Positions 1 through 64,000 of a stretch of DNA of 64,000 bases are shown here, piece after piece. The notes beneath the pieces were generated by a model. The model was not told where the DNA came from. It did not search any database and saw only the letters and a program-made list of their open reading frames with translations. Position 1 is the first letter of the stretch. Each line of letters starts with the position of its first letter. This DNA comes from Propionibacteriaceae bacterium (GTDB lineage Bacteria; Actinomycetota; Actinomycetes; Propionibacteriales; Propionibacteriaceae). Location of the stretch: assembly GCA_009782785.1 (NCBI GenBank), contig WRIJ01000002.1, positions 62,001-126,000 of the forward strand. Reading direction: 5' to 3'. The position numbers and the translations under genes were made by a program.

Positions 1-362
1 ACATCTTCCAGCTGACCAGCGGAGATATAGTCTTGAGCCTCAGCACCAGCATGGACCTGGAAGGAATCCGGAGGATTGCCACCAGCCATACGGGTTTCGA
101 GGACGTCCTTAGCGGAACCGCCACCAGTGGCAGCGCCGTTGTTGACGAAGTTCACATCAGGATACTTGTCAGCCAGGACACCTTGGAGTGCAGCGAGCCC
201 GTTAGCTTCGGACCCGGCAACCCACCAGGAGAAGATTTCCAAGTCACCGGAAACACCCTCAATGATGGGGTCTTCGGTCTTGGTTTCTGTGCCGCAGCCA
301 GAGAGGCTTGCCAGCGCGAGTGCCGCAGCAGAGAGAGCTGCGATGATCTTGCCATGACGCAT
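1..362 (-). CDS. Sugar-type ABC transporter substrate-binding lipoprotein (N-terminal part, truncated by window edge)
   Basis: Reverse-strand translation MRHGKIIAALSAAALALASLSGCGTETKTEDPIIEGVSGDLEIFSWWVAGSEANGLAALQGVLADKYPDVNFVNN...: lipobox LSGC and extracellular solute-binding protein pattern. Confidence 0.85.
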   Translation of the reverse strand, partial: MRHGKIIAALSAAALALASLSGCGTETKTEDPIIEGVSGDLEIFSWWVAGSEANGLAALQGVLADKYPDVNFVNNGAATGGGSAKDVLETRMAGGNPPDSFQVHAGAEAQDYISAGQLED

Positions 363-625
363 GAGTCATTTTCCTTTGTTCGAAGGGATAAGAACCGCGA
401 GAGCTAACCCACTACATTGTCCTGCATTGTGGGGGTTTCCCCCTCACCATGGGCCACTCTACGGCGTCTATCTAGACTACGGTAGCCCCCTTTCACCGGC
501 AATTCTTCTCGCCGTATTGTGACCGATCCGTTACCTAGAAACAACCACATTGTTATCTTTGAGGCGTACGATCCCCACCGGCGGCTATCCACTAAGCTAG
601 TGTTGCGCCCAACCCAAGGATCATA

Positions 626-1909
626 GTGCTCAATCGGTTTCTCACCACCTCGAAGAATGTCGAGCGCAGTTCCTATCTGTGGAATATGGCCGCCTCGATC
701 ATCTCCGCTGCACAATCGGTGGTCATGCTCTTCGGGGTCTCCAACATCCTGGGCGCCGAACCCACAGGGATTTTCTCGATCGCCACTGCTCAGGCTTTCA
801 TTTTCTGGACGATTGGTTGTTTTGGGGTACGGCGTTTCCAAGCCTCCGATGTCAACCGCCTGTTCACCCAGCGTGAATATATCTGGTCGAGGGTGATCAC
901 TGCTGGTCTCATGGTGGTGTCTGCGATCGTTTTCCTTTTCTATCAAATGATGCGCGGAACCTATGACTCCTACAAGCTGTGGGTGATTGTCCTCATGGTG
1001 GCCCTGCGCCTGGTGGATGTGATCGACGATTTCTTTGGTGGATATTTTCAGCAAACCGGACGCCTCGATATTGGCTCTCGGATGACCACAGTACGCTTCG
1101 CGGTGACCACTGTGGTTTTTGTTGGTGCACTCATCGCCACCGGGGATCTGCTGATGAGTCTGCTCATTACCTTCGGTGTGTCTCTTGGGCTTCTCGGAGT
1201 TCTCGTGGTCGTGGCTTTGCGCGACTATGACCCCGATCGGAAAAGTACCGCGCAGCGCACCAGAGTTGTTCAGCTTCTGCGCGCCTGCTTCCCTCTCTTC
1301 TTGAGCACGTTCATGCTGATGTATATCAACAATTCCCCACGGTACGGTATCGATGCTGTGTTGGATGAAACCGCACAAGCCAATTTTGGGTTGATCTACA
1401 TGCCGGTGTTCATTATTTACCTCCTGGCCTCCTTGATTTTCAATCCTCTGATCTACAAGATGTCAACCTACTGGTTAGAAAATCAGCTGAAGGCTTTCCG
1501 CCGCAGTGTTGTGGTGGTGTCAGCCATCATTGCTGGGGTGACACTGGTGTGTGTCCTGGGTGGTGTCACCGTGGGCCTTCCCATTTTGTCGTGGATGTCC
1601 GGACTCGATCTGAGTGGCCTCACAGTGGAGCTGGGTGTGCTTCTGCTTGCTGGTGGAGTCATCGCGCTGTCCACCTACTTCACCACAGTCTTGACGATCA
1701 TGCGACGCCAAACTGCTACGGCATGGATGCTGGGGGTCGTCACAGTGTGCTCACTGAGTGCCAACCTCTGGGCGAGCTGGTTAGGTGTCTTAGGTGTGTG
1801 TCTTCTTCTTTTGGTTCTCTACGCCCTGAACAGTCTGCTCACCGGTGGACTACTGTGGTGGACCTTGCATCGCAAGGAGCAATCCCTTCACGACAAGGAA
1901 TCGACATGA
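626..1909 (+). CDS. Polysaccharide flippase-like multi-pass membrane protein (Wzx/MATE-like)
   Basis: 427 aa, many TM segments, next to a glycosyltransferase with ATGA overlap. Confidence 0.7.
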   Translation: MLNRFLTTSKNVERSSYLWNMAASIISAAQSVVMLFGVSNILGAEPTGIFSIATAQAFIFWTIGCFGVRRFQASDVNRLFTQREYIWSRVITAGLMVVSAIVFLFYQMMRGTYDSYKLWVIVLMVALRLVDVIDDFFGGYFQQTGRLDIGSRMTTVRFAVTTVVFVGALIATGDLLMSLLITFGVSLGLLGVLVVVALRDYDPDRKSTAQRTRVVQLLRACFPLFLSTFMLMYINNSPRYGIDAVLDETAQANFGLIYMPVFIIYLLASLIFNPLIYKMSTYWLENQLKAFRRSVVVVSAIIAGVTLVCVLGGVTVGLPILSWMSGLDLSGLTVELGVLLLAGGVIALSTYFTTVLTIMRRQTATAWMLGVVTVCSLSANLWASWLGVLGVCLLLLVLYALNSLLTGGLLWWTLHRKEQSLHDKEST

Positions 1910-3066
1910 GATTCCTTTTCTTTTCTGCACAATACCTGCCAACGATCGGTGGAATCGAACGGTTCAACTACGACCTTGGTCGCGCACTAGTCGGTGAGGG
2001 CCACCAGGTCACCATCATCACCAGTGAACTATCCGATCAACCAACACACGAGTTTGATCAAGGTCTTGAGATCGTACGTCTCCCCTCGCTCCCACTGATG
2101 GGTGGACGCTATCCCGTACCTCGGTTTAATAGAAAATTTCGCGCCCTCACCCAAGAGGTTTTCTCCTCACCAGTGGATTTCGCACTGATCCATACGCGTT
2201 TCTGGGCTCTCTCCCTTTGGGCAGCGAGGGCCTGTCGACGTCAAGGTATTCCTTCGAGCATTCTGGAACATGGTTCCGGCTACCTCTCCCTAGGAAACCC
2301 TCTGGCTAATACTGCCTCCCACCTGTACGAACACTTCGCTACTCGATGGATGTCTCATTACTCTGGGTTGTTTAGTGCAGTGTCCACCGAGGCAGGCCAG
2401 TGGTTGTCCACCTTTGGCATCAACGAGTTTGACATCATCTCCCATGCCATCAACATTGAGGAAACCCAGCGCCAAGCAGAGTTGGGCTCATGGGACGTGC
2501 GAGCGGACTGCGGTCTTGATTCGTCGGCAAAACTTGTTGTGTTTCTTGGTCGCCTTATTCCGGACAAGGGTTTACGTGAACTCGCCCACGCCTTTGCCAT
2601 AGTGAAACAGCAGATTCCCGAAGCTCACCTGCTCATTGCTGGTGATGGGCCACTGGAGTCTGAGCTTCGCACCAATCAACAAGACGGCGTCATACTCTTG
2701 GGTGGCCTGCCCCACCAGCAAGCATTGTCCCTACTGGGGCAGGCGGATGTGTTTTGTCTCCCGTCCTATTGCGAAGGATTCTCTGCTGTTGTGTTGGAAG
2801 CTGTCGGGATGGGTGCCGCTCTGGTGACCACAACGACAGTCCCAGCAGCTGTGGCGTTGGTTTCTTCGCCAGAGATAGGAACCCTCGTACCCGACACCCA
2901 TCCAGATACCTTGGCTACCGCGCTTGTTCATGCTTTGACTGACGACACCTGGCGCGAGAAAGCATCCCGTCTCGCCTCACAGCGTTTGGAGCAGTTGTTG
3001 ACCTGGGATAACACAGTACGCCAGTTGGTCACGATAGCAACCGATCGCAGAGCTGAAGTAAAGTAA
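1906..3066 (+). CDS. Glycosyltransferase family 4
   Basis: Translation from ATG 1906: MRFLFFSAQYLPTIGGIERFNYDLGRALVGEGHQ...VFLGRLIPDKGLRELAHAF...GDGPLESELR...PSYCEGFSAVVLEAVGMG. Confidence 0.9.
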   Translation: MRFLFFSAQYLPTIGGIERFNYDLGRALVGEGHQVTIITSELSDQPTHEFDQGLEIVRLPSLPLMGGRYPVPRFNRKFRALTQEVFSSPVDFALIHTRFWALSLWAARACRRQGIPSSILEHGSGYLSLGNPLANTASHLYEHFATRWMSHYSGLFSAVSTEAGQWLSTFGINEFDIISHAINIEETQRQAELGSWDVRADCGLDSSAKLVVFLGRLIPDKGLRELAHAFAIVKQQIPEAHLLIAGDGPLESELRTNQQDGVILLGGLPHQQALSLLGQADVFCLPSYCEGFSAVVLEAVGMGAALVTTTTVPAAVALVSSPEIGTLVPDTHPDTLATALVHALTDDTWREKASRLASQRLEQLLTWDNTVRQLVTIATDRRAEVK

Positions 3067-3105
3067 CACCCTTGGGCTCATGCCCCTCAATGATAAGGAT
3101 TCTCC

Positions 3106-3969
3106 ATGGCAGTCAAGCTTCTCACAGACGAAGAACTCCACAAGCTTCATGATGTGCAACTTGAAATCCTCGACGTGGTGGCAGATATCTGTAAAAAAGA
3201 ATCGATCACGTGGTTTCTGGATGGGGGAACTATGCTCGGGGCTATTCGCCACCAGGGTTTCATCCCCTGGGATGATGATATCGATATATCTATGATTCGG
3301 GAGGACTATGATCGCTTCCTCGAATGTGCGCCACAGCTGTTCCCCGATGAATTCACGCTACTCGACCCCGCAACGACCAACAACTGCCCCTTCCAATTCG
3401 CCAAAGTCATCAAAAATACCACTCGTTTTGTTACCCAAGAGTTTCTGGATGCTGGTCTCGACATGGGTATCTACCTCGATATCTTCCCCTTCGATTTTCC
3501 CTCCAAACATCTACCCACGCGCAAAAAACAGCGACGCCGGACAAGGGTGTTCACTATGCTTCTCTATCTCTACTATTCCCCCCATGTGTTTTTACCGCAC
3601 GGTGGTTTCCTCGGAAAACTAGAGAGAGGGATATGTATTGTTGGCCACCAACTGCTCAAAGTCTTTACTTCTTCAACTCACCTGATCTCCAGGTTCAACC
3701 ACTGGAGTCTGCTAGGGCCACGTACTGGAAGACAGAGCACAGATCTGATGTGCTTCTCCTACCCAGAATATGGTGTCTTCGCCTATGACGACTTTCTTCC
3801 CCCCTCGTACGGCATGTTCGAAGGGCGGAAACTACCGCTGATCAACAAACCAGAGGTGTACTTAGAACAAATCTACGGAGACTGGCAGACCATCCCCCCC
3901 GAAGACCAAAGAAAAACCCATGCACCCCTGGAAGTAATCTTCGACACCACCAAGGATCCCCAACAGTGA
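3106..3969 (+). CDS. licD: LicD family phosphotransferase
   Basis: Motif FLDGGTMLGAIRHQGFIPWDDDIDISMIREDYDRF and downstream LicD pattern. Confidence 0.9.
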   Translation: MAVKLLTDEELHKLHDVQLEILDVVADICKKESITWFLDGGTMLGAIRHQGFIPWDDDIDISMIREDYDRFLECAPQLFPDEFTLLDPATTNNCPFQFAKVIKNTTRFVTQEFLDAGLDMGIYLDIFPFDFPSKHLPTRKKQRRRTRVFTMLLYLYYSPHVFLPHGGFLGKLERGICIVGHQLLKVFTSSTHLISRFNHWSLLGPRTGRQSTDLMCFSYPEYGVFAYDDFLPPSYGMFEGRKLPLINKPEVYLEQIYGDWQTIPPEDQRKTHAPLEVIFDTTKDPQQ

Positions 3970-3979
3970 TGCTGTGATA

Positions 3980-4310
3980 TCTGGACCCTGCGACTTCGCG
4001 CAGGGAGACGGTGGTGGGTGTAACGGCCCATTCCTCTCACCGTCATGTGTCAAAACAGTACCGTCCCCACTGACCCCGTATCCAAGTCACTCAATCCGTC
4101 ATTCCGTGCGAAGTCACGGAATCCAGACTTCATAGTTGCGCAACTGCGGATTCTGGACCCTGCGACTTCGCGCAGGGAGACGGGGATGGGTGTGCCCAGG
4201 GAGACGGGGGTGGGTGTAACGGCCCATTCCTCTCACCGTCCTTGTTCGAAGCAGACCCTACCCGCGTCATTCTGCGCGAAGTCGCAGAATCCAGACTACG
4301 TAGCTCCCTC
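3980..4310. repeat. REP/MITE-like palindromic repeat cluster
   Basis: Several ctgcgacttcgcgcagg / ccgtgcgaagtcacgg hairpins; ggtgtaacggcccattcctctcaccgtc present twice. Confidence 0.8.
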
Positions 4311-6104
4311 CAAGGAAGTCACCTCATCAAGATATCCTTCGTTGCTCAAGATCGAGAAATAGTCTTTGGCGTACCGATACATTTTCAAAGGAAACTCGCC
4401 GAATTCCTGGCCCACTGCCTGGCGATACTCCGCCCAGATCGACCAGAGGAAACCACCCAGCGCGACATAGAGGTAGAGCCGAGCTAACTCTTCAGAGGTC
4501 GGCTCCCCCTCCAGATATATCCTTAAGAAATCTTCCATCTGGCTGCGGCCCATCAGGGCTTGGATGCCGAAAGTGGCAATATCTAAAATCGGGTCAGCCA
4601 TCCCTGCGTACTCCCAATCAATGAGTTTTCCTGGGCCCTGGTCGAAAATAAGAACATTAGTGTGCTCGCACTCACCATGGCAGACCACAGGAGAAACACC
4701 GAGACGATCCTTGAACTCTAGGAGGGTTTCCATATTCTGGGCTACCTGATCGAAATCCGAGAAACGAATGGCGTGGACATCTTCAGCCAACAATCGATAA
4801 TTGGAAATCATGGCCCGAATATCGAAATCGAACTCGAGGGAAACTCCACTAGTGTGAAGGCTTCTCAGCAACCTCGCTACCTCACGAAGATCATCGATGT
4901 TGGTGGGATCAGCTAACCGAGCTTCACCGAAATGCTTCGTGATCTTCGTACCATGATCGGCGTCAAACCTGACGATCTCATCACTGATACCTAGTGAAGA
5001 GATCGCCTCATAGGCGGCCTTCTCTTGGAAACGGTTAATGAGTTTGTTTGTTCCACTTCCAGGGGTACGAAACACATACCCCTGATGGTCAACATGGAAG
5101 ACGAAAGACAGATTGGTCACCCCATCCTTGAGTGGCTCAATGCCGTAAACCATGTCCGGGGTGATACCGAAGGTTTCTGCGATTTGATTCATCGTATCGT
5201 TGGTGGACTCTCGGTTATAGGAATCATCAAAGACCCGCAGTTCCTCCAGATTCTCGAACTCAAAGACATTCCCAGCAACCTGCTTGTTCATGAACATCGG
5301 TGGCAGGGTGTCAATATTGTCTTTGACGATATCCTCCCAATAATCGTTATCTGTCCCAGGAGTGACGTAGTGGGTGTTGATCAGCTCGACCATGTCTCGG
5401 GAGAAATCCTCGGTGAAATACGCTGGACCGAGGATCACCCAGTCATCATTCCCACCAATAGTGATTTCATCAATTCTGTCGCGAGGGCCGGGTTTGGCGG
5501 CCCACTCACTGGTGGGACCTTCAACATACACACAGGAATACCAACTCTTCGCCTCAAATCTCTGGAAGATAGAGTCATTGATCCAATGGTCGCTCACCAA
5601 CAGATAGGTGTTCTTCAGGTGTTCTTGTACGTAGTAGAGACTCACAAAGTTGTTCTTGGTTGCATATTCCCGGTTATAGACCAGCTGCACGCCGTACTTG
5701 TCGATGAGATAGTCGAAGGATTCCTTCAAGTGTCCAACAACAATAATGATCTCGTTAATTCCGGCTTCCTTGAGCTGGGTGATCTGGCGTTCAACCATGG
5801 GAACACCCTTCACCTTCAATAGCCCCTTAGGAGTCTCATAGGTGTACGGAACAAATCTCGAACCGAAACCAGCAGCAAGAATGATGGCATTATCAACCTG
5901 GAAGGTCTCACGATATTCCTGACCAGCCTTGGTGAGTATGACTCCCTGTTCACCGATGGACAGGTAGCCTGCGTCAAGAGCCTTGTTCACCGTCGAGTTC
6001 ACCAAACCCAAGGAAACCCCCATGGCCGAAGAGAGTTCCCTTTGAGTGGCCAGGGGGTTATCCTCAAGCGCAGAGCACAAGCTAAGAAAATGCTCGGGTT
6101 TCAT
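4296..6104 (-). CDS. Fusion protein: winged HTH + sugar/choline-phosphate cytidylyltransferase (LicC-like) + choline/ethanolamine kinase (LicA-like)
   Basis: 602 aa; N-terminal wHTH (TQRELSSAMGVSLGLVNSTVNKALDAGYL), then NAIILAAGFGSRFVPYTYETPKGLLKVKGVPMVERQI, then APH-type kinase (CHGECEHTNVLIF...LIDWEYAGMADP). Confidence 0.85.
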   Translation of the reverse strand: MKPEHFLSLCSALEDNPLATQRELSSAMGVSLGLVNSTVNKALDAGYLSIGEQGVILTKAGQEYRETFQVDNAIILAAGFGSRFVPYTYETPKGLLKVKGVPMVERQITQLKEAGINEIIIVVGHLKESFDYLIDKYGVQLVYNREYATKNNFVSLYYVQEHLKNTYLLVSDHWINDSIFQRFEAKSWYSCVYVEGPTSEWAAKPGPRDRIDEITIGGNDDWVILGPAYFTEDFSRDMVELINTHYVTPGTDNDYWEDIVKDNIDTLPPMFMNKQVAGNVFEFENLEELRVFDDSYNRESTNDTMNQIAETFGITPDMVYGIEPLKDGVTNLSFVFHVDHQGYVFRTPGSGTNKLINRFQEKAAYEAISSLGISDEIVRFDADHGTKITKHFGEARLADPTNIDDLREVARLLRSLHTSGVSLEFDFDIRAMISNYRLLAEDVHAIRFSDFDQVAQNMETLLEFKDRLGVSPVVCHGECEHTNVLIFDQGPGKLIDWEYAGMADPILDIATFGIQALMGRSQMEDFLRIYLEGEPTSEELARLYLYVALGGFLWSIWAEYRQAVGQEFGEFPLKMYRYAKDYFSILSNEGYLDEVTSLEGAT

Positions 6105-6116
6105 GACCCTTGACTC

Positions 6117-6377
6117 TTAGATATAGCGCTCAATCATTTGGCGACCGGACTCGGTTGCGCGGTAGTACACACGCAGATCCTCGTTCTCGCCCAGATCAAA
6201 CCTGGTCTCTTCGAGTAAACCATTTGCCTCAGCAGTCATCACCAACTCGGTGACCGTGGACTTCTTGAATTGGCGGGATTTCTGATAGTCATCGGCTAGT
6301 TTTTCCATGACGATCTGAACATCAGCCTCTTCTTCTGAGAGGAACAATTTCAAAATCGCGTAGTTCAGCGGCAACAT
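6117..6377 (-). CDS. Small winged-helix-like protein of a lic-type operon
   Basis: 86 aa ORF in operon phase, sharing its boundary base with the upstream transporter gene. Confidence 0.6.
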   Translation of the reverse strand: MLPLNYAILKLFLSEEEADVQIVMEKLADDYQKSRQFKKSTVTELVMTAEANGLLEETRFDLGENEDLRVYYRATESGRQMIERYI

Positions 6378-7480
6378 CAGGCCACCTCCTCAATCTCTTG
6401 AACGGTTTTCTTGGTGAACCAATCCAGGGGGTTCACTGCGATGATGAGAATGCCCAGGAACATCACCACAGCGGCAACCCAAGCAATCGGTTCGAGGTTC
6501 CAACCTTCGAGGCCGAAGAAGACCCCCAGGACCAGCCAGCAGAAGAAAGGTCCCCAGAAGGAGTACGCGCCATTGGCGGCCATACCAAGTGCTGTTCCAC
6601 ACATCGAGTTGCCCTTGTACCACAAGGAGTAGGCGAACAGGGCGAAGAATCCGCTGACGACGAAGAAGATCATCGCAGGGCTGGAGGTCAAGGCCGAGAA
6701 GGTCAACTGCGGCGCTAGAGCAATGTTGCCAGCGAGCAAGCACACGATAGGCAGCAAGATGAGAAGGTTCACCAAACCTGAGGTGACCTGGCGGATTGTG
6801 ATGCCGATCTCATAGTCGATCACTGTCGTACCAAAACCGGCGATAGCTCCCTCAATAGCCCACCCCATGGCAGCGATGAAGGCAATAGCGCAACCCAGAA
6901 GAGCGCCTTCGCGGGCTCCTTCTTGCAGGGAGGACCAGCCGATCATCAAGGTCGCTGTGAGACAGATCAAGATACCCAAGACCATGCGACCATTGAGTTT
7001 CTGCTTGAACAGCAAGCGACCAAGGATAGCTCCCAGTGCTGGGCACAACGCGGTGATAGGAATGATGATCGAACCAGCCATCTGCAGGGAAATGATGTAG
7101 GCGGCTGAGGCAATAGGACCACCTGCGATAGCGCAACCCATCATGACTAATCCCGGTTTGGATTTAATACACCGGAAGAAGTCCATGAGTTTGCCCTTGG
7201 CGGCAGCGATACCAATCGCCCACACCGCAGAGATCATGTCGTTGATGCCAGAGCCGAGGACCCCCAGCACGTACACTACGACAAACAGTGTCAGGACAGT
7301 ATTCTCTGAATACCAGTCCTCCCACACTCCTTTGCCCATGGCGTACGTGATGAATGCTGAGTAGAGACCGTACGCCATGCCGGACAGGATGGCGACAGTT
7401 ATTCCTTTGATGAAAAACCCGCGTACTTGCTGGGCTTTCTTGTCAGTTGCCACGTTCGAGATCATCGAGATATCCTCCAT
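6377..7480 (-). CDS. DMT-superfamily transporter, LicB-like (putative choline uptake)
   Basis: About 10 TM helices, EamA-like halves (GPIASAAYIISLQMAGSIIIPITALCPALGAILGRLLFKQKLNGRMVLG), adjacent to licA/licC-like genes. Confidence 0.75.
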   Translation of the reverse strand: MEDISMISNVATDKKAQQVRGFFIKGITVAILSGMAYGLYSAFITYAMGKGVWEDWYSENTVLTLFVVVYVLGVLGSGINDMISAVWAIGIAAAKGKLMDFFRCIKSKPGLVMMGCAIAGGPIASAAYIISLQMAGSIIIPITALCPALGAILGRLLFKQKLNGRMVLGILICLTATLMIGWSSLQEGAREGALLGCAIAFIAAMGWAIEGAIAGFGTTVIDYEIGITIRQVTSGLVNLLILLPIVCLLAGNIALAPQLTFSALTSSPAMIFFVVSGFFALFAYSLWYKGNSMCGTALGMAANGAYSFWGPFFCWLVLGVFFGLEGWNLEPIAWVAAVVMFLGILIIAVNPLDWFTKKTVQEIEEVA

Positions 7481-8381
7481 TGTCTAATATGTGGTAGTAA
7501 TCATTCATGTAGCGATACATATCGGCAGAGTATTCACCGAAATCATCACCCAGACCTTGTTTATATTCCGTCCATAGGCTCCACAGGAAACCCCCGAGCC
7601 CGACGTACATGTACACCCTTGCCGTCTGCTGCCGGGTAGGTTCACCCTGGCAATAGTGACGTAGGGATGCATCGATTTCTTCTTGTGAGTAGTACGTGTA
7701 GATACCGTACATGGCGATGTCAATGAGCGGATCAGCTGCGCCAGAGTATTCCCAATCGATGACGCGAATCTCACCGGAGGGGAGATGGAGAACATTGGTG
7801 TTGACATAGTCGATATGGCACAGCACCTCATCAATACCGAGTTGTTCACGGATCTTGAGTAGTCGGTTTACCTTGGCGCGTGTCTGGTGATAGTCGGCAA
7901 ATCGGTGTTCGCCTTGTGCCAGCGCCAACCCCTCATAGAAATCGATTCTCTCGGCGATGTCGAAGCGATGATTGGGTTTCAAACCTGCATCGTGAATCTT
8001 CTTGAGCAAGACCATAGCTTCAGCGACATCCGCGTCACTCTTCGGATCGGTGACACGGGATCCGGGGTAATACCGTGAAATTTTGACTCCAGTATTCCCG
8101 TCAAAGAAAATCAATTCGTCACAGATGTCGAGAGGAGAAATCAATTCATAGATGTGTTTCTCTTGAGACCGATCGATGAGCTCCTCAGTACCAAGGCCTG
8201 GGTTGCGAAAGACATAGGTCGAATCATCGATATCAAACAGGAAGCTGGTGTTGGTCATCCCGTCAGTCAGCAACCTGAGGTTCTCAATCTTGGAAGAGTC
8301 ACAATCGAAAACATGACCTATAGTACGCAGACAGGCCTCGTCAGCAATATCAGTGACGTCCTTGATGTGGTCCGTAGCCAT
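7443..8381 (-). CDS. licA: Choline kinase-like phosphotransferase (LicA-like)
   Basis: MATDHIKDVTDIADE... with VCHIDYVNTNVLHL and VIDWEYSGAADPLIDIAMYGIY; start set at ATG 8381 rather than the ORF-track start. Confidence 0.8.
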   Translation of the reverse strand: MATDHIKDVTDIADEACLRTIGHVFDCDSSKIENLRLLTDGMTNTSFLFDIDDSTYVFRNPGLGTEELIDRSQEKHIYELISPLDICDELIFFDGNTGVKISRYYPGSRVTDPKSDADVAEAMVLLKKIHDAGLKPNHRFDIAERIDFYEGLALAQGEHRFADYHQTRAKVNRLLKIREQLGIDEVLCHIDYVNTNVLHLPSGEIRVIDWEYSGAADPLIDIAMYGIYTYYSQEEIDASLRHYCQGEPTRQQTARVYMYVGLGGFLWSLWTEYKQGLGDDFGEYSADMYRYMNDYYHILDNGGYLDDLERGN

Positions 8382-8418
8382 GGTGGCGACCTCTTCCCTG
8401 GGTAAACATCTACCTTGA

Positions 8419-8455
8419 TGTTCACGATCTATGAGAATACTTGCATTCGTGAACA
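8419..8455. promoter_or_regulatory. Inverted repeat TGTTCACGA-N19-TCGTGAACA upstream of the licA-like operon (putative operator)
   Basis: Perfect 9-bp arms; similar arrangement upstream of the second fusion gene at 15083-15118. Confidence 0.5.
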
Positions 8456-8503
8456 CTGTCAAAACACATATGTGCACACAACAGAACTGTCCCCTTGTGC
8501 GAC

Positions 8504-8570
8504 CTGTGTGACAAACGCCCCGTCCCTGTGTGACAATCGCCCCGTCCCTGTGTGACAAACGCCCCGTCCC
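8504..8570. repeat. Three 22-bp direct tandem repeats (CTGTGTGACAAACGCCCCGTCC)
   Basis: Period 22 with starts at 8504, 8526, 8548; one substitution in copy 2. Confidence 0.85.
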
Positions 8571-8595
8571 CTCAGACATTGATAGACTGCCGACC

Positions 8596-9279
8596 ATGAA
8601 GGTGACAGACACCGCACTGATTGTGTGCGCCTACAATGAGGGCAGTGTCATTCGCGAAACATTGAGCGAAGCGGTGAAGCATTTCACCTATGTGGTCTGT
8701 GTCGATGATGGGTCTTCGGATAATACTTTTGCTGAGGCGAAAGAAGCTGGTGCCATCGTCCTTCGCCATTCGATGAACCTTGGTCAAGGTGCCACCTTAC
8801 AAACTGGTGTGGAGTATGCTCTGCGCTTACCCGTGACCTATTTCGTTTCTTTTGATGCTGATGGACAACACCGCATCGAAGACGTTCTTGCTATGAGAGA
8901 AACCATCCTAGACAAACAAGTGGATGTCATCTTTGGGTCGCGATTCCTCGGCACCTCCCACACTATTCCACTTCCGAGAAGGATACTGTTGCGATGCGCT
9001 GTGATCTTCTCCAACTGGACATCAGGGGTGAAACTCACCGACGCTCACAACGGGCTTCGTTTGTTCACCCGCCCAGTGGCTGAAGCGATGGATTTCGTGG
9101 ACACAGGGTATCGCCATGCCTCAGAGTTCACCGAAATCGTGGCCGACAAGAAATTCACCTACGTCGAACAACCAGTGACCATCCTCTACACCGACTATTC
9201 AAAATCCAAGGGCCAATCAGGGTTCAACGCCATCAATATCGTGGCCGACACTCTCCTAGCAAGGACACTTCGCCGATGA
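8596..9279 (+). CDS. Glycosyltransferase family 2 (polyprenyl-phosphate sugar transferase type)
   Basis: MKVTDTALIVCAYNEGSVIRETLSEAV...VDDGSSDNTFAEAKEAGA...FDADGQHRIEDV. Confidence 0.88.
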   Translation: MKVTDTALIVCAYNEGSVIRETLSEAVKHFTYVVCVDDGSSDNTFAEAKEAGAIVLRHSMNLGQGATLQTGVEYALRLPVTYFVSFDADGQHRIEDVLAMRETILDKQVDVIFGSRFLGTSHTIPLPRRILLRCAVIFSNWTSGVKLTDAHNGLRLFTRPVAEAMDFVDTGYRHASEFTEIVADKKFTYVEQPVTILYTDYSKSKGQSGFNAINIVADTLLARTLRR

Positions 9280-9635
9280 TCGTTATTCAGGTTCTGCTCA
9301 TCACTGGTGTGGTGACAGTGATGTTTTTATTCCTTCGATCCTATTCCAATAGGACACGGGCTCTCACCAAAATCGGGGCAGTTCTTTTTGCCGCTATGAC
9401 TATCAGTACGATCATCTACCCCAACATCACCATGGCAGCTGCCCGGTTGGTCGGTGTGGGTCGCGGAACAGATCTTGTGCTCTATCTCCTGGTGTTAGTT
9501 GTTGGTTTCATGGCCGTCAACGACAATCTGCATCGCCGACGAGAACAACAACGCTTAGCCAGAATCGTACGCCAACTGGCGCTTATGGAGGCGCCCGATC
9601 CCTCAACCATCACCCTCAATGAGACCGAGAACTGA
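9276..9635 (+). CDS. DUF2304-like membrane protein
   Basis: 119 aa, three TM segments and C-terminal NDNLHRRREQQRLARIVRQLAL, translationally coupled to GT2. Confidence 0.7.
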   Translation: MIVIQVLLITGVVTVMFLFLRSYSNRTRALTKIGAVLFAAMTISTIIYPNITMAAARLVGVGRGTDLVLYLLVLVVGFMAVNDNLHRRREQQRLARIVRQLALMEAPDPSTITLNETEN

Positions 9636-11599
9636 TGGAGTGGTTGGTCGTACTGCCCTACTGTTTCATTGCCACGTTCTGGGTGATGGCTCCCGGGCTT
9701 GGACTGGGATGGATTTTGAGGTGTCGCGGATGGATGCTGGTATGCGTAGCTCCTGTGCTATCTATCTCAGTCATTGGTCTGGCAGCTATCGTTGGTGAAT
9801 GGCTGGGGCTCCTGTGGGGATGGGTTCCCGTGGTGGCAATGACCTCCATCCTCGCCTTGGTTTGCTGGGGTGTGGTCTGGCTTCTTGGTCGTTTCTTTCC
9901 TGCAACATCCCTATTCTCACCAACAGATGCCGTACCACTGTCACGCTGGGCACGAATCTGGCCAACCCTCTTCGGCCTTGGTCTGGCAGTGTCCATGGCC
10001 ACCTATCAAGTCATCCGAATCCTGGGGGCGCCTGAGAATTTCTCTCAAACCTTCGACAATCTCGCCCACATGAACCACGTGAGATGGATCCTCGACTCCG
10101 GTTTTGCTTCGTCGCTGTCAACACACTCAGTGGACTCTCCCACACCTATCTCGCCAAGTTTCTACCCCTGCGCCTGGCATGATGTTGTCTCACTGGTCTT
10201 AACTACCCTCGGTTCACCCCATGTTGCCTATGGGGTCAATGCCACCGCCTGGGTGGTTGTCGCCATCATCTGGCCCCTGGGATGCCTCTTTTTCATCCAA
10301 CAGATCATGCCACGGATGAGCACAGTCCTGAGGATAGCCAGTGGAATCCTGGCAGCCTGCTTTGCTGCCTTTCCCACCTTGCTGATGATCTTTGGGGTTC
10401 TATACCCGAACTTCCTAGCTAATGCGCTCCTGCCAGGGGTCATGGGGCTCATCCTTCGAATACTCGGATTCTCGAAGTCATCGCACTCGATAGACAATCC
10501 TGGGTTGATTGTCATCCTGCTCGGTTGTCTTCCTGGACTTTTTCTTGCCCACCCGAATGCGGTGCTCACCCTGGTGGCCATGGTCGCACCCTTGGTCATC
10601 ATCTGGGGGGTACGGGCAGTACGCAACCATCCAACCCAGCGATGGGTTTATACCGGTGTGACAGCCGGATTGCTGGGTTTCTTCATGGTGATCTGGTTCT
10701 TCGGTCGTGCAGCGGCTATTTGGGCTGCACCCAACACCTCCGTGGTTTCACTGGCAGAGTTTTTCACTGCCTCACCACTAGATATTGAACCCTTCTGGGT
10801 TCTTGGGATCCTGATCGTGGCCGGAGTGGTCTGGATTGGGCTCAATCGAGCAGTGAGATGGTGGCTCGCTCCTACAGGAATAGTTTTCCTCCTGTGGTGG
10901 GCTGTCTCTGCTTGGCCAGGAAGTATTATCCGTTCGATGCTCACCGTGGGTTACTATAATGACCCCTATCGCTTGGCGGCCATTCTTCCCATGGTTCTCT
11001 TTCCCCTATCAGTGATGGGTGTTCGACTGTTCCTTGATCTTGGTCGACGTCTCGCGGGCAGATTCTCGTGGTGGACCACGTGGATGCGTTCCACTGCGCT
11101 AGTACTGGGCGCACTCACCATGGTTGTCGGCGTCCAGGGCTCCCCTGCGATGAGGCACTACCTCGATTGGGGCCTCGACCACTATGCCATCACTGATACG
11201 TCTCCCCTTGTCACCACAGATAGATATGCCATCATTTTGATGTTGCCAGAGATCGTTGAACCCGGTCAGCGAGTAGCCACTATCCCCAAGAATGGTGGTT
11301 CCATGGCGTACGCTCTGGTTGGCGTACAAACCACAACCACCCAAGTGTTCATGACGGTGACCCCCGATCTCAATACTATTCGGGTGTCTCTCAACGAGGC
11401 CTCCACCAATCCGCAAGTCTGCGAAGCATTAGCCAATCTCAACGTGAAATATGCTCTAGATTTCGGTGAACAAAGAGTCTACGGAAAACCCCAGTCGTAC
11501 CCTGGTTTCGACAACCTGGACCAAGCCGAGGGGTTCACGTTGGTCGCCCAGTACGGTGAGGCTACGCTCTACGTCATTGACGCCTGCGACATCGGGTAG
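9635..11599 (+). CDS. Large multi-pass membrane protein (DUF6541-like, GT-C-like)
   Basis: 654 aa, about 12 TM helices plus a C-terminal soluble domain; overlaps the DUF2304-like gene. Confidence 0.65.
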   Translation: MEWLVVLPYCFIATFWVMAPGLGLGWILRCRGWMLVCVAPVLSISVIGLAAIVGEWLGLLWGWVPVVAMTSILALVCWGVVWLLGRFFPATSLFSPTDAVPLSRWARIWPTLFGLGLAVSMATYQVIRILGAPENFSQTFDNLAHMNHVRWILDSGFASSLSTHSVDSPTPISPSFYPCAWHDVVSLVLTTLGSPHVAYGVNATAWVVVAIIWPLGCLFFIQQIMPRMSTVLRIASGILAACFAAFPTLLMIFGVLYPNFLANALLPGVMGLILRILGFSKSSHSIDNPGLIVILLGCLPGLFLAHPNAVLTLVAMVAPLVIIWGVRAVRNHPTQRWVYTGVTAGLLGFFMVIWFFGRAAAIWAAPNTSVVSLAEFFTASPLDIEPFWVLGILIVAGVVWIGLNRAVRWWLAPTGIVFLLWWAVSAWPGSIIRSMLTVGYYNDPYRLAAILPMVLFPLSVMGVRLFLDLGRRLAGRFSWWTTWMRSTALVLGALTMVVGVQGSPAMRHYLDWGLDHYAITDTSPLVTTDRYAIILMLPEIVEPGQRVATIPKNGGSMAYALVGVQTTTTQVFMTVTPDLNTIRVSLNEASTNPQVCEALANLNVKYALDFGEQRVYGKPQSYPGFDNLDQAEGFTLVAQYGEATLYVIDACDIG

Positions 11600-11634
11600 T
11601 CTAGGGTGCCATGACCGATGAGCGATGGTGAACC

Positions 11635-12012
11635 ATGCAGTGGCTGAGTCTTGTTCCTTTCGTGATCGTTGCCATCGTGGTTGTCTACGGCCCAGGGATT
11701 CTTCCCGGATGGATTCTTGGTCTTCGACGATTCGGACTCATTGCCGTCTCTCCACTCATCACCACCACTATCATCTCCCTGGCAGCCCTGGGGGCAGGAT
11801 TCCTTCACCTGGCCTGGAACTGGTGGCCAGTCGTCATCACGACAGTCATGCTGAGCGGGGTCGCCTGGGGTTTGTCTATGCTGGGGAAACGGCTCTTCCC
11901 CAGGTTATTTACCATAACCTCACCACCCGCACACGAAACCATTGACGAAAACCAACCGCGTACCACCATGACGAGGCTGGCGCTGGTGGCTGGGAACCCC
12001 AGCCCTAATTAG
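11635..12012 (+). pseudogene. Truncated paralogue of the N-terminus of the 9635-11599 membrane protein
   Basis: MQWLSLVPFVIVAIVVVYGPGILPGWILGLRRFGLIAVSPLITTTIISLAALGAGFL aligns to MEWLVVLPYCFIATFWVMAPGLGLGWILRCRGWMLVCVAPVLSISVIGLAAIVGEWL, then ends. Confidence 0.65.
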
Positions 12013-13277
12013 ACAAGCTGAAGTGCTTGTTGATCGAGTTCTTCAAGCTGATCGGCTTTCTTCAGGGCAAGGTATTTTGTGAAGAAGACTGCACAAACTC
12101 CTCCCGTGATTTTCCCGAGCATAACTGGGGCGATCAGCGAGGGTTGGAAATTCGCCGTGAAGCTCAGGTGGTCACCAAACAGATATGCTCCGCAGACGAC
12201 GAAAGCTAGGCAAATCACCTTGTCCCGAGGCTTGAGATCCTTAATGATTCCAAAGAGTGCCAGCGCATTTGCAGCAGAGGCAAGGATTCCTGTCATGGCA
12301 TCAGCTGAGAGCCCAACAAATTTTCCAGCAGCCGCAAGAGGCCTTGATAAATAGCGCTTGATGAGGTGAACCATCGGGAAGGCGCCACATAACATGATTC
12401 CCACCGCACCAGCGACCTCAAGCGCACGAAAGATATCAGCCTCATCGGCAATAATGGGGTCAAGGCCGAACCAAGAACCGAGCAGAGCTGAGGGAAGTTC
12501 AGTGAAGTATTCGATGACCACGAGAACAAAGACGATTTTCAGCACCGAATCTAAAAACTTCCCAAAGATGATGAATCCTTTAATCATGGCATCTGGTTTA
12601 AACTTGAGGCCGAGAGCGAGGAAGACACAGACGATGATAAGGGGGATGAGGTTCAAGCCAATCGTCGAGAATCCAAGAGCCAATTGGTAGGTGGCGTCTC
12701 CCGAACCAGCAACAATAGCCTCACGAACGACGGGATTCGACACAGCAATAATCGCGCTCGCCACGAACACGCCAATTGGGATGGCAAGCAGGCCACACAT
12801 GACCCCCAAGGCGAGATACTTGTGATCCTGCTTTTTCAACATCCTCAGACCAACGGGAATGGTGAACACGATGGTTGCCCCACTGAGATAACCAGTGATC
12901 ATAGCCATGATCCAGCTTTCCTTGGTCTGCGCTAGCGCCTCGGCAAGCTGGTATCCGCCCATGTCGGTTGCAATAAAGGTAGTGGCAGCCATCGAAGGAT
13001 CAGCACCGATGAAGGAAAAGACAGGACCAAAGACAGCTGTGACAAACGATGACAAATAAACCAGCGATGCCATGATGCCTGCTACAGGAAGAAAAATGGG
13101 CCCGATGGTGTCAATGCCTGCCACAAATTCTTCACCAAGGTTGCTCGATGGTTTAGCAATGGAGGCTATAGCTCCTGCTAGTGCACATCCCATGATGATC
13201 AAAACGACGGTGAAACCGAAGATTTCCATGGGCGTACTGTGAATGAAGTTGTCGACAAGCCACTGTTTCATATTCAT
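12009..13277 (-). CDS. eutH: EutH-like ethanolamine transporter
   Basis: 422 aa; EEFVAGIDTIGPIFLPVAGIMASLVYLSSFV, FIATDMGGYQLAEALAQTKESWIMAMITGYLSGATIVFTIPVGL typical of EutH. Confidence 0.85.
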   Translation of the reverse strand: MNMKQWLVDNFIHSTPMEIFGFTVVLIIMGCALAGAIASIAKPSSNLGEEFVAGIDTIGPIFLPVAGIMASLVYLSSFVTAVFGPVFSFIGADPSMAATTFIATDMGGYQLAEALAQTKESWIMAMITGYLSGATIVFTIPVGLRMLKKQDHKYLALGVMCGLLAIPIGVFVASAIIAVSNPVVREAIVAGSGDATYQLALGFSTIGLNLIPLIIVCVFLALGLKFKPDAMIKGFIIFGKFLDSVLKIVFVLVVIEYFTELPSALLGSWFGLDPIIADEADIFRALEVAGAVGIMLCGAFPMVHLIKRYLSRPLAAAGKFVGLSADAMTGILASAANALALFGIIKDLKPRDKVICLAFVVCGAYLFGDHLSFTANFQPSLIAPVMLGKITGGVCAVFFTKYLALKKADQLEELDQQALQLV

Positions 13278-13297
13278 AATAATTTCCTTCTCGTTGT

Positions 13298-15070
13298 TTA
13301 CTCACTCGCATCGTTGATCATGTTCTCGGCGATAGCCCCAAAGTCAACGGCAGCTCGGTACCACCGATGCATCCAATCTCCTTCGATTGTTTCACCGTGA
13401 GCATCCATGTTGAGCCCCCACATGAACCAGTAATAACCGCATAACGAAACATAGGCCAAGCAGTGAATTGTTTCTTCACGAGTCGGAACCCGACCGAAAT
13501 ATAATTCAAATGCTTTCAGTGCTTGATCGTAACCATAGGTCGAACAGCAGATGAATGTCCCCAAATCGCTAGCGTAATTACTCATCGAGGCGTACTCCCA
13601 GTCAATGAGATAGAAATCACTTCCTGCCACCAAAATGTTGGGGTTGTAGAAGTCGTTGTGACACAGACATTGACCATCGCTACTGCGCGAAACATAGCTG
13701 TCGAGACGATCCTGGAGGGCATCGAGAGTGGAAAGATCCGAAAGGTCGAGTTGTGATGTTCCTATCAGCTTTTCTCGGATTTTTGCCGTCTCATGGCGAA
13801 TGTTGAAGACACTGTCGACTGTTCTACCTGAGGCGTGAAGACGGCGGAGAAGTTTGAGGGCTTCCTCAACATGTTGGTCGTTTGAATAGTCAAAGGGTTC
13901 ACTGACAGTAATAAACTCTGTAATCTTCCAACCGGCAACAGGATCCATGTACACAAAAGTTCTGTCCAGACCTAGCTCCTGAGCGACTTTTTGAACTTCA
14001 GCTTCTACAGCTCGGTTAACCAAACCCTGAGTGGCTTGACTCGGATGGCGGTAAACATAACCTTTGTCATGCACCTCGAAATAGAAGGAATAATTACTCA
14101 ACCCGCCCAATAGTGGGGCGATGCGGTGGATGTCTTCACGCTCACACGATAAGGTGCGACAAATATTATCCAGGATATCTGAATTGATATTGGCAACAAA
14201 GCTCTCGTCGAATTGTCGGACATCATCCAAAGAATCGAATTCAAAAATGACCCCATCTGGGTATTTTCTGATATCCATGTCCAGTTCACTGACATGATCG
14301 AGGAAGATTTCTTCCCAGAGCTTGGATCGAGTCTCCGTACGCTCAAGGACACTATCTTGAATCCCGAGGTAGCGCCTGGTGAATTCCCGGTCAAAATACG
14401 CATGGCCCATCATGACCCATTCGTCTTGGCCGCCCATGGTCACCTTGTTGATGCGTTTTCCTGGACCTGTGCGCAAAGCCCATTCGTCAGTGGGGCCTTG
14501 CATGAACACCGACGAATAGAAGGCTTTGTAAGCATAATTTTCGAAGACATTGTCCACGAAATAGTTGTCCGAAGCCAGGATATATGTGTTACCAAGAGCC
14601 TCGCGAACAAGATGAATCGAATAGTTATTATTCCGCGTCTGGAAATCCTCGTTGATGACAAGTTTGACCTGAAATTTGTCCTCAAGATAGAAATACTGCT
14701 CCTGCTTGTACCCCACCACCACGGTTATATCTGTGATACCCACCTCGTGAAGTTGGCGAATAGTTCGTTCAATAAGAACCTCACCGCGAACAACCAAGGT
14801 TCCTTTGGGTTTCTCGTACGACAAAGGGACGAATCGGCTAGACATACCAGCAGCAAGGATCACTGCATTATTTATCTTGTACGGTTCGAGTGCTGAGATT
14901 CCAGATTGAGTGATCTGCATGTCCTGGATGTACTGTCGGTCTTGGAGCAACTTCAGAGACGAATTGACGCTCCCCAACGACAAAGTGGTCGAATCAGCAA
15001 TGTCGCGCTGGACGCTGCCAGGAAATTGGCGAAGGTGGTTGAGTGCCAAGAATTCATTCTCAGTGAGCAC
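13298..15070 (-). CDS. Second fusion protein: winged HTH + cytidylyltransferase + choline/ethanolamine kinase
   Basis: 590 aa paralogue of 4296-6104; NAVILAAGMSSRFVPLSYEKPKGTLVVRGEVLIERTI and CHNDFYNPNILVAGSDFYLIDWEYAS. Confidence 0.85.
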   Translation of the reverse strand: MLTENEFLALNHLRQFPGSVQRDIADSTTLSLGSVNSSLKLLQDRQYIQDMQITQSGISALEPYKINNAVILAAGMSSRFVPLSYEKPKGTLVVRGEVLIERTIRQLHEVGITDITVVVGYKQEQYFYLEDKFQVKLVINEDFQTRNNNYSIHLVREALGNTYILASDNYFVDNVFENYAYKAFYSSVFMQGPTDEWALRTGPGKRINKVTMGGQDEWVMMGHAYFDREFTRRYLGIQDSVLERTETRSKLWEEIFLDHVSELDMDIRKYPDGVIFEFDSLDDVRQFDESFVANINSDILDNICRTLSCEREDIHRIAPLLGGLSNYSFYFEVHDKGYVYRHPSQATQGLVNRAVEAEVQKVAQELGLDRTFVYMDPVAGWKITEFITVSEPFDYSNDQHVEEALKLLRRLHASGRTVDSVFNIRHETAKIREKLIGTSQLDLSDLSTLDALQDRLDSYVSRSSDGQCLCHNDFYNPNILVAGSDFYLIDWEYASMSNYASDLGTFICCSTYGYDQALKAFELYFGRVPTREETIHCLAYVSLCGYYWFMWGLNMDAHGETIEGDWMHRWYRAAVDFGAIAENMINDASE

Positions 15071-15082
15071 GAGATACTCCTA

Positions 15083-15118
15083 TGTTCAATGTTGTCTATT
15101 ATTTACGGAATTTGAACA
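15083..15118. promoter_or_regulatory. Inverted repeat TGTTCAA-N22-TTGAACA upstream of the eutH operon (putative operator)
   Basis: Perfect 7-bp arms, 13 bp upstream of the start codon; outer bases match the 8419-8455 inverted repeat. Confidence 0.45.
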
Positions 15119-15135
15119 AAGTGCAAATCTGCCCA

Positions 15136-15300
15136 TCACCCTGCGGAGCAAAGCGACTCCACTCACCCCCGTCACCCTGCGGAGCACTGCGAGTCGCGCT
15201 GGCGCGCTCCGCAGCACAGGCTACGCGACTCGCAGGGCCCAGACTATCCACTTGAACGACTGTGGATTCTGGATTCTGCGACTTCGCGCAGAAAGACGGC
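15136..15300. repeat. REP/MITE-like palindromic repeats
   Basis: tcaccctgcggagca...gactcgcagggcccagac...ggattctgcgacttcgcgcagaaagacgg. Confidence 0.8.
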
Positions 15301-15454
15301 CAGAGGGCAGAAAACAGTGCGAGGGCAGACAGGCGGTGAGAGGAATGCGTACCTTACGTAATTCTTACGTTTTCCTGTCATGTTCCTGGTCCAAACCGAT
15401 ACCTCTGCTTGTGACAATGGGTGTATGGAACTTTCCAACCTTAAAGGAGAAAAC

Positions 15455-16330
15455 ATGAAGAAAGCACTCTCACTTGTTTCTTTGACGCTGATGGCAGTCC
15501 TCGGACTCAGCGCCTGTGGAACTGGCGGCGACTCTGGCTTCGATACAACCAAGAATATTACTGTCACAGCCCGTGAGGATGGCTCCGGCACGAAGAGTGC
15601 CTTCATGGAGATCATTGGGCTCAAAGGTCAACCAGATCCTGCTGGTGTCATTATCCAGAATTCGACAGCCGGTGTGCTGACCGAGGTTTCTGGAAACCCC
15701 ACCGCTATTGCCTATGAATCCCTGGGTTATGTCACCGATCAGGTGAAGATGCTCAAGGTTGATGGGGTGGACGCCACCATTGACAACATCAAGAACGACA
15801 CCTACAAGATCGCTCGCCCACTGTCGGTGGTCTACAAGGAAGCCACTGTGGCCGATGCCACCAACAAGGCATTCCTGACCTTCCTCGAATCAGCTGACGC
15901 TCAGGAAATCATCAGCTCCGAAGGATATGTGTCGATTGTTGATGGCGCTGCTGCGTACACCATCGAAGCCGACCTGGCTGGCACAATCAACATCTCTGGC
16001 TCCACCTCTCTCAAGCCACTGATGGACGTACTGGCCAAGAAGTTCGCTGATCTTCAACCCAATGTCACCGTGAATGTCGGTGGCGGCGGATCCGGTCAGG
16101 GATACTCCGACGCCCAAGATGGTGTCACCGAATTCGGTATGATCTCCGAGCATTTCAATGCCGAGAAGGCTCCCGATGCCACCAGCTACACCGTGTGTAA
16201 AGACGGCATCGCAGTCATCGTCAATCCAGTGAACCCACTGGACAGCATTTCGATGGATCAACTCAAGTCGATCTACGACGCTGAAGCTGGCGACACCGCA
16301 ATCACCACCTGGGACTCCTTGATCCAGTGA
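15455..16330 (+). CDS. pstS: Phosphate ABC transporter substrate-binding lipoprotein with permuted motif order
   Basis: MKKALSLVSLTLMAVLGLSACGTGG lipobox; TAREDGSGTKSAF precedes NISGSTSLKPLMDVLAKKF; followed by pstCAB-phoU. Confidence 0.88.
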   Translation: MKKALSLVSLTLMAVLGLSACGTGGDSGFDTTKNITVTAREDGSGTKSAFMEIIGLKGQPDPAGVIIQNSTAGVLTEVSGNPTAIAYESLGYVTDQVKMLKVDGVDATIDNIKNDTYKIARPLSVVYKEATVADATNKAFLTFLESADAQEIISSEGYVSIVDGAAAYTIEADLAGTINISGSTSLKPLMDVLAKKFADLQPNVTVNVGGGGSGQGYSDAQDGVTEFGMISEHFNAEKAPDATSYTVCKDGIAVIVNPVNPLDSISMDQLKSIYDAEAGDTAITTWDSLIQ

Positions 16331-17232
16331 TGAACCGCGCATACCGCTTCATTAAGGCCAGGGATGGTGTCATGTTTGGCATCTTCCTGGCCTGCGCGGT
16401 ATTTTCGGTGCTGGCGTTGGGGTGCATTTGCGTGTTCCTCTTCGCCAGCGCCACCCCTTTTATCGCCAAAGTTGGTTTAGCGAACTTCTTTGGCACCAAC
16501 TGGAACCTCAACGAGAATTCTTACGGAATCCTCTCCATGATTGTTGCCTCACTGTATGTGACCGCGCTATCCACAGTGCTTGGGGTCACCATCGGGCTCT
16601 TCACCTCACTGAGCCTCTACAAATTCACCCCGAAGAGGTTTGTTCCCTCCATCCAGCAGATGATCAACCTGTTGGCGGGAATCCCCTCAGTTATCTTCGG
16701 GCTCTTCGGTTTAATCATCATCGTTCCCTTCCTTCGCGACAACGTGTCCCCCACCGGTATTGGGTACGGGATTTTGGCCGCCAGCCTCGTTTTGGCCATT
16801 ATGATCCTTCCCACCATCGTCAGTGTCTCTCTGGACGCCCTCAACTCTGTCCCGCGCAACTATCACGAGGGGGCCCTGGCGCTGGGAGCAACCCAGGAAC
16901 AAAGCGTGTTCTCAGTGATGCTCCCTGCCGCTAAGTCCGGGATCTTTGCAGCCGTGGTTCTCGCTATCGGGCGAGCCATCGGTGAAACCATGGCCGTCAT
17001 CATGGTGATTGGTGGCTCCCCGGTGATGCCCACCGGCCTCTTCCAGTCCGTACGCACCCTCACGGCCAACATAGCCATGGGGGCACTCGAACTCTCCGGC
17101 GACCACAAAACAGCACTCGTAGCCTCCGGGTTGGTGTTGTTCTTCTTTGTGCTCGTACTCAACATTTGCTTTTCGTTGTTGAAGGGGGGTGCCTTGCGTG
17201 AGAAACCAAGCCCACAACCGGCAAGTACGTAA
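16327..17232 (+). CDS. pstC: Phosphate ABC transporter permease PstC
   Basis: LLAGIPSVIFGLFGLIIIVPFL and ALGATQEQSVFSVMLPAAKSGIFAAVVLAIGRAIGETMAVIMV. Confidence 0.95.
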   Translation: MMNRAYRFIKARDGVMFGIFLACAVFSVLALGCICVFLFASATPFIAKVGLANFFGTNWNLNENSYGILSMIVASLYVTALSTVLGVTIGLFTSLSLYKFTPKRFVPSIQQMINLLAGIPSVIFGLFGLIIIVPFLRDNVSPTGIGYGILAASLVLAIMILPTIVSVSLDALNSVPRNYHEGALALGATQEQSVFSVMLPAAKSGIFAAVVLAIGRAIGETMAVIMVIGGSPVMPTGLFQSVRTLTANIAMGALELSGDHKTALVASGLVLFFFVLVLNICFSLLKGGALREKPSPQPAST

Positions 17233-18052
17233 ATTCTTTGCCCTGAAACTGCTAGCCCAGCTGGCCCTAGTGATCACCCTTGGCGTCCTCGTCACCGTTA
17301 TTGTTTTCATTCTCATTCGCGGGTTGCCGTACGTGAATGCCCACCTCCTGTTCGATCCCTATGATTCCAAGAGCCCCACCATCGGGCCGGCATTGGTAGG
17401 TTCGCTCTATCTCATCATCATCTCGCTAGCTATCTCAGCCCCCATCGGTATCGGCAGCGCAATCTTCCTCACTGAATATACGAAAACGAAGTCCCGCCTG
17501 ATCCAGGTGATTCGTGTGGCTGTGGAAACACTCGCTGGTATTCCTTCGATTGTGTATGGCATCTTCGGGTATTTGATCTTCGTCGTCGCACTCCAGATGA
17601 AGTATTCACTCATCGGGGGTGGGATCACCTTGGCTATCATGATCCTTCCTGTGATCGTACGCTCCACTGAAGAGAGCCTGCTTGCCGTACCTAACCCCCT
17701 GCGCGAGGGAAGTTTCGCTCTCGGATCCTCCAAGGTACGCACCATTTTCTCGGTGGTTCTTCCCTGCGCAGCCAGTGGGATCGTCACTTCACTGATCCTG
17801 GCCATTGGTCGTGTTATGTCGGAGAGTGCTGTGCTGATTTTGACGATCGGCATGGTGGTCGACAAGATGCCCGACTCTCTCAGTTCGCCTGGAACCTCCC
17901 TGGCCCTCAACGTTTATTACTTCGGTTCCCATGGATACCCCCAACAAGCGGCAGCCACCGGCGTTGTCTTGCTGGTGTTGGTCATGGGGATCAACATCAT
18001 TGCCACTGTCTTAGGTAAGACCTTCGGGAAAGGTGAACTCGCCCATGGATGA
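17189..18052 (+). CDS. pstA: Phosphate ABC transporter permease PstA
   Basis: [62 protein letters not shown]; exact start ambiguous (GTG at 17198 possible). Confidence 0.93.
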
Positions 18053-18806
18053 GAAATTCGACATCTCAGTCAAAAACTGTGACCTCTACTATGGGGATTT
18101 CCAAGCTCTGAAAGATGTCTCCATTGAGATCGAACAATACGAGGTGACTGCTTTCATCGGTCCCTCCGGTTGTGGGAAATCGACGTTCATTAAAACCTTC
18201 AATCGAATGAATGATCTGATTGAAGACTGTCGGATCACCGGTGAGATCCTCATCGGTGGACAAGATATCTACGCTAAGGGAACCGATGTGACCCTGCTGC
18301 GGAAAAACATCGGCATGGTGTTCCAGAAACCCAATCCATTCCCCATGAGCATCTACGACAATATTGCTTTCGCGCCTCGTACCTTCGGCATCAAGAAGAA
18401 ACACGAGCTCGATGACATTGTGGAAGGTTCACTGAAACGAGCTGGACTGTGGGAGGAAGCCAAGGATCGCTTGCGCAGAAACGCCATGGGGTTATCCGGT
18501 GGACAACAACAGCGTTTGTGTATTGCTCGCGCGCTGGCTGCCGAACCGAAGATCCTGCTCATGGATGAACCCACCAGCGCCCTCGATCCGATCTCGACCG
18601 GTAAAATCGAGGAACTCATCAACGAGCTCAAAACTGAATACACTATTGTGATTGTCAGCCACAACATGCAGCAGGCCACACGAATCTCCGACAAAACAGC
18701 ATTCTTCCTGCTCGGCGAAATCATTGAATACGGTCGTACCGAAACGATCTTCTCCACCCCACAGGATCAACGCACAGAAAACTACATCACCGGTCGCTTC
18801 GGATAA
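18045..18806 (+). CDS. pstB: Phosphate ABC transporter ATP-binding protein PstB
   Basis: Walker [57 protein letters not shown]. Confidence 0.97.
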
Positions 18807-18820
18807 CCAGGGAAGGAACC

Positions 18821-19477
18821 ATGTCTATACGCGCACGCTACGAAATCGAATTAAAGTCTGTTTTCGACAATCTTGTCTTGATGTGTCGCCATATTGAGGC
18901 TGCTATTGAGAAATCTGTCCAAGCACTCGTGGAACGCGATTTCGAGCTCGCCCATGAGGTACGCGACGATCATAAGATCATTTCCCAAATGGAGCGAGAA
19001 ATCGAGCAGGCCTGTTTGCGCATTCTGCTCATGGAGCACCCTGTGGCCAGTGATTTCCATGAAGTTTCTGCAGCGCTCAAAATGATCACCGACCTGGAAC
19101 GCATCGGTGACCAAGCATGGAATATTGCTGAGATCACCACCCAGTTCTCCAACAAGAAATACATGAAGAAACTCGACCATATCCCCGAGATGGCCGTGAT
19201 CGTGATTCAGATGGTCAAAGATGGTGTCCATGCGTACGTCAATCGTGACTTGGAACTGGCTCGCTCCTTGGAGAAAACAGACGACAAGGTTGATGATCTC
19301 TTCCAGATGGTCATGACTGATTTGACAGAGCTCATTCAAGAAAAACCCGATCAAGCAGAGAGAGCGATCATGCTCATGATGGTCACCAAGTATCTGGAAC
19401 GAATCGGTGATCACGCTGTGAATATTGGTCAATGGGTCGAATATGCTCTGACAGGCAACCGTCTAGAAATAGAGTAG
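18821..19477 (+). CDS. phoU: Phosphate transport regulator PhoU
   Basis: PhoU repeats (DLERIGDQAWNIAEI; KYLERIGDHAVNIGQWVEYALTG). Confidence 0.95.
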   Translation: MSIRARYEIELKSVFDNLVLMCRHIEAAIEKSVQALVERDFELAHEVRDDHKIISQMEREIEQACLRILLMEHPVASDFHEVSAALKMITDLERIGDQAWNIAEITTQFSNKKYMKKLDHIPEMAVIVIQMVKDGVHAYVNRDLELARSLEKTDDKVDDLFQMVMTDLTELIQEKPDQAERAIMLMMVTKYLERIGDHAVNIGQWVEYALTGNRLEIE

Positions 19478-19481
19478 GGAT

Positions 19482-20156
19482 ATGAAACCAAAGATCTGGG
19501 CAGTCGAGGATGATACATCCATCCAAGAGCTCTATCTCTATGCCCTGGAGAATGAGTTTCACTGTCGCTGTTTCGAAGAAGGCTCCTCGCTGATGGAAGC
19601 CCTCAGTGAGTCCCAGCCTGATCTGATCCTGCTCGACATCATGTTGCCTGGTGAGGATGGTTTTTCCTTGTTGACTCGCCTCAAAAAGAAGCAGTCAACT
19701 AGCCATATTCCAGTCATCATGGTATCCGCCAAAGGTGAGGAAGTTTCCAAAGTGAAAGGGCTCACTTTGGGAGCCGATGACTATCTAGCGAAACCATTCG
19801 GTGTACTAGAACTCATCGCCAGAATCAAAGCCAACCTGCGCAAGACCACCAAAGTGACTGTTGATCACCAGGACTACAAAGACATTAACATTGACTACGC
19901 GAAACATCGGGTCACGATCAATGGTGTTGCGGTCAAAACCACTCTCAAGGAGTACGACCTTCTCTGCTTGCTTGTTGACAATGCGGACACGGTTGTCGAG
20001 CGGGAGACTATCTTCCTCGATGTGTGGGGCAGCTCCTTCATGGGTGAGACCCGTACCCTGGACTATCACATCAAGGAACTACGCAAGAAACTGAGTGATG
20101 CTGGTAGCGAGGCAGAGATTCAAACAGTGCGAGGAGTGGGGTTCATGCTGACATGA
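19482..20156 (+). CDS. phoB: OmpR/PhoB-family response regulator
   Basis: Receiver domain (VEDDTSIQELY, LLDIMLPGEDGF, VSAKGEE) plus winged-helix DNA-binding domain; downstream of phoU. Confidence 0.88.
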   Translation: MKPKIWAVEDDTSIQELYLYALENEFHCRCFEEGSSLMEALSESQPDLILLDIMLPGEDGFSLLTRLKKKQSTSHIPVIMVSAKGEEVSKVKGLTLGADDYLAKPFGVLELIARIKANLRKTTKVTVDHQDYKDINIDYAKHRVTINGVAVKTTLKEYDLLCLLVDNADTVVERETIFLDVWGSSFMGETRTLDYHIKELRKKLSDAGSEAEIQTVRGVGFMLT

Positions 20157-21832
20157 AGAAACGACTCTTTTTATGGACGATGCTCATCATTATTCTGGGA
20201 CTGCTCGCCTTCCTGGGGGCATCAGTATTCATCACCTCGAAAAACAATCTCGCCATCGCCGAAGACACTGTCATTGAGGTGACAGGTATCTACTCAGGAC
20301 TCTATGACCCGGATGTGGACCTGGATACTTTCGTTTCCACGGCCCGGGACACCAGGATCACTGTGGTTTCCTCAACTGGTCGCGTTCTGGCTGACAGTCG
20401 CCCTATTGATCTGGATGGGTTAGACAACCATCTGGATCGCCCAGAGATCCAAGCCGCCCTCGCAGGAACTCCGACAACCTCTGTACGTCACTCGGCATCC
20501 CTGGGTGTGGACTACATCTACTACGCACTCAAAGTCGACAGCGGTGACGACTATGTTTTCATTCGTGCTGCCGTACCTGTGGCAAAAATCGACTCCTATC
20601 TCAGCAAGTCACTACCCCTGTTCATCATTTTGGTTGTTGGAATTGCGGTGTTGTGCGTACTGTTTGTTCGCACCATGATTGCTCGCATCACTCGACCCTT
20701 CCTTGGCGTGGAAACCAAGCTTCGCCACCTCTCCCACGGGGATTATATTCACGAACCCATCGAGGACAGTTACGAGGAGATTGAGGCCATCATCCAGGGC
20801 ATCGATGAGGTGTCTGAGGTTCTCTCATCTAGTTTCACTGATCTCAGCGATGAGAAAGCCAAACTCGACTATGTTCTGTCCAATATTGCTGATGCGATCT
20901 TTGTTGTTGATGAAAACCTGAGTATCACCCTGATCAACTCTGCTGCCTTGAGCATCTTCGAGACCACTGATGAGATCGTGGACAAGAATGTGAATTACCT
21001 CACTGGGGAGAAACCCCTCGTCGAGATGGTGACTGGTGCGGTTGAACACCAGGAGGATTCCCTGTTCGAACTGAGTCTTGAGGGGCGTATCTTCCTGACT
21101 GCTGTCAAAAGGTTGCCGCTCAACTCTTTGACCATGGTCGTACTGAGCGATGTGACCGAGAACCGCGAAAACGCCAAGAGACGCGAGGAACTGTTTGCCA
21201 ATGCCTCCCATGAACTCAAGACACCGATGACCGCGATCAAGGGTTTCACTGAGTTAGCTGTGCTCAACAATGGCGATCCTGGGTTGACGAAATACTTGGA
21301 GGGGATCACTCGTGAAACTGATCGGATGCTGTCATTGATTGGTGACATTCTCAAACTCTCCGAATTGGAAACCAATCCCGAGGTCAGTGCAGTCGAAACA
21401 TCACTGGCTGGTGTGGTCGAGGAGGTACGCCAAACCCTGGCATCAACCCTGGAAGAGAAAACTGTGACAGTAACCATCGAGGGGGACGCACGGGTTTCGG
21501 CGGACCCCACCCACCTCTACGAATTGGTGAAAAACATCATTGAAAATGCCGTGATCTACAACCAGGATGGTGGTGAAGTGGAGGTGACGATTGTTGCTGA
21601 CAAGGAGCCACGGATGGTGGTCATCGACAGTGGTATCGGCATCTCCCCCGAGGAACAGTCACGTATCTTCGAGCGTTTCTATCGGGTTGAAAAGAGCCGC
21701 TCCAGTCGAGGTGGAGGAACTGGGTTAGGTCTAGCAATCATCAAACACATTTGTGCCCTCTACGGCTGGCAGGTCTCACTGAAGAGCAAACTCGGGGTGG
21801 GCACTCAGATTGATGTGGTGTTCGGTTCCTAA
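20153..21832 (+). CDS. phoR: PhoR-like sensor histidine kinase
   Basis: HAMP/PAS, ELFANASHELKTPMTAIKGFTELA H-box, IENAVIYNQDGGEVEV N-box, GGTGLGLAIIKHI G-box. Confidence 0.9.
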   Translation: MKKRLFLWTMLIIILGLLAFLGASVFITSKNNLAIAEDTVIEVTGIYSGLYDPDVDLDTFVSTARDTRITVVSSTGRVLADSRPIDLDGLDNHLDRPEIQAALAGTPTTSVRHSASLGVDYIYYALKVDSGDDYVFIRAAVPVAKIDSYLSKSLPLFIILVVGIAVLCVLFVRTMIARITRPFLGVETKLRHLSHGDYIHEPIEDSYEEIEAIIQGIDEVSEVLSSSFTDLSDEKAKLDYVLSNIADAIFVVDENLSITLINSAALSIFETTDEIVDKNVNYLTGEKPLVEMVTGAVEHQEDSLFELSLEGRIFLTAVKRLPLNSLTMVVLSDVTENRENAKRREELFANASHELKTPMTAIKGFTELAVLNNGDPGLTKYLEGITRETDRMLSLIGDILKLSELETNPEVSAVETSLAGVVEEVRQTLASTLEEKTVTVTIEGDARVSADPTHLYELVKNIIENAVIYNQDGGEVEVTIVADKEPRMVVIDSGIGISPEEQSRIFERFYRVEKSRSSRGGGTGLGLAIIKHICALYGWQVSLKSKLGVGTQIDVVFGS

Positions 21833-21899
21833 AACCAGAACAGAGCAAAACTGTTTACCGCAAGACAACAACAATGGGAAGAGCAAGCCCATGAGTCCT

Positions 21900-22307
21900 C
21901 TATGGCTGAGGATGCACATCAATGCCACGGGTATGTTCAGTTATACGGTGCGTGATCCGGAAAAGATAATAAAACACAAAGGGTGTCCAGGCGACCAGAA
22001 ATGGGAGAGATATTTCCCAAGCTAAGTATCCAAGCACAACCAGGATGAGGATTCCAAGAAGGTGGAGAGGCCATGTGCGGGTGGTGGACAGGACAATGAG
22101 AACACCGAAGACGGCAAAACCCGCCAGTGAACCCAAGTAGAACGCAATGTCCGAAGGGCCTCTTAGGCCTTGGGCATGAAAATAGGGCAGTTCAGTGAAT
22201 ACTGATGGGATAACGAACCCTGCCATGAGTAGCACGATTCCTAGACCAATAACGATGAGTGTGATGTGTCGTGCGCGTACCTCTGTCATGAGTTCACCAC
22301 CGGGCAA
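21900..22307 (-). CDS. Small membrane protein of unknown function
   Basis: 135 aa (or from an internal Met, MTEVRARH), 4 TM segments, overlaps the end of the pstS-like gene. Confidence 0.55.
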   Translation of the reverse strand: MPGGELMTEVRARHITLIVIGLGIVLLMAGFVIPSVFTELPYFHAQGLRGPSDIAFYLGSLAGFAVFGVLIVLSTTRTWPLHLLGILILVVLGYLAWEISLPFLVAWTPFVFYYLFRITHRITEHTRGIDVHPQP

Positions 22308-23293
22308 TAACCTGCTTGTTTGATCACAGCTTGTCCTGTGTCGGTAACCAGGAAGTCTCTGAGTTTTCGTGCTGGTGAATCCTTGGGTTCATCTGCTCTC
22401 ATCACCGCCAGATACTCGGTGGTGAATGGATAAGCTCCGCTGACCAGATTGTCATCAGTGGGCGCAACACCACCCACCTTGATGACCTTGATATTGGCAT
22501 TCTTGTAAAGATAATTCAGGTAATAATGGTAGCTGTAGCCAATACTTGCTGGGCCGTTGTCATATTCAGCAATGCCATCAACGAGTTGACTCATTTCCCC
22601 TCGAATATAGGCTCTGCGTGGTGCCACCATCTTTCGCCCAGCCATCACTTTTTCCTCCATTGCAGTTTGGCTCCCAGAATTCTCATTGCGCTGATAGGCG
22701 AGGATCTTTCGATTTTCTCCACCAACTTGGCGCCAATTGGTGATCTTGCCTGAATAGATGCCTTGTATTTGTTTAATGGTGAGGGAATCAATGGGGTTGT
22801 CTTTGTGCGTGATGAAGACAAAACCATCAAGAGCAATGGGTGTGAGATCGAGTTCCACTTGCTGTTTCTGAGCGTACGCCAACTCGTCTTGCGATGGTGG
22901 GGTCACAAAAATGAGACTCACCAGATGGGATCCGTATTCGGATTTTTCACGATTAATCAGTTGAAGATATGAGGCATGGGTCTTGTCATGTTGAACAATT
23001 GGGTTTCCATGAATTTGACCAGCGTTGTATTCATAGAACTGTCGAAACAATTCCGCAGTAATAGGGATTGTTGCTGTTGATCCGTTAATGATGTCCATCT
23101 GGTCTTCTAAGATGATGGGTTCGTCAACAAGCCGTTGCCAGTTATTTGGTCGATTCTCTAGCAGATGGTCGTTGTCAGTTTGATCCCAGGTACCAGTTGG
23201 GATGGCTGTTATGAGGTTGTAGACGATGAGCCCGCTCAACATCAAGGCAATGGCGATGATGATACTCCCCAGTACGGTGACAAGTTTCTTCAT
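22286..23293 (-). CDS. Second PstS-like phosphate-binding protein, membrane-anchored
   Basis: N-terminal TM, then GFVFITHKDNPIDSLTIKQIQGIYSGKITNWRQVGGENRKILAYQRNENSGSQTAMEE (canonical PstS order). Confidence 0.8.
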   Translation of the reverse strand: MKKLVTVLGSIIIAIALMLSGLIVYNLITAIPTGTWDQTDNDHLLENRPNNWQRLVDEPIILEDQMDIINGSTATIPITAELFRQFYEYNAGQIHGNPIVQHDKTHASYLQLINREKSEYGSHLVSLIFVTPPSQDELAYAQKQQVELDLTPIALDGFVFITHKDNPIDSLTIKQIQGIYSGKITNWRQVGGENRKILAYQRNENSGSQTAMEEKVMAGRKMVAPRRAYIRGEMSQLVDGIAEYDNGPASIGYSYHYYLNYLYKNANIKVIKVGGVAPTDDNLVSGAYPFTTEYLAVMRADEPKDSPARKLRDFLVTDTGQAVIKQAGYCPVVNS

Positions 23294-23352
23294 GGTTCTC
23301 CCCTCTCCGACATGAATTGTATCGGATTATCAGTCGAACCAAGCAAGGTTAT

Positions 23353-23400
23353 GAACCTGCGACTGTTGGCGGGCCCCCAGTCACTGTCGGGTTGACAGGA
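23353..23400. repeat. 48-bp inverted repeat arm (partner 23611-23658) containing tRNA-Pro 3'-end sequence
   Basis: gaacctgcgactgttggcgggcccccagtcactgtcgggttgacagga is the reverse complement of 23611-23658. Confidence 0.85.
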
Positions 23401-23453
23401 AACCAGCTCATGACCAGTATCGGGTCCTCCACCCCGTCATCGCGCTCCGCAGC

Positions 23454-23490
23454 CCCGTCATTCTGCGCGAAGTCGCAGAATCCAGAATCC
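23454..23490. repeat. REP-like palindrome
   Basis: gtcattctgcgcgaagtcgcagaatccaga. Confidence 0.75.
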
Positions 23491-23550
23491 ACACTAGTCC
23501 TCGAATGTAGTAGACTCCATTGTGCTCACACCAATCAGTGTGAGCAGTCA

Positions 23551-23610
<60 letters not shown>

Positions 23611-23624
<14 letters not shown>

Positions 23625-23658
23625 CAGTGACTGGGGGCCCGCCAACAGTCGCAGGTTC
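23611..23658. repeat. Second arm of the 48-bp inverted repeat; overlaps the tRNA-Pro 3' end
   Basis: tcctgtcaacccgacagtgactgggggcccgccaacagtcgcaggttc. Confidence 0.85.
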
Positions 23659-23664
23659 GAATCC

Positions 23665-23745
23665 TGCGGAGCGGAGCGACTCGCAGAATCAACACATATT
23701 CGACTGTGGATTCTGGATTCTGCGACTTCGCGCAGAAAGACGGGT
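23665..23745. repeat. REP-like palindrome pair
   Basis: tgcggagcggagcgactcgcagaat ... ggattctgcgacttcgcgcagaaagacgg. Confidence 0.75.
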
Positions 23746-23772
23746 GGTGGATGGTGCAGACTGACGGGAGTC

Positions 23773-24195
23773 CTAGGCCCAGGACCACGTACCGCCAAAG
23801 GCACCGATTTCGAAGTGGAGTTTGGCTATACCGAGGTCGACGCCGGTATAACCGGTGTAGGAGCCACCGCGGTGGGCGGAGACTTGGTTTCCATCGAGGG
23901 TGAAGAAGAACTTCTGCTGATGGCGGGCACTGGGAGCCAAGGCCACCATTTCTAGTCCGCTCATAAACCAGTCGGGCATCGGGGCACCATCGCCGCCTTG
24001 AGCGAATCTTTCGATGGGGCGTACCTGGTGAGGTTTGCCCTGGGTTTCGCCGTACCCTAAAGCAATGACGAGAGCCAGATCCTCATCCTCGTTGAGTTGG
24101 GTACGAACCTGTGCGGGAATCACCCGATCGAGGTATCTCCGCACAGAATGGCGCGCGTCAATGGCGCTCCTCAGTTCAGCATTATCCATCATCAC
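23773..24195 (-). pseudogene. Nitroreductase-family remnant with apparent in-frame internal deletion
   Basis: N-terminal SAIDARHSVRRYLDRVIP joined directly to C-terminal ALGYGETQGKPHQVRPIE...LAPSARHQQKFFFTLDGNQV...YTGVDLGIAKLHFEIGAFG; only 140 aa. Confidence 0.6.
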
Positions 24196-24237
24196 ACTAT
24201 CTTGACGAACGTTGGTGGGGCCTCCGTTTGGGAGCTG

Positions 24238-24957
24238 CTACTGCCCAGGTGTGCCAGGGTACGGCTGGGTTGTTCCCGGATACTGCCCAGGGGTACCAGG
24301 GTATTGCTGTGGAGCTGCAGGGTATTGCTGAGGTGATGCAGGGTATTGTGGCGAAACTGCAGGATATTGTTGCGCCCCAGGATACTGTTGCGCAGAGCCC
24401 GGATAGGACGGTCCACCTATCGCCTGTGCCTGTTGCTTCATGGTGTTTGCACCAAAGATGAAAGGCCAAGGAAGCAGAAAACCACCGATTGCCGACACAG
24501 TACTGGTGCCCTGAACGAAGGCGATGGCCAAACTAATCACCGGGATAATGCACACTGCAATGCCGAGCGGAAACAGAAAGTCACCTTTGTGAATATCTGC
24601 TGCATTTTTGATCCCCATGATGCCGACCACTACCAAGACTGCAGCTGCGATGAAAGCAAAAATTGCGGCGAAGTAGTCGAACCCATCAGCGTATCTACCG
24701 TACTCTACAACAAGAGCAAGAAGATCAATACCCAAGATGGTGTAAATGCCGGCGCCAACCAGCATGAGAATCGACCCCACGAATACCATCATGTTTTTCT
24801 GTGGCGCGGAGGCTGAAGTTATTGTATAACCCCCCGGATATCCAGGTTGCATAGGCATGGGTGTCATGGGTTGACTGGGATAGGGCCCCGCTTGTGGCGT
24901 GGGAAGACTGGGGGAAGGATTGTATGGATTGTCCCCCGTGGGGTAGTTGTAGGACAT
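24238..24957 (-). CDS. Membrane protein with N-terminal Pro-rich region and C-terminal QQYPG repeats
   Basis: 239 aa, about 4 TM, tail YPGSAQQYPGAQQYPAVSPQYPASPQQYPAAPQQYPGTPGQYPG. Confidence 0.7.
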   Translation of the reverse strand: MSYNYPTGDNPYNPSPSLPTPQAGPYPSQPMTPMPMQPGYPGGYTITSASAPQKNMMVFVGSILMLVGAGIYTILGIDLLALVVEYGRYADGFDYFAAIFAFIAAAVLVVVGIMGIKNAADIHKGDFLFPLGIAVCIIPVISLAIAFVQGTSTVSAIGGFLLPWPFIFGANTMKQQAQAIGGPSYPGSAQQYPGAQQYPAVSPQYPASPQQYPAAPQQYPGTPGQYPGTTQPYPGTPGQ

Positions 24958-25083
24958 ATTGCTCCTGCCTTCGCTGTACGCTCAGCCGTGGCACTCTTAG
25001 CGAGTACCACACGTTCTATTATCCTCCACAATGACACTGATCACACCCCCTGTCCACAATGCCATACTGCAACTGTGGTGGCC

Positions 25084-26391
25084 CTAAGTTCGCTTCTTGC
25101 GGGGTTTGACACTGAGATGGATGGGCGTACCTACGAAACCGATTTCTTCGCGCAGACGGCGTTCAATGAAGCGTACGTACGGCTGATCGAGATCACCGGT
25201 GGTGAACAGGATGAAGGTGGGTGGGCAAGCCTGTGGTTGGGTGCCGAACAGGATTCGTGGCTGTTTTCCACTGCGGACAGGATGGGGATGGGCAGCGACA
25301 GTCACCCCGAGCAGGGCATTGAGCCGGCCCGTGGACACACGGGTTTCCCAACCCTCGAGGGCTGTTTCAATGGAGCGGGTGAGCTTTGAGGTATTTCGCC
25401 CGGTCAGAGCAGAGATATTCACTGATGGCGCCCAAGCAACGTGGGGAAGGTCGCGTTCGATTTCACGATCAAGGTAGCGTCGACGTTCCTCATCGATCAG
25501 ATCCCACTTGTTGAAGACCACAACCATGGCCCGCCCGGCTTCTTCAACCATGGATAAGATGCGCAGATCTTGTTCCGTGACAGGCTCGGAGCAGTCGATG
25601 ACCACGAGGCAGACCTCGGCTCTTTCAATAGCGGTTTGGGTACGCAACCAGGCGTAGTATTCATGACCGGAGGATTCTTTCACCCTGCGACGTATTCCGG
25701 CCGTGTCCACCATGTGATAGACCTGATCACCAATGGTGACGATCTCATCAACAGGGTCCACCGTTGTTCCTGCCACATTGTCTACCACGGAGCGTTGCTC
25801 GCCGCACAGCTGATTGAGCAGCGACGATTTGCCCACATTGGGTTTGCCGACAATGGCCACGCGACGAGGGCCGTCCTCCTCTTCTGGTATCGCCTGGGCT
25901 TCAGGCAGGGCCTCCACCACAGCATCCAGAAGGTCACCGGAGCCACGCCCGTGGAGAGCGGACACTACGTGGGGCTCCCCCAGTCCGAGATTCCACATCG
26001 CGGTTGCTTCAGCCTCTAATCGAACATCATCAACCTTGTTGGCCGCCAAAATCACCGGTTTCTTCGATTTGCGTAGGACCCGGACCACTGCCTCATCTTC
26101 ATGGGTGTAACCGGTGGTCACATCGGCAACAAACACCACCACATCAGCCAAACCGATCGCAATCTCGGCCTGCTCAGCGATCTGCATGGCCATCCCTTTG
26201 GCATCAGGCAACCATCCACCTGTGTCGATCACCACAAATTCTCGACCATTCCATTCGGCATCATAGCTCACCCGATCCCTGGTCACCCCTGGAACATCCT
26301 GAACCACCGCTTCACGCCGACCCAGAACACGGTTCACCAGGGTCGATTTGCCCACATTAGGCCGACCCACCACAGCAACAATAGGTTTCAT
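25084..26391 (-). CDS. der: Ribosome-assembly GTPase Der (EngA)
   Basis: Tandem GTPase domains [32 protein letters not shown] and [32 protein letters not shown]. Confidence 0.97.
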
Positions 26392-26453
26392 GATGATGTC
26401 CTCCTATAGGTGACAGAGCATTGAGGCAAGCGTGACAAAATGGGGACGGGGGT

Positions 26454-27131
26454 TCATGACGACTCCAATTCGATAGCGCCAATGTCGATGCCAGCCTCAA
26501 AGGCCAAGCCGAGAATCTCGGCGACCACATCATCGAGATCCATCCATGTTGAGTCGATAGTGACCACCCCATCAGCTGCCTGCGAGAAATTGACCAACGT
26601 AGAGTCGTCGCGGTCACGGCGGATCACCTGGTCATGGAGTTCCTCCGAGCTCACCTGATCACCCAGCTCAGCTCCACGCCTGGACAGGCGCTCGGCAGGA
26701 TCTGCGGTCAACAACACGCGTACCTGGGCATCAGTGGCAACCACTGTGGTGATGTCTCGACCCTCAGCGACCAGATTCTTCGAGGCAATGATCTCCTGCT
26801 GGCGTTGGACCAGGTTCTCACGACACCCTGGATTGGTGGACACCTTCGAGACCCACGCTGAGGTCTGAGGATCACGAATGGCCTGGGTAATATCGATCCC
26901 GTCAAGGCAGATCCTCGGGTTGTCGGGATCTGTGGAAATCTCCACATCCATTTCACGGCAAAATTGGGCTATCCCCTGCTCGTCGTCGATGCCAGCTTGC
27001 AGGCAACCCACAGCAACTGCACGATACATCGCACCAGTATCCAAGTAACCCCACCCCAAGAGGCGTGCGAGAGTCTTGGAGGTTGTGGTTTTCCCCACAC
27101 CAGCGGGGCCATCAATAGCTATCGTAAACAA
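26454..27131 (-). CDS. cmk: Cytidylate kinase
   Basis: IAIDGPAGVGKTTTSKTLARLLGWGYLDTGAMYRAVA; adjacent to der. Confidence 0.95.
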   Translation of the reverse strand: MFTIAIDGPAGVGKTTTSKTLARLLGWGYLDTGAMYRAVAVGCLQAGIDDEQGIAQFCREMDVEISTDPDNPRICLDGIDITQAIRDPQTSAWVSKVSTNPGCRENLVQRQQEIIASKNLVAEGRDITTVVATDAQVRVLLTADPAERLSRRGAELGDQVSSEELHDQVIRRDRDDSTLVNFSQAADGVVTIDSTWMDLDDVVAEILGLAFEAGIDIGAIELESS

Positions 27132-27141
27132 GTCGTCCTTC

Positions 27142-28206
27142 CTAGGGTTTCAGCGACCAGCCAGCTTCGGTCATGGTTGATGCCAAAGCTTCGGCTTCGT
27201 CAGGCAGAACAGAAATCGAGATGAAACCGACTTCACGGGTACGGTCGTGGCTGAGCGACAGGTCTTCCACGTTGACTCCAGCCTGCTCAACATCAGCGAA
27301 AAGTTTAGCCAAGGCGCCAGGAGAGTCAGGAATCTCCACAGTCACCAGCACATAGTCAGCAAGTACGTGACCGTGTTTGCCGGGAAGCGTACGAGCCCCC
27401 AGCGCCCCGGCTTTCAGGAAGGATTCCACTGCTTTCTCAGAATCCAGGTTCCCCCGAATCTCGTCCAATGATGATGCTAGTTTCTCCAGTTGTTCGAAGA
27501 TGGCATCCTGGTTGGCTGTGATGATCTGGGACCACATCAGTTCATCACTGGCGGCGAGTCGAGTGACGTCACGTACCCCTTGGCCTGCGAGCTTCACATG
27601 GTGTGAGGGAACCTCGGTGAGATTGCCAGCCATCAAGGAACTGACGATCTGCGGTACGTGGGAGATTGATGCCACCGCCATGTCATGTTCAGTGGGGTCC
27701 ATCACCTCCACCTCCGCTAGGCAATCACGTACCAAGGCGTGAACCTGATCGATGCGGTTGACCTCAGCAGCAATGTGCGGTGTCACCACCCACGTACGGT
27801 CCTCAAAAAGATCAGCGCGTGCTGTCAGTGGACCAGCGCGATGAGAACCAGCCATCGGGTGAGTCCCCACGTAGCGTGAGAGGTCGATCCCCATGGCCAT
27901 GAGTTCATCCAGGATGGGCGCCTTCACTGAGGCAACATCCAGCACTGTGGCCCCCGGATAGGCGGCCAAAGCTTCGGCAACAATCTTCGGAGTATGCGAT
28001 GGCGGTACGGCAACAATCACCATGTCTGCTTGGTCACAAAACTCCACCTCACCAGCACCCAACCCAGCAGCAACCAGCGCGTGACTAGGCGTTTCGTCCT
28101 GCAAAAAGACCTGGTATCCACGCTCCCGTAGGGCCAAACCAATGCTCGTACCAATCAGTCCAGTCCCGACAATAAGAACAGATTCACATGCGCCAACGTC
28201 GATCAT
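27142..28206 (-). CDS. tyrA: Prephenate dehydrogenase
   Basis: VGTGLIGTSIGLALRERGYQV, VGTHPMAGSHRAGP, C-terminal ACT-like domain. Confidence 0.92.
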   Translation of the reverse strand: MIDVGACESVLIVGTGLIGTSIGLALRERGYQVFLQDETPSHALVAAGLGAGEVEFCDQADMVIVAVPPSHTPKIVAEALAAYPGATVLDVASVKAPILDELMAMGIDLSRYVGTHPMAGSHRAGPLTARADLFEDRTWVVTPHIAAEVNRIDQVHALVRDCLAEVEVMDPTEHDMAVASISHVPQIVSSLMAGNLTEVPSHHVKLAGQGVRDVTRLAASDELMWSQIITANQDAIFEQLEKLASSLDEIRGNLDSEKAVESFLKAGALGARTLPGKHGHVLADYVLVTVEIPDSPGALAKLFADVEQAGVNVEDLSLSHDRTREVGFISISVLPDEAEALASTMTEAGWSLKP

Positions 28207-28940
28207 TGGTTGTCCTTGATCTGGGGGGTTTTAGGTGTCCGCGGTTTCACTATTTTTGTCAAGGAAGAGATATCTTTGGTCGATAGTCTGCGGAACTTTC
28301 GTGCCTGGGTACGATCACGTTCGAGGAGAGCAACCTCGAGTCCATCAAGCTTGCCGGCCCCACGCGAATCAGCGCTGAGAGCTTTCAAGGTGAGTTTCAA
28401 GCAATCCGACAATGATAGCGTTGGTGAATAGCCTTCCCGCAGGGTCTTATCCACTAAGTCCGCAGCCCCACCAATAACCGCGAACTGTGTTTCCTCAGTG
28501 ATTGACCCATCAAAGCTGACACGGAAAATCTGGTCAAGGTTGGTGTCCAGACCCACCTCAGCAACCACCAGTTCCACCTCATAGGGTTTCTCCATCACCG
28601 AGGAGAAGATCGTACCCAGTAGTTGAGCATAAGCCCCAGCGAGCGTACGTCCGGTGACATCGCGACGATCATAGGCGTACCCGCGAATATCCGCATGACG
28701 GATACCGGCCACCCGAAGATTTTCAAACTCGTTGTACTTCCCTACAGCAGCAAACCCGAGACGATCATAGATCTCGGAGATTTTGTGCAGCGACTGTGAG
28801 CGATTCTCCCCCACCAACAGGATCCCTCCAGCGTAGCGGGCCACCACCACGCAACGGCCCTTAGCGATACCTAGGCGAGCAAACTCGGCGCGATCCTTAA
28901 TCTGCTGCTCGGGGGAAACATAGAAAGTTGGTTGTGTCAT
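28203..28940 (-). CDS. prcA: 20S proteasome alpha subunit
   Basis: YVSPEQQIKDRAEFARLGIAKGRCVVVARYAGGILLVGENRS; adjacent to prcB. Confidence 0.95.
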   Translation of the reverse strand: MTQPTFYVSPEQQIKDRAEFARLGIAKGRCVVVARYAGGILLVGENRSQSLHKISEIYDRLGFAAVGKYNEFENLRVAGIRHADIRGYAYDRRDVTGRTLAGAYAQLLGTIFSSVMEKPYEVELVVAEVGLDTNLDQIFRVSFDGSITEETQFAVIGGAADLVDKTLREGYSPTLSLSDCLKLTLKALSADSRGAGKLDGLEVALLERDRTQARKFRRLSTKDISSLTKIVKPRTPKTPQIKDNQ

Positions 28941-29755
28941 AGTTCAGCCCTCGGTCCATCAGGTCTGCTCGAGCGACGGGCTAACACAGTCTCAGTGGTA
29001 CGAGCGACCTCATCCTCATCATATTGGCGAGCGCCGTCAACTGTGACCGAGATCACTGTGGGGAAGATTCCTCGCAGTACGTCAGGACCACCCGTACCCG
29101 AATCATCATCGGCAGCATCAAAGAGAGCTTGGATACACAGTGTCACCGCCTGATCGAGGCTCAAATCGGGGGAATAGAGCTTCTTCAGTGAACCTTTCGC
29201 AAACAGCGACCCGGACCCCACAGCGTGATAGTCGTTCTCGTCGTAACATCCACCGGTCGCGTCATAAGAGAAAATTCGTGGTCTGTTCTCGTTGATATCC
29301 CATCCCACAAACAGTGGGATGATGATGAACCCCTGAAGAGCCATGCCAAGGTTTCCGCGAATCATCGACGCGAGACGGTTAGCTTTCCCATTCAAGGTAA
29401 GAGGTAGACCCTCGATCTTCTCGTAATGCTCTAACTCCACCTGAAAGAGTTTCACCAAATCCCGGGCGAGACCCGCGGAGCCGGCAATACCGATCGCAGA
29501 GTAATCATCAGCAATGAAAACCTTTTGAATGTCTTTCTGAGCGATCATCGACCCCATAGTGGCACGCCGATCCCCCGCCAGAACCACTCCCGAGGGTGTC
29601 GCCACAGCAACAATCGTGGTTGCCTTCGGAGCAAGTTCATCACGCTGGGTCCCCTGCATACCTGGAAGTAGCTCCGGGGAAACCCGCCCCACAAATTGGG
29701 CAAACGAACTAGTCGGGTCCGCCAAAAACCCGTGTCCCAACTCATCAGTATTCAT
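28937..29755 (-). CDS. prcB: 20S proteasome beta subunit
   Basis: Propeptide then TTIVAVATPSGVVLAGDRRATMGSMIAQKDIQKVF. Confidence 0.96.
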   Translation of the reverse strand: MNTDELGHGFLADPTSSFAQFVGRVSPELLPGMQGTQRDELAPKATTIVAVATPSGVVLAGDRRATMGSMIAQKDIQKVFIADDYSAIGIAGSAGLARDLVKLFQVELEHYEKIEGLPLTLNGKANRLASMIRGNLGMALQGFIIIPLFVGWDINENRPRIFSYDATGGCYDENDYHAVGSGSLFAKGSLKKLYSPDLSLDQAVTLCIQALFDAADDDSGTGGPDVLRGIFPTVISVTVDGARQYDEDEVARTTETVLARRSSRPDGPRAEL

Positions 29756-29822
29756 CGCGGACAAGTTTACTGCACATCCAGTTGTGCCAAGGAATAGCCC
29801 CACTCGTCTCTCCCCCCTTCCA

Positions 29823-29852
29823 TCACCCTGTGAAGCGGAGCGACTCGTGTGA
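29823..29852. repeat. REP-like fragment
   Basis: caccctgtgaagcggagcgactcgtgtgac. Confidence 0.6.
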
Positions 29853-29880
29853 CAAAAGGGCGATCCCCAATTTTGTCATG

Positions 29881-30738
29881 CTACTGCGTCGTGTCGAATT
29901 CAAGTACGACGGGTGCGTGGGTTTTCCTGCTCTCTTCACTGGGGATGGTTTGCCAATCACCGTACATCTTCTCGAGATACTCAACTGGTTTGTTAGGCAT
30001 AGAAATCGATCTGCCCTCAAAGGTAGCAGTGGATGGAGGAAGATAAACATCCTGAGAGAACACAATATTTTGTTGGCCGCCCCAACACACCAGGTCATCA
30101 CTGGTGGTGCCAGTAGACCGATCAAGAGTGCAGTAGCGATCAAAAGCGCGAACGCCCTTTTCTGGGGAATAGAAAACTCTCAAGACATGGTGGGCAAGCG
30201 TGCAAGCCATTCTTTCAAGGAATCCAAGGAAACCCCCATGGGGAAGAACAACATTCTTAGACGTGTAGAGGTAGAAAGCCAGCGCATGGAAACGCGTCAT
30301 TCTTTTCTGCTTGTTTTTGATTGTGGGAACAGTGGACGTGTTATCAAGGGGGAAGATGTCAAGATAGATTCCCATCTCTATTCCTGCATCAACAAACTCC
30401 TGGGGCATAAAACGCGTGGTGTTCTTGCAGAGTTTGACAATGAGACTCGAATAATTGGGTGTGGTGTAGGGGGTGAGGAGAGAAAACTCAGCAGGGAGTA
30501 AATCTGGTGCGACCTCAATGAAGCGATGGAAGTCATCGCGAAGCATAGTGACATCGATGTCGTCATCCCAAGGAATGAAACCCTGGTGGCGCAAAGCCCC
30601 CAGCATTGTTCCCCCATCCGCGAACCACATGATCCCTGCTTGGTCACAAACAGACATCAGCACATCCAATAACTCAAGTTCCACTTCATGAAGTTTCTTG
30701 ATTTCATCTTCAGATAAAACTCTCTCGCTGCGTGCCAT
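29881..30738 (-). CDS. licD: LicD family phosphotransferase (second copy)
   Basis: FADGGTMLGALRHQGFIPWDDDIDVTMLRDDFHRF; close to 3106-3969, including C-terminal YGDWQTIPSEESRKTHAP. Confidence 0.9.
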   Translation of the reverse strand: MARSERVLSEDEIKKLHEVELELLDVLMSVCDQAGIMWFADGGTMLGALRHQGFIPWDDDIDVTMLRDDFHRFIEVAPDLLPAEFSLLTPYTTPNYSSLIVKLCKNTTRFMPQEFVDAGIEMGIYLDIFPLDNTSTVPTIKNKQKRMTRFHALAFYLYTSKNVVLPHGGFLGFLERMACTLAHHVLRVFYSPEKGVRAFDRYCTLDRSTGTTSDDLVCWGGQQNIVFSQDVYLPPSTATFEGRSISMPNKPVEYLEKMYGDWQTIPSEESRKTHAPVVLEFDTTQ

Positions 30739-30802
30739 ATGTCTTCTCCCTCGTTGAGTGTATAGACATACTAGTCGTAACGACGAGCAACAATGGTGCA
30801 TC

Positions 30803-30842
30803 CATGGATTCTGGATTCTGCGACTACGCGCAGAAAGACGGG
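30803..30842. repeat. REP-like palindrome
   Basis: tggattctggattctgcgactacgcgcagaaagacggga. Confidence 0.7.
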
Positions 30843-30900
30843 AAGGAAGAGATCAGCAGTCAGTGAGCAGACGGACAGTGGGTCACTGGAAGGGAACTCG

Positions 30901-31803
30901 TCACAGCGCAGGATAATCTTCTGTTCCTGGGGGGCGTGGGCCGTCGTAGTCTTCGCCATAGGCGCCGGGGGCGGGGCGGCGACGCTTGAGAGGGGCGCGT
31001 ACCCCATCGGCGAGGCGACGAGAGTGAATGATGAAACCAGTGTGACCGCGACCAGCATGACCGGGGCGAATAGCGAGACCCTCAGCGTGCCATTCGCGAA
31101 CGTTCACCTCCACGACACGCGGTTCAATCCATCCACCATGAGCGCGGATTGTGTCCATGGTACGACCCATCTGGGTGGTGGTTGCCACATAGCAACACAA
31201 CCAGCCACCTGGTTCCAAAGCTGAATAGACCGTGTCGATACACTCCCAGGGAGCCAACATATCGAGTACGACGCGGTCTACCTTTTCCCCACCATAGGTC
31301 TCGTTCAAGTCGCCAACATGCAGACTCCAGGCAGGATGTGGACCATCAAAAAACTGCTGCACATTCTTGGTTGCAGTCTCGGCAAAATCCTCGCGCCGCT
31401 CATACGAGTGGAGCTCCCCAGTTTCACCAATAGCACGAAGAAGAGACAAAGTAAGCCCACCAGAACCCACTCCTGCTTCCAGGACGCGCGCACCAGGAAA
31501 AATATCGGTGTACATCAGGATGTACGAGGCGTCCTTCGGGTAGATCACTGTCGCACCACGAGGCATTGACACAGTGAACTCTTCCAAGACAGGGCGCATC
31601 ACAATATGAGCTACCCCACCAGCAGAATTAACCACAATCCCCTCAGGTTGCCCAATGATCTGGTCGTGGTGGATCGTACCCTTCGTGGAATGAAAAACCC
31701 CACCATCAACCAACAGAACAGAATAACGTCGACCCTTGTGGTTGGTGATGCTCACCCTCTCACCGGCAGTCAGCAGCCCCCGACGTACACCCGACAAAGA
31801 CAA
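30901..31803 (-). CDS. trmI: tRNA (adenine-58-N1)-methyltransferase TrmI
   Basis: ATVIYPKDASYILMYTDIFPGARVLEAGVGSGGLTLSLLRAIG. Confidence 0.93.
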   Translation of the reverse strand: MSLSGVRRGLLTAGERVSITNHKGRRYSVLLVDGGVFHSTKGTIHHDQIIGQPEGIVVNSAGGVAHIVMRPVLEEFTVSMPRGATVIYPKDASYILMYTDIFPGARVLEAGVGSGGLTLSLLRAIGETGELHSYERREDFAETATKNVQQFFDGPHPAWSLHVGDLNETYGGEKVDRVVLDMLAPWECIDTVYSALEPGGWLCCYVATTTQMGRTMDTIRAHGGWIEPRVVEVNVREWHAEGLAIRPGHAGRGHTGFIIHSRRLADGVRAPLKRRRPAPGAYGEDYDGPRPPGTEDYPAL

Positions 31804-31804
31804 C

Positions 31805-34800
31805 TCAGCTCCTCATCGAAAAATGGCGAGCCTCGTCATGGTGGACAATCATCGCCTCTGTGGATTGCTCGGGATGAAGCATGTATTCCTCCGAGAGTGT
31901 CACCCCCAAGAACTCAGGATTCAACAACTCCATGATGAGTTGGCGCTGAGACAAATCAGGGCAAGCCGAATATCCAAACGAGTAACGTCGGCCGGTGTCC
32001 TTCTTCCATTCAGTACGTATGCGCTTGTGCCAGAACTGGGCGAAAGCCTCCGCAAGTTGAACAGACAAACCGTGGAGTTCATAGTAGTCACGATAGGAAC
32101 CCCCGGTGAAAAGCTCTTGGGCGCGCTGACTCATTCGCTCACCGATAGTCACCAGCTGGAAGGCCACCACATCAGGGCCATGGTCTTTCATTTCGGTCTC
32201 ATCACGGAAGTAGTCGGCCACACAGAGCCTCTCAAGGCCCTCTTGGCGCGGGAACGAGAACCGCTGAGGTTGGTTGACTAAAACCAGATCATTACCTTGG
32301 GAGAAACAACGCCAATATCCCCATACGACACGGAAATCCAGGAGACGATCAGTGGCGACACGATTCAGCAGAGTTGCCAGACGTGGTTCGCCTTGAGTGG
32401 CGATCAACTCCTGCGAGGTCGGCCCCTGACTGCCGGAAGTCAAACCCCAATGGGCGGTGAAGAGGGTTTGCTTATTGAGATATGGCAAAACCTCAGCGAG
32501 GGTAGCGCTCGACTCTCTGACCCCAAAGAACGGTGGAGTCGGCACCTCAATACCACCAGGCACAGGGCGAGTAGTTCGTGAACGATGAGGGTCACCAAAT
32601 CCAGTGAGTCGAGCTGGCTCACGTGGTACGGCTGTTGGGCTCGGTCGTCTCGGCTCGCGTGAATCGCTGGATGGTCCCGGTTCCCGCAGTTCCCGCAGTT
32701 CCCGCAGTTTCCCCGGTTCTCTCGGTTCTCCTAGTTCACCTCGCTGCCTCGGTTCCCGCACAGGACGTTGAGTCAGATCACCGCGATCACGTACTGGCCG
32801 ATCAGGAGTGATCCGGCTGGTGGTTGGTGTGCTGTGAGAGTCTACGAAACCTGTTCGAAACCTCCGAGGCACAGGATCATCCAAGGTGCGCTGGGCATAG
32901 TTTGGCCGCGGTGGTCGACTCGGAACATGGTTGAGCTGGCGATCACTAGCCATGACCTGCTCCATGATGGTCAGCCCAGCAAAAGCATCCTGAGCATAGT
33001 GAACATCACCACGATAAACCTCGGCGAGATCCTTTTCGACGTACGATCGGGTCAGTGCAGCACCACCAAGCAACACCGGATAACTTAAACCCTGGTGGTT
33101 CAAGGCCTCAAGGTCCTCTTTCATGACTTGGGTGGATTTCACCAACAAACCAGACAGACCAATCGCATCGGCTCTCGCCTGGGTTGCCGCAGAGATGATG
33201 TCAGCAATAGGTTGTTTGATACCAAGGTTGATCACCCGGTAACCGTTGTTGGACAAAATGATGTCCACCAGGTTTTTACCGATATCGTGCACATCCCCGC
33301 GTACTGTGGCCAAAACCAGGGTCCCTTTGTGGGTTTCCTCCACCCGATCTAGGTGCGGTTCCAGGAAGGAGACCGCCTGCTTCATCACCTCGGCAGATTT
33401 CAGTACAAATGGAAGCTGGGTTTTCCCGGCACCAAAATTCTCGCCGACCTCTTTCATCGCCGGGAGAAGATCTTCGTTGATGATGTCCACCGCTGATTTC
33501 TTCTCCAAGGCCCGGATGAGGTTTTCACTCAGCCCGGAGCGCACTCCGTCAACGATATTTCGATGAAGGCGCTGGGAGACAGACAGGTTCTCCTGATCTT
33601 TGGTGGAGGTTGCGGTTTTCTTGCCTGCGAACAGTGCGATGAAAGCCTCGATCGGATCGCCGTGTTCCTGGTTGTTGTAGAGAAGACCCAGGGCTGCCTC
33701 GGCTTGCTCGTGGGGTATCCGTTCGAGGGGCAGGATTTTTCCTGCGGGCACAATCCCAGTGTCCAGGCCATTCTTGCGACATTCGTCGAGGAAAATCGAA
33801 TTGAGAACCACCCTCGCTGGTGGGGTCAAACCGAATGACACATTAGAGATCCCCAAACCTGTCAGTACACGCGGGTGGGCTTGTTTGATGAGCTTCACAG
33901 CTTCGATGGTGGCTAGAGCATCAGTGCGATTCTCGTCTTGGCCCGTGGCCACAGGGAATGTCAAAGGATCAATGATGATGTCGGCTTCATCCATGCCGTA
34001 CTCGCCAGTGAGAAGCTCAATGAGACGATTGGCAGTATTCAGTTTCGCCTCGGCAGTTCTCGCATGTCCCTGCTCGTCGATGCAGAGCCCCACCACCGCT
34101 GAGCCGTGTTCACGAACCAACTCCATGATGGTGGCGAACTTCGAGCCGGGTTCCGTACCAGATTCAAGATTCACCGAGTTCACGATCGCTCGGCCCGGGG
34201 TGTGCTCCAAACCGGCTTGGATCGTGGCAGGATCCGAGGAATCGATTTGCAGTGGGATGTCAACCTCCCGCGAGATTCGCCCCGCAAGATCGGTCATGTC
34301 CTTCGAACCATCACGCCCAACATAATCCACACACAGATCAAGAACATGGGCTCCCTCGCCGACGAGAGACTGGGCGATCTCCACACACCCTTCGATGTTT
34401 CCAGCGAGCATCGCTTCACGGAAAGCCTTCGACCCCGAAGCGTTCGTACGCTCACCAATCGACAGGTAGGAAACATCCTGGGTAAGCGAGGTGGAGGTGT
34501 AGAGGGAGGAAATCTTGCCAGTGCTGGTGAGTTTCTTCCGTTTGGCTGGTTTCTTCCAGGGACCCCTGTGAGACCCCAGGGCGCGAATATGGTCGGGGGT
34601 GGTGCCGCAGCATCCACCCACCATTGCTAAACCAAAATCGGCGACAAAACCAGTCAGGGATGTGGCGAATTCTTCAGCGCCGAGTTTGTAGTGAACCCTA
34701 CCCTCGGACAACACCGGCATCCCAGCATTCGGCATACAGGTCACCGGGATGGGGCTCAGGTCACACAACTGTCGCAAGTATTCCCGCATGTCATCGGGAC

Positions 34801-35482
34801 CCGTGGCACAGTTCAACCCAAGCCCATCAATTCCAAGCGGTACGAGGGTGGCTACGATAGCGGAGATATCAGACCCCAGTAGCATGGTGCCGGTTGCCTC
34901 CACAGTAACCGAAACAAAGATCGGGCAATCTGCTTGGGCTTCTTGGATGGCTTTTTTGGCACCAGCCACGGCTGCGCGTACCCCCAAAAGATCCTGGCAG
35001 GTTTCAATGAGAACCGCGTCGATCCCGCCTCGAATCATCGCAGCCACCTGGGTGGTGTAGGTGTCCTTCAATTCCTTGTAGGTGATTTGGCCGAGACTAG
35101 CGATCTTGGTCCCGGGCCCCACAGAACCAAGCACCCACCGTGGTTGATCGTCAGTGGATAATTCTCGGGCAACCTGGGTGGCGATCTTTGCCCCCGCTTC
35201 AGCTAGCTCTTCAACTCGATCTTCCAGAGAGTACTCGCGTAATGCGCTGAGGTTCGCACCCAAGGTATTGGTCTCAATGAGGTCCGCTCCGGCGGTGAGG
35301 TAGGCCCGATGTATTTGCTCCACCACATCAGGTCGTGAAATGTTCAGGATCTCATTGCATCCCTCATGACCCTGGAAGTCCTCTGGCGTGAGAGAAAACC
35401 CCTGAAGCATCGTACCCATGGCACCATCAGCCACCAGGGTGCGGGCACCAAAAACCGAGCGCAACTGAGCATCAGCAGACAT
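31805..35482 (-). CDS. metH: Cobalamin-dependent methionine synthase
   Basis: Hcy-methyltransferase (VADGAMGTMLQGF), pterin-binding, B12-binding (GDVHDIGKNLVDIILSNNGYRVINLG) and activation (GYSACPDLSQRQ) domains. Confidence 0.96.
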   Translation of the reverse strand: MSADAQLRSVFGARTLVADGAMGTMLQGFSLTPEDFQGHEGCNEILNISRPDVVEQIHRAYLTAGADLIETNTLGANLSALREYSLEDRVEELAEAGAKIATQVARELSTDDQPRWVLGSVGPGTKIASLGQITYKELKDTYTTQVAAMIRGGIDAVLIETCQDLLGVRAAVAGAKKAIQEAQADCPIFVSVTVEATGTMLLGSDISAIVATLVPLGIDGLGLNCATGPDDMREYLRQLCDLSPIPVTCMPNAGMPVLSEGRVHYKLGAEEFATSLTGFVADFGLAMVGGCCGTTPDHIRALGSHRGPWKKPAKRKKLTSTGKISSLYTSTSLTQDVSYLSIGERTNASGSKAFREAMLAGNIEGCVEIAQSLVGEGAHVLDLCVDYVGRDGSKDMTDLAGRISREVDIPLQIDSSDPATIQAGLEHTPGRAIVNSVNLESGTEPGSKFATIMELVREHGSAVVGLCIDEQGHARTAEAKLNTANRLIELLTGEYGMDEADIIIDPLTFPVATGQDENRTDALATIEAVKLIKQAHPRVLTGLGISNVSFGLTPPARVVLNSIFLDECRKNGLDTGIVPAGKILPLERIPHEQAEAALGLLYNNQEHGDPIEAFIALFAGKKTATSTKDQENLSVSQRLHRNIVDGVRSGLSENLIRALEKKSAVDIINEDLLPAMKEVGENFGAGKTQLPFVLKSAEVMKQAVSFLEPHLDRVEETHKGTLVLATVRGDVHDIGKNLVDIILSNNGYRVINLGIKQPIADIISAATQARADAIGLSGLLVKSTQVMKEDLEALNHQGLSYPVLLGGAALTRSYVEKDLAEVYRGDVHYAQDAFAGLTIMEQVMASDRQLNHVPSRPPRPNYAQRTLDDPVPRRFRTGFVDSHSTPTTSRITPDRPVRDRGDLTQRPVREPRQRGELGEPREPGKLRELRELREPGPSSDSREPRRPSPTAVPREPARLTGFGDPHRSRTTRPVPGGIEVPTPPFFGVRESSATLAEVLPYLNKQTLFTAHWGLTSGSQGPTSQELIATQGEPRLATLLNRVATDRLLDFRVVWGYWRCFSQGNDLVLVNQPQRFSFPRQEGLERLCVADYFRDETEMKDHGPDVVAFQLVTIGERMSQRAQELFTGGSYRDYYELHGLSVQLAEAFAQFWHKRIRTEWKKDTGRRYSFGYSACPDLSQRQLIMELLNPEFLGVTLSEEYMLHPEQSTEAMIVHHDEARHFSMRS
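32679..32762. repeat. Short degenerate 9-bp repeats encoding the Arg/Glu/Pro-rich MetH linker
   Basis: cccgcagttcccgcagttcccgcagtttccccggttctctcggttctcc. Confidence 0.7.
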
Positions 35483-35576
35483 GGGAAAAGGATACATCAT
35501 TGGCCCGGTACCTCAACCCCAGATTGAGCCTCACCAGAAGGTAGCGACTATCATGTCTGTGGGCACATTCCACCCT

Positions 35577-35682
35577 CGTCATTCTGCGGAGCGAAGCGAC
35601 TCGCAGAATCCAGACTACCCAGTTGTTCGAATGTGGATTCTGGACCCCTGCGAGTCGCTGCGCTCTGCAGGGTGACAGCGGT
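35577..35682. repeat. REP/MITE-like palindromic repeats
   Basis: cgtcattctgcggagcgaagcgactcgcagaatccagactacccagttgttcgaatgtggattctggacccctgcgagtcgctgcgctctgcagggtgac. Confidence 0.85.
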
Positions 35683-35725
35683 TGTGGGGATGATGGGTTG
35701 TGTCACCTGCAAAGGAGAGTTATTC

Positions 35726-36229
35726 ATGGGCATTACTGTGAGGGAAGTTGACCCGGCACACATGGGCGAGGACACCCGTACCCTTGAAACACTGGCGCGC
35801 GAGATTTGGACCGAGTATTACACCGACATGATCGGCGCTGATCAGGTCGACTACATGCTGAGCAATTTTCAAACTGCTGAGGCTATGGCTCGTGACATAA
35901 CTGAGCGCGGATTCCGTTACTGGATTGCTTATGATGGCGAAACTCCCATTGGTTACTGTGGGGCAACCCTGGAAGAAACCCGGATCTTCCTGTCAAAACT
36001 GTATGTCATGTCCACTTATCGTGGGCGGGGCATCTCCAAGCTATTCATGGATGCACTGACCAACTGGCAGCAAGATGCCGGCGCGCCAACCATCGAACTG
36101 ACCGTACACAAAGGCAATGTGGACTCAATCGCTGTCTATCAGAAACTCGGTTTCACCATCATCGACGAATGGGTCAAAGACATCGGTCAAGGATTCGTCA
36201 TGGACGACTACCTCATGTCCCGCGCGTAA
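35726..36229 (+). CDS. GNAT family N-acetyltransferase
   Basis: KLYVMSTYRGRGISKLFMDALTNWQ...LTVHKGNVDSIAVYQKLGF. Confidence 0.9.
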   Translation: MGITVREVDPAHMGEDTRTLETLAREIWTEYYTDMIGADQVDYMLSNFQTAEAMARDITERGFRYWIAYDGETPIGYCGATLEETRIFLSKLYVMSTYRGRGISKLFMDALTNWQQDAGAPTIELTVHKGNVDSIAVYQKLGFTIIDEWVKDIGQGFVMDDYLMSRA

Positions 36230-36269
36230 CAGATAACAGGGACTGTCTGCACTCAACAACCTAACCCGC

Positions 36270-36375
36270 CACCGTCATTCTGCGGAGCGGAGCGACTCGC
36301 AGAATCCAGACTCAACAGTCGACCAACTGGGTAGTCTGGACCCTGCGACGCGCAGGGTGACGGGGAAGGATGCGC
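36270..36375. repeat. REP/MITE-like palindromic repeats
   Basis: cgtcattctgcggagcggagcgactcgcagaatccagactcaacagtcgaccaactgggtagtctggaccctgcgacgcgcagggtgacgg. Confidence 0.85.
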
Positions 36376-36397
36376 AGGGTGACAGACGTTTTTCTGG

Positions 36398-36847
36398 CTA
36401 CTCGTCGATGATGACTTTTCCTTCGCGATCGACTTCTACCTTGCGATCGGGCATGTCGGGTTTGCGGGGTTTGTAGCTGCTGGCGAACAGCGGGGAGGAG
36501 ATGATCATGTCGGCGGTGGCGGTGTTGCAGGCGGTGGGGGCATTCCAGAGGGTGGCCAAACGAAGGAGTGCTTTGACATCGGGGTCGTGGGGTTGGGGGG
36601 ATTCGGGGTCCCAGAAGAAGATGAGGACGTCTAATTTGCCGGTGGCAATCATGGCGCCGATCTGTTGATCACCTCCACGAGGACCAGACAGTAGGCGTGT
36701 CACTTTGAGACCGATTTCGTGTTCCAACAGCGTACCTGTGGTACCTGTGGCAAAAAGTTCATGCTTCGCTAGAGTGCCACGGTTGAAGGCACACCACTCC
36801 ATGAGTGCCCCCTTGCGTTCATCGTGGGCAACCAAACCAATTCTCAT
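36398..36847 (-). CDS. mgsA: Methylglyoxal synthase
   Basis: [67 protein letters not shown]. Confidence 0.95.
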
Positions 36848-36943
36848 GATGCCTCCTTGAGCTTCTTCGTGTCTAACAATTCTTTCACGTTCAGTATTCC
36901 ATGGGCACCCCTTTTGCTTATCCCTCATGGAATACTTACACCC

Positions 36944-39166
36944 GTGACCACCACGATAGATCTCGACATCACGGGCATGACCTGTGCTTCGTGTGTTGCC
37001 CGAGTAGAGAAGACCCTCAACACCCTGGATTCGGTCACAGCCAGCGTGAATCTCGCCACCTCCATGGCGAAAGTCACCATGGATGACACCATCACCACGC
37101 AGACGATTATCGATGCTGTCGACAAGGCTGGGTATTCGGCCACCTTACACACGGCTGAGGCTGAGGAAGCCCCCCCACCGAGTCCACGCGCTTTCATCAT
37201 CTGTGCGATGTTGAGTATTCCTGTGGTGGTGATGTCCATGATCCCTGGGGCCCAGTTCCCCGGATGGCAGTGGGTGAGCCTGCTACTTGCCATCCCGGTT
37301 GTCACCTGGGGTGCCTGGGGTTTCCATCGTACGATGGTCAAGAATCTGCGCCACCTCTCCACCACCATGGATACCCTAGTGTCACTGGGGGTGATCGCCT
37401 CGTTTGGGTGGAGCCTGTACGCGTTGTTCTTTGGTGGTGCTGGACGCATCGGTATGAATATGGATTTTCATCTCATGCCATCACGGGCCAACACAGATAT
37501 GATGATCTATTTCGAGGTTGCCTGTGTGATCACCACAGTCATTCTCATCGGGCGCTACCTGGAGGCTCGCGCTACCATGCGCTCCTCCAACGCTATCCGT
37601 ACCCTGCTCAGCATGGGAGCAAAAGAAGCCCTCGTCGTACGCGATGGACGCGAGCTTGTGGTTGCCGCTGACCAGATCGTGGTGGGTGATCTTTTTGTGG
37701 TACGCCCCGGGGATAAGGTGGCCACTGATGGGGCGGTTGTTGAGGGTGAGTCCGCCATTGATCTTTCTCTGCTGACAGGGGAGTCGCTACCCAAAGATAT
37801 TGGCCCGGGTGATGAGGTGATCGGCGCCACCATCAACACCTATGGTCGGTTGTTGGTGAAAGCCACACGGGTGGGCGCGGACACCCAACTCGCCCACATG
37901 TCTCGCCTGCTGGAAAACGCTCAACTCGGCAAGTCGCCTATTCAGCGTCTGGCTGATCGTCTCTCGGCTGTGTTTGTTCCGATTGTTCTTGCTCTCAGCG
38001 CGCTCACCTTGGTGGTGTGGATCCTTCTCACTGGCAATTTCGCCCAGTCTTGTGGTGTGGCTGTGTCCGTGTTGGTGGTTGCCTGCCCGTGCGCCCTTGG
38101 TATTGCCACGCCAGCTGCTCTCATGGTGGGTACGGGTCGGGCTGCCCAATTGGGGATACTGGTTCGTGGACTGGATATCCTGGAGTCCACGAAGAAAATC
38201 GACACGATGGTTCTCGACAAAACCGGTACGATCACCACCGGCCAGATGCAGGTAGCCACCATCTTCACAGACCCAGACATGTCGGCCCATACCATCCTCA
38301 CTGTTGCCTCAGCTCTCGAAACACACTCCACTCATCCGCTTGCTCACGCTATCGTCCACGCCTGTGATGAACCACCACCTGAGGTGAGCCATTTCACTTC
38401 ACACAGTGGACATGGGGTGGAGGGAATCATTGCGACTGAGGGTTTCCCCAACGGTTTGATTCGGGTGGGGAAACTGCCGTGGCTGACTTCCTCGGCGTCT
38501 CTCAGCTCACAGATGGAGGAGCATATCCGACAAGCGGGGGTCGCTGGACACAGCGTGGTAGGCGTAGCGTGGGACAACCAGATTCATGGAATTATCACCA
38601 TTTCTGACACAGTCAAAGACACCTCGATGGTGGCCGCTCGAAAGCTCGAAGAACTGGGTTTAAGTGTCCACATGGTCACTGGTGACAACCAGGAGGTTGC
38701 CCAGCAGATTGCTTCACAGATGGGCATCACCCAGGTCACAGCCGGGGTACTTCCCGAAGACAAGGTACGTTTCGTTGCTGATCTTCAACAGTCCGGCAAC
38801 GTGGTGGCAATGATCGGTGATGGTGTCAATGATGCGGCAGCCCTCGCCCAAGCTGACCTGGGGATCGCCATGGGATCTGGCAGTGATGTGGCTATCGAAG
38901 CTAGTGACATCACCTTGCTTCGCTCGGATCTGTTGGCTGGTGTTGATGCGATCCGGTTAGGGCGCGAGATTCTTCGACGCATCAAAGGGAATTTGTTTTG
39001 GGCTTTCGCATACAACGTGGTGGCTATCCCTTTGGCGATGGCTGGTTTCCTGAACCCAATGATCGCTGGTCTAGCTATGGCTTTGTCGGATGTGATCGTG
39101 TTGTGGAACTCTCTTCTCCTGGGGCGTTTCACCCCGACAACACCAGATTCCTGTGTGACCCGGTAG
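36944..39166 (+). CDS. copA: Copper-translocating P-type ATPase
   Basis: HMA domain [55 protein letters not shown] start chosen. Confidence 0.92.
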
Positions 39167-39251
39167 ACTACCAGGTGGCTTTCAGCGTGAACGCCCCATG
39201 GCTCCCCACGAGCCATGATACTGAACAAGGTGGAGAACCCTGTTAGAAACA

Positions 39252-40757
39252 ATGACTTTCGCCGATCTCGGCATCAATGACTCCTGCGTTGAAGCACTAT
39301 CCGCAGCGGGGATCACTCATCCTTTCCCTATTCAGCGTCAAGCTATCCCTATCGCCATCAAGGGTACGGACCTGATCGGCCAGGCGCGTACGGGAACAGG
39401 GAAAACCCTGGCGTTCGGGTTGCCGATTCTGGAGCAACTCACCTTACCCGCCCCCGATTCACGCCCGCAGGCGCTGATTATGTGCCCCACCAGAGAGCTT
39501 GCTCTGCAGGTCAGTGATTCGCTGTCGATTGCTTCAGCGACCATGGGGGTGAGTGTGTTGACGGTTTATGGTGGTGTCGGGTACGAACCGCAACTCGATC
39601 AGCTCGATAAGGGTGTGAATATTGTGGTGGGAACACCAGGTCGTCTGCTTGATCTGGCCAACCGTCAGAAACTCGATTTGTCTGGTGTTCGGTTCCTGGT
39701 TCTCGATGAGGCTGATGAGATGCTGGATTTGGGTTTCCTGCCTGATGTGGAGAAGCTGATCGCGCGTACGCCCACTGATCGCCAAACCATGCTGTTTTCC
39801 GCAACCATGCCCACAGCGATCATGACCCTGGCACGAACCCACTTAAACCAGCCCATCAATATTCGTGCCGAGTCGTCGGTGGAACAGGCCACCGTGCCCG
39901 AAACAACACAGTTTGTCTATCAGGCGCATGACTTGGATAAGCCCGCGATTGTGGGCAAACTCCTGCAAAATGATGACGCTAGTCGTGTCATGATTTTTTG
40001 TTCGACGAAACGTGATGTTCAGCGCTTAACTGATGATTTGAAGGATCGTGGTTTTTCGGCGACCTGTATTCATGGGGATTTGTCTCAGGCGGTTCGTGAA
40101 AGGTCGCTGAATCGTTTTCGTGATGGGAAAGCCCACGTGATTGTGTGTACGGATGTGGCTGCTCGCGGGATCGATGTGGACAATGTCACCCACGTGATCA
40201 ACTATGACTGCCCCGATGATGAGAAAACCTATGTCCATCGCATCGGCCGCACGGGTCGCGCTGGGCGTACGGGTGTGGCTGTCACTCTGGTGGAGTGGAA
40301 GGATATCCCGCGCTGGAAAACCATCAACCGCGCCCTGGACTTGGATTTCGCTGACCCCATGGAGGCGTACTCCACCACACCCGAACTGCTGGCTGACTTG
40401 GGGATACCCGAGGGTGCCACGGGCCGGCTCAAAGACCCCGCACCTCGCGAGACCAGTGAACGATCTCGTGACTCCAGCGAACGCCCTCGCGGTGGGCGAG
40501 GAGGACGATCCCAGAGTCACCGCAGCGATTCCCGGGCCGAACGCCCCCGCAAGTCCGGTCAACGCCAGCGTCGCCGTAACGGTGTTGTCGTGCGCGAACG
40601 CACTGACGATGTCACTGCATCAGGAAATGGTCCCCAGGGCGAAGCATCCCCGGTTTCACCACAGACCTCTTCTGGTGATGCTTCTGCCAACGAGAGGACC
40701 ACCCCTCGTCGCCGACGCCGTCGCCGTAACCCTAGTCGCCCTTCTCCAGCTGAGTGA
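39252..40757 (+). CDS. DEAD-box RNA helicase
   Basis: ARTGTGKTLAFGLPILE, LVLDEADEMLDLGF, FSATMP, HRIGRTGRAGRTG; basic Arg-rich C-terminus. Confidence 0.95.
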   Translation: MTFADLGINDSCVEALSAAGITHPFPIQRQAIPIAIKGTDLIGQARTGTGKTLAFGLPILEQLTLPAPDSRPQALIMCPTRELALQVSDSLSIASATMGVSVLTVYGGVGYEPQLDQLDKGVNIVVGTPGRLLDLANRQKLDLSGVRFLVLDEADEMLDLGFLPDVEKLIARTPTDRQTMLFSATMPTAIMTLARTHLNQPINIRAESSVEQATVPETTQFVYQAHDLDKPAIVGKLLQNDDASRVMIFCSTKRDVQRLTDDLKDRGFSATCIHGDLSQAVRERSLNRFRDGKAHVIVCTDVAARGIDVDNVTHVINYDCPDDEKTYVHRIGRTGRAGRTGVAVTLVEWKDIPRWKTINRALDLDFADPMEAYSTTPELLADLGIPEGATGRLKDPAPRETSERSRDSSERPRGGRGGRSQSHRSDSRAERPRKSGQRQRRRNGVVVRERTDDVTASGNGPQGEASPVSPQTSSGDASANERTTPRRRRRRRNPSRPSPAE

Positions 40758-40792
40758 GCAGACCCTGATCTGTCTTCCAGCTCGAAGTCCCC

Positions 40793-40900
40793 GTCATCAC
40801 GAGGTCCCCGTCATTCTGTGCGAAGTCACAGAATCCAGAAACCACAGTTGAACGAATGTTATGTCTGGACCCTGCGACTGGCGCGCAGGGAGACGGTGGT
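40793..40900. repeat. REP-like palindromic repeats
   Basis: cgtcattctgtgcgaagtcacagaatccagaaac...ctggaccctgcgactggcgcgcagggagacgg. Confidence 0.8.
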
Positions 40901-40911
40901 GGAGAAATCCT

Positions 40912-40962
40912 GTTCGTGTCCACAGTTAGCGGTCATGACGACCGTTAACTGTGGACACGAAC
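40912..40962. terminator. 51-bp near-perfect palindrome (23-bp arms, one mismatch) between convergent genes
   Basis: gttcgtgtccacagttagcggtc-atgac-gaccgttaactgtggacacgaac; no T-run follows, so terminator role is tentative. Confidence 0.5.
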
Positions 40963-40975
40963 CGAACACAATGGA

Positions 40976-42025
40976 TTACGGGACCAACTCTAACCACTGT
41001 TGGGTGGCGAACTTTGATTCGACAAGTACGCGGGCGGCTTGTTCTTCCTCGGTGGTGACGTGAGATTCGAGCAAACCATATTGGGAAGAAAAGGAGCTGA
41101 TGAACGACTCTACGATCTCCTCGCGGGTCATGGAGGTTTGGGACTTGAGAGGATCAACTCGCTTGACTGCGGAGCGTACTCCCTTGTCAACGAGCTTTTC
41201 TTTGCCGATCCTGAGCACCTCGGTCATCTTGGTGGCGTCAATATCGTAGGCCATGGTTACGTGGTGGAGGACAGTGCCATCCTTCAACCTCTTCTGGGCA
41301 GCGCCAGCAATCTTGCCAGCCGGTGAAGTGATGTCATTCAGGGGTTGGTAGGTGGCTTCGATCCCCAGGTCGCGAAGGGCCCGAATCACCCAGGAGTCCA
41401 GGAACTCATAGGATTCCTCGAAACTCATGCCATCCACCAGGGAGCCAGGGACCACCAGGGAGTACGTGATGGTGTTGCCCGGTTCAATGAACATCGCTCC
41501 CCCACCAGAAATACGCCGTACGACCGTGATGTCATGCTTGGCTGCCTGGTCAAGATTAACCTCGTTCGACACTGATTGGAAAGAGCCGATCACCACAGCT
41601 GATGATGCCCAATCCCAGATCCGCAAGGTTGGGCCCCTCGTACCAGCTGACAAAGCCTCACCGTAAACCTGATCCAACGCCATCTGCATATGCGGACTGC
41701 GCGGACCATCAACAATCAACTCGAATTGATGATCCTCCCAGCTGGTGGCAGAACCCAGGGCACGCCGTACAGCAAACCCCACATCACGCGGAGCGAACCC
41801 AATGAGAGTGTCATTTTCATCCAGTGCTGAAGTGATCGCATCCGCTATCTGGGAAACCCGTACTGATGTGGGTAGCCCCACTAATGCGGAATTGATCCTC
41901 CCCAGCGCCTCCTCAGGTTCCAAAAAGAAATCCCCCGCCAGATGAGCACTTGTGATCTGATCGTCCATGGCCTCAAGCTCAACCGTGACGAGTTTCCCCC
42001 CCGGCACCTTATAAACTCCACGCAC
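40976..42025 (-). CDS. lplA: Lipoate-protein ligase A with N-terminal LplB-like accessory domain
   Basis: N-terminal YKVPGGKLVTVELEAMDDQITSAHLAGDFFLEPEEALGRI, then catalytic VVRRISGGGAMFIEPGNTITYSLV and AGAAQKRLKDGTVLHH. Confidence 0.85.
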   Translation of the reverse strand: MRGVYKVPGGKLVTVELEAMDDQITSAHLAGDFFLEPEEALGRINSALVGLPTSVRVSQIADAITSALDENDTLIGFAPRDVGFAVRRALGSATSWEDHQFELIVDGPRSPHMQMALDQVYGEALSAGTRGPTLRIWDWASSAVVIGSFQSVSNEVNLDQAAKHDITVVRRISGGGAMFIEPGNTITYSLVVPGSLVDGMSFEESYEFLDSWVIRALRDLGIEATYQPLNDITSPAGKIAGAAQKRLKDGTVLHHVTMAYDIDATKMTEVLRIGKEKLVDKGVRSAVKRVDPLKSQTSMTREEIVESFISSFSSQYGLLESHVTTEEEQAARVLVESKFATQQWLELVP

Positions 42026-42304
42026 ACAAAGATTCTAGTGGAATCGCAGACAACCATTTCATACCTCAGTTACCCGTATCATAAATACATGAGGAAACTA
42101 TTGGGAGTTGCGGTTGCTGGTCTAGGAATTGAATTGGTACATCGGTTCGTCAACAGGATTTCATGAATTCGATGTCATTGATCGAGAAAATCGGCTCATC
42201 CATCTCTTCGCTGCCACCGATGATTAACAACAGTTGACACGTCTCATCACAAGCAAGGAACACAAGGGGACGTACCCTTTGTGTTGCTGGGAACACAAGT
42301 AAAC

Positions 42305-42450
42305 CACCCGTCACCCTGCGGAGCGGAGCGACTCGCAGGGTCCAGACTACCCAGTTGTTCGAATGTGGTTTCTGGATTCTGCGACTTCGCGCAGAATGAC
42401 GGAGGGAGCGCAAACGGGGCTGGGTTTCGCTCCGCAGAATGACCGGGGTT
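42305..42450. repeat. REP/MITE-like palindromic repeats
   Basis: caccctgcggagcggagcgactcgcagggtccagactacccagttgttcgaatgtggtttctggattctgcgacttcgcgcagaatgacgg. Confidence 0.85.
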
Positions 42451-42459
42451 GCGGAATTG

Positions 42460-43665
42460 CTAGGTGATTGACGTGGGTTCATCGTGTGGGGTGTCGTTGC
42501 GGATGAGTTTGATGTCGTGGGTGGAGGCCCAGATGGTGATGTCGTCGCGACGTAGGCAGGCTCCCATGAGGTCGGGGAACTGATCGGGGGTGCAGGCGAA
42601 ACAGGGGATGTCCATTCCGGCGAGTTTGGTGGCCAGGTCCTTGTCGAAACTGGGGCGACCCTCATCGGTGAGTGCCAACAAAACAAGAACATTCACCCCG
42701 GATCTTTTCAACGACGCCATGCGCTGGAGGAAGGATTTCTGGTCGCCACCCTCATAGAGATCAGTGATCAAAATAAAGTGGGCCTTGGTGGGTTGTTCGA
42801 TGATTTTCGCACAGTAGCCCACCGCCTGATCAATGTCCGTACCACCACCCAATTGGACACCGAACAACACATCAACCGGATCAGCGAGCTCCTCGGTCAT
42901 GTCCACCACTGAGGTGTCGAACACCACGAGTTTGGTCGACACCACGGGCAGGGAGGCCATCACCGCAGCAAAAATCGATGCATAAATAACCGAGGTCGCC
43001 ATTGACCCAGACTGATCCACACACAGGATCACCTCATCAAGGTCCACCTTGCGCCTTTGTCGGCGATGGAAACCCACCAGTTTCTCGGGGATCACCGTGC
43101 GATAGTCGGGTTGATAATGTCGCAGGTTCGCAGCAATCGTTTTCTCCCAGGAAATGTCACTGGGTCGTGGGCGGAAAGTACGTTTGGATTTGTCGACGGC
43201 CCCACGAATCGCCTCACTCATTTTCATCTCAAGTTGTTCCATGAGCTTGGCCACAATCGAAGCGATGACCTCACGCGCTGCGGCTTTCGCCTCATCAGGC
43301 ATGACGTCTTTGAGTTCAATCAGGTCAGCTGCCAGGTTCACATCCTGTTCAACGGAAGCCAGGAATTCTGGCTCAGTGAGCATGTGTTTCAGATCATATT
43401 TTTCGAAAGCATCACGCTGAACAATCTGCACCACGGGGGTGGGGAAGTACGCCCTGATCTCCCCCATCCATGTGGAGAGCGCTTTCGGGGATGACTTGCC
43501 CAAACCTCCGCGAGGTTTCTTGCCGCCCTGGGTTTCACCGTCACCATAGAGTGCATCCAGGGCGCCACACAATCGTTGATCTGATTTCTCCAGTTCGTCT
43601 TGGTCAACACCGATTGCTAGCCGCCAGCGCCTCATCCGGGTGTCGACGGATTCTGGTTCTGTCAT
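42460..43665 (-). CDS. VWA domain protein (CoxE/YehP-like) of the MoxR-associated operon
   Basis: MIDAS motif ILCVDQSGSMATSVIYASIFAAVMASLPVVSTKLVVFDTSVVDMTE...GGGTDIDQAVGYC. Confidence 0.88.
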   Translation of the reverse strand: MTEPESVDTRMRRWRLAIGVDQDELEKSDQRLCGALDALYGDGETQGGKKPRGGLGKSSPKALSTWMGEIRAYFPTPVVQIVQRDAFEKYDLKHMLTEPEFLASVEQDVNLAADLIELKDVMPDEAKAAAREVIASIVAKLMEQLEMKMSEAIRGAVDKSKRTFRPRPSDISWEKTIAANLRHYQPDYRTVIPEKLVGFHRRQRRKVDLDEVILCVDQSGSMATSVIYASIFAAVMASLPVVSTKLVVFDTSVVDMTEELADPVDVLFGVQLGGGTDIDQAVGYCAKIIEQPTKAHFILITDLYEGGDQKSFLQRMASLKRSGVNVLVLLALTDEGRPSFDKDLATKLAGMDIPCFACTPDQFPDLMGACLRRDDITIWASTHDIKLIRNDTPHDEPTSIT

Positions 43666-45947
43666 GAGGCACCCCCCAACAGAATCTTGGTCAACTGATC
43701 GAGGTGTTGCTGCCAGCCCTCACCTTGATCGGGGGCTTCCACCACTGCAGAGGGTGCCACCTTCTTCTTAGGATCGAGCGCAGTAATCAAGCGTTTGCGT
43801 TCCATGGAATCCAGTGATGACAGTACGCGTCTGAGCAACGGAAGATAGTTCACGAAGTCATCCTCCGCCAGGGAGATCAGCCACTGATCGACAGCATCCC
43901 GCAATCCCTCATCGAAGAGCAGGCGTTGTGCTGAGGAGGAGAAGAATCCCTCAAAGAACCCGGCAGCATCCACCGTACTGGTGCCTGGGGAGAGTCGAAG
44001 CCCCACCAATGCCACGACCTGCTGCGCATCCATCACTTCGGCCTCATAGAGCAGTGAGGCAACACATCCTGCTACCCGTGGTGTGGCTTGGGTATCCGCC
44101 AAGATTGCTTCCAAGCCTCCCACCCAGTGGTCCAGGATGTCTTGACTGACGTGGACTAATCGTATAGCCGCCTCCCCGCGAGCCAGCAGGTCCGCAAGAG
44201 TCTTGGCCTCATCGTCATTCAATCCCCGAGCAGCAAACCTCATGGTGACACCTGCTTCGATGACGAGTCGATCAAAGAGGTCCCTCAACGATTCCAGATC
44301 GGTTGGTCGCGCTTGGCCGTACCGCAAAATATTGGCCAAAGGTGGGAAGGTGGAGAGAATGTCGAGGCAGTCACTGGTGAGTGCTGCTCGCTGCCACAGC
44401 AGTGGCAATCCCTGGGCGACAGCCGTGTCCAGGGCCGCAGTCAACGCCTGGTGTATGCCGGTGGCTAGTTCGTTGAGGCTCGTGGCTTCCACAAAGTGCT
44501 CAGCTAGCACACCCGCTGATGCCTGTTCAACGGTGGGCCCGTAGACAAGGTGGGTGACCAGTTCCACCATAAAATCAGGATCGAATTGCAGAACCCAGCG
44601 CTCACGGAAGGTGCCACGGGAGTTCCCTGAGTCAGTCAGGCGCCCCCAGGGAACATTCAAAATATTGAGTCGATGCAACAAGGTGGAGCGGAACAACCCG
44701 GACTCTGATCGCAGATCCACCGACAGGTCCCGTTCCAGTGCTTCGGGTTTCAGATTGGCTTTGCGTGCTTGGGTTTCAAAGTCTGCGATCAGTGGGGCGA
44801 GTGGGGTGTCCGCGGAGATCACACCCACCTCGTTGCCGAGAAGCAGTTCGGTTTCCACCATCCTCCACACGATGGTGTCACCGCCGAAGAGTACCGAGAT
44901 GGCGGCTTCACGCAGTTCCTCAAATCCTGGTTGCGGTCGACCCCGCAAAGCAGCCAACCCTACTGCTAAGCGTTCAGCATCAATGAGTGAGGCCGTCGAA
45001 GCGAGGTGACCTCCTTTGCGTACGACCTGGGCTATTTTCACCAACCAGAGTGACACCATGTCTGTACGGTCACGGTTCTCCCACAGGTGTTTGCACCATC
45101 CGGGTGCCGCCACCCCAGCTCCGTACCCCACAATGTGTGACAGCCGAGGGGAAGTCCAGGGCACCCACGTGAGTTGGGCTTTCTTGCGGGGTAAAGACCC
45201 CACGATGGCGCGGTCCTCAGCTTTGGTGTGTTTGGTGTGAAGAGCGGGTACGTGCCAGGCTCCACACACCACAGCCACCGGACCCGATGCTGTGGCGGCA
45301 CATGATGAGATGGCCAACCGCATGTGAGCTTCGCGTCGTTGCTCACGGACCTCGTCTTCTCCTTCTTTGCTTGACACGTCACGCACCTCAGCCATCGCTA
45401 AAGCGATTGCTTCAAAGATCGGACCAGGATCAGGGTTTTGTTCCACCAGGTCAGCCCACCATGATTCACCATCAGTGTAACCCGCAGCTTCGGCGAGTAC
45501 GCCGATTGGGTCCCGGCGATAGCGGTCCAGGGGGTCGAGTTCCTTGTTTGGTATGGGTTTGTGGTCAGCGGGCTTTGAGGATTCATCGGGCTCGGTGGAT
45601 GTTTCATCATCCACTGTTTCTTGGTCACCCAACAGTGCCGTACTGGGTAGGTCAATGAACTCCAGGTGCGCACCATGGCGTACGGCCCAACACACAGCCT
45701 GATATTCGGGGGAAAACATCGCGAATGGATAGAACGCTGTGTGCGATGGGTTATCAGCAGGATAGGCCAGCAGGGCCACGGGTGGAACCATATCCTCCCG
45801 TGCTAGCAACGGTAGTATCCCCGTTGCATCCGCGGGCCCTTCAACCAGTACGTTCGTGGGCTGCAATTCCTCGAGGGCAGCCAGGAGGGCGCCAGCAGAA
45901 CCGGGTCCGTGATGTCGGATCCCGAAATAGGACACTGGTGCACTCAT
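43662..45947 (-). CDS. DUF5682-like protein
   Basis: 761 aa; SYFGIRHHGPGSAGALLAALEELQPTNVLVEGPADA and VVCGAWHVPAL; operon context. Confidence 0.75.
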   Translation of the reverse strand: MSAPVSYFGIRHHGPGSAGALLAALEELQPTNVLVEGPADATGILPLLAREDMVPPVALLAYPADNPSHTAFYPFAMFSPEYQAVCWAVRHGAHLEFIDLPSTALLGDQETVDDETSTEPDESSKPADHKPIPNKELDPLDRYRRDPIGVLAEAAGYTDGESWWADLVEQNPDPGPIFEAIALAMAEVRDVSSKEGEDEVREQRREAHMRLAISSCAATASGPVAVVCGAWHVPALHTKHTKAEDRAIVGSLPRKKAQLTWVPWTSPRLSHIVGYGAGVAAPGWCKHLWENRDRTDMVSLWLVKIAQVVRKGGHLASTASLIDAERLAVGLAALRGRPQPGFEELREAAISVLFGGDTIVWRMVETELLLGNEVGVISADTPLAPLIADFETQARKANLKPEALERDLSVDLRSESGLFRSTLLHRLNILNVPWGRLTDSGNSRGTFRERWVLQFDPDFMVELVTHLVYGPTVEQASAGVLAEHFVEATSLNELATGIHQALTAALDTAVAQGLPLLWQRAALTSDCLDILSTFPPLANILRYGQARPTDLESLRDLFDRLVIEAGVTMRFAARGLNDDEAKTLADLLARGEAAIRLVHVSQDILDHWVGGLEAILADTQATPRVAGCVASLLYEAEVMDAQQVVALVGLRLSPGTSTVDAAGFFEGFFSSSAQRLLFDEGLRDAVDQWLISLAEDDFVNYLPLLRRVLSSLDSMERKRLITALDPKKKVAPSAVVEAPDQGEGWQQHLDQLTKILLGGAS

Positions 45948-45954
45948 GGGGTGT

Positions 45955-47031
45955 TTACAGGACGCGGGTCAGAGCTGAATAATAAGCGGAATAGTTTCTA
46001 CGTTCACGCAAAGCGGTCTCCACGTATTCACTCAAGATCGCTGAATCCTGAACAGGGTCTTTGACGATTGCCCCAATCATGGAGGGTGCTAGCTGTTCAG
46101 CATCGAGTTTGTTTTTGTTGAACCACACAGCCTGTGACAACCCACCGATCATGGTGGAGATCGCTTCGGCTGTGGACAGGGTCGAGGAGGGTGTTTTCAG
46201 GGTCACTTTCCCGTCAGCGGTGAGCCCTGATCGTAGTTCTCGGAAAATGGTCAGCACGCGTCGGATTTCATCATCCACATTGCGCGGCACGGGTAGCAGC
46301 AGATCATCTGCCTGTTCTGCGACACGCCTCGACACGATGGATACTTCCTCTTCGAGGGAGTCAGGTAGGGGAAGAACCACCACATTGAAACGACGTTTCA
46401 GCGCACTCGACAACTCGTTGACACCTTTGTCACGATTGTTGGCGGTGGCAATGATATTGAACCCGCGCACAGCATCCACTGCTGTGTTCAGTTCAGGGAT
46501 GGGCATCATTTTTTCGGAGAGTACGGTGATGAGTGTGTCCTGTACATCGGAACCCATACGGGTGAGCTCCTCCAGGCGTACGATCTTGCCCTCAGCCATC
46601 GCCCGAAACAGTGGTGTCTTCACCAGGGCTTCATCACTGGGTCCATGGGCCAAGAGCTGGGCATAATTCCAGCCGTACCTCACCTGATTCTCGTCAGTGC
46701 CCGCCGTACACTGAATAACCATGGTCGAGTCCCCAGTGATCGCAGCCGCAAGATGCTCCGACACCCAAGATTTTGCCGTACCCGGCACCCCCAACAACAA
46801 CAAGGCACGGTCCGTGGCCAAGGTGGCGATAGCTGCCTCAATGAGGCGCCGGTCCCCCACATACTTCGGTGTGATCTCTGTGCGATCACTGGCTCTCCCA
46901 CCCATGAGATAGGTGCATACCGCCTGAGGGGTGAGAACCCAATTCGGTGGACGATCCCCGGTGTCTTTGGCGAGGGCGTTCAACTCATCGGCGTACTTCC
47001 TCTCAGCAGGAAGGCGTAAAACATCAGTCAT
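45955..47031 (-). CDS. MoxR-family AAA+ ATPase
   Basis: LLLLGVPGTAKSWVSEHLAAAI Walker A, GKIVRLEELTRMGSDVQDTLITVLSEK, IIATANNRDKGVNELSSALKRRF. Confidence 0.92.
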   Translation of the reverse strand: MTDVLRLPAERKYADELNALAKDTGDRPPNWVLTPQAVCTYLMGGRASDRTEITPKYVGDRRLIEAAIATLATDRALLLLGVPGTAKSWVSEHLAAAITGDSTMVIQCTAGTDENQVRYGWNYAQLLAHGPSDEALVKTPLFRAMAEGKIVRLEELTRMGSDVQDTLITVLSEKMMPIPELNTAVDAVRGFNIIATANNRDKGVNELSSALKRRFNVVVLPLPDSLEEEVSIVSRRVAEQADDLLLPVPRNVDDEIRRVLTIFRELRSGLTADGKVTLKTPSSTLSTAEAISTMIGGLSQAVWFNKNKLDAEQLAPSMIGAIVKDPVQDSAILSEYVETALRERRNYSAYYSALTRVL

Positions 47032-48473
47032 GGGGACTCCTTATCGACGGCGGCAGCTTCCCCCAGAGAAGCAACAAGTCTTAAATAGGCGAGTTCACTA
47101 TCACTATACTGCTCGGGGGAGAGTCTCTCCAATATCGCAGAAGCTGCCTCAGGTGTGCAGACATGACCAAGAGCTCGTAGAGATATCCTGGGCAAAGGTG
47201 AATCATCATCGAGGAACCCAATATCTTCTGGGCGAGCAAAACCGGAAGGGAACTGGCTCCAGGGACCCAGGTAGCCGTCACTCAGAGTTTTCGTACGGAA
47301 AACCTCACGAACAACATCAGTGGTGGCACGGTCTAAGAGGAACCCCCAGGCATCCATGGTGGAGAGAAAATACTCATCGATATCAGCAGTGGACGCGGTT
47401 TTATTCACCATAGTGGTCCAGTCAAATCTCAACTCCCAGGAAGAACAACGTGCTCTCACCAGGTCACGTGAACTCACCTGGAGAGCCTTGCTCAGGTCAG
47501 CAAGACTCGTTGGCACATATCGCGCGCTAAAATAGGCATCCGTAAAAAAAGTGCGGGAGTGGGGCTGCCTTAAACGCTTTTTCAGTAGTCTTTTTAATCT
47601 CCTTGATTCTGGTAGCAGACGCTTGAAACGCCAATTACTTTCGGCCGCATAAACAATGTTTCCTTGGATGCGGAAAGCTGCGCGCAGGTCGGCAAGTTCT
47701 TGCTCAGAAGCAGTGCTCACACCAAGACGGCTCAGTAGCTTCGAGGCTGTTCCCCGGGCAAAGAAATCATGATCCTCGTAACAGGAGGTGAGGTAGTCAC
47801 GATCACTGTCCGACAGGTTCGTTCCCAGAACTTCTATCAGTTGTTCCTGCTGGTCTGGTGTTGCTTGGGCGGCATCGTGAGCGATCAAGTCTCGCGCCTG
47901 GTCTGGGTCTGCCACACGCATTTCTTTGAGTTGGAGGACTCGGCGGTCAAATCTTTGCTTGATGACTTCCTCTTTTTTAGCTTTCCCACGAAATTCGTGC
48001 CACCACTGGAAACCCCCGGAAACAATCCCGGTATGGTCGGCCCATTCTTGCCATGGATCATACGTGGTGGAGTCAGGCAAATCCTCTCCAAACCAGCGAC
48101 GTGCTTCAACTAATGGTGTGCGAGGAAACCAGTCAAAGGGGTGAGCAACAAACCCATAGGAGGCGACACGTTCCAGCAATTCTCCCGCCTGACCTGGTTC
48201 GAGGCAGTTTCGGAAAAACTCCCGACAGTTTTCTGGCATGGGTGGCTTATCCAACTGTGGCAGTTCGGTGATGTTCACCTGATCAAAGTCAGGCACCTGC
48301 GGGCGCAGGGTAAAATCAATACACCAACTAGCAATTGCGACCAGTACCCGTTCGCGTTCCTCATCGTTGAGATGATCCAGGGTTTGTGACCATTGTGGAA
48401 CGTGAGCACTGGCAGGTCGCCCAAGTAGCCACTGGGATGTCATGGCAGCGACAGATTCGGTGATTGAGGTCAT
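47028..48473 (-). CDS. HEAT-like helical protein (DUF5691-like), divergent copy
   Basis: 481 aa; WLLGRPASAHVPQWSQTLDHLNDEERERVLVAIA...RPQVPD and C-terminal LRLVASLGEAAAVDKE. Confidence 0.7.
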   Translation of the reverse strand: MTSITESVAAMTSQWLLGRPASAHVPQWSQTLDHLNDEERERVLVAIASWCIDFTLRPQVPDFDQVNITELPQLDKPPMPENCREFFRNCLEPGQAGELLERVASYGFVAHPFDWFPRTPLVEARRWFGEDLPDSTTYDPWQEWADHTGIVSGGFQWWHEFRGKAKKEEVIKQRFDRRVLQLKEMRVADPDQARDLIAHDAAQATPDQQEQLIEVLGTNLSDSDRDYLTSCYEDHDFFARGTASKLLSRLGVSTASEQELADLRAAFRIQGNIVYAAESNWRFKRLLPESRRLKRLLKKRLRQPHSRTFFTDAYFSARYVPTSLADLSKALQVSSRDLVRARCSSWELRFDWTTMVNKTASTADIDEYFLSTMDAWGFLLDRATTDVVREVFRTKTLSDGYLGPWSQFPSGFARPEDIGFLDDDSPLPRISLRALGHVCTPEAASAILERLSPEQYSDSELAYLRLVASLGEAAAVDKESP

Positions 48474-49513
48474 GAAATTGCTAAGTTCCCATCGTCATCC
48501 AGTGAGTATTTAATTCTCCCATGGGCGGTTTGGGATTCCAGCAGTGTCAGATAATACCCATCCCATATGCCCACTGTTTGATGGGGAACCATGGCATCAG
48601 CGAGAAGGCTTCTGTTGATGATAAGTCTTGCTCGACAGGGAAGTCCCGCCCCTGTGTCGGATATCCACCAATAGTCCATCCACGTGCCACTATCCGCTGA
48701 TCTGATCATCTCAATAAAGCGCCCGCGAGGCAGCAGCAGTGGATAGTTCTGCGCCCACGGCAGGGCTTGAGTGTAGGGAAGAATCTGGGTGAGCGGATCA
48801 TCAAAAATTCGCTGAGGCCATGGACGTTCGCCCCTGGCGACACTCAGGGTCTCGACGACTGCTTCCAAAGGTAGTGGACCTGGATAGAAAACCATCGTGC
48901 CTTCGTACTGTATGCCCACCGTGTAAGGGCTCTCTTCGCGTTCCATCACGGCAGGGTAAACGATGAGAGCAAATTGCGGAAAGGCAGGATCACCTGGCTC
49001 TTCAGATGACTGCTCTAGCAGCCAGGGTGTGGTTTGTGGCGTGATGCTGAGAAACCAGGACGCATGGGTAGCCATGTCATCGTGACCAGCCAAGGCGGTT
49101 TCACCAAGATACTCCCATCGTCCGGTGAGACGCAGAGCATCAGGGTCTTTCAGAACATCCTCTTGAGAGGGATATGTGGTGACATATCGGTTCAAGAATT
49201 GACTGTCTGGATCATCGCGCCACGCCCTGACAAGAGCAACAAGTTTGCCGAATTCACGGATCACCGCTTGTGGTCTTTGTTCAGGTTCCACAGCGAGTAT
49301 TCGCTTGGGGATCCCATCGATGCGTGAAGCGAGTGCTGTTACTTTCCTATCAATCAATCGATCAGCAATATGTCGGCAGTTCTCATCAATCACATCGAGG
49401 AATTTGAGGATCCCCAAAGACAGTTGGTCACTGACCCATTTGTCCAGATCATCCAAGGCCTCAGCGACACCCTCCTGTGTCATCTGAGGTTCCCTAGGCA
49501 TGAAGACCAGCAT
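48470..49513 (-). CDS. Paralogue of the SWIM protein (53889-55427) lacking the SWIM zinc finger
   Basis: VSDQLSLGILKFLDVIDENCRHIADRLIDRKVTALASRIDGIPKRILAVEPEQRPQAVIREFGKLVAL parallels the body of 53889-55427. Confidence 0.75.
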   Translation of the reverse strand: MLVFMPREPQMTQEGVAEALDDLDKWVSDQLSLGILKFLDVIDENCRHIADRLIDRKVTALASRIDGIPKRILAVEPEQRPQAVIREFGKLVALVRAWRDDPDSQFLNRYVTTYPSQEDVLKDPDALRLTGRWEYLGETALAGHDDMATHASWFLSITPQTTPWLLEQSSEEPGDPAFPQFALIVYPAVMEREESPYTVGIQYEGTMVFYPGPLPLEAVVETLSVARGERPWPQRIFDDPLTQILPYTQALPWAQNYPLLLPRGRFIEMIRSADSGTWMDYWWISDTGAGLPCRARLIINRSLLADAMVPHQTVGIWDGYYLTLLESQTAHGRIKYSLDDDGNLAIS

Positions 49514-49545
49514 ATCCCTTCACACAATGGCTGAGTTCCCCATAC

Positions 49546-49640
49546 CAGTCATTCCGTGCGAAGTCACGGAATCCAGACTCAGCAGTCGAACAGATGTGGA
49601 TTCTGGACCCTGCGACTTCGCGCAGGGTGACGGGGGTTGG
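49546..49640. repeat. REP/MITE-like element inside the MoxR/SWIM operon
   Basis: gtcattccgtgcgaagtcacggaatccagactcagcagtcgaacagatgtggattctggaccctgcgacttcgcgcagggtgacgg. Confidence 0.88.
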
Positions 49641-49655
49641 TTGCGCTGAGGGAGG

Positions 49656-51065
49656 TCATGCCAATTCTTGCACCAGTGATCGGGAAGCCTCACCTAGGGC
49701 AACAACAAGGTTGAGTGGAGCCATGTCTTGTTGGCTAAGCTTTTTGGGCGAGAATTGAGTCAACAATTCTTGGGCCAACTCAGGTGGCGCAACCCAGGCC
49801 AGTGGCCCAATGAATTTGTTGTCACGGGCGCGGGCTTGGGATATTTTCACACACGACTCCCACCGAAAATCATTCCACTGCGCAATACCCGGTCGTACAT
49901 CATATAAAGACCGGTGGAGACCTTGGGTGATGAACGCAGACATCACCTTGCGTTGAGTGGTTGTGGAGGCACGCTCGAGTAGTGGTCCGGTAAACACAAA
50001 CTCCAAGTCAGCATCTTTCTTACCATTCCACGAGTATTCAGCAAGGAGCCTGTCACACAACACGTCAACATGATCTTGGGAAGCCGACTGGGCAACCGAG
50101 ACAATGAATGGACCACCCACACCACCACCCAGATCCCACGTTTCAACAAGCTCATCAGGGGTGACCTCAAGAGCAATACTGAGTTCCGCCAGTGTTCCCT
50201 GCCTGATCATGGTCCCCAATTGTTTCTGGTGGCTCTCACCCACGATGGACAACTGCTGAACCCCAATAACTCCTCCATGTCCACCATCGGAAACAGTGAG
50301 CAACCGACGCATCTTATCCAATCTGTCTTCACTGGTGGCTGCGACACCCAAACGCCCCAGTAACCACACAGCCCACTGACTCACCATTCCATCGTGATCA
50401 TTCACGACGGAAAACAGGTAGTCATGGTCATCTTCGGTGAGGTTGATAGCGAAGGTTTTGAGCAACAAGCTGAGGCGCTCTTTACTGCGCACTTCATGAC
50501 CATGATTCACCATCAATTGCCTGGCTCGCCCAGGTTCCGTGATTCGCATCGCAGCGAGTTGAGCCTGCCTGAGAGGGGGCCACGTCTTACTCCATGTTTC
50601 CTCGGTCAGCTCCTGGTATCTCCATGGAATGCGCCCGTGGGTGTAAATCCACTGAAACCAGGGAAGGTATGTTTCAGGGCAATCAGGGATTCTGTCCGAT
50701 CCCGGCCACCCCCAATCTGCCACGTGAACCGTGTAACCATAAGCGTCAATAAGATGGACCAGTTTCTCCGTTGGTACGCTGAAATGTTTCAAGCAGAGAC
50801 GAAACAGTTCCCGACAATTCTCATCCAGCATGGGTTTGCTCAACACTGGTATCGCACACAGTTGGTCAGTGTTGTCAGGCAGTACGGGGCGTACGGCCAC
50901 CTCGGCGTACTGCCCAGCGAGGGCAACCAAACCCCTCTCCTGCTCCTCGGGGGTCCCTTCACCCAGAGCACTCGACCACTGGTCGGGTGCATGTCTGACA
51001 GCAGAGCGACCGATCACCCAATCGGCTTTCATCGCAGGAAGACACGTGGCAGGAGTAGTCATCAC
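49656..51065 (-). CDS. HEAT-like helical protein (DUF5691-like), copy a
   Basis: WVIGRSAVRHAPDQWSSALGEGTPEEQERGLVALAGQYAEVAVRPVLPDN...LVVALGEASRSLVQELA. Confidence 0.7.
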   Translation of the reverse strand: MMTTPATCLPAMKADWVIGRSAVRHAPDQWSSALGEGTPEEQERGLVALAGQYAEVAVRPVLPDNTDQLCAIPVLSKPMLDENCRELFRLCLKHFSVPTEKLVHLIDAYGYTVHVADWGWPGSDRIPDCPETYLPWFQWIYTHGRIPWRYQELTEETWSKTWPPLRQAQLAAMRITEPGRARQLMVNHGHEVRSKERLSLLLKTFAINLTEDDHDYLFSVVNDHDGMVSQWAVWLLGRLGVAATSEDRLDKMRRLLTVSDGGHGGVIGVQQLSIVGESHQKQLGTMIRQGTLAELSIALEVTPDELVETWDLGGGVGGPFIVSVAQSASQDHVDVLCDRLLAEYSWNGKKDADLEFVFTGPLLERASTTTQRKVMSAFITQGLHRSLYDVRPGIAQWNDFRWESCVKISQARARDNKFIGPLAWVAPPELAQELLTQFSPKKLSQQDMAPLNLVVALGEASRSLVQELA

Positions 51066-52465
51066 TACTCCTGTGCCAACGATGGGGAAGCCTCGCCCAA
51101 AGCAACAACCAGTTTCAGGGGAGCCACCATCATGTCACTGGCATCACTGAACCACGTACCCCTCAGGAGCCGAGCGGCGACCTTGGGTGTGGAAACGAAG
51201 GCGAGCTGACTGGCCAGGTTGTATTTATTATGGCCCAATCTCAGGTGAAAGGAGACGGCAACGAAATTAACATCAATCACACGAGCGATACCTGGTGACA
51301 TATCGAAAAAATAATGGAAGTTGTCAGTCGCACCGGTGAGTTTGGAAATAACATGACGAAGGGTCTTTGTTGAGGCGCGAGACAACAGGGATGAGGTAAA
51401 GTCCCACACCAAAGGACGCCCCATTTCCTGTGGTGTCCGCTTCACATTCAGGCACCGCATCACCAGTGCATCAACATCCACCGAGCTCCCAGATAGGGCT
51501 ACCATGTCGAGGAAAGAATCAAAAAGTTCAGTTCGCTTCTTCCACTTTTCCACAATAAAACCGGTGTCCAAATTGAGTGCCCTGCCCAGATCAACAAGAG
51601 TAGTATTCGCGAGTTTCTCTCTCCGAAAGATAATGTCTCTGGTTTCCATCCCTGACGGAACTTTCAGAAAGATGTTCCCAGAGGATTCATGGTGAACAGT
51701 GAAGAAATTCCTCAAATCCACCAGTTGGGACTCGGTTGCCGTGCTCACACCCAACCGACTCAAATAGGCTGAGGCTTGGTGTCTCACCGGGTCAGGAAAA
51801 TCACTTATCAGCCACAAGAGAAAATCCTGGTCGCGTTCAGTGAGATGAGGCTCAACAACACTCACCAAATGCTTCTGCTCAGCTGGAGTGTGGTCGTTCA
51901 GGAAAGAGGAAATCAGCCCATGGGTGCGTTCAGGATCGATCCGATGCAAGGCCCTCAGACGAGCAATTCTTGCTGGTGGCCACATGCCACGCCAGGACTC
52001 CAGCGTTATGTCGGGATACTCCCATGGAACAAGTCCTGAGGTTTCTGCCCAATGAATCCACGGAAGATAAGTCTCCAAGTGAGCATAGGCATCTCCATCT
52101 TTCACACCAGGGAACCAGTCATAAGGGTGAGCAGTGAAACCATAATGGTCAACGATGGTGAGGACTCTGCCCACGTCCATTCCAGGTGTTTGACATGAAA
52201 GGCGAAACAGCTCCCGACAATCATCAGGCAACATGGGTTTGCTGAGAATAGGAAGGTCCAATGATGGTCGTGCTGTGTCCGGCAGTACGGGGCGTACGGC
52301 CACCTCACCGTACTGCCCAGCGAGGGCAACCAAGCGTCTCTCCTGCTCCTCGGGTGTCCCCTCATCAAGAGTGTTCGACCACTGATGAGGCGCATGTGTC
52401 GCAGCGGAACGACCGATCATCCAATCGTTTCTCATTGCTGGAAGACATGTGGCAGGGGAAGTCAT
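51065..52465 (-). CDS. HEAT-like helical protein (DUF5691-like), copy b
   Basis: WMIGRSAATHAPHQWSNTLDEGTPEEQERRLVALAGQYGEVAVRPVLPD...LKLVVALGEASPSLAQE. Confidence 0.7.
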   Translation of the reverse strand: MTSPATCLPAMRNDWMIGRSAATHAPHQWSNTLDEGTPEEQERRLVALAGQYGEVAVRPVLPDTARPSLDLPILSKPMLPDDCRELFRLSCQTPGMDVGRVLTIVDHYGFTAHPYDWFPGVKDGDAYAHLETYLPWIHWAETSGLVPWEYPDITLESWRGMWPPARIARLRALHRIDPERTHGLISSFLNDHTPAEQKHLVSVVEPHLTERDQDFLLWLISDFPDPVRHQASAYLSRLGVSTATESQLVDLRNFFTVHHESSGNIFLKVPSGMETRDIIFRREKLANTTLVDLGRALNLDTGFIVEKWKKRTELFDSFLDMVALSGSSVDVDALVMRCLNVKRTPQEMGRPLVWDFTSSLLSRASTKTLRHVISKLTGATDNFHYFFDMSPGIARVIDVNFVAVSFHLRLGHNKYNLASQLAFVSTPKVAARLLRGTWFSDASDMMVAPLKLVVALGEASPSLAQE

Positions 52466-53892
52466 GTCGGCTCCTGTGAAGGCAGAGATCGGGAGGCTTC
52501 GCTCAGGGCGACAACAAGACTCAAAGGAGCCAGGTTCTCTCCAGGGGTGTAGATGGATGGGAATCTCTCCAGCAACTTGGCTGCGATCTGGGGGGAGGCA
52601 ATGAAAGCAAACGAATCCTCGTAGGTGACATAAGTCTCGACGAAATACATGTTCACTGAAGTGAGGCAGCTTTCACTCCATTGGGAGAATTCGGGGCGCA
52701 TCTTGAACATCAGATCAGATATGTAGTTCACATCATGCGGATGCCGAGACAGGGTTCTCACCATTCGCTGAAGAACCTCTGTGGAAGCGCGAGCGAGAAA
52801 AGGTTGAGTGAGATTGAACATAAGATCACGACCTTGCTTTGATACATCTGGGCCACGTCGCCACTCGCGAAGAATTTTGGCCACAATCCGATCAAAGAGA
52901 ACATCGACCATCGCTTGTGAACCCGATTCAGCGATCCAATCAAACAGATATTGTGGGTAGTGATCAAGATCCCACATCCTGGCTAGTTTCTCCATACTGA
53001 CCCCTAAAACATTACTAAGATCAGCTTGGGTGGCCATCTCACTGCCCCAGCCAGAGCCATAGCGGAAAACCTGGTGGGGAAAGCCAGTAATTGTCAGCTG
53101 ACCATGCCTACGCGCAACAGGAAACGCCTCTCTCAGCGGTTTGCTCAGTGATTGAGTTGACGTGGAGACACCTAATCGACTCAGCAGGTTGGCAGCCTCC
53201 CACCTGATACCGGGGCGTACTGTGGCTCTTGCGTAGCGGATTTTCTCGAGATCGCTTTGGTCGTCGTCAGTGAGATTGACTGACAAAATGCTCACCAGTT
53301 TCACTATCTGATCCTCGTCATCCTCCTTGAGATGCTTGAGAATCAACCCACGTGCTCGCGCAGGCTCTGCTGCCCGCATTTCTCGCAGTAGCTGGTGGCG
53401 AAGAGGAGGCCAGATGCTATACCAGGTTTCCTCGGTCAACTCCGGACATTCCCAGGGGGTACGCCCACCTGTTTCCACCCAATGAAACCATGGAAGATAG
53501 CTCGGATGACCACCTGGAAGATCACTGTCAGGTTGGGGTAACCAGTCGAGTGGGTGAGCTGTGAAACCATAGTATTCAACAAGGTCCAAGAGTCGCCCCT
53601 CAATCTTCGCTGGATGCTGTGGGGAGATACGAAAAAACTCGCGAGATTCAGCGGGCATCGTTGGTTTGCTCAGCACAGGTATCGGGCACAGTTCGTCAAT
53701 GTTATCCGGCAGTACGGGACGTACTGCTATCTCAGAATATTGCCCAGCGAGGGCAACCAAACCCCTCTCCTGGTCTTCTGGGGTGGCATCCCGCAGAAGA
53801 GACAACAACTGCTGGGGCACTCGATCTGCAGCTGGACGGCCCAGGAGCCAATTGACTCTCATAGCGGGGAGCGCTTCGCGAAAGGTATTCAC
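52462..53892 (-). CDS. HEAT-like helical protein (DUF5691-like), copy c
   Basis: WLLGRPAADRVPQQLLSLLRDATPEDQERGLVALAGQYSEIAVRPVLPDN...LSLVVALSEASRSLPSQ. Confidence 0.7.
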   Translation of the reverse strand: MNTFREALPAMRVNWLLGRPAADRVPQQLLSLLRDATPEDQERGLVALAGQYSEIAVRPVLPDNIDELCPIPVLSKPTMPAESREFFRISPQHPAKIEGRLLDLVEYYGFTAHPLDWLPQPDSDLPGGHPSYLPWFHWVETGGRTPWECPELTEETWYSIWPPLRHQLLREMRAAEPARARGLILKHLKEDDEDQIVKLVSILSVNLTDDDQSDLEKIRYARATVRPGIRWEAANLLSRLGVSTSTQSLSKPLREAFPVARRHGQLTITGFPHQVFRYGSGWGSEMATQADLSNVLGVSMEKLARMWDLDHYPQYLFDWIAESGSQAMVDVLFDRIVAKILREWRRGPDVSKQGRDLMFNLTQPFLARASTEVLQRMVRTLSRHPHDVNYISDLMFKMRPEFSQWSESCLTSVNMYFVETYVTYEDSFAFIASPQIAAKLLERFPSIYTPGENLAPLSLVVALSEASRSLPSQEPT

Positions 53893-55427
53893 TGCACCAC
53901 CATGTTTCCATAATTATCGACAGAGAAATGCACCAAGCCAAAAGGTGTCTCAGCGCTCAATAGGGTCAGAGAGAACCCATCCCACAATCCGAATGCCTGC
54001 GAAAGAGGGATACCCATGATTACTTGTGACATGGCCTCATCCAGTTTCGTTTTCAAGGGAAGACCCGCACCTGTGTCCGACTTCCACCAATAACCAATCG
54101 GAGAAACCGATTCATCCTCGCCCCTCTGAGCAACAATTCGCCCAGCAGGGAGCATCAGGGGAAAATCGAGGGTCCACGGCATAGCCTTGATGTAATCGCT
54201 GATCTGGCTTAAAGGGTCCTCGGTATACCAGGGCAGCCACTGTTCGCGGTCCTCTACCTCAACAAGATCCTGAGCCAAAGCCCTCAACGGGAGCGTGCCA
54301 GGATAGAACACCATCGAGCCCTCGTACTGTTTGCTGATCGTGAAAGGGGCCTGACGGTGACCCGCTGAAGCCGGGTAATAGTCAAGCAGGAGAGCATACT
54401 GTGGATAAGAAGTGCGATCTGGTAGACCGCCACTGTCATCCACAGCCAACGGTGTTCGCTGAGAGGTGACACTGAGAAACCAGGTGGCAATAGTCACCAT
54501 CTGATCACGGCGCGTCGACACGACCGTACCAACAACCTCCCATCGTCCCTTGAGGTGGAGAGCCTCCGGGTTTTCCAGGACATCGACGCGGGCCGGTGCA
54601 CTAGCCACCTGACGGTTGATGAGTTGGCTGTCAGGGTCCGCTCTCCACGCTTTCGATATGAGTACGAGTTTGCCGAACTCCCTGATCACCGCATCAGGTT
54701 GCTGCTCAGAATCAAGGGCGAGGATGCGTGCTGGCATCTCATCGATACGCGAAGCCAAAGCCGTGGCTTTCTTGTCGACCAGGCGGGCAGCAATACTGCG
54801 ACAGTTCTCCTCAATAACCTTCAAAAATTTCAGGATCCCTAATGAGAGCTGATCACTGATCCACTGGTCGAGTTCATCCAACCCCTCAGCGATCCCCTCC
54901 TTTTTGTCACTGATTCTTTTGAGCTTGGCTGCGTCACGGCGTTGCTGGTTTTGCTGGGTGCGAGGACTCGGCTCATCGGTGGTCACCTCAGCGAGGCTCG
55001 CAGACGACGAGGTGTTCTCCTCGGGTTTCTTGGCCGTACGCCTGCGACCCATCCAATCCTTCACCCACTGGGGAACCTCAGCTTCTGTGAAATCACCAGT
55101 GTCGTTGGCCACGATCAGCATCAAGGCCAGTGAATGCTTGCAGGGAAACTTCCTCGACGGGCAGGTGCACTTATATCCAATATTGTCGGTGTCGATCACT
55201 GCCCGATAAGGATGAGCCCCCGAGCCTTGACAGTCCCCCCACCACAAACTCCCCTCATGGTGAAGATTCACCCACTGTGATCCCCCAGTGAGCGCCATAG
55301 CAGCATTCAGTGACTTCTGATCAGGAGCCAGCTGCTCCACAGTTTTCAAACCCAGTGGTGGGTCATCCTTCCTTCTCATGACACCCAGTGTATCCTCCGC
55401 GCACCCCACCACCGTCACCCCGCGCAA
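53889..55427 (-). CDS. SWIM zinc-finger protein
   Basis: YKCTCPSRKFPCKHSLALML matches CxCx(n)CxH; downstream region shared with 48470-49513. Confidence 0.85.
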   Translation of the reverse strand: MRGVTVVGCAEDTLGVMRRKDDPPLGLKTVEQLAPDQKSLNAAMALTGGSQWVNLHHEGSLWWGDCQGSGAHPYRAVIDTDNIGYKCTCPSRKFPCKHSLALMLIVANDTGDFTEAEVPQWVKDWMGRRRTAKKPEENTSSSASLAEVTTDEPSPRTQQNQQRRDAAKLKRISDKKEGIAEGLDELDQWISDQLSLGILKFLKVIEENCRSIAARLVDKKATALASRIDEMPARILALDSEQQPDAVIREFGKLVLISKAWRADPDSQLINRQVASAPARVDVLENPEALHLKGRWEVVGTVVSTRRDQMVTIATWFLSVTSQRTPLAVDDSGGLPDRTSYPQYALLLDYYPASAGHRQAPFTISKQYEGSMVFYPGTLPLRALAQDLVEVEDREQWLPWYTEDPLSQISDYIKAMPWTLDFPLMLPAGRIVAQRGEDESVSPIGYWWKSDTGAGLPLKTKLDEAMSQVIMGIPLSQAFGLWDGFSLTLLSAETPFGLVHFSVDNYGNMVVQ

Positions 55428-55830
55428 TCCACCACCGTTACCCCGCGAAATCCACCACCGTTACCCTACACCTCAACCACCGTCACCCTGCGCGAAGTCG
55501 CAGGGCCCAGAATCCACATCATCCACCATGGGAAGCAACCAAACAATCTCACCAACCACACACAATCCCAGTCGTGGGAACTATCACATCTGGATTCCGT
55601 GACTACGCACGGAATGACAGCACCAAACTCCCACCGCCGTCACCCTGCGGAGCGCAGCGACTCGCACGGGCCCAGACTACCCAGTTGTTCGAATGTGGTT
55701 TCTGGATTCTGCGAGTCGCTTCGCTCCGCAGAATGACCAGGGGTAAGCACACCGCAGACGGGGGTGGGTGTCACCGTTATATGGGGGGTGGGTGTCACCG
55801 TTATATGGGGGTGGGTGTCACCGGTGTACG
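55417..55830. repeat. REP/MITE-like palindromes plus short tandem repeats
   Basis: caccctgcgcgaagtcgcagggcccag, gattccgtgactacgcacggaatgac, caccctgcggagcgcagcgactcgcacggg, and gtgggtgtcaccgttatatgggg tandem units. Confidence 0.8.
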
Positions 55831-57023
55831 GGGCGCATGAAAACGATGAGGATGACAGCGGCGATCAGGGACATGGCTGCGCCGAAAAGGAAGGGGACAG
55901 TTGAGCCGTATGCTGTCCAGAGGAAACCGGCGATGATGCTGGCAGGTAGGAGCGCGATACCTGCGACCGTGGATTGTAGGCCGAGCATCGTACCTTTGAG
56001 CTCGGGTGGCGCTAATTCGGCGACGTAGGCTCGCTCGACACCAGCGATCATGGCGGTGTAGACCCCATACACCAAGAAGGCAATCACCATCACTAGTGGG
56101 GTCTTTGCTAGGGCGAAACCCAGATAACAGACAGAGAAAACCAGGTAACCAGGGACCAAGAGTTTCTTGCGTCCCACATGATCGGAGAGCCCACCCATGG
56201 GCATGGCCAACGCTGAGGCAACCACATGGAAAGCGAAAAACAACAACACCACATTCACCGTGTTAAACCCCACATCGTGTGCTTTCAGCAATAAGAAAGC
56301 ATTCGAAGAATTACCTACAGTAAACAAGAAAACCACCACAAGATAGAGCTTCAACTGGCCATCAATCTTTTTCAGGTTCCTCCAGAAAAGTTCACGGGTG
56401 GCGAGGGGTTGGACATCCCTGCGTTCGCGGACGAAAGCGAACATGATCAACCCGAGGATCGCCGGAATAATCGACAAGGCAAAAAGCAGTTTGAAGTTGA
56501 AAGAATCCTCACCGCTCAGCGATCTCAACAAGAAGAAGGTGATGAGGATACCCAGGGCTGCGCCAACCATATCCAGCATCTTGTGTAGGCCAAAAGCCTT
56601 ACCCAGGGTGTCCTGATCGGTGGATTCGCTGACCAGCACGTCTCTGGGGGCGGTACGAATCCCCTTGCCCAACCGATCGATCACCCTGGCACCCAGGATG
56701 CCCAGCCAGCTCGCAGCAAACAGAAGCACTACCTTGTAGAGTACGCCCGCTGCGTACCCCGAAAAAGCAATGACCTTCTTCTTCTGGAAACGATCCGACA
56801 AATAGCCGCTGAACACCTTGAGCAGACTCGCTAATGATTCAGCGATCCCCTCAATCACACCCACCAATGCGGGGGTCGCCCCCAACACAGACACCAAATA
56901 AAGCGGAATGAGTGGATACACCATTTCCGTAGACAGATCAGTGAAGAAACTAATCAACCCCAAAAAGAACACATTACGAAGCCCAGAGTTTTTCTTGTGA
57001 GGGCTGGGATTGTTCATAAGCAA
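55818..57023 (-). CDS. MFS transporter
   Basis: 12-TM pattern; LISFFTDLSTEMVYPLIPLYLVSVLGATPALVGVIEGIAESLASLLKVFSGYLSDR. Confidence 0.88.
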   Translation of the reverse strand: MLMNNPSPHKKNSGLRNVFFLGLISFFTDLSTEMVYPLIPLYLVSVLGATPALVGVIEGIAESLASLLKVFSGYLSDRFQKKKVIAFSGYAAGVLYKVVLLFAASWLGILGARVIDRLGKGIRTAPRDVLVSESTDQDTLGKAFGLHKMLDMVGAALGILITFFLLRSLSGEDSFNFKLLFALSIIPAILGLIMFAFVRERRDVQPLATRELFWRNLKKIDGQLKLYLVVVFLFTVGNSSNAFLLLKAHDVGFNTVNVVLLFFAFHVVASALAMPMGGLSDHVGRKKLLVPGYLVFSVCYLGFALAKTPLVMVIAFLVYGVYTAMIAGVERAYVAELAPPELKGTMLGLQSTVAGIALLPASIIAGFLWTAYGSTVPFLFGAAMSLIAAVILIVFMRPVHR

Positions 57024-57055
57024 TGATTCGCCTTGGTTCGAGACAAGGAACGTGG

Positions 57056-57128
57056 CAGCCCCGAAGGGATTCGAACCCTCGCTACCGCCGTGAGAGGGCG
57101 GCGTGCTAGACCGCTACACAACGGGGCC
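57056..57128 (-). tRNA. tRNA-Glu (CTC)
   Basis: Reverse strand GGCCCCGTTGTGTAGCGGTCTAGCACGCCGCCCTCTCACGGCGGTAGCGAGGGTTCGAATCCCTTCGGGGCTG; anticodon loop CTCTCAC. Confidence 0.92.
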
Positions 57129-57298
57129 ACGCGTAAACGCAGAGACAAGTGTAGCAGAACACGACACCTCCTCGTGTTGTGCAGGAACCCCGGTAGATAG
57201 TCCATTGTTCGCTACTGTTTTCCCTTGGTCAACTGATGTGGGCAGGCACCCATGATTCCTTACTCGTGGTAAGATTTTCTCAGAAGGTAAGGAGAACG

Positions 57299-57547
57299 AT
57301 GCCCACAGCAACCATGACAACCAAAGGTCAAGTGACTATTCCCTTGGCCGTACGCAAGAGTATGGGTCTAGAACCCGGGTTCAAAATCCATTTCATACCC
57401 AACGAAGATGGGACCTTTACGCTACATGCAGCAACCCGCCCGATCACAGACCTGTTTGGCTTCTTTGGCCCGTACGAGGGAAAACCGCTCACTGTTGAAG
57501 AGATGAATGAACGCATGATGGATAGTGTTGCTGAGGAAAACAAATGA
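57299..57547 (+). CDS. vapB: AbrB-type antitoxin (VapB-like)
   Basis: MPTATMTTKGQVTIPLAVRKSMGLEPGFKIHFIPNEDG; overlaps PIN-domain gene by 4 bp. Confidence 0.85.
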   Translation: MPTATMTTKGQVTIPLAVRKSMGLEPGFKIHFIPNEDGTFTLHAATRPITDLFGFFGPYEGKPLTVEEMNERMMDSVAEENK

Positions 57548-57939
57548 TTGGGCTAGACACCAATGTCCTCATCCGCATTGCTATCGAAGATGACCTTGCT
57601 CAAAGCATGCGAGCACAAAAGCGGTTAGCGGCCCTCACAGTGGCAGACCCTGGTTTCGTTTCACTCATTGTTTTGGTGGAGTTATGGTGGGTATTGACGC
57701 GGACCTACGGAAAAACTTCCATGTATGTCTCAGACTTCGTTGAACATCTCACCCAAATAGCCACCCTTGTTGTTCAAGAGCAGGAACAGGTTCTCATTGC
57801 TCTTGCAACAGTACGCACCAATAACGCCGACTTCGCTGATGCATTGATCGTGGCGAGCTCGCAATCCCATGGTTGTATAGCTGTAGAAACCTTCGACCAG
57901 AATGCGATCAAGAAAGCTGGAATGACACCCTTGGGCTGA
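57544..57939 (+). CDS. vapC: PIN-domain toxin (VapC-like)
   Basis: IGLDTNVLIRIAIEDD, LIVLVELWWVL, NNADFADALIVASSQSHGCIAVETFDQN. Confidence 0.9.
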   Translation: MIGLDTNVLIRIAIEDDLAQSMRAQKRLAALTVADPGFVSLIVLVELWWVLTRTYGKTSMYVSDFVEHLTQIATLVVQEQEQVLIALATVRTNNADFADALIVASSQSHGCIAVETFDQNAIKKAGMTPLG

Positions 57940-58011
57940 GCTTGCGGACGGCTCACCGCTTGAGTTAGGAGTGTGTTGTCAGATAAGGTTATCCCTGGTC
58001 AGTAGCACTCA

Positions 58012-58083
58012 TGGGGTATGGGGTAACTGGCAGCCCTACGGATTCTGGTTCCGTCAGTCTAGGTTCGAGTCCTAGTACCCCAA
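58012..58083 (+). tRNA. tRNA-Gln (CTG)
   Basis: TGGGGTA...TACCCCA acceptor, anticodon loop TTCTGGT, T-arm CTAGGTTCGAGTCCTAG. Confidence 0.92.
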
Positions 58084-58105
58084 CACAAGTCAATTATTCA
58101 TTCCC

Positions 58106-58144
58106 GTGGATAGTTTTTCGTCATGATGACTAAAAAGTGTCCAC
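58106..58144. terminator. Imperfect hairpin GTGGATAGTTTTTCGTCAT-G-ATGACTAAAAAGTGTCCAC downstream of tRNA-Gln
   Basis: 39-bp imperfect palindrome immediately 3' of the tRNA. Confidence 0.45.
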
Positions 58145-58189
58145 GAAACACTAAAAACGCCCGCATTCCCTGCCTCCCTGTGCACCAGT

Positions 58190-58640
58190 TCCCCCTGTCG
58201 CCGTCTCCCTGCGCGAAGTCGCAGGGTCCAGACTACCTAGTTGTTCGACTGTGGATTCTGGATTCTGCGACTTCGCGCAGAAAGACGGGTGTGGGCGTGC
58301 TACAGAAAGACGAGAGTGCGTCCACCACTCACCACCTTTCACGTCACCCTGCGGAGCGAAGCGACTCGCAGGGCCCAGACTGCCTAGTTGTTCGACTGTG
58401 GATTCTGGATTCTGCGACTTCGCGCAGAATGACGGGTGTGGGTGTGCTACAGAATGACGAGAGTGCGTCCACCACTCACCACCTTTCACGTCACCCTGCA
58501 GAGCGAAGCGACTCACAGGGTCCACCACTCACCACCGATCACGTCACCCTGCGGAGCGAAGCGACTCGCAGGGCCCAGACTACCTAGTTGTTGGACTGTG
58601 GTTTCTGGATTCTGCGACTTCGCGCAGAATGACGGGTGGG
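58190..58640. repeat. Tandemly amplified REP/MITE-like array (3 full and 1 partial units)
   Basis: Unit of about 145 bp: caccctgcggagcgaagcgactcgcagggcccagactRcctagttgttcgactgtggattctggattctgcgacttcgcgcagaatgacgggtgtgggtgtgctacagaatgacgagagtgcgtccaccactcaccacctttcacgt. Confidence 0.88.
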
Positions 58641-58647
58641 GGGTGAA

Positions 58648-59757
58648 TCAGTGCCGTTGAGGGGTGCGGACACAGATGGGGACCCGCATTTTGAGCGCGA
58701 CTAACCAGCATCCGAGGGCGCAGACGGCGAACATCACGGTGTCACTGAGGGTTTGGGTCCAGGGGGCTGCCACGAGGCTACGTACCTGCACGAGAGTGCC
58801 GTTGAGGATCGACATCGCAAACACAACCAGGTTGTTGATGATGTGGATGGCGACAGCTGCTTCTAGACCGCCGGTACGCCACACGAGGATTCCAGCGATC
58901 ATACCGAAGACAAAACGTGAACCGAACAACCACGGGTTTTGGGTTCCATGGAACACAGCGAACACCAAGGCAGTTGCCACGATGGCGAACCATTCATTGC
59001 GAACAATCGACCCGAACAGTTGCATCAGATATCCGCGGAACAGGATTTCCTCACCTAATGCCTGCAAAGGAACAGTGACCAGGATCACTGCGAGATAGGT
59101 TCCGTACGACGGTATGGGGTTGAGCCCGGGCCCGCTCATCCAGTAGTACGACGCAACAGCCCCCACCACAATCAACGCCACACCGAGGCAGACGATCGCG
59201 TACCTCCATCGGATGCCGGGCGAAACCGAGAACACCCATTCGAAGCGGCGGCGATGAATGAAACGCACATACAACCACACCACGAGAATCAAGGAAGCCA
59301 ACCCCAGGTGGGAACCCATGACCCCCCAGATGGTGGAGTGACTCGTCGCATGGTTGAAGAAGTCAGAGAAAACCCCTGGTCGGGAGTTTTTCATATACCC
59401 GAGGTAGATCACACCCGTGTTGACGATCGAGGCAAAAAGAAAGTACGCGAACAACACCATCACCACCATGACGCCACCCATGAAACGAATGGACCCCTGA
59501 TTGGGATCCTCACCGTCATGAACCAGCGATACTGGGTAGGTGGAGTTGGGGATTGGTCGATTCCATTTGGGGAGATTCGCACTACCTAAGACTGAGCGTT
59601 GCTGCGCAGGTGGTGTTGTTGGTTGCTTGCGTGGGCGAATAGTGCTCGGCGTAGTGGCCAGTTGTTTCCCTGGCGTGTTCTTTCCCGGAGTGCTGGTTGG
59701 CTTCTTACCCGTGGTGTTCTGTGGCTTCTTGCCGGGTGCACCTGATCGGCTCATCAC
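58648..59757 (-). CDS. CPBP-family intramembrane metalloprotease
   Basis: GEEILFRGYLMQLFGSIV and FAVFHGTQN within a multi-TM protein; Lys/Pro/Thr-rich N-terminus. Confidence 0.88.
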   Translation of the reverse strand: MMSRSGAPGKKPQNTTGKKPTSTPGKNTPGKQLATTPSTIRPRKQPTTPPAQQRSVLGSANLPKWNRPIPNSTYPVSLVHDGEDPNQGSIRFMGGVMVVMVLFAYFLFASIVNTGVIYLGYMKNSRPGVFSDFFNHATSHSTIWGVMGSHLGLASLILVVWLYVRFIHRRRFEWVFSVSPGIRWRYAIVCLGVALIVVGAVASYYWMSGPGLNPIPSYGTYLAVILVTVPLQALGEEILFRGYLMQLFGSIVRNEWFAIVATALVFAVFHGTQNPWLFGSRFVFGMIAGILVWRTGGLEAAVAIHIINNLVVFAMSILNGTLVQVRSLVAAPWTQTLSDTVMFAVCALGCWLVALKMRVPICVRTPQRH

Positions 59758-60539
59758 TCCTCCGCTAACACAGGGTTGGTGAGAGACCCGATCTGTTCAA
59801 TAGCCACACTCACCATCTGGCCTGACTTGATAGAAGCATTCCCCCCTGGTGCACCAGTGAGGATCACATCACCAGGCAACAGTGTCATGACAGTGGACAC
59901 GAAACTCACCAACTCGCTGATTCCATGCAGCAGATCCTTGGTGGTTCCCTGGGTTGCGGGTTCCTCGTTGATCTCGGTTTCGATCTTGAGCGATGAGACC
60001 TCCTCGATGCTCAAATGGGTGGCAATCCATGGGCCTAAGGGGGTGAAGGTGTCCCAGCATTTCCCAACACCCCAGGGGATCGATTCACCCAGGAGGTCCA
60101 GGGCTGTCACATCATTGGCTACCGTGTAACCAAAGATCACCTCGGGAACCCTTTCCACCGGAACAGATCGACAGATGCGGGAGATCACGATCGCCAACTC
60201 CCCTTCCAGCACTGGGTTCTTCGACAACTGTGGAAGGACAATCGACTCCCCCGGTCCGATCACTGAGGTGTTCGGTTTGAGGAAAACCATGGGCAAAGCA
60301 CCAGCCGAACTGGAAGCAGCTGAGTTTTTGGCGATTCCCACAACTTTGGAGCGGGGCAGTACGGGTGCAAGCAGGCGTACTTCTTCCAGGAGATGGCGAA
60401 CCCCGGACAACGACACTGACCCAGCGAAAGGATCACCTTGCAACTGGGAGATAGTGTCGGGGTTTCCTGTTCCATCTTCTTCGAGGTCCACCACCCCATA
60501 GTGGATGGCATCCTCAAAGGAATAGCGTGCGATTCTCAT
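59754..60539 (-). CDS. Fumarylacetoacetate hydrolase family protein
   Basis: FLKPNTSVIGPGESIVLPQLSKNPVLEGELAIVISR, VFGYTVANDVTALDL, GDVILTGAPGGNA. Confidence 0.9.
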   Translation of the reverse strand: MRIARYSFEDAIHYGVVDLEEDGTGNPDTISQLQGDPFAGSVSLSGVRHLLEEVRLLAPVLPRSKVVGIAKNSAASSSAGALPMVFLKPNTSVIGPGESIVLPQLSKNPVLEGELAIVISRICRSVPVERVPEVIFGYTVANDVTALDLLGESIPWGVGKCWDTFTPLGPWIATHLSIEEVSSLKIETEINEEPATQGTTKDLLHGISELVSFVSTVMTLLPGDVILTGAPGGNASIKSGQMVSVAIEQIGSLTNPVLAEE

Positions 60540-60578
60540 GGGTTCACCCTACCGTGACCACGAGGAACCCCACGCGGT

Positions 60579-62162
60579 TCACCCCTCATTGATGACCGCC
60601 AAAGCGTAGGTATAGGACTCGACCAGCGCCTCCCAGGATGCTTCGATGACGTTCTCCCCCACACCCACAGTGGTCCAGGTTTGTCTCCCCATGCGTGTAT
60701 CAATGAGTACGCGGGTGATGGCGTCAGTTCCATGTCCATTGTCGAGTAGGCGTACCCGATAGTCACTGAGTTCTATCCCTGCGATTTGCGGGAACTTCGG
60801 TTCCAGGGCAGTACGCAGCGCCTGGTCCAAAGCATTAACCGGGCCATTTCCTTCACCGACATACGGCTTGGGTTCATCACCGCAACTGACCCGTACGACT
60901 GCTTGGGAATCCTCATCCTGATCGGTGTAAACCCTCCAGGCATGAATGGTGAAAGGTGCTTTCTCCCCCAACAGCTCGCTTCGAATCAGCAGATCAAAGG
61001 AAGCATCAGCAGCCTCGTAGGAGTAGCCGGCCAATTCACGTTCCTTAATGAGATCAGCCAACTGGGAGGCAGTGTCCTTGTCTTTTAAGTCATGGCCCAA
61101 CTGCTCAGCTTTGATCTGGATCGAGGCACGACCCGCCATATCGGAGATGAGCATCCTCATGTCGTTGCCCACCAGATCAGGATCAATATGCTGATACATG
61201 TTTGCATCGACCTTAATTGCCGAAGCATGCAACCCTGCTTTGTGGGCGAAACTGGAGATACCCACGTAAGGTTGGCGCGCTGCTGGCGCCTGGTTGGCGA
61301 TCTCTGCAACCGAGTGGGAGATCCGCGAAAGTTCACGCAACGCCTCATCACTGACCACATCCCAGCCGTACTTGATCTTCAAGTTCGCGATCAGTGTGGT
61401 CAGATCAGCATTGCCCGTGCGTTCACCGTAACCATTCAACGTTCCTTGAATGTGCATGGCTCCCGCATCCACCGCGGCCATGGTGTTGGCCACCGCGCAA
61501 CCGGTGTCATTGTGGCAATGGATACCCAGAGGCACCCCGAGCCTGGCCACATCAGAAACAATGGTGTTCACTATCGCCGGGAGCATCCCCCCATTGGTGT
61601 CACACAGGACAGCCACCTCAGCTCCTGCTTCAGTAGCAGTGGCAACCACGAGTTTGGCGTACGTGGGGTTGTCGAGGTACCCATTGAAGAAGTGTTCGCA
61701 GTCCACGAACACCCGACGCCCCTGGCTGGTGAGATAGGTGACAGTGTCGCGGATCATCTCCAGGTTCTCTTCGAGAGTGGTCTTGAGCGCACCAGTGACA
61801 TGCCAGTCATGGGATTTCGCCACAAGGCAGATCACCTCTGTTTGTGCATCCAATAGGGCCTGGGTGAGCGGATCGCTGTCAGCGGTCATCCCGACACGAC
61901 GGGTGGCGCCGAAAGCCACCAGTGTGGAGTTCTTGAGTGTGAGTTCCTGGGCTGCGGTGGTAAAAAACTCGGTGTCGTTCGGGTTGGCTCCCGGCCATCC
62001 CCCCTCAATGAAGCTCACCCCCAGTTCATCGAGCAACCCCGCGACACGAATCTTGTCGTGTACGGTCAGACGAATCCCCTCCTGCTGGGTGCCATCACGC
62101 AAGGTGGTGTCAAAGATGTGGAAGGGTTCAGGTTTGGTTAAACGGGTGAAATCAGCCATCAC
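60579..62162 (-). CDS. cimA: Citramalate synthase
   Basis: FHIFDTTLRDGTQQEGIRLTVHDKIRVAGLLDELGVSFIEGGWPGANPND; 527 aa with C-terminal regulatory domain; next to ilvE and leuB. Confidence 0.92.
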   Translation of the reverse strand: MMADFTRLTKPEPFHIFDTTLRDGTQQEGIRLTVHDKIRVAGLLDELGVSFIEGGWPGANPNDTEFFTTAAQELTLKNSTLVAFGATRRVGMTADSDPLTQALLDAQTEVICLVAKSHDWHVTGALKTTLEENLEMIRDTVTYLTSQGRRVFVDCEHFFNGYLDNPTYAKLVVATATEAGAEVAVLCDTNGGMLPAIVNTIVSDVARLGVPLGIHCHNDTGCAVANTMAAVDAGAMHIQGTLNGYGERTGNADLTTLIANLKIKYGWDVVSDEALRELSRISHSVAEIANQAPAARQPYVGISSFAHKAGLHASAIKVDANMYQHIDPDLVGNDMRMLISDMAGRASIQIKAEQLGHDLKDKDTASQLADLIKERELAGYSYEAADASFDLLIRSELLGEKAPFTIHAWRVYTDQDEDSQAVVRVSCGDEPKPYVGEGNGPVNALDQALRTALEPKFPQIAGIELSDYRVRLLDNGHGTDAITRVLIDTRMGRQTWTTVGVGENVIEASWEALVESYTYALAVINEG

Positions 62163-63257
62163 TTAGCGTACCTCCTGCATCCATCCGTAGATATCAGCTC
62201 GTCGCCCCCACTGAATGTCAACGAGTGCTTGACGCAACTCGCGGGTGGCTTCGCCCACACCAGAGGTGAAACTGAGGGTCGACACCTGGTCGCCATCACG
62301 GTATTTCAGGTTGCCGATTCCTGACACCACCGCTGCCGTACCGCACGCAAAGGCTTCCACGATCTCCCCCGAGCGGGTACGGGTGACCAGCTCATCAACC
62401 GAGAGGGGGCGCTCATGGACGGTCAGCCCGAAACCCGGCGCCAGGGCGAGGATCGAATCACGGGTGATTCCTTCCAGGATGGTGCCTGATGTGGGTGGGG
62501 TGATGATCTGGCGATCGGCAGTGACCACGAAAAAGTTCATTCCCCCGAGTTCTTCGATCCACTCGTGGGTGGCAGCGTCAGTGAACAAAACCTGGGAGCA
62601 TCCGTGGGTCGCACCCTCACGTTGAGCGACCAGCGAGGAGGCATAGTTGCCCCCACATTTGGCTGCGCCCGTACCAGCATCACCAGTACGCGAATAGTCG
62701 GTGGTCAGCCAGATGTCCACGGGTGTCAGGGCATCCGACAGATAGGGGCCAGCTGCCCCCCCAATCACCATGTAGGATGCGGATTTGGTGGAGCGTACGC
62801 CAATGAACTCCTCATCGGCAAACATAAAGGGTCGAAGGTAGTAGCTCATTTCGTCACCACTGGGCACCCATGCTTCGTCGATGCGAATCAGCTTGTGAAC
62901 CGAGGTAAGGAAGTCCTCTTCATCGAGTTGGGGAAGGTTGAGACGGTCAGCTGATTTGTTGAGACGCCGAGCATTCATCTCAGGGCGAAACAACCACAGG
63001 CTTCCATCAGCATGTCGGTAGGCTTTTAACCCTTCAAAGATTTCCTGGGCATAGTGCAGGACAGCCGAACCGGGAGCCATGGTTAGTGCGCGATAGTTCT
63101 CGATGCGCGAATCATGCCATCCCTCTGCTTCACTCCAGGAGGCTACAGCCATATGATCGGAGAAATGCTTGACAAACCCTGGGTCAGCCAGAATCTGGGT
63201 CAGCTTCTCCGGCGAGGTTCGCTGCGTACCGGGAACAAGGTCAAAGGATAGAGACAT
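62163..63257 (-). CDS. ilvE: Branched-chain amino acid aminotransferase
   Basis: LHYAQEIFEGLKAYRHADGSLWLFRPEMNARRLNKSADRL, GGNYASSLVAQREG, EELGGMNFFVV. Confidence 0.95.
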   Translation of the reverse strand: MSLSFDLVPGTQRTSPEKLTQILADPGFVKHFSDHMAVASWSEAEGWHDSRIENYRALTMAPGSAVLHYAQEIFEGLKAYRHADGSLWLFRPEMNARRLNKSADRLNLPQLDEEDFLTSVHKLIRIDEAWVPSGDEMSYYLRPFMFADEEFIGVRSTKSASYMVIGGAAGPYLSDALTPVDIWLTTDYSRTGDAGTGAAKCGGNYASSLVAQREGATHGCSQVLFTDAATHEWIEELGGMNFFVVTADRQIITPPTSGTILEGITRDSILALAPGFGLTVHERPLSVDELVTRTRSGEIVEAFACGTAAVVSGIGNLKYRDGDQVSTLSFTSGVGEATRELRQALVDIQWGRRADIYGWMQEVR

Positions 63258-63336
63258 GCCAGATATCGTACCTCACGACTGTCTCGCCTGTTAAGCCTGG
63301 AGCGCTCACAGGGTGGACATTGCCTAGGCTAGTGAC

Positions 63337-64000
63337 ATGACTAAGCGTATTGCCGTGATTCCTGGGGACGGAATCGGACCAGAGGTCACCGAACAGACCA
63401 TCCGCATCCTGGAGAAAGTTCATCCAGGGTTCACCTATGACCACTTCAACTTGGGCGCTGAGCATTGGCTCGCCACAGGAGAAGTGTTGAGCGATGAGAC
63501 CCTTGCTCGGTTGGAGAAGGTCGACGCGATCCTTCTCGGGGCAGTGGGTGCAGCTCCCGGCTCCACGACGATTCCCTCTGGTTTACTTGAACGCGGTCTG
63601 TTGCTGAAACTCCGTTTCGCTTTCGACCATGCAGTCAACCTGCGCCCCTCCAAGCTCTATCCTGGGATTCCCACTCCCCTCGCCGAGTCGGTGGTGGGCG
63701 GCAAGACCATTGATTTCGTGGTGGTACGCGAGGGCACTGAGGGTCTCTACTGTGGCAACGGTGGTTCAGTGCGTACGAACACCGCCCACGAGATCGCTAC
63801 TGAGGTGAGCATCAACACCGCCCATGGCGTGCAACGTGTGGTGAGGTTCGCCTTCGAGTTGGCGCGTACGCGAAACAAGAAACTCACCCTCGTACACAAA
63901 CACAATGTCTTGGTCAACGCTGGTGGCCTGTGGCGTCGAATCGTTGCCGAGGTTGGTGAACAGTATGGCGATGTCACCACAGACTATCTGCACATTGATG
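63337..64000 (+). CDS. leuB: 3-isopropylmalate dehydrogenase (truncated by window end)
   Basis: [59 protein letters not shown]...[15 protein letters not shown]; open at window edge. Confidence 0.94.

What the first reader, a model, noticed from the sequence alone, without database searches (positions are those of the whole stretch)
42460..55427. Nine-gene MoxR/VWA/DUF5682-like/SWIM/HEAT-like operon: best candidate for an under-described system
Seen directly: nine co-directional minus-strand genes, several junctions with 4-bp ATGA overlaps (43662/43665, 47028/47031, 48470/48473, 52462/52465, 53889/53892). Reading 5'->3' on the minus strand the order is SWIM protein, three helical paralogues, SWIM-less paralogue, fourth helical paralogue, MoxR AAA+, a 761-aa DUF5682-like protein, and a VWA protein with an intact DxSGS MIDAS. 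Established: MoxR ATPases work with VWA partners as remodelling or metal-insertion machines, and SWIM fingers (CxCxnCxH) bind nucleic acid or protein. Inference: an AAA+/VWA remodelling machine with an expanded set of exchangeable adaptors. A chaperone, stress or conflict role is possible; substrate unknown.
Basis: partly seen in the sequence, partly recalled or inferred. Interest (0 to 1): 0.78.

Follow-up and report, generated by a model that had tools for sequence, protein, structure and literature searches.

The report
YehL-type AAA+ machine with multiplied adaptors
This is a member of a widespread, never-characterised bacterial protein-remodelling machine (the E. coli YehL kind), unusual because this bacterium has multiplied its fast-changing helper proteins from two genes to six while keeping one motor.

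Summary
It is not an unknown assemblage. The core is a five-gene operon, SWIM - DUF5691 - MoxR - DUF5682 - VWA(CoxE), which recurs in order in most of ~110 loci from at least seven phyla. It is the counterpart of E. coli yehLMPQ (MoxR 42%, VWA 35%, DUF5682 28% identical); its MoxR belongs to the published YehL subfamily (PMC3893208). I found no functional study.

What is new here is the expansion. Every other scorable locus has one DUF5691 and one SWIM gene; the window has four DUF5691 and two SWIM-family genes, one without its zinc finger. They duplicated in this lineage (clade support 100/100 and 100/99), are old (synonymous sites near saturation) and remain intact. DUF5691 and SWIM are also the fastest-diverging parts (24% and 34% mean identity against 68% for MoxR).

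DUF5682 looks like a TraB/TIKI-type putative metallohydrolase. Best mechanism: one MoxR-VWA-DUF5682 engine served by several recognition modules. Substrate unknown. New variant of a known kind.

The parts
53889..55427 (-). Gene 1: SWIM zinc-finger protein (512 aa as called; likely start 55379), finger CTCPSRKFPCKH, helical middle, beta-rich (OB-like) C-terminal half
   Evidence: Pfam SWIM, finger motif, AF2 model pLDDT 87, weak Foldseek matches to SSB/OB folds and ZSWIM8
52462..53892 (-). Gene 2: H1, DUF5691 HEAT-like paralogue
   Evidence: Pfam DUF5691 46.4 bits, cut-off 27; H1-H4 clade 100/100
51065..52465 (-). Gene 3: H2, DUF5691 paralogue
   Evidence: Pfam DUF5691 36.2 bits; first 65 residues homogenised with H3
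49656..51065 (-). Gene 4: H3, DUF5691 paralogue
   Evidence: Pfam DUF5691 37.9 bits
48470..49513 (-). Gene 5: SWIM-less paralogue of gene 1 (no zinc finger, keeps helical and beta-rich parts)
   Evidence: 49% identity to residues 176-511 of gene 1; sister of gene 1, support 100/99
47028..48473 (-). Gene 6: H4, the most divergent DUF5691 paralogue, next to MoxR as the single DUF5691 is elsewhere
   Evidence: Pfam DUF5691 52.7 bits; 28-30% identical to H1-H3
45955..47031 (-). Gene 7: MoxR AAA+ ATPase, YehL subfamily
   Evidence: AAA_5; 42% to YehL over 364 aligned columns, 25% over 101 to RavA; 81-84% to kin in the same family
43662..45947 (-). Gene 8: DUF5682; N-terminal ~265 aa TraB/TIKI-like alpha/beta domain with GIRHH, EGP, REAHM and GAWH motifs, then an alpha-helical domain
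   Evidence: Pfam DUF5682; AF2 pLDDT 90.6; hhalign to TraB 74% with controls below 3%; BFVD TraB match prob 0.90
42460..43665 (-). Gene 9: CoxE-type VWA protein with intact MIDAS, no C-terminal effector domain
   Evidence: Pfam VWA_CoxE; MIDAS motifs; 35% to YehP
49514..49655 (.). 142-bp gap between the two SWIM/DUF5691 blocks; holds a copy of the genome's interspersed palindromic repeat (49548-49639), no room for a lost SWIM finger
55474..55737 (.). Region upstream of gene 1 with further copies of the interspersed repeat
42308..42456 (.). Copies of the interspersed repeat just downstream of gene 9

Best explanation
The cluster encodes a YehL-type MoxR/VWA remodelling machine with a multiplied set of recognition proteins. 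The single MoxR hexamer and the single CoxE-type VWA protein form the ATP-driven motor, as NorQ does with NorD. DUF5682, which is fused to the VWA protein in some relatives, is the working subunit: its N-terminal domain is a TraB/TIKI-like putative metal-dependent hydrolase, followed by a helical domain. SWIM and DUF5691 proteins, fused to each other in other relatives, form the recognition module: zinc finger plus beta-rich domain plus HEAT-like arm. In this lineage that module was duplicated and diversified into SWIM with H1/H2/H3 and a finger-less copy with H4, so one engine probably accepts several targets or signals. Shown: gene content, homology, conserved order, fusions, lineage-specific duplication, long retention, rate gradient. 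Inferred: complex formation, hydrolase activity, which part recognises what. Unknown: substrate and trigger.
For: Homology to YehL/YehP/YehM and YehL-subfamily placement (PMC3893208). Conserved five-gene order. SWIM-DUF5691 fusions (L151, L155, L180, L080) and DUF5682-VWA fusions (L055, L078, L079). Divergence gradient MoxR 67.5 > VWA 56.9 > DUF5682 43.8 > SWIM 34.3 > DUF5691 24.0% over 91 operons, in every bin of MoxR identity. H1-H4 monophyletic, SWIM/SWIM-less sisters, sister genus single-copy. Codon identity in the H1-H3 bodies 38-40% (34% expected by chance) with intact frames and 33-34% aa identity: old and maintained. TraB-like domain: hhalign prob 74%, score 43.5 over 203 columns, against 25 or less for unrelated, Ere or one-side-reversed profiles; the TraB entry has the highest probability (0.90) of the 50 listed BFVD matches; four motifs jointly in 111 of 130 DUF5682 proteins.
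Against: No physical interaction or activity data exist. The TraB relationship is below usual significance by single sequence (Pfam E 0.06 in 2 of 28), and the PDB fold search with the whole model was swamped by the helical domain. The 142-bp gap leaves co-transcription open. High divergence of DUF5691 could reflect weak constraint rather than recognition. The OB-fold reading of SWIM rests on weak matches (E 0.012 and above).
Confidence: 0.5

Rival explanations
1. A cofactor-insertion chaperone of the CoxDE/NorQD type: MoxR and the CoxE-type VWA open a client metalloenzyme and help insert a metal; DUF5682 and SWIM carry or sense the metal.
For: VWA is CoxE-type; NorQ/NorD is a solved precedent (NorQ match; PMC13036017); E. 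coli-like operons carry DUF4132, a family discussed in connection with MolR and molybdopterin (PMC8533742, text only); yehM mutated in one copper-evolution study (PMC12409786).
Against: CoxDE and NorQD lie beside their clients, whereas 148 proteins flanking the named loci show no recurring metalloenzyme: the commonest families are generic and occur in at most 4. It does not explain the multiplied, fast-diverging DUF5691.
Confidence: 0.2
2. A biological-conflict (anti-phage) system using the MoxR/VWA pair as a switch, with DUF5691/SWIM as invader sensors and DUF5682 as effector.
For: Patchy presence (40 of 98 genomes of the family, none of the other 5 sampled genomes of the genus, 21 of 297 of the phylum); apparent transfer between phyla; fast-diverging putative sensors; published MoxR-vWA conflict systems (PMC7159879); 35 plasmid records.
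Against: No PADLOC family except marginal matches. Flanking genes: 12 PADLOC families at E<=1e-10, matching at most 15 of 148 proteins, several generic, with no matched control. No VMAP, iSTAND or variable effector domain on the VWA. Only one phage record carries DUF5682.
Confidence: 0.2
3. The expansion is neutral: tandem duplication of dispensable accessory genes near interspersed repeats, tolerated and drifting.
For: Repeats at both ends and between the two blocks; DUF5691 and SWIM diverge fast everywhere; the finger is lost in gene 5.
Against: Synonymous sites of the paralogue bodies are near saturation, yet all six frames are intact and 33-34% of residues agree among H1-H3; ATG overlaps are kept; no pseudogene among six copies.
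Confidence: 0.1

Closest known systems
E. coli yehL-yehM-yehP-yehQ (YehL subfamily of MoxR ATPases)
   Same: MoxR, DUF5682, VWA and a SWIM protein in one operon; 42/28/35% identity of the first three
   Different: E. coli has DUF4132 (YehI) upstream instead of DUF5691, the SWIM gene last and of another kind (no BLAST match), and no duplication
Standard five-gene operon SWIM-DUF5691-AAA-DUF5682-VWA annotated by PGAP (e.g. Deinococcus taeanensis L286; Methylosinus L243 lacks an annotated VWA)
   Same: Same families and order
   Different: One DUF5691 and one SWIM gene, against four and two here
NorQ/NorD and CoxD/CoxE
   Same: MoxR AAA+ with VWA partner; CoxE-type VWA; NorQ matches the window MoxR (E 8e-6)
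   Different: Dedicated neighbouring client enzyme; no DUF5682, SWIM or DUF5691
MoxR-vWA ternary conflict systems (VMAP, iSTAND; PMC7159879)
   Same: MoxR/VWA pair; window MoxR scores 31.6 bits with bpMoxR, cut-off 27
   Different: No VMAP, iSTAND or beta-propeller third component and no effector domain on the VWA
TraB/PrgY/GumN (TIKI) superfamily
   Same: DUF5682 N-terminus aligns over 203 columns with GxxH, E, R and GAxH motifs in register
   Different: Remote; DUF5682 has an extra ~500-aa helical part, and in nearly all loci read it sits beside an AAA+/VWA pair

Membership tests
YehL-type MoxR system | MoxR closer to YehL than to other MoxR subfamilies | tested here: met
   42% over 364 aligned columns to YehL, 25% over 101 to RavA; only these two and NorQ were compared, no full MoxR tree
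YehL-type MoxR system | Neighbouring DUF5682 (YehM), VWA (YehP) and SWIM (YehQ) genes | tested here: met
   the SWIM protein is not alignable to YehQ by BLAST, only the finger family is shared
Standard five-gene operon | Order SWIM-DUF5691-MoxR-DUF5682-VWA, one copy each | tested here: not met
   Order kept, copy number not: 4 DUF5691 and 2 SWIM-family genes
TraB/PrgY/GumN (TIKI) superfamily (for DUF5682) | Profile similarity over the whole catalytic domain | tested here: inconclusive
   hhalign 74%, score 43.5 vs 25 or less in controls; Pfam TraB only E 0.06 in 2 of 28; smaller profiles gave 6.8%
TraB/PrgY/GumN (TIKI) superfamily (for DUF5682) | Two GxxH motifs, Glu and Arg conserved | tested here: met
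   H13, E36, R205, H232; all four motifs in 111 of 130 proteins; spatial clustering not measured
TraB/PrgY/GumN (TIKI) superfamily (for DUF5682) | Metal-dependent hydrolysis | not testable with these tools
   needs biochemistry
CoxDE/NorQD cofactor-insertion chaperones | MoxR plus CoxE-type VWA | tested here: met
CoxDE/NorQD cofactor-insertion chaperones | Client metalloenzyme encoded alongside | tested here: not met
   Window neighbours are a lipoate ligase, a DEAD helicase and an MFS transporter; no recurrent client in 148 flanking proteins
MoxR-vWA ternary conflict systems | VMAP or iSTAND third component; effector domain C-terminal to the vWA | tested here: not met
   Pfam: only VWA domains in gene 9; no such partner
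Known anti-phage systems (PADLOC) | Protein family match | tested here: not met
   Only marginal matches, best E 4e-4

The most novel reading that the evidence does not exclude
One AAA+/VWA engine with a TraB-like hydrolase uses a family of diversifying recognition modules (four DUF5691 and two SWIM-type proteins), with 5' ends kept alike by gene conversion and bodies free to diverge: a bacterial single-motor, many-receptor targeting system, possibly for foreign or damaged nucleoprotein.
Probability: 0.22. Interest if true: 0.8.

Novelty: new variant of a known kind. Interest (0 to 1): 0.52.

Why it matters
YehL is one of the seven named MoxR subfamilies, and full-text searches of 5.4 million open papers found no functional study of its operon partners. 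Three results make it testable: a predicted catalytic domain in DUF5682, fusions that say which subunits should touch, and a natural strain in which only the recognition half has been multiplied. The last is a built-in experiment on what sets substrate choice in MoxR/VWA machines.

Tried and rejected
Sequence search of PDB with DUF5682 or DUF5691 profiles: nothing meaningful. Foldseek of the whole DUF5682 model in PDB: only unspecific helical repeats, TM 0.2 or less by query length. EreA-type esterases as the DUF5682 relative: rejected, hhalign 2.5%. Small TraB profile: 6.8%, inconclusive until enlarged. Recent horizontal import of the cluster: GC is that of the window, though the subtype is nearest to alphaproteobacterial ones. 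Promoter scan: no more sites than in shuffles. Phage origin: one unannotated phage record at 29% identity. Bin contamination as the source (bin 6.48% contaminated): judged unlikely, because MAGs of another genus of the same family hold the same subtype with MoxR 81-84% identical, but not excluded. A flank survey for defence genes lacks a matched control. My first iterative SWIM profile picked up DUF5691 proteins and was rebuilt.

Full report
What is there. The nine genes are real and close-packed on the minus strand. Transcribed order: SWIM, H1, H2, H3, SWIM-less, H4, MoxR, DUF5682, VWA. Pfam places all but the SWIM-less protein; that one is a 49% identical copy of the C-terminal two thirds of gene 1. 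Catalytic and metal motifs of MoxR, VWA and the SWIM finger are intact. A 142-bp gap separates SWIM-less from H3 and holds an interspersed repeat.

What it belongs to. E. coli K-12 yehL-yehM-yehP-yehQ is MoxR, DUF5682, VWA, SWIM. Window proteins align along most of their length with YehL (42%) and YehP (35%), and over residues 1-506 with YehM (28%); the MoxR is far from RavA. YehL is a recognised MoxR subfamily (PMC3893208). Paper searches returned no functional study of DUF5682, DUF5691 or yehLMPQ; only about half of the papers of the last search were listed.

How common. I read 136 loci around DUF5682 genes from actinobacterial genomes and a named scan of genome contigs. Of the 113 arrangements with enough flanking DNA, one of which is the window itself, 77 are exactly SWIM-DUF5691-MoxR-DUF5682-VWA; others add or substitute DUF4132, invert SWIM/DUF5691 or lack a detected DUF5691 (DUF5691 can fall below detection, and my simple ORF caller leaves fused genes under one label). 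Named loci come from Pseudomonadota, Actinomycetota, Bacteroidota, Cyanobacteriota, Chloroflexota, Planctomycetota and Verrucomicrobiota; a Deinococcus plasmid has it too. All 101 well-covered SWIM proteins of the compared loci, the window's own gene 1 among them, keep the finger.

What is special in the window. It is the only locus with more than one DUF5691 or SWIM gene. Among all 199 genomes of the family only this one has more than one match to the H1-H4 profile. The nearest kin, fragmentary genomes of another genus of the same family, carry a single SWIM-DUF5691-MoxR-DUF5682 run in L238, with SWIM and a partial DUF5691 in L239; MoxR is 81-84% identical and DUF5691 28-39%. H1-H4 form a clade (100/100) beside these single copies, and SWIM and SWIM-less are sisters (100/99). 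The simplest history is duplication of the SWIM-DUF5691 pair, loss of the finger in one copy, and further DUF5691 duplication in the other; the exact order among H1-H4 is not resolved. In the DUF5691 bodies conserved residues of H1-H3 use the same codon in 38-40% of cases, near the 34% expected by chance, so the copies are old; in residues 1-65 of H2/H3 it is 74%, which points to gene conversion of the 5' ends.

The subtype nearest to the window's DUF5682 is alphaproteobacterial (Mesorhizobium, Roseibium, 50-56%) with one Bifidobacteriaceae MAG, not the usual actinobacterial one (38%). GC is even across the window, so any transfer is not recent.

How it probably works. MoxR/VWA pairs are motors: NorQ pulls on and twists NorD (PMC13036017). 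Fusions show the likely contacts: DUF5682 with VWA_CoxE in L055, L078 and L079, SWIM with DUF5691 in L151, L155, L180 and L080. Divergence is ordered MoxR, VWA, DUF5682, SWIM, DUF5691, in every bin of MoxR identity. I therefore read MoxR-VWA-DUF5682 as the constant engine and SWIM-DUF5691 as the variable recognition part. This assignment is inference.

DUF5682. AlphaFold gives a confident model (pLDDT 90.6): an N-terminal alpha/beta domain and a helical remainder. Invariant or nearly invariant residues include R11 H12 H13, E36, R205, E206, G229 and H232. A profile of 133 sequences aligns with 38 TraB/GumN proteins over 203 columns at 74% probability, score 43.5, with GIRHH on GSIH, EGP on VEAD, REAxM on the RN motif and GAWH on GALH; controls (Ere, VWA, MoxR, SWIM, DUF5691, one side reversed, DUF5682 C-terminal part) reach 25 at most. 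A viral TraB protein has the highest probability (0.90) of the 50 listed viral fold matches, though its TM-score is low (0.37 by target length) and its E-value 0.15. TIKI proteins are described as metalloproteases and the wider family as potential ones (PMC12329661), so a metal-dependent hydrolase is likely but not shown. A MoxR-vWA pair with a fused metallopeptidase is reported from jumbo phages (PMC7824862), a precedent for joining such a motor to a peptidase.

SWIM proteins. The model (pLDDT 87) has the finger, a helical bundle and a beta-rich C-terminal part whose best fold matches are SSB/OB proteins and ZSWIM8, all weak. Nucleic-acid contact is possible, not shown.

Role. No recurrent client gene lies beside the operon, unlike CoxDE or NorQD. 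Defence is possible from patchiness and diversification, but no defence family matches well and the flank survey is uncontrolled. The window organism is a 1.88-Mb actinobacterial bin with 6.5% contamination; I could not name it.

Noticed in passing
window 42308-42456, 49548-49639, 55474-55737: Palindromic interspersed repeat (core CGAAGTCGCAGRRTCCAGA), 65 places in the genome at up to 2 mismatches and none for the reversed control; it bounds the operon and splits its two blocks.
   Followed up: partly
window 55760-55830: Three head-to-tail copies of a 24-bp unit GGGGGTGGGTGTCACCGTTATATG between the operon and the MFS gene.
   Followed up: no
window 49656-53892: First 65 codons of H2 and H3 are homogenised (80-87% DNA identity over the first 60) while the bodies are near synonymous saturation: likely gene conversion at gene starts.
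   Followed up: partly
L055, L078, L079: DUF5682 and VWA_CoxE fused in one protein of 1220-1596 aa next to MoxR, without SWIM/DUF5691.
   Followed up: partly
L084, L085, L086: Second DUF5682 subtype in Actinobacteria, with VWA, MoxR and a divergent DUF5682 and no SWIM/DUF5691.
   Followed up: no
L147, L152, L161, L162, L166, L170: Bacteroidota operons that carry both DUF5691 and a DUF4132 protein, the E. coli-type neighbour.
   Followed up: no
L288 (Hymenobacter radiodurans plasmid): DUF5682 annotated as three overlapping pieces, probably a broken gene or sequencing errors.
   Followed up: no
MT835988.1, 10638-12752: An unannotated 14-kb faecal 'Bacteriophage sp.' record encodes a DUF5682 protein (28.6%); may be bacterial DNA.
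   Followed up: no
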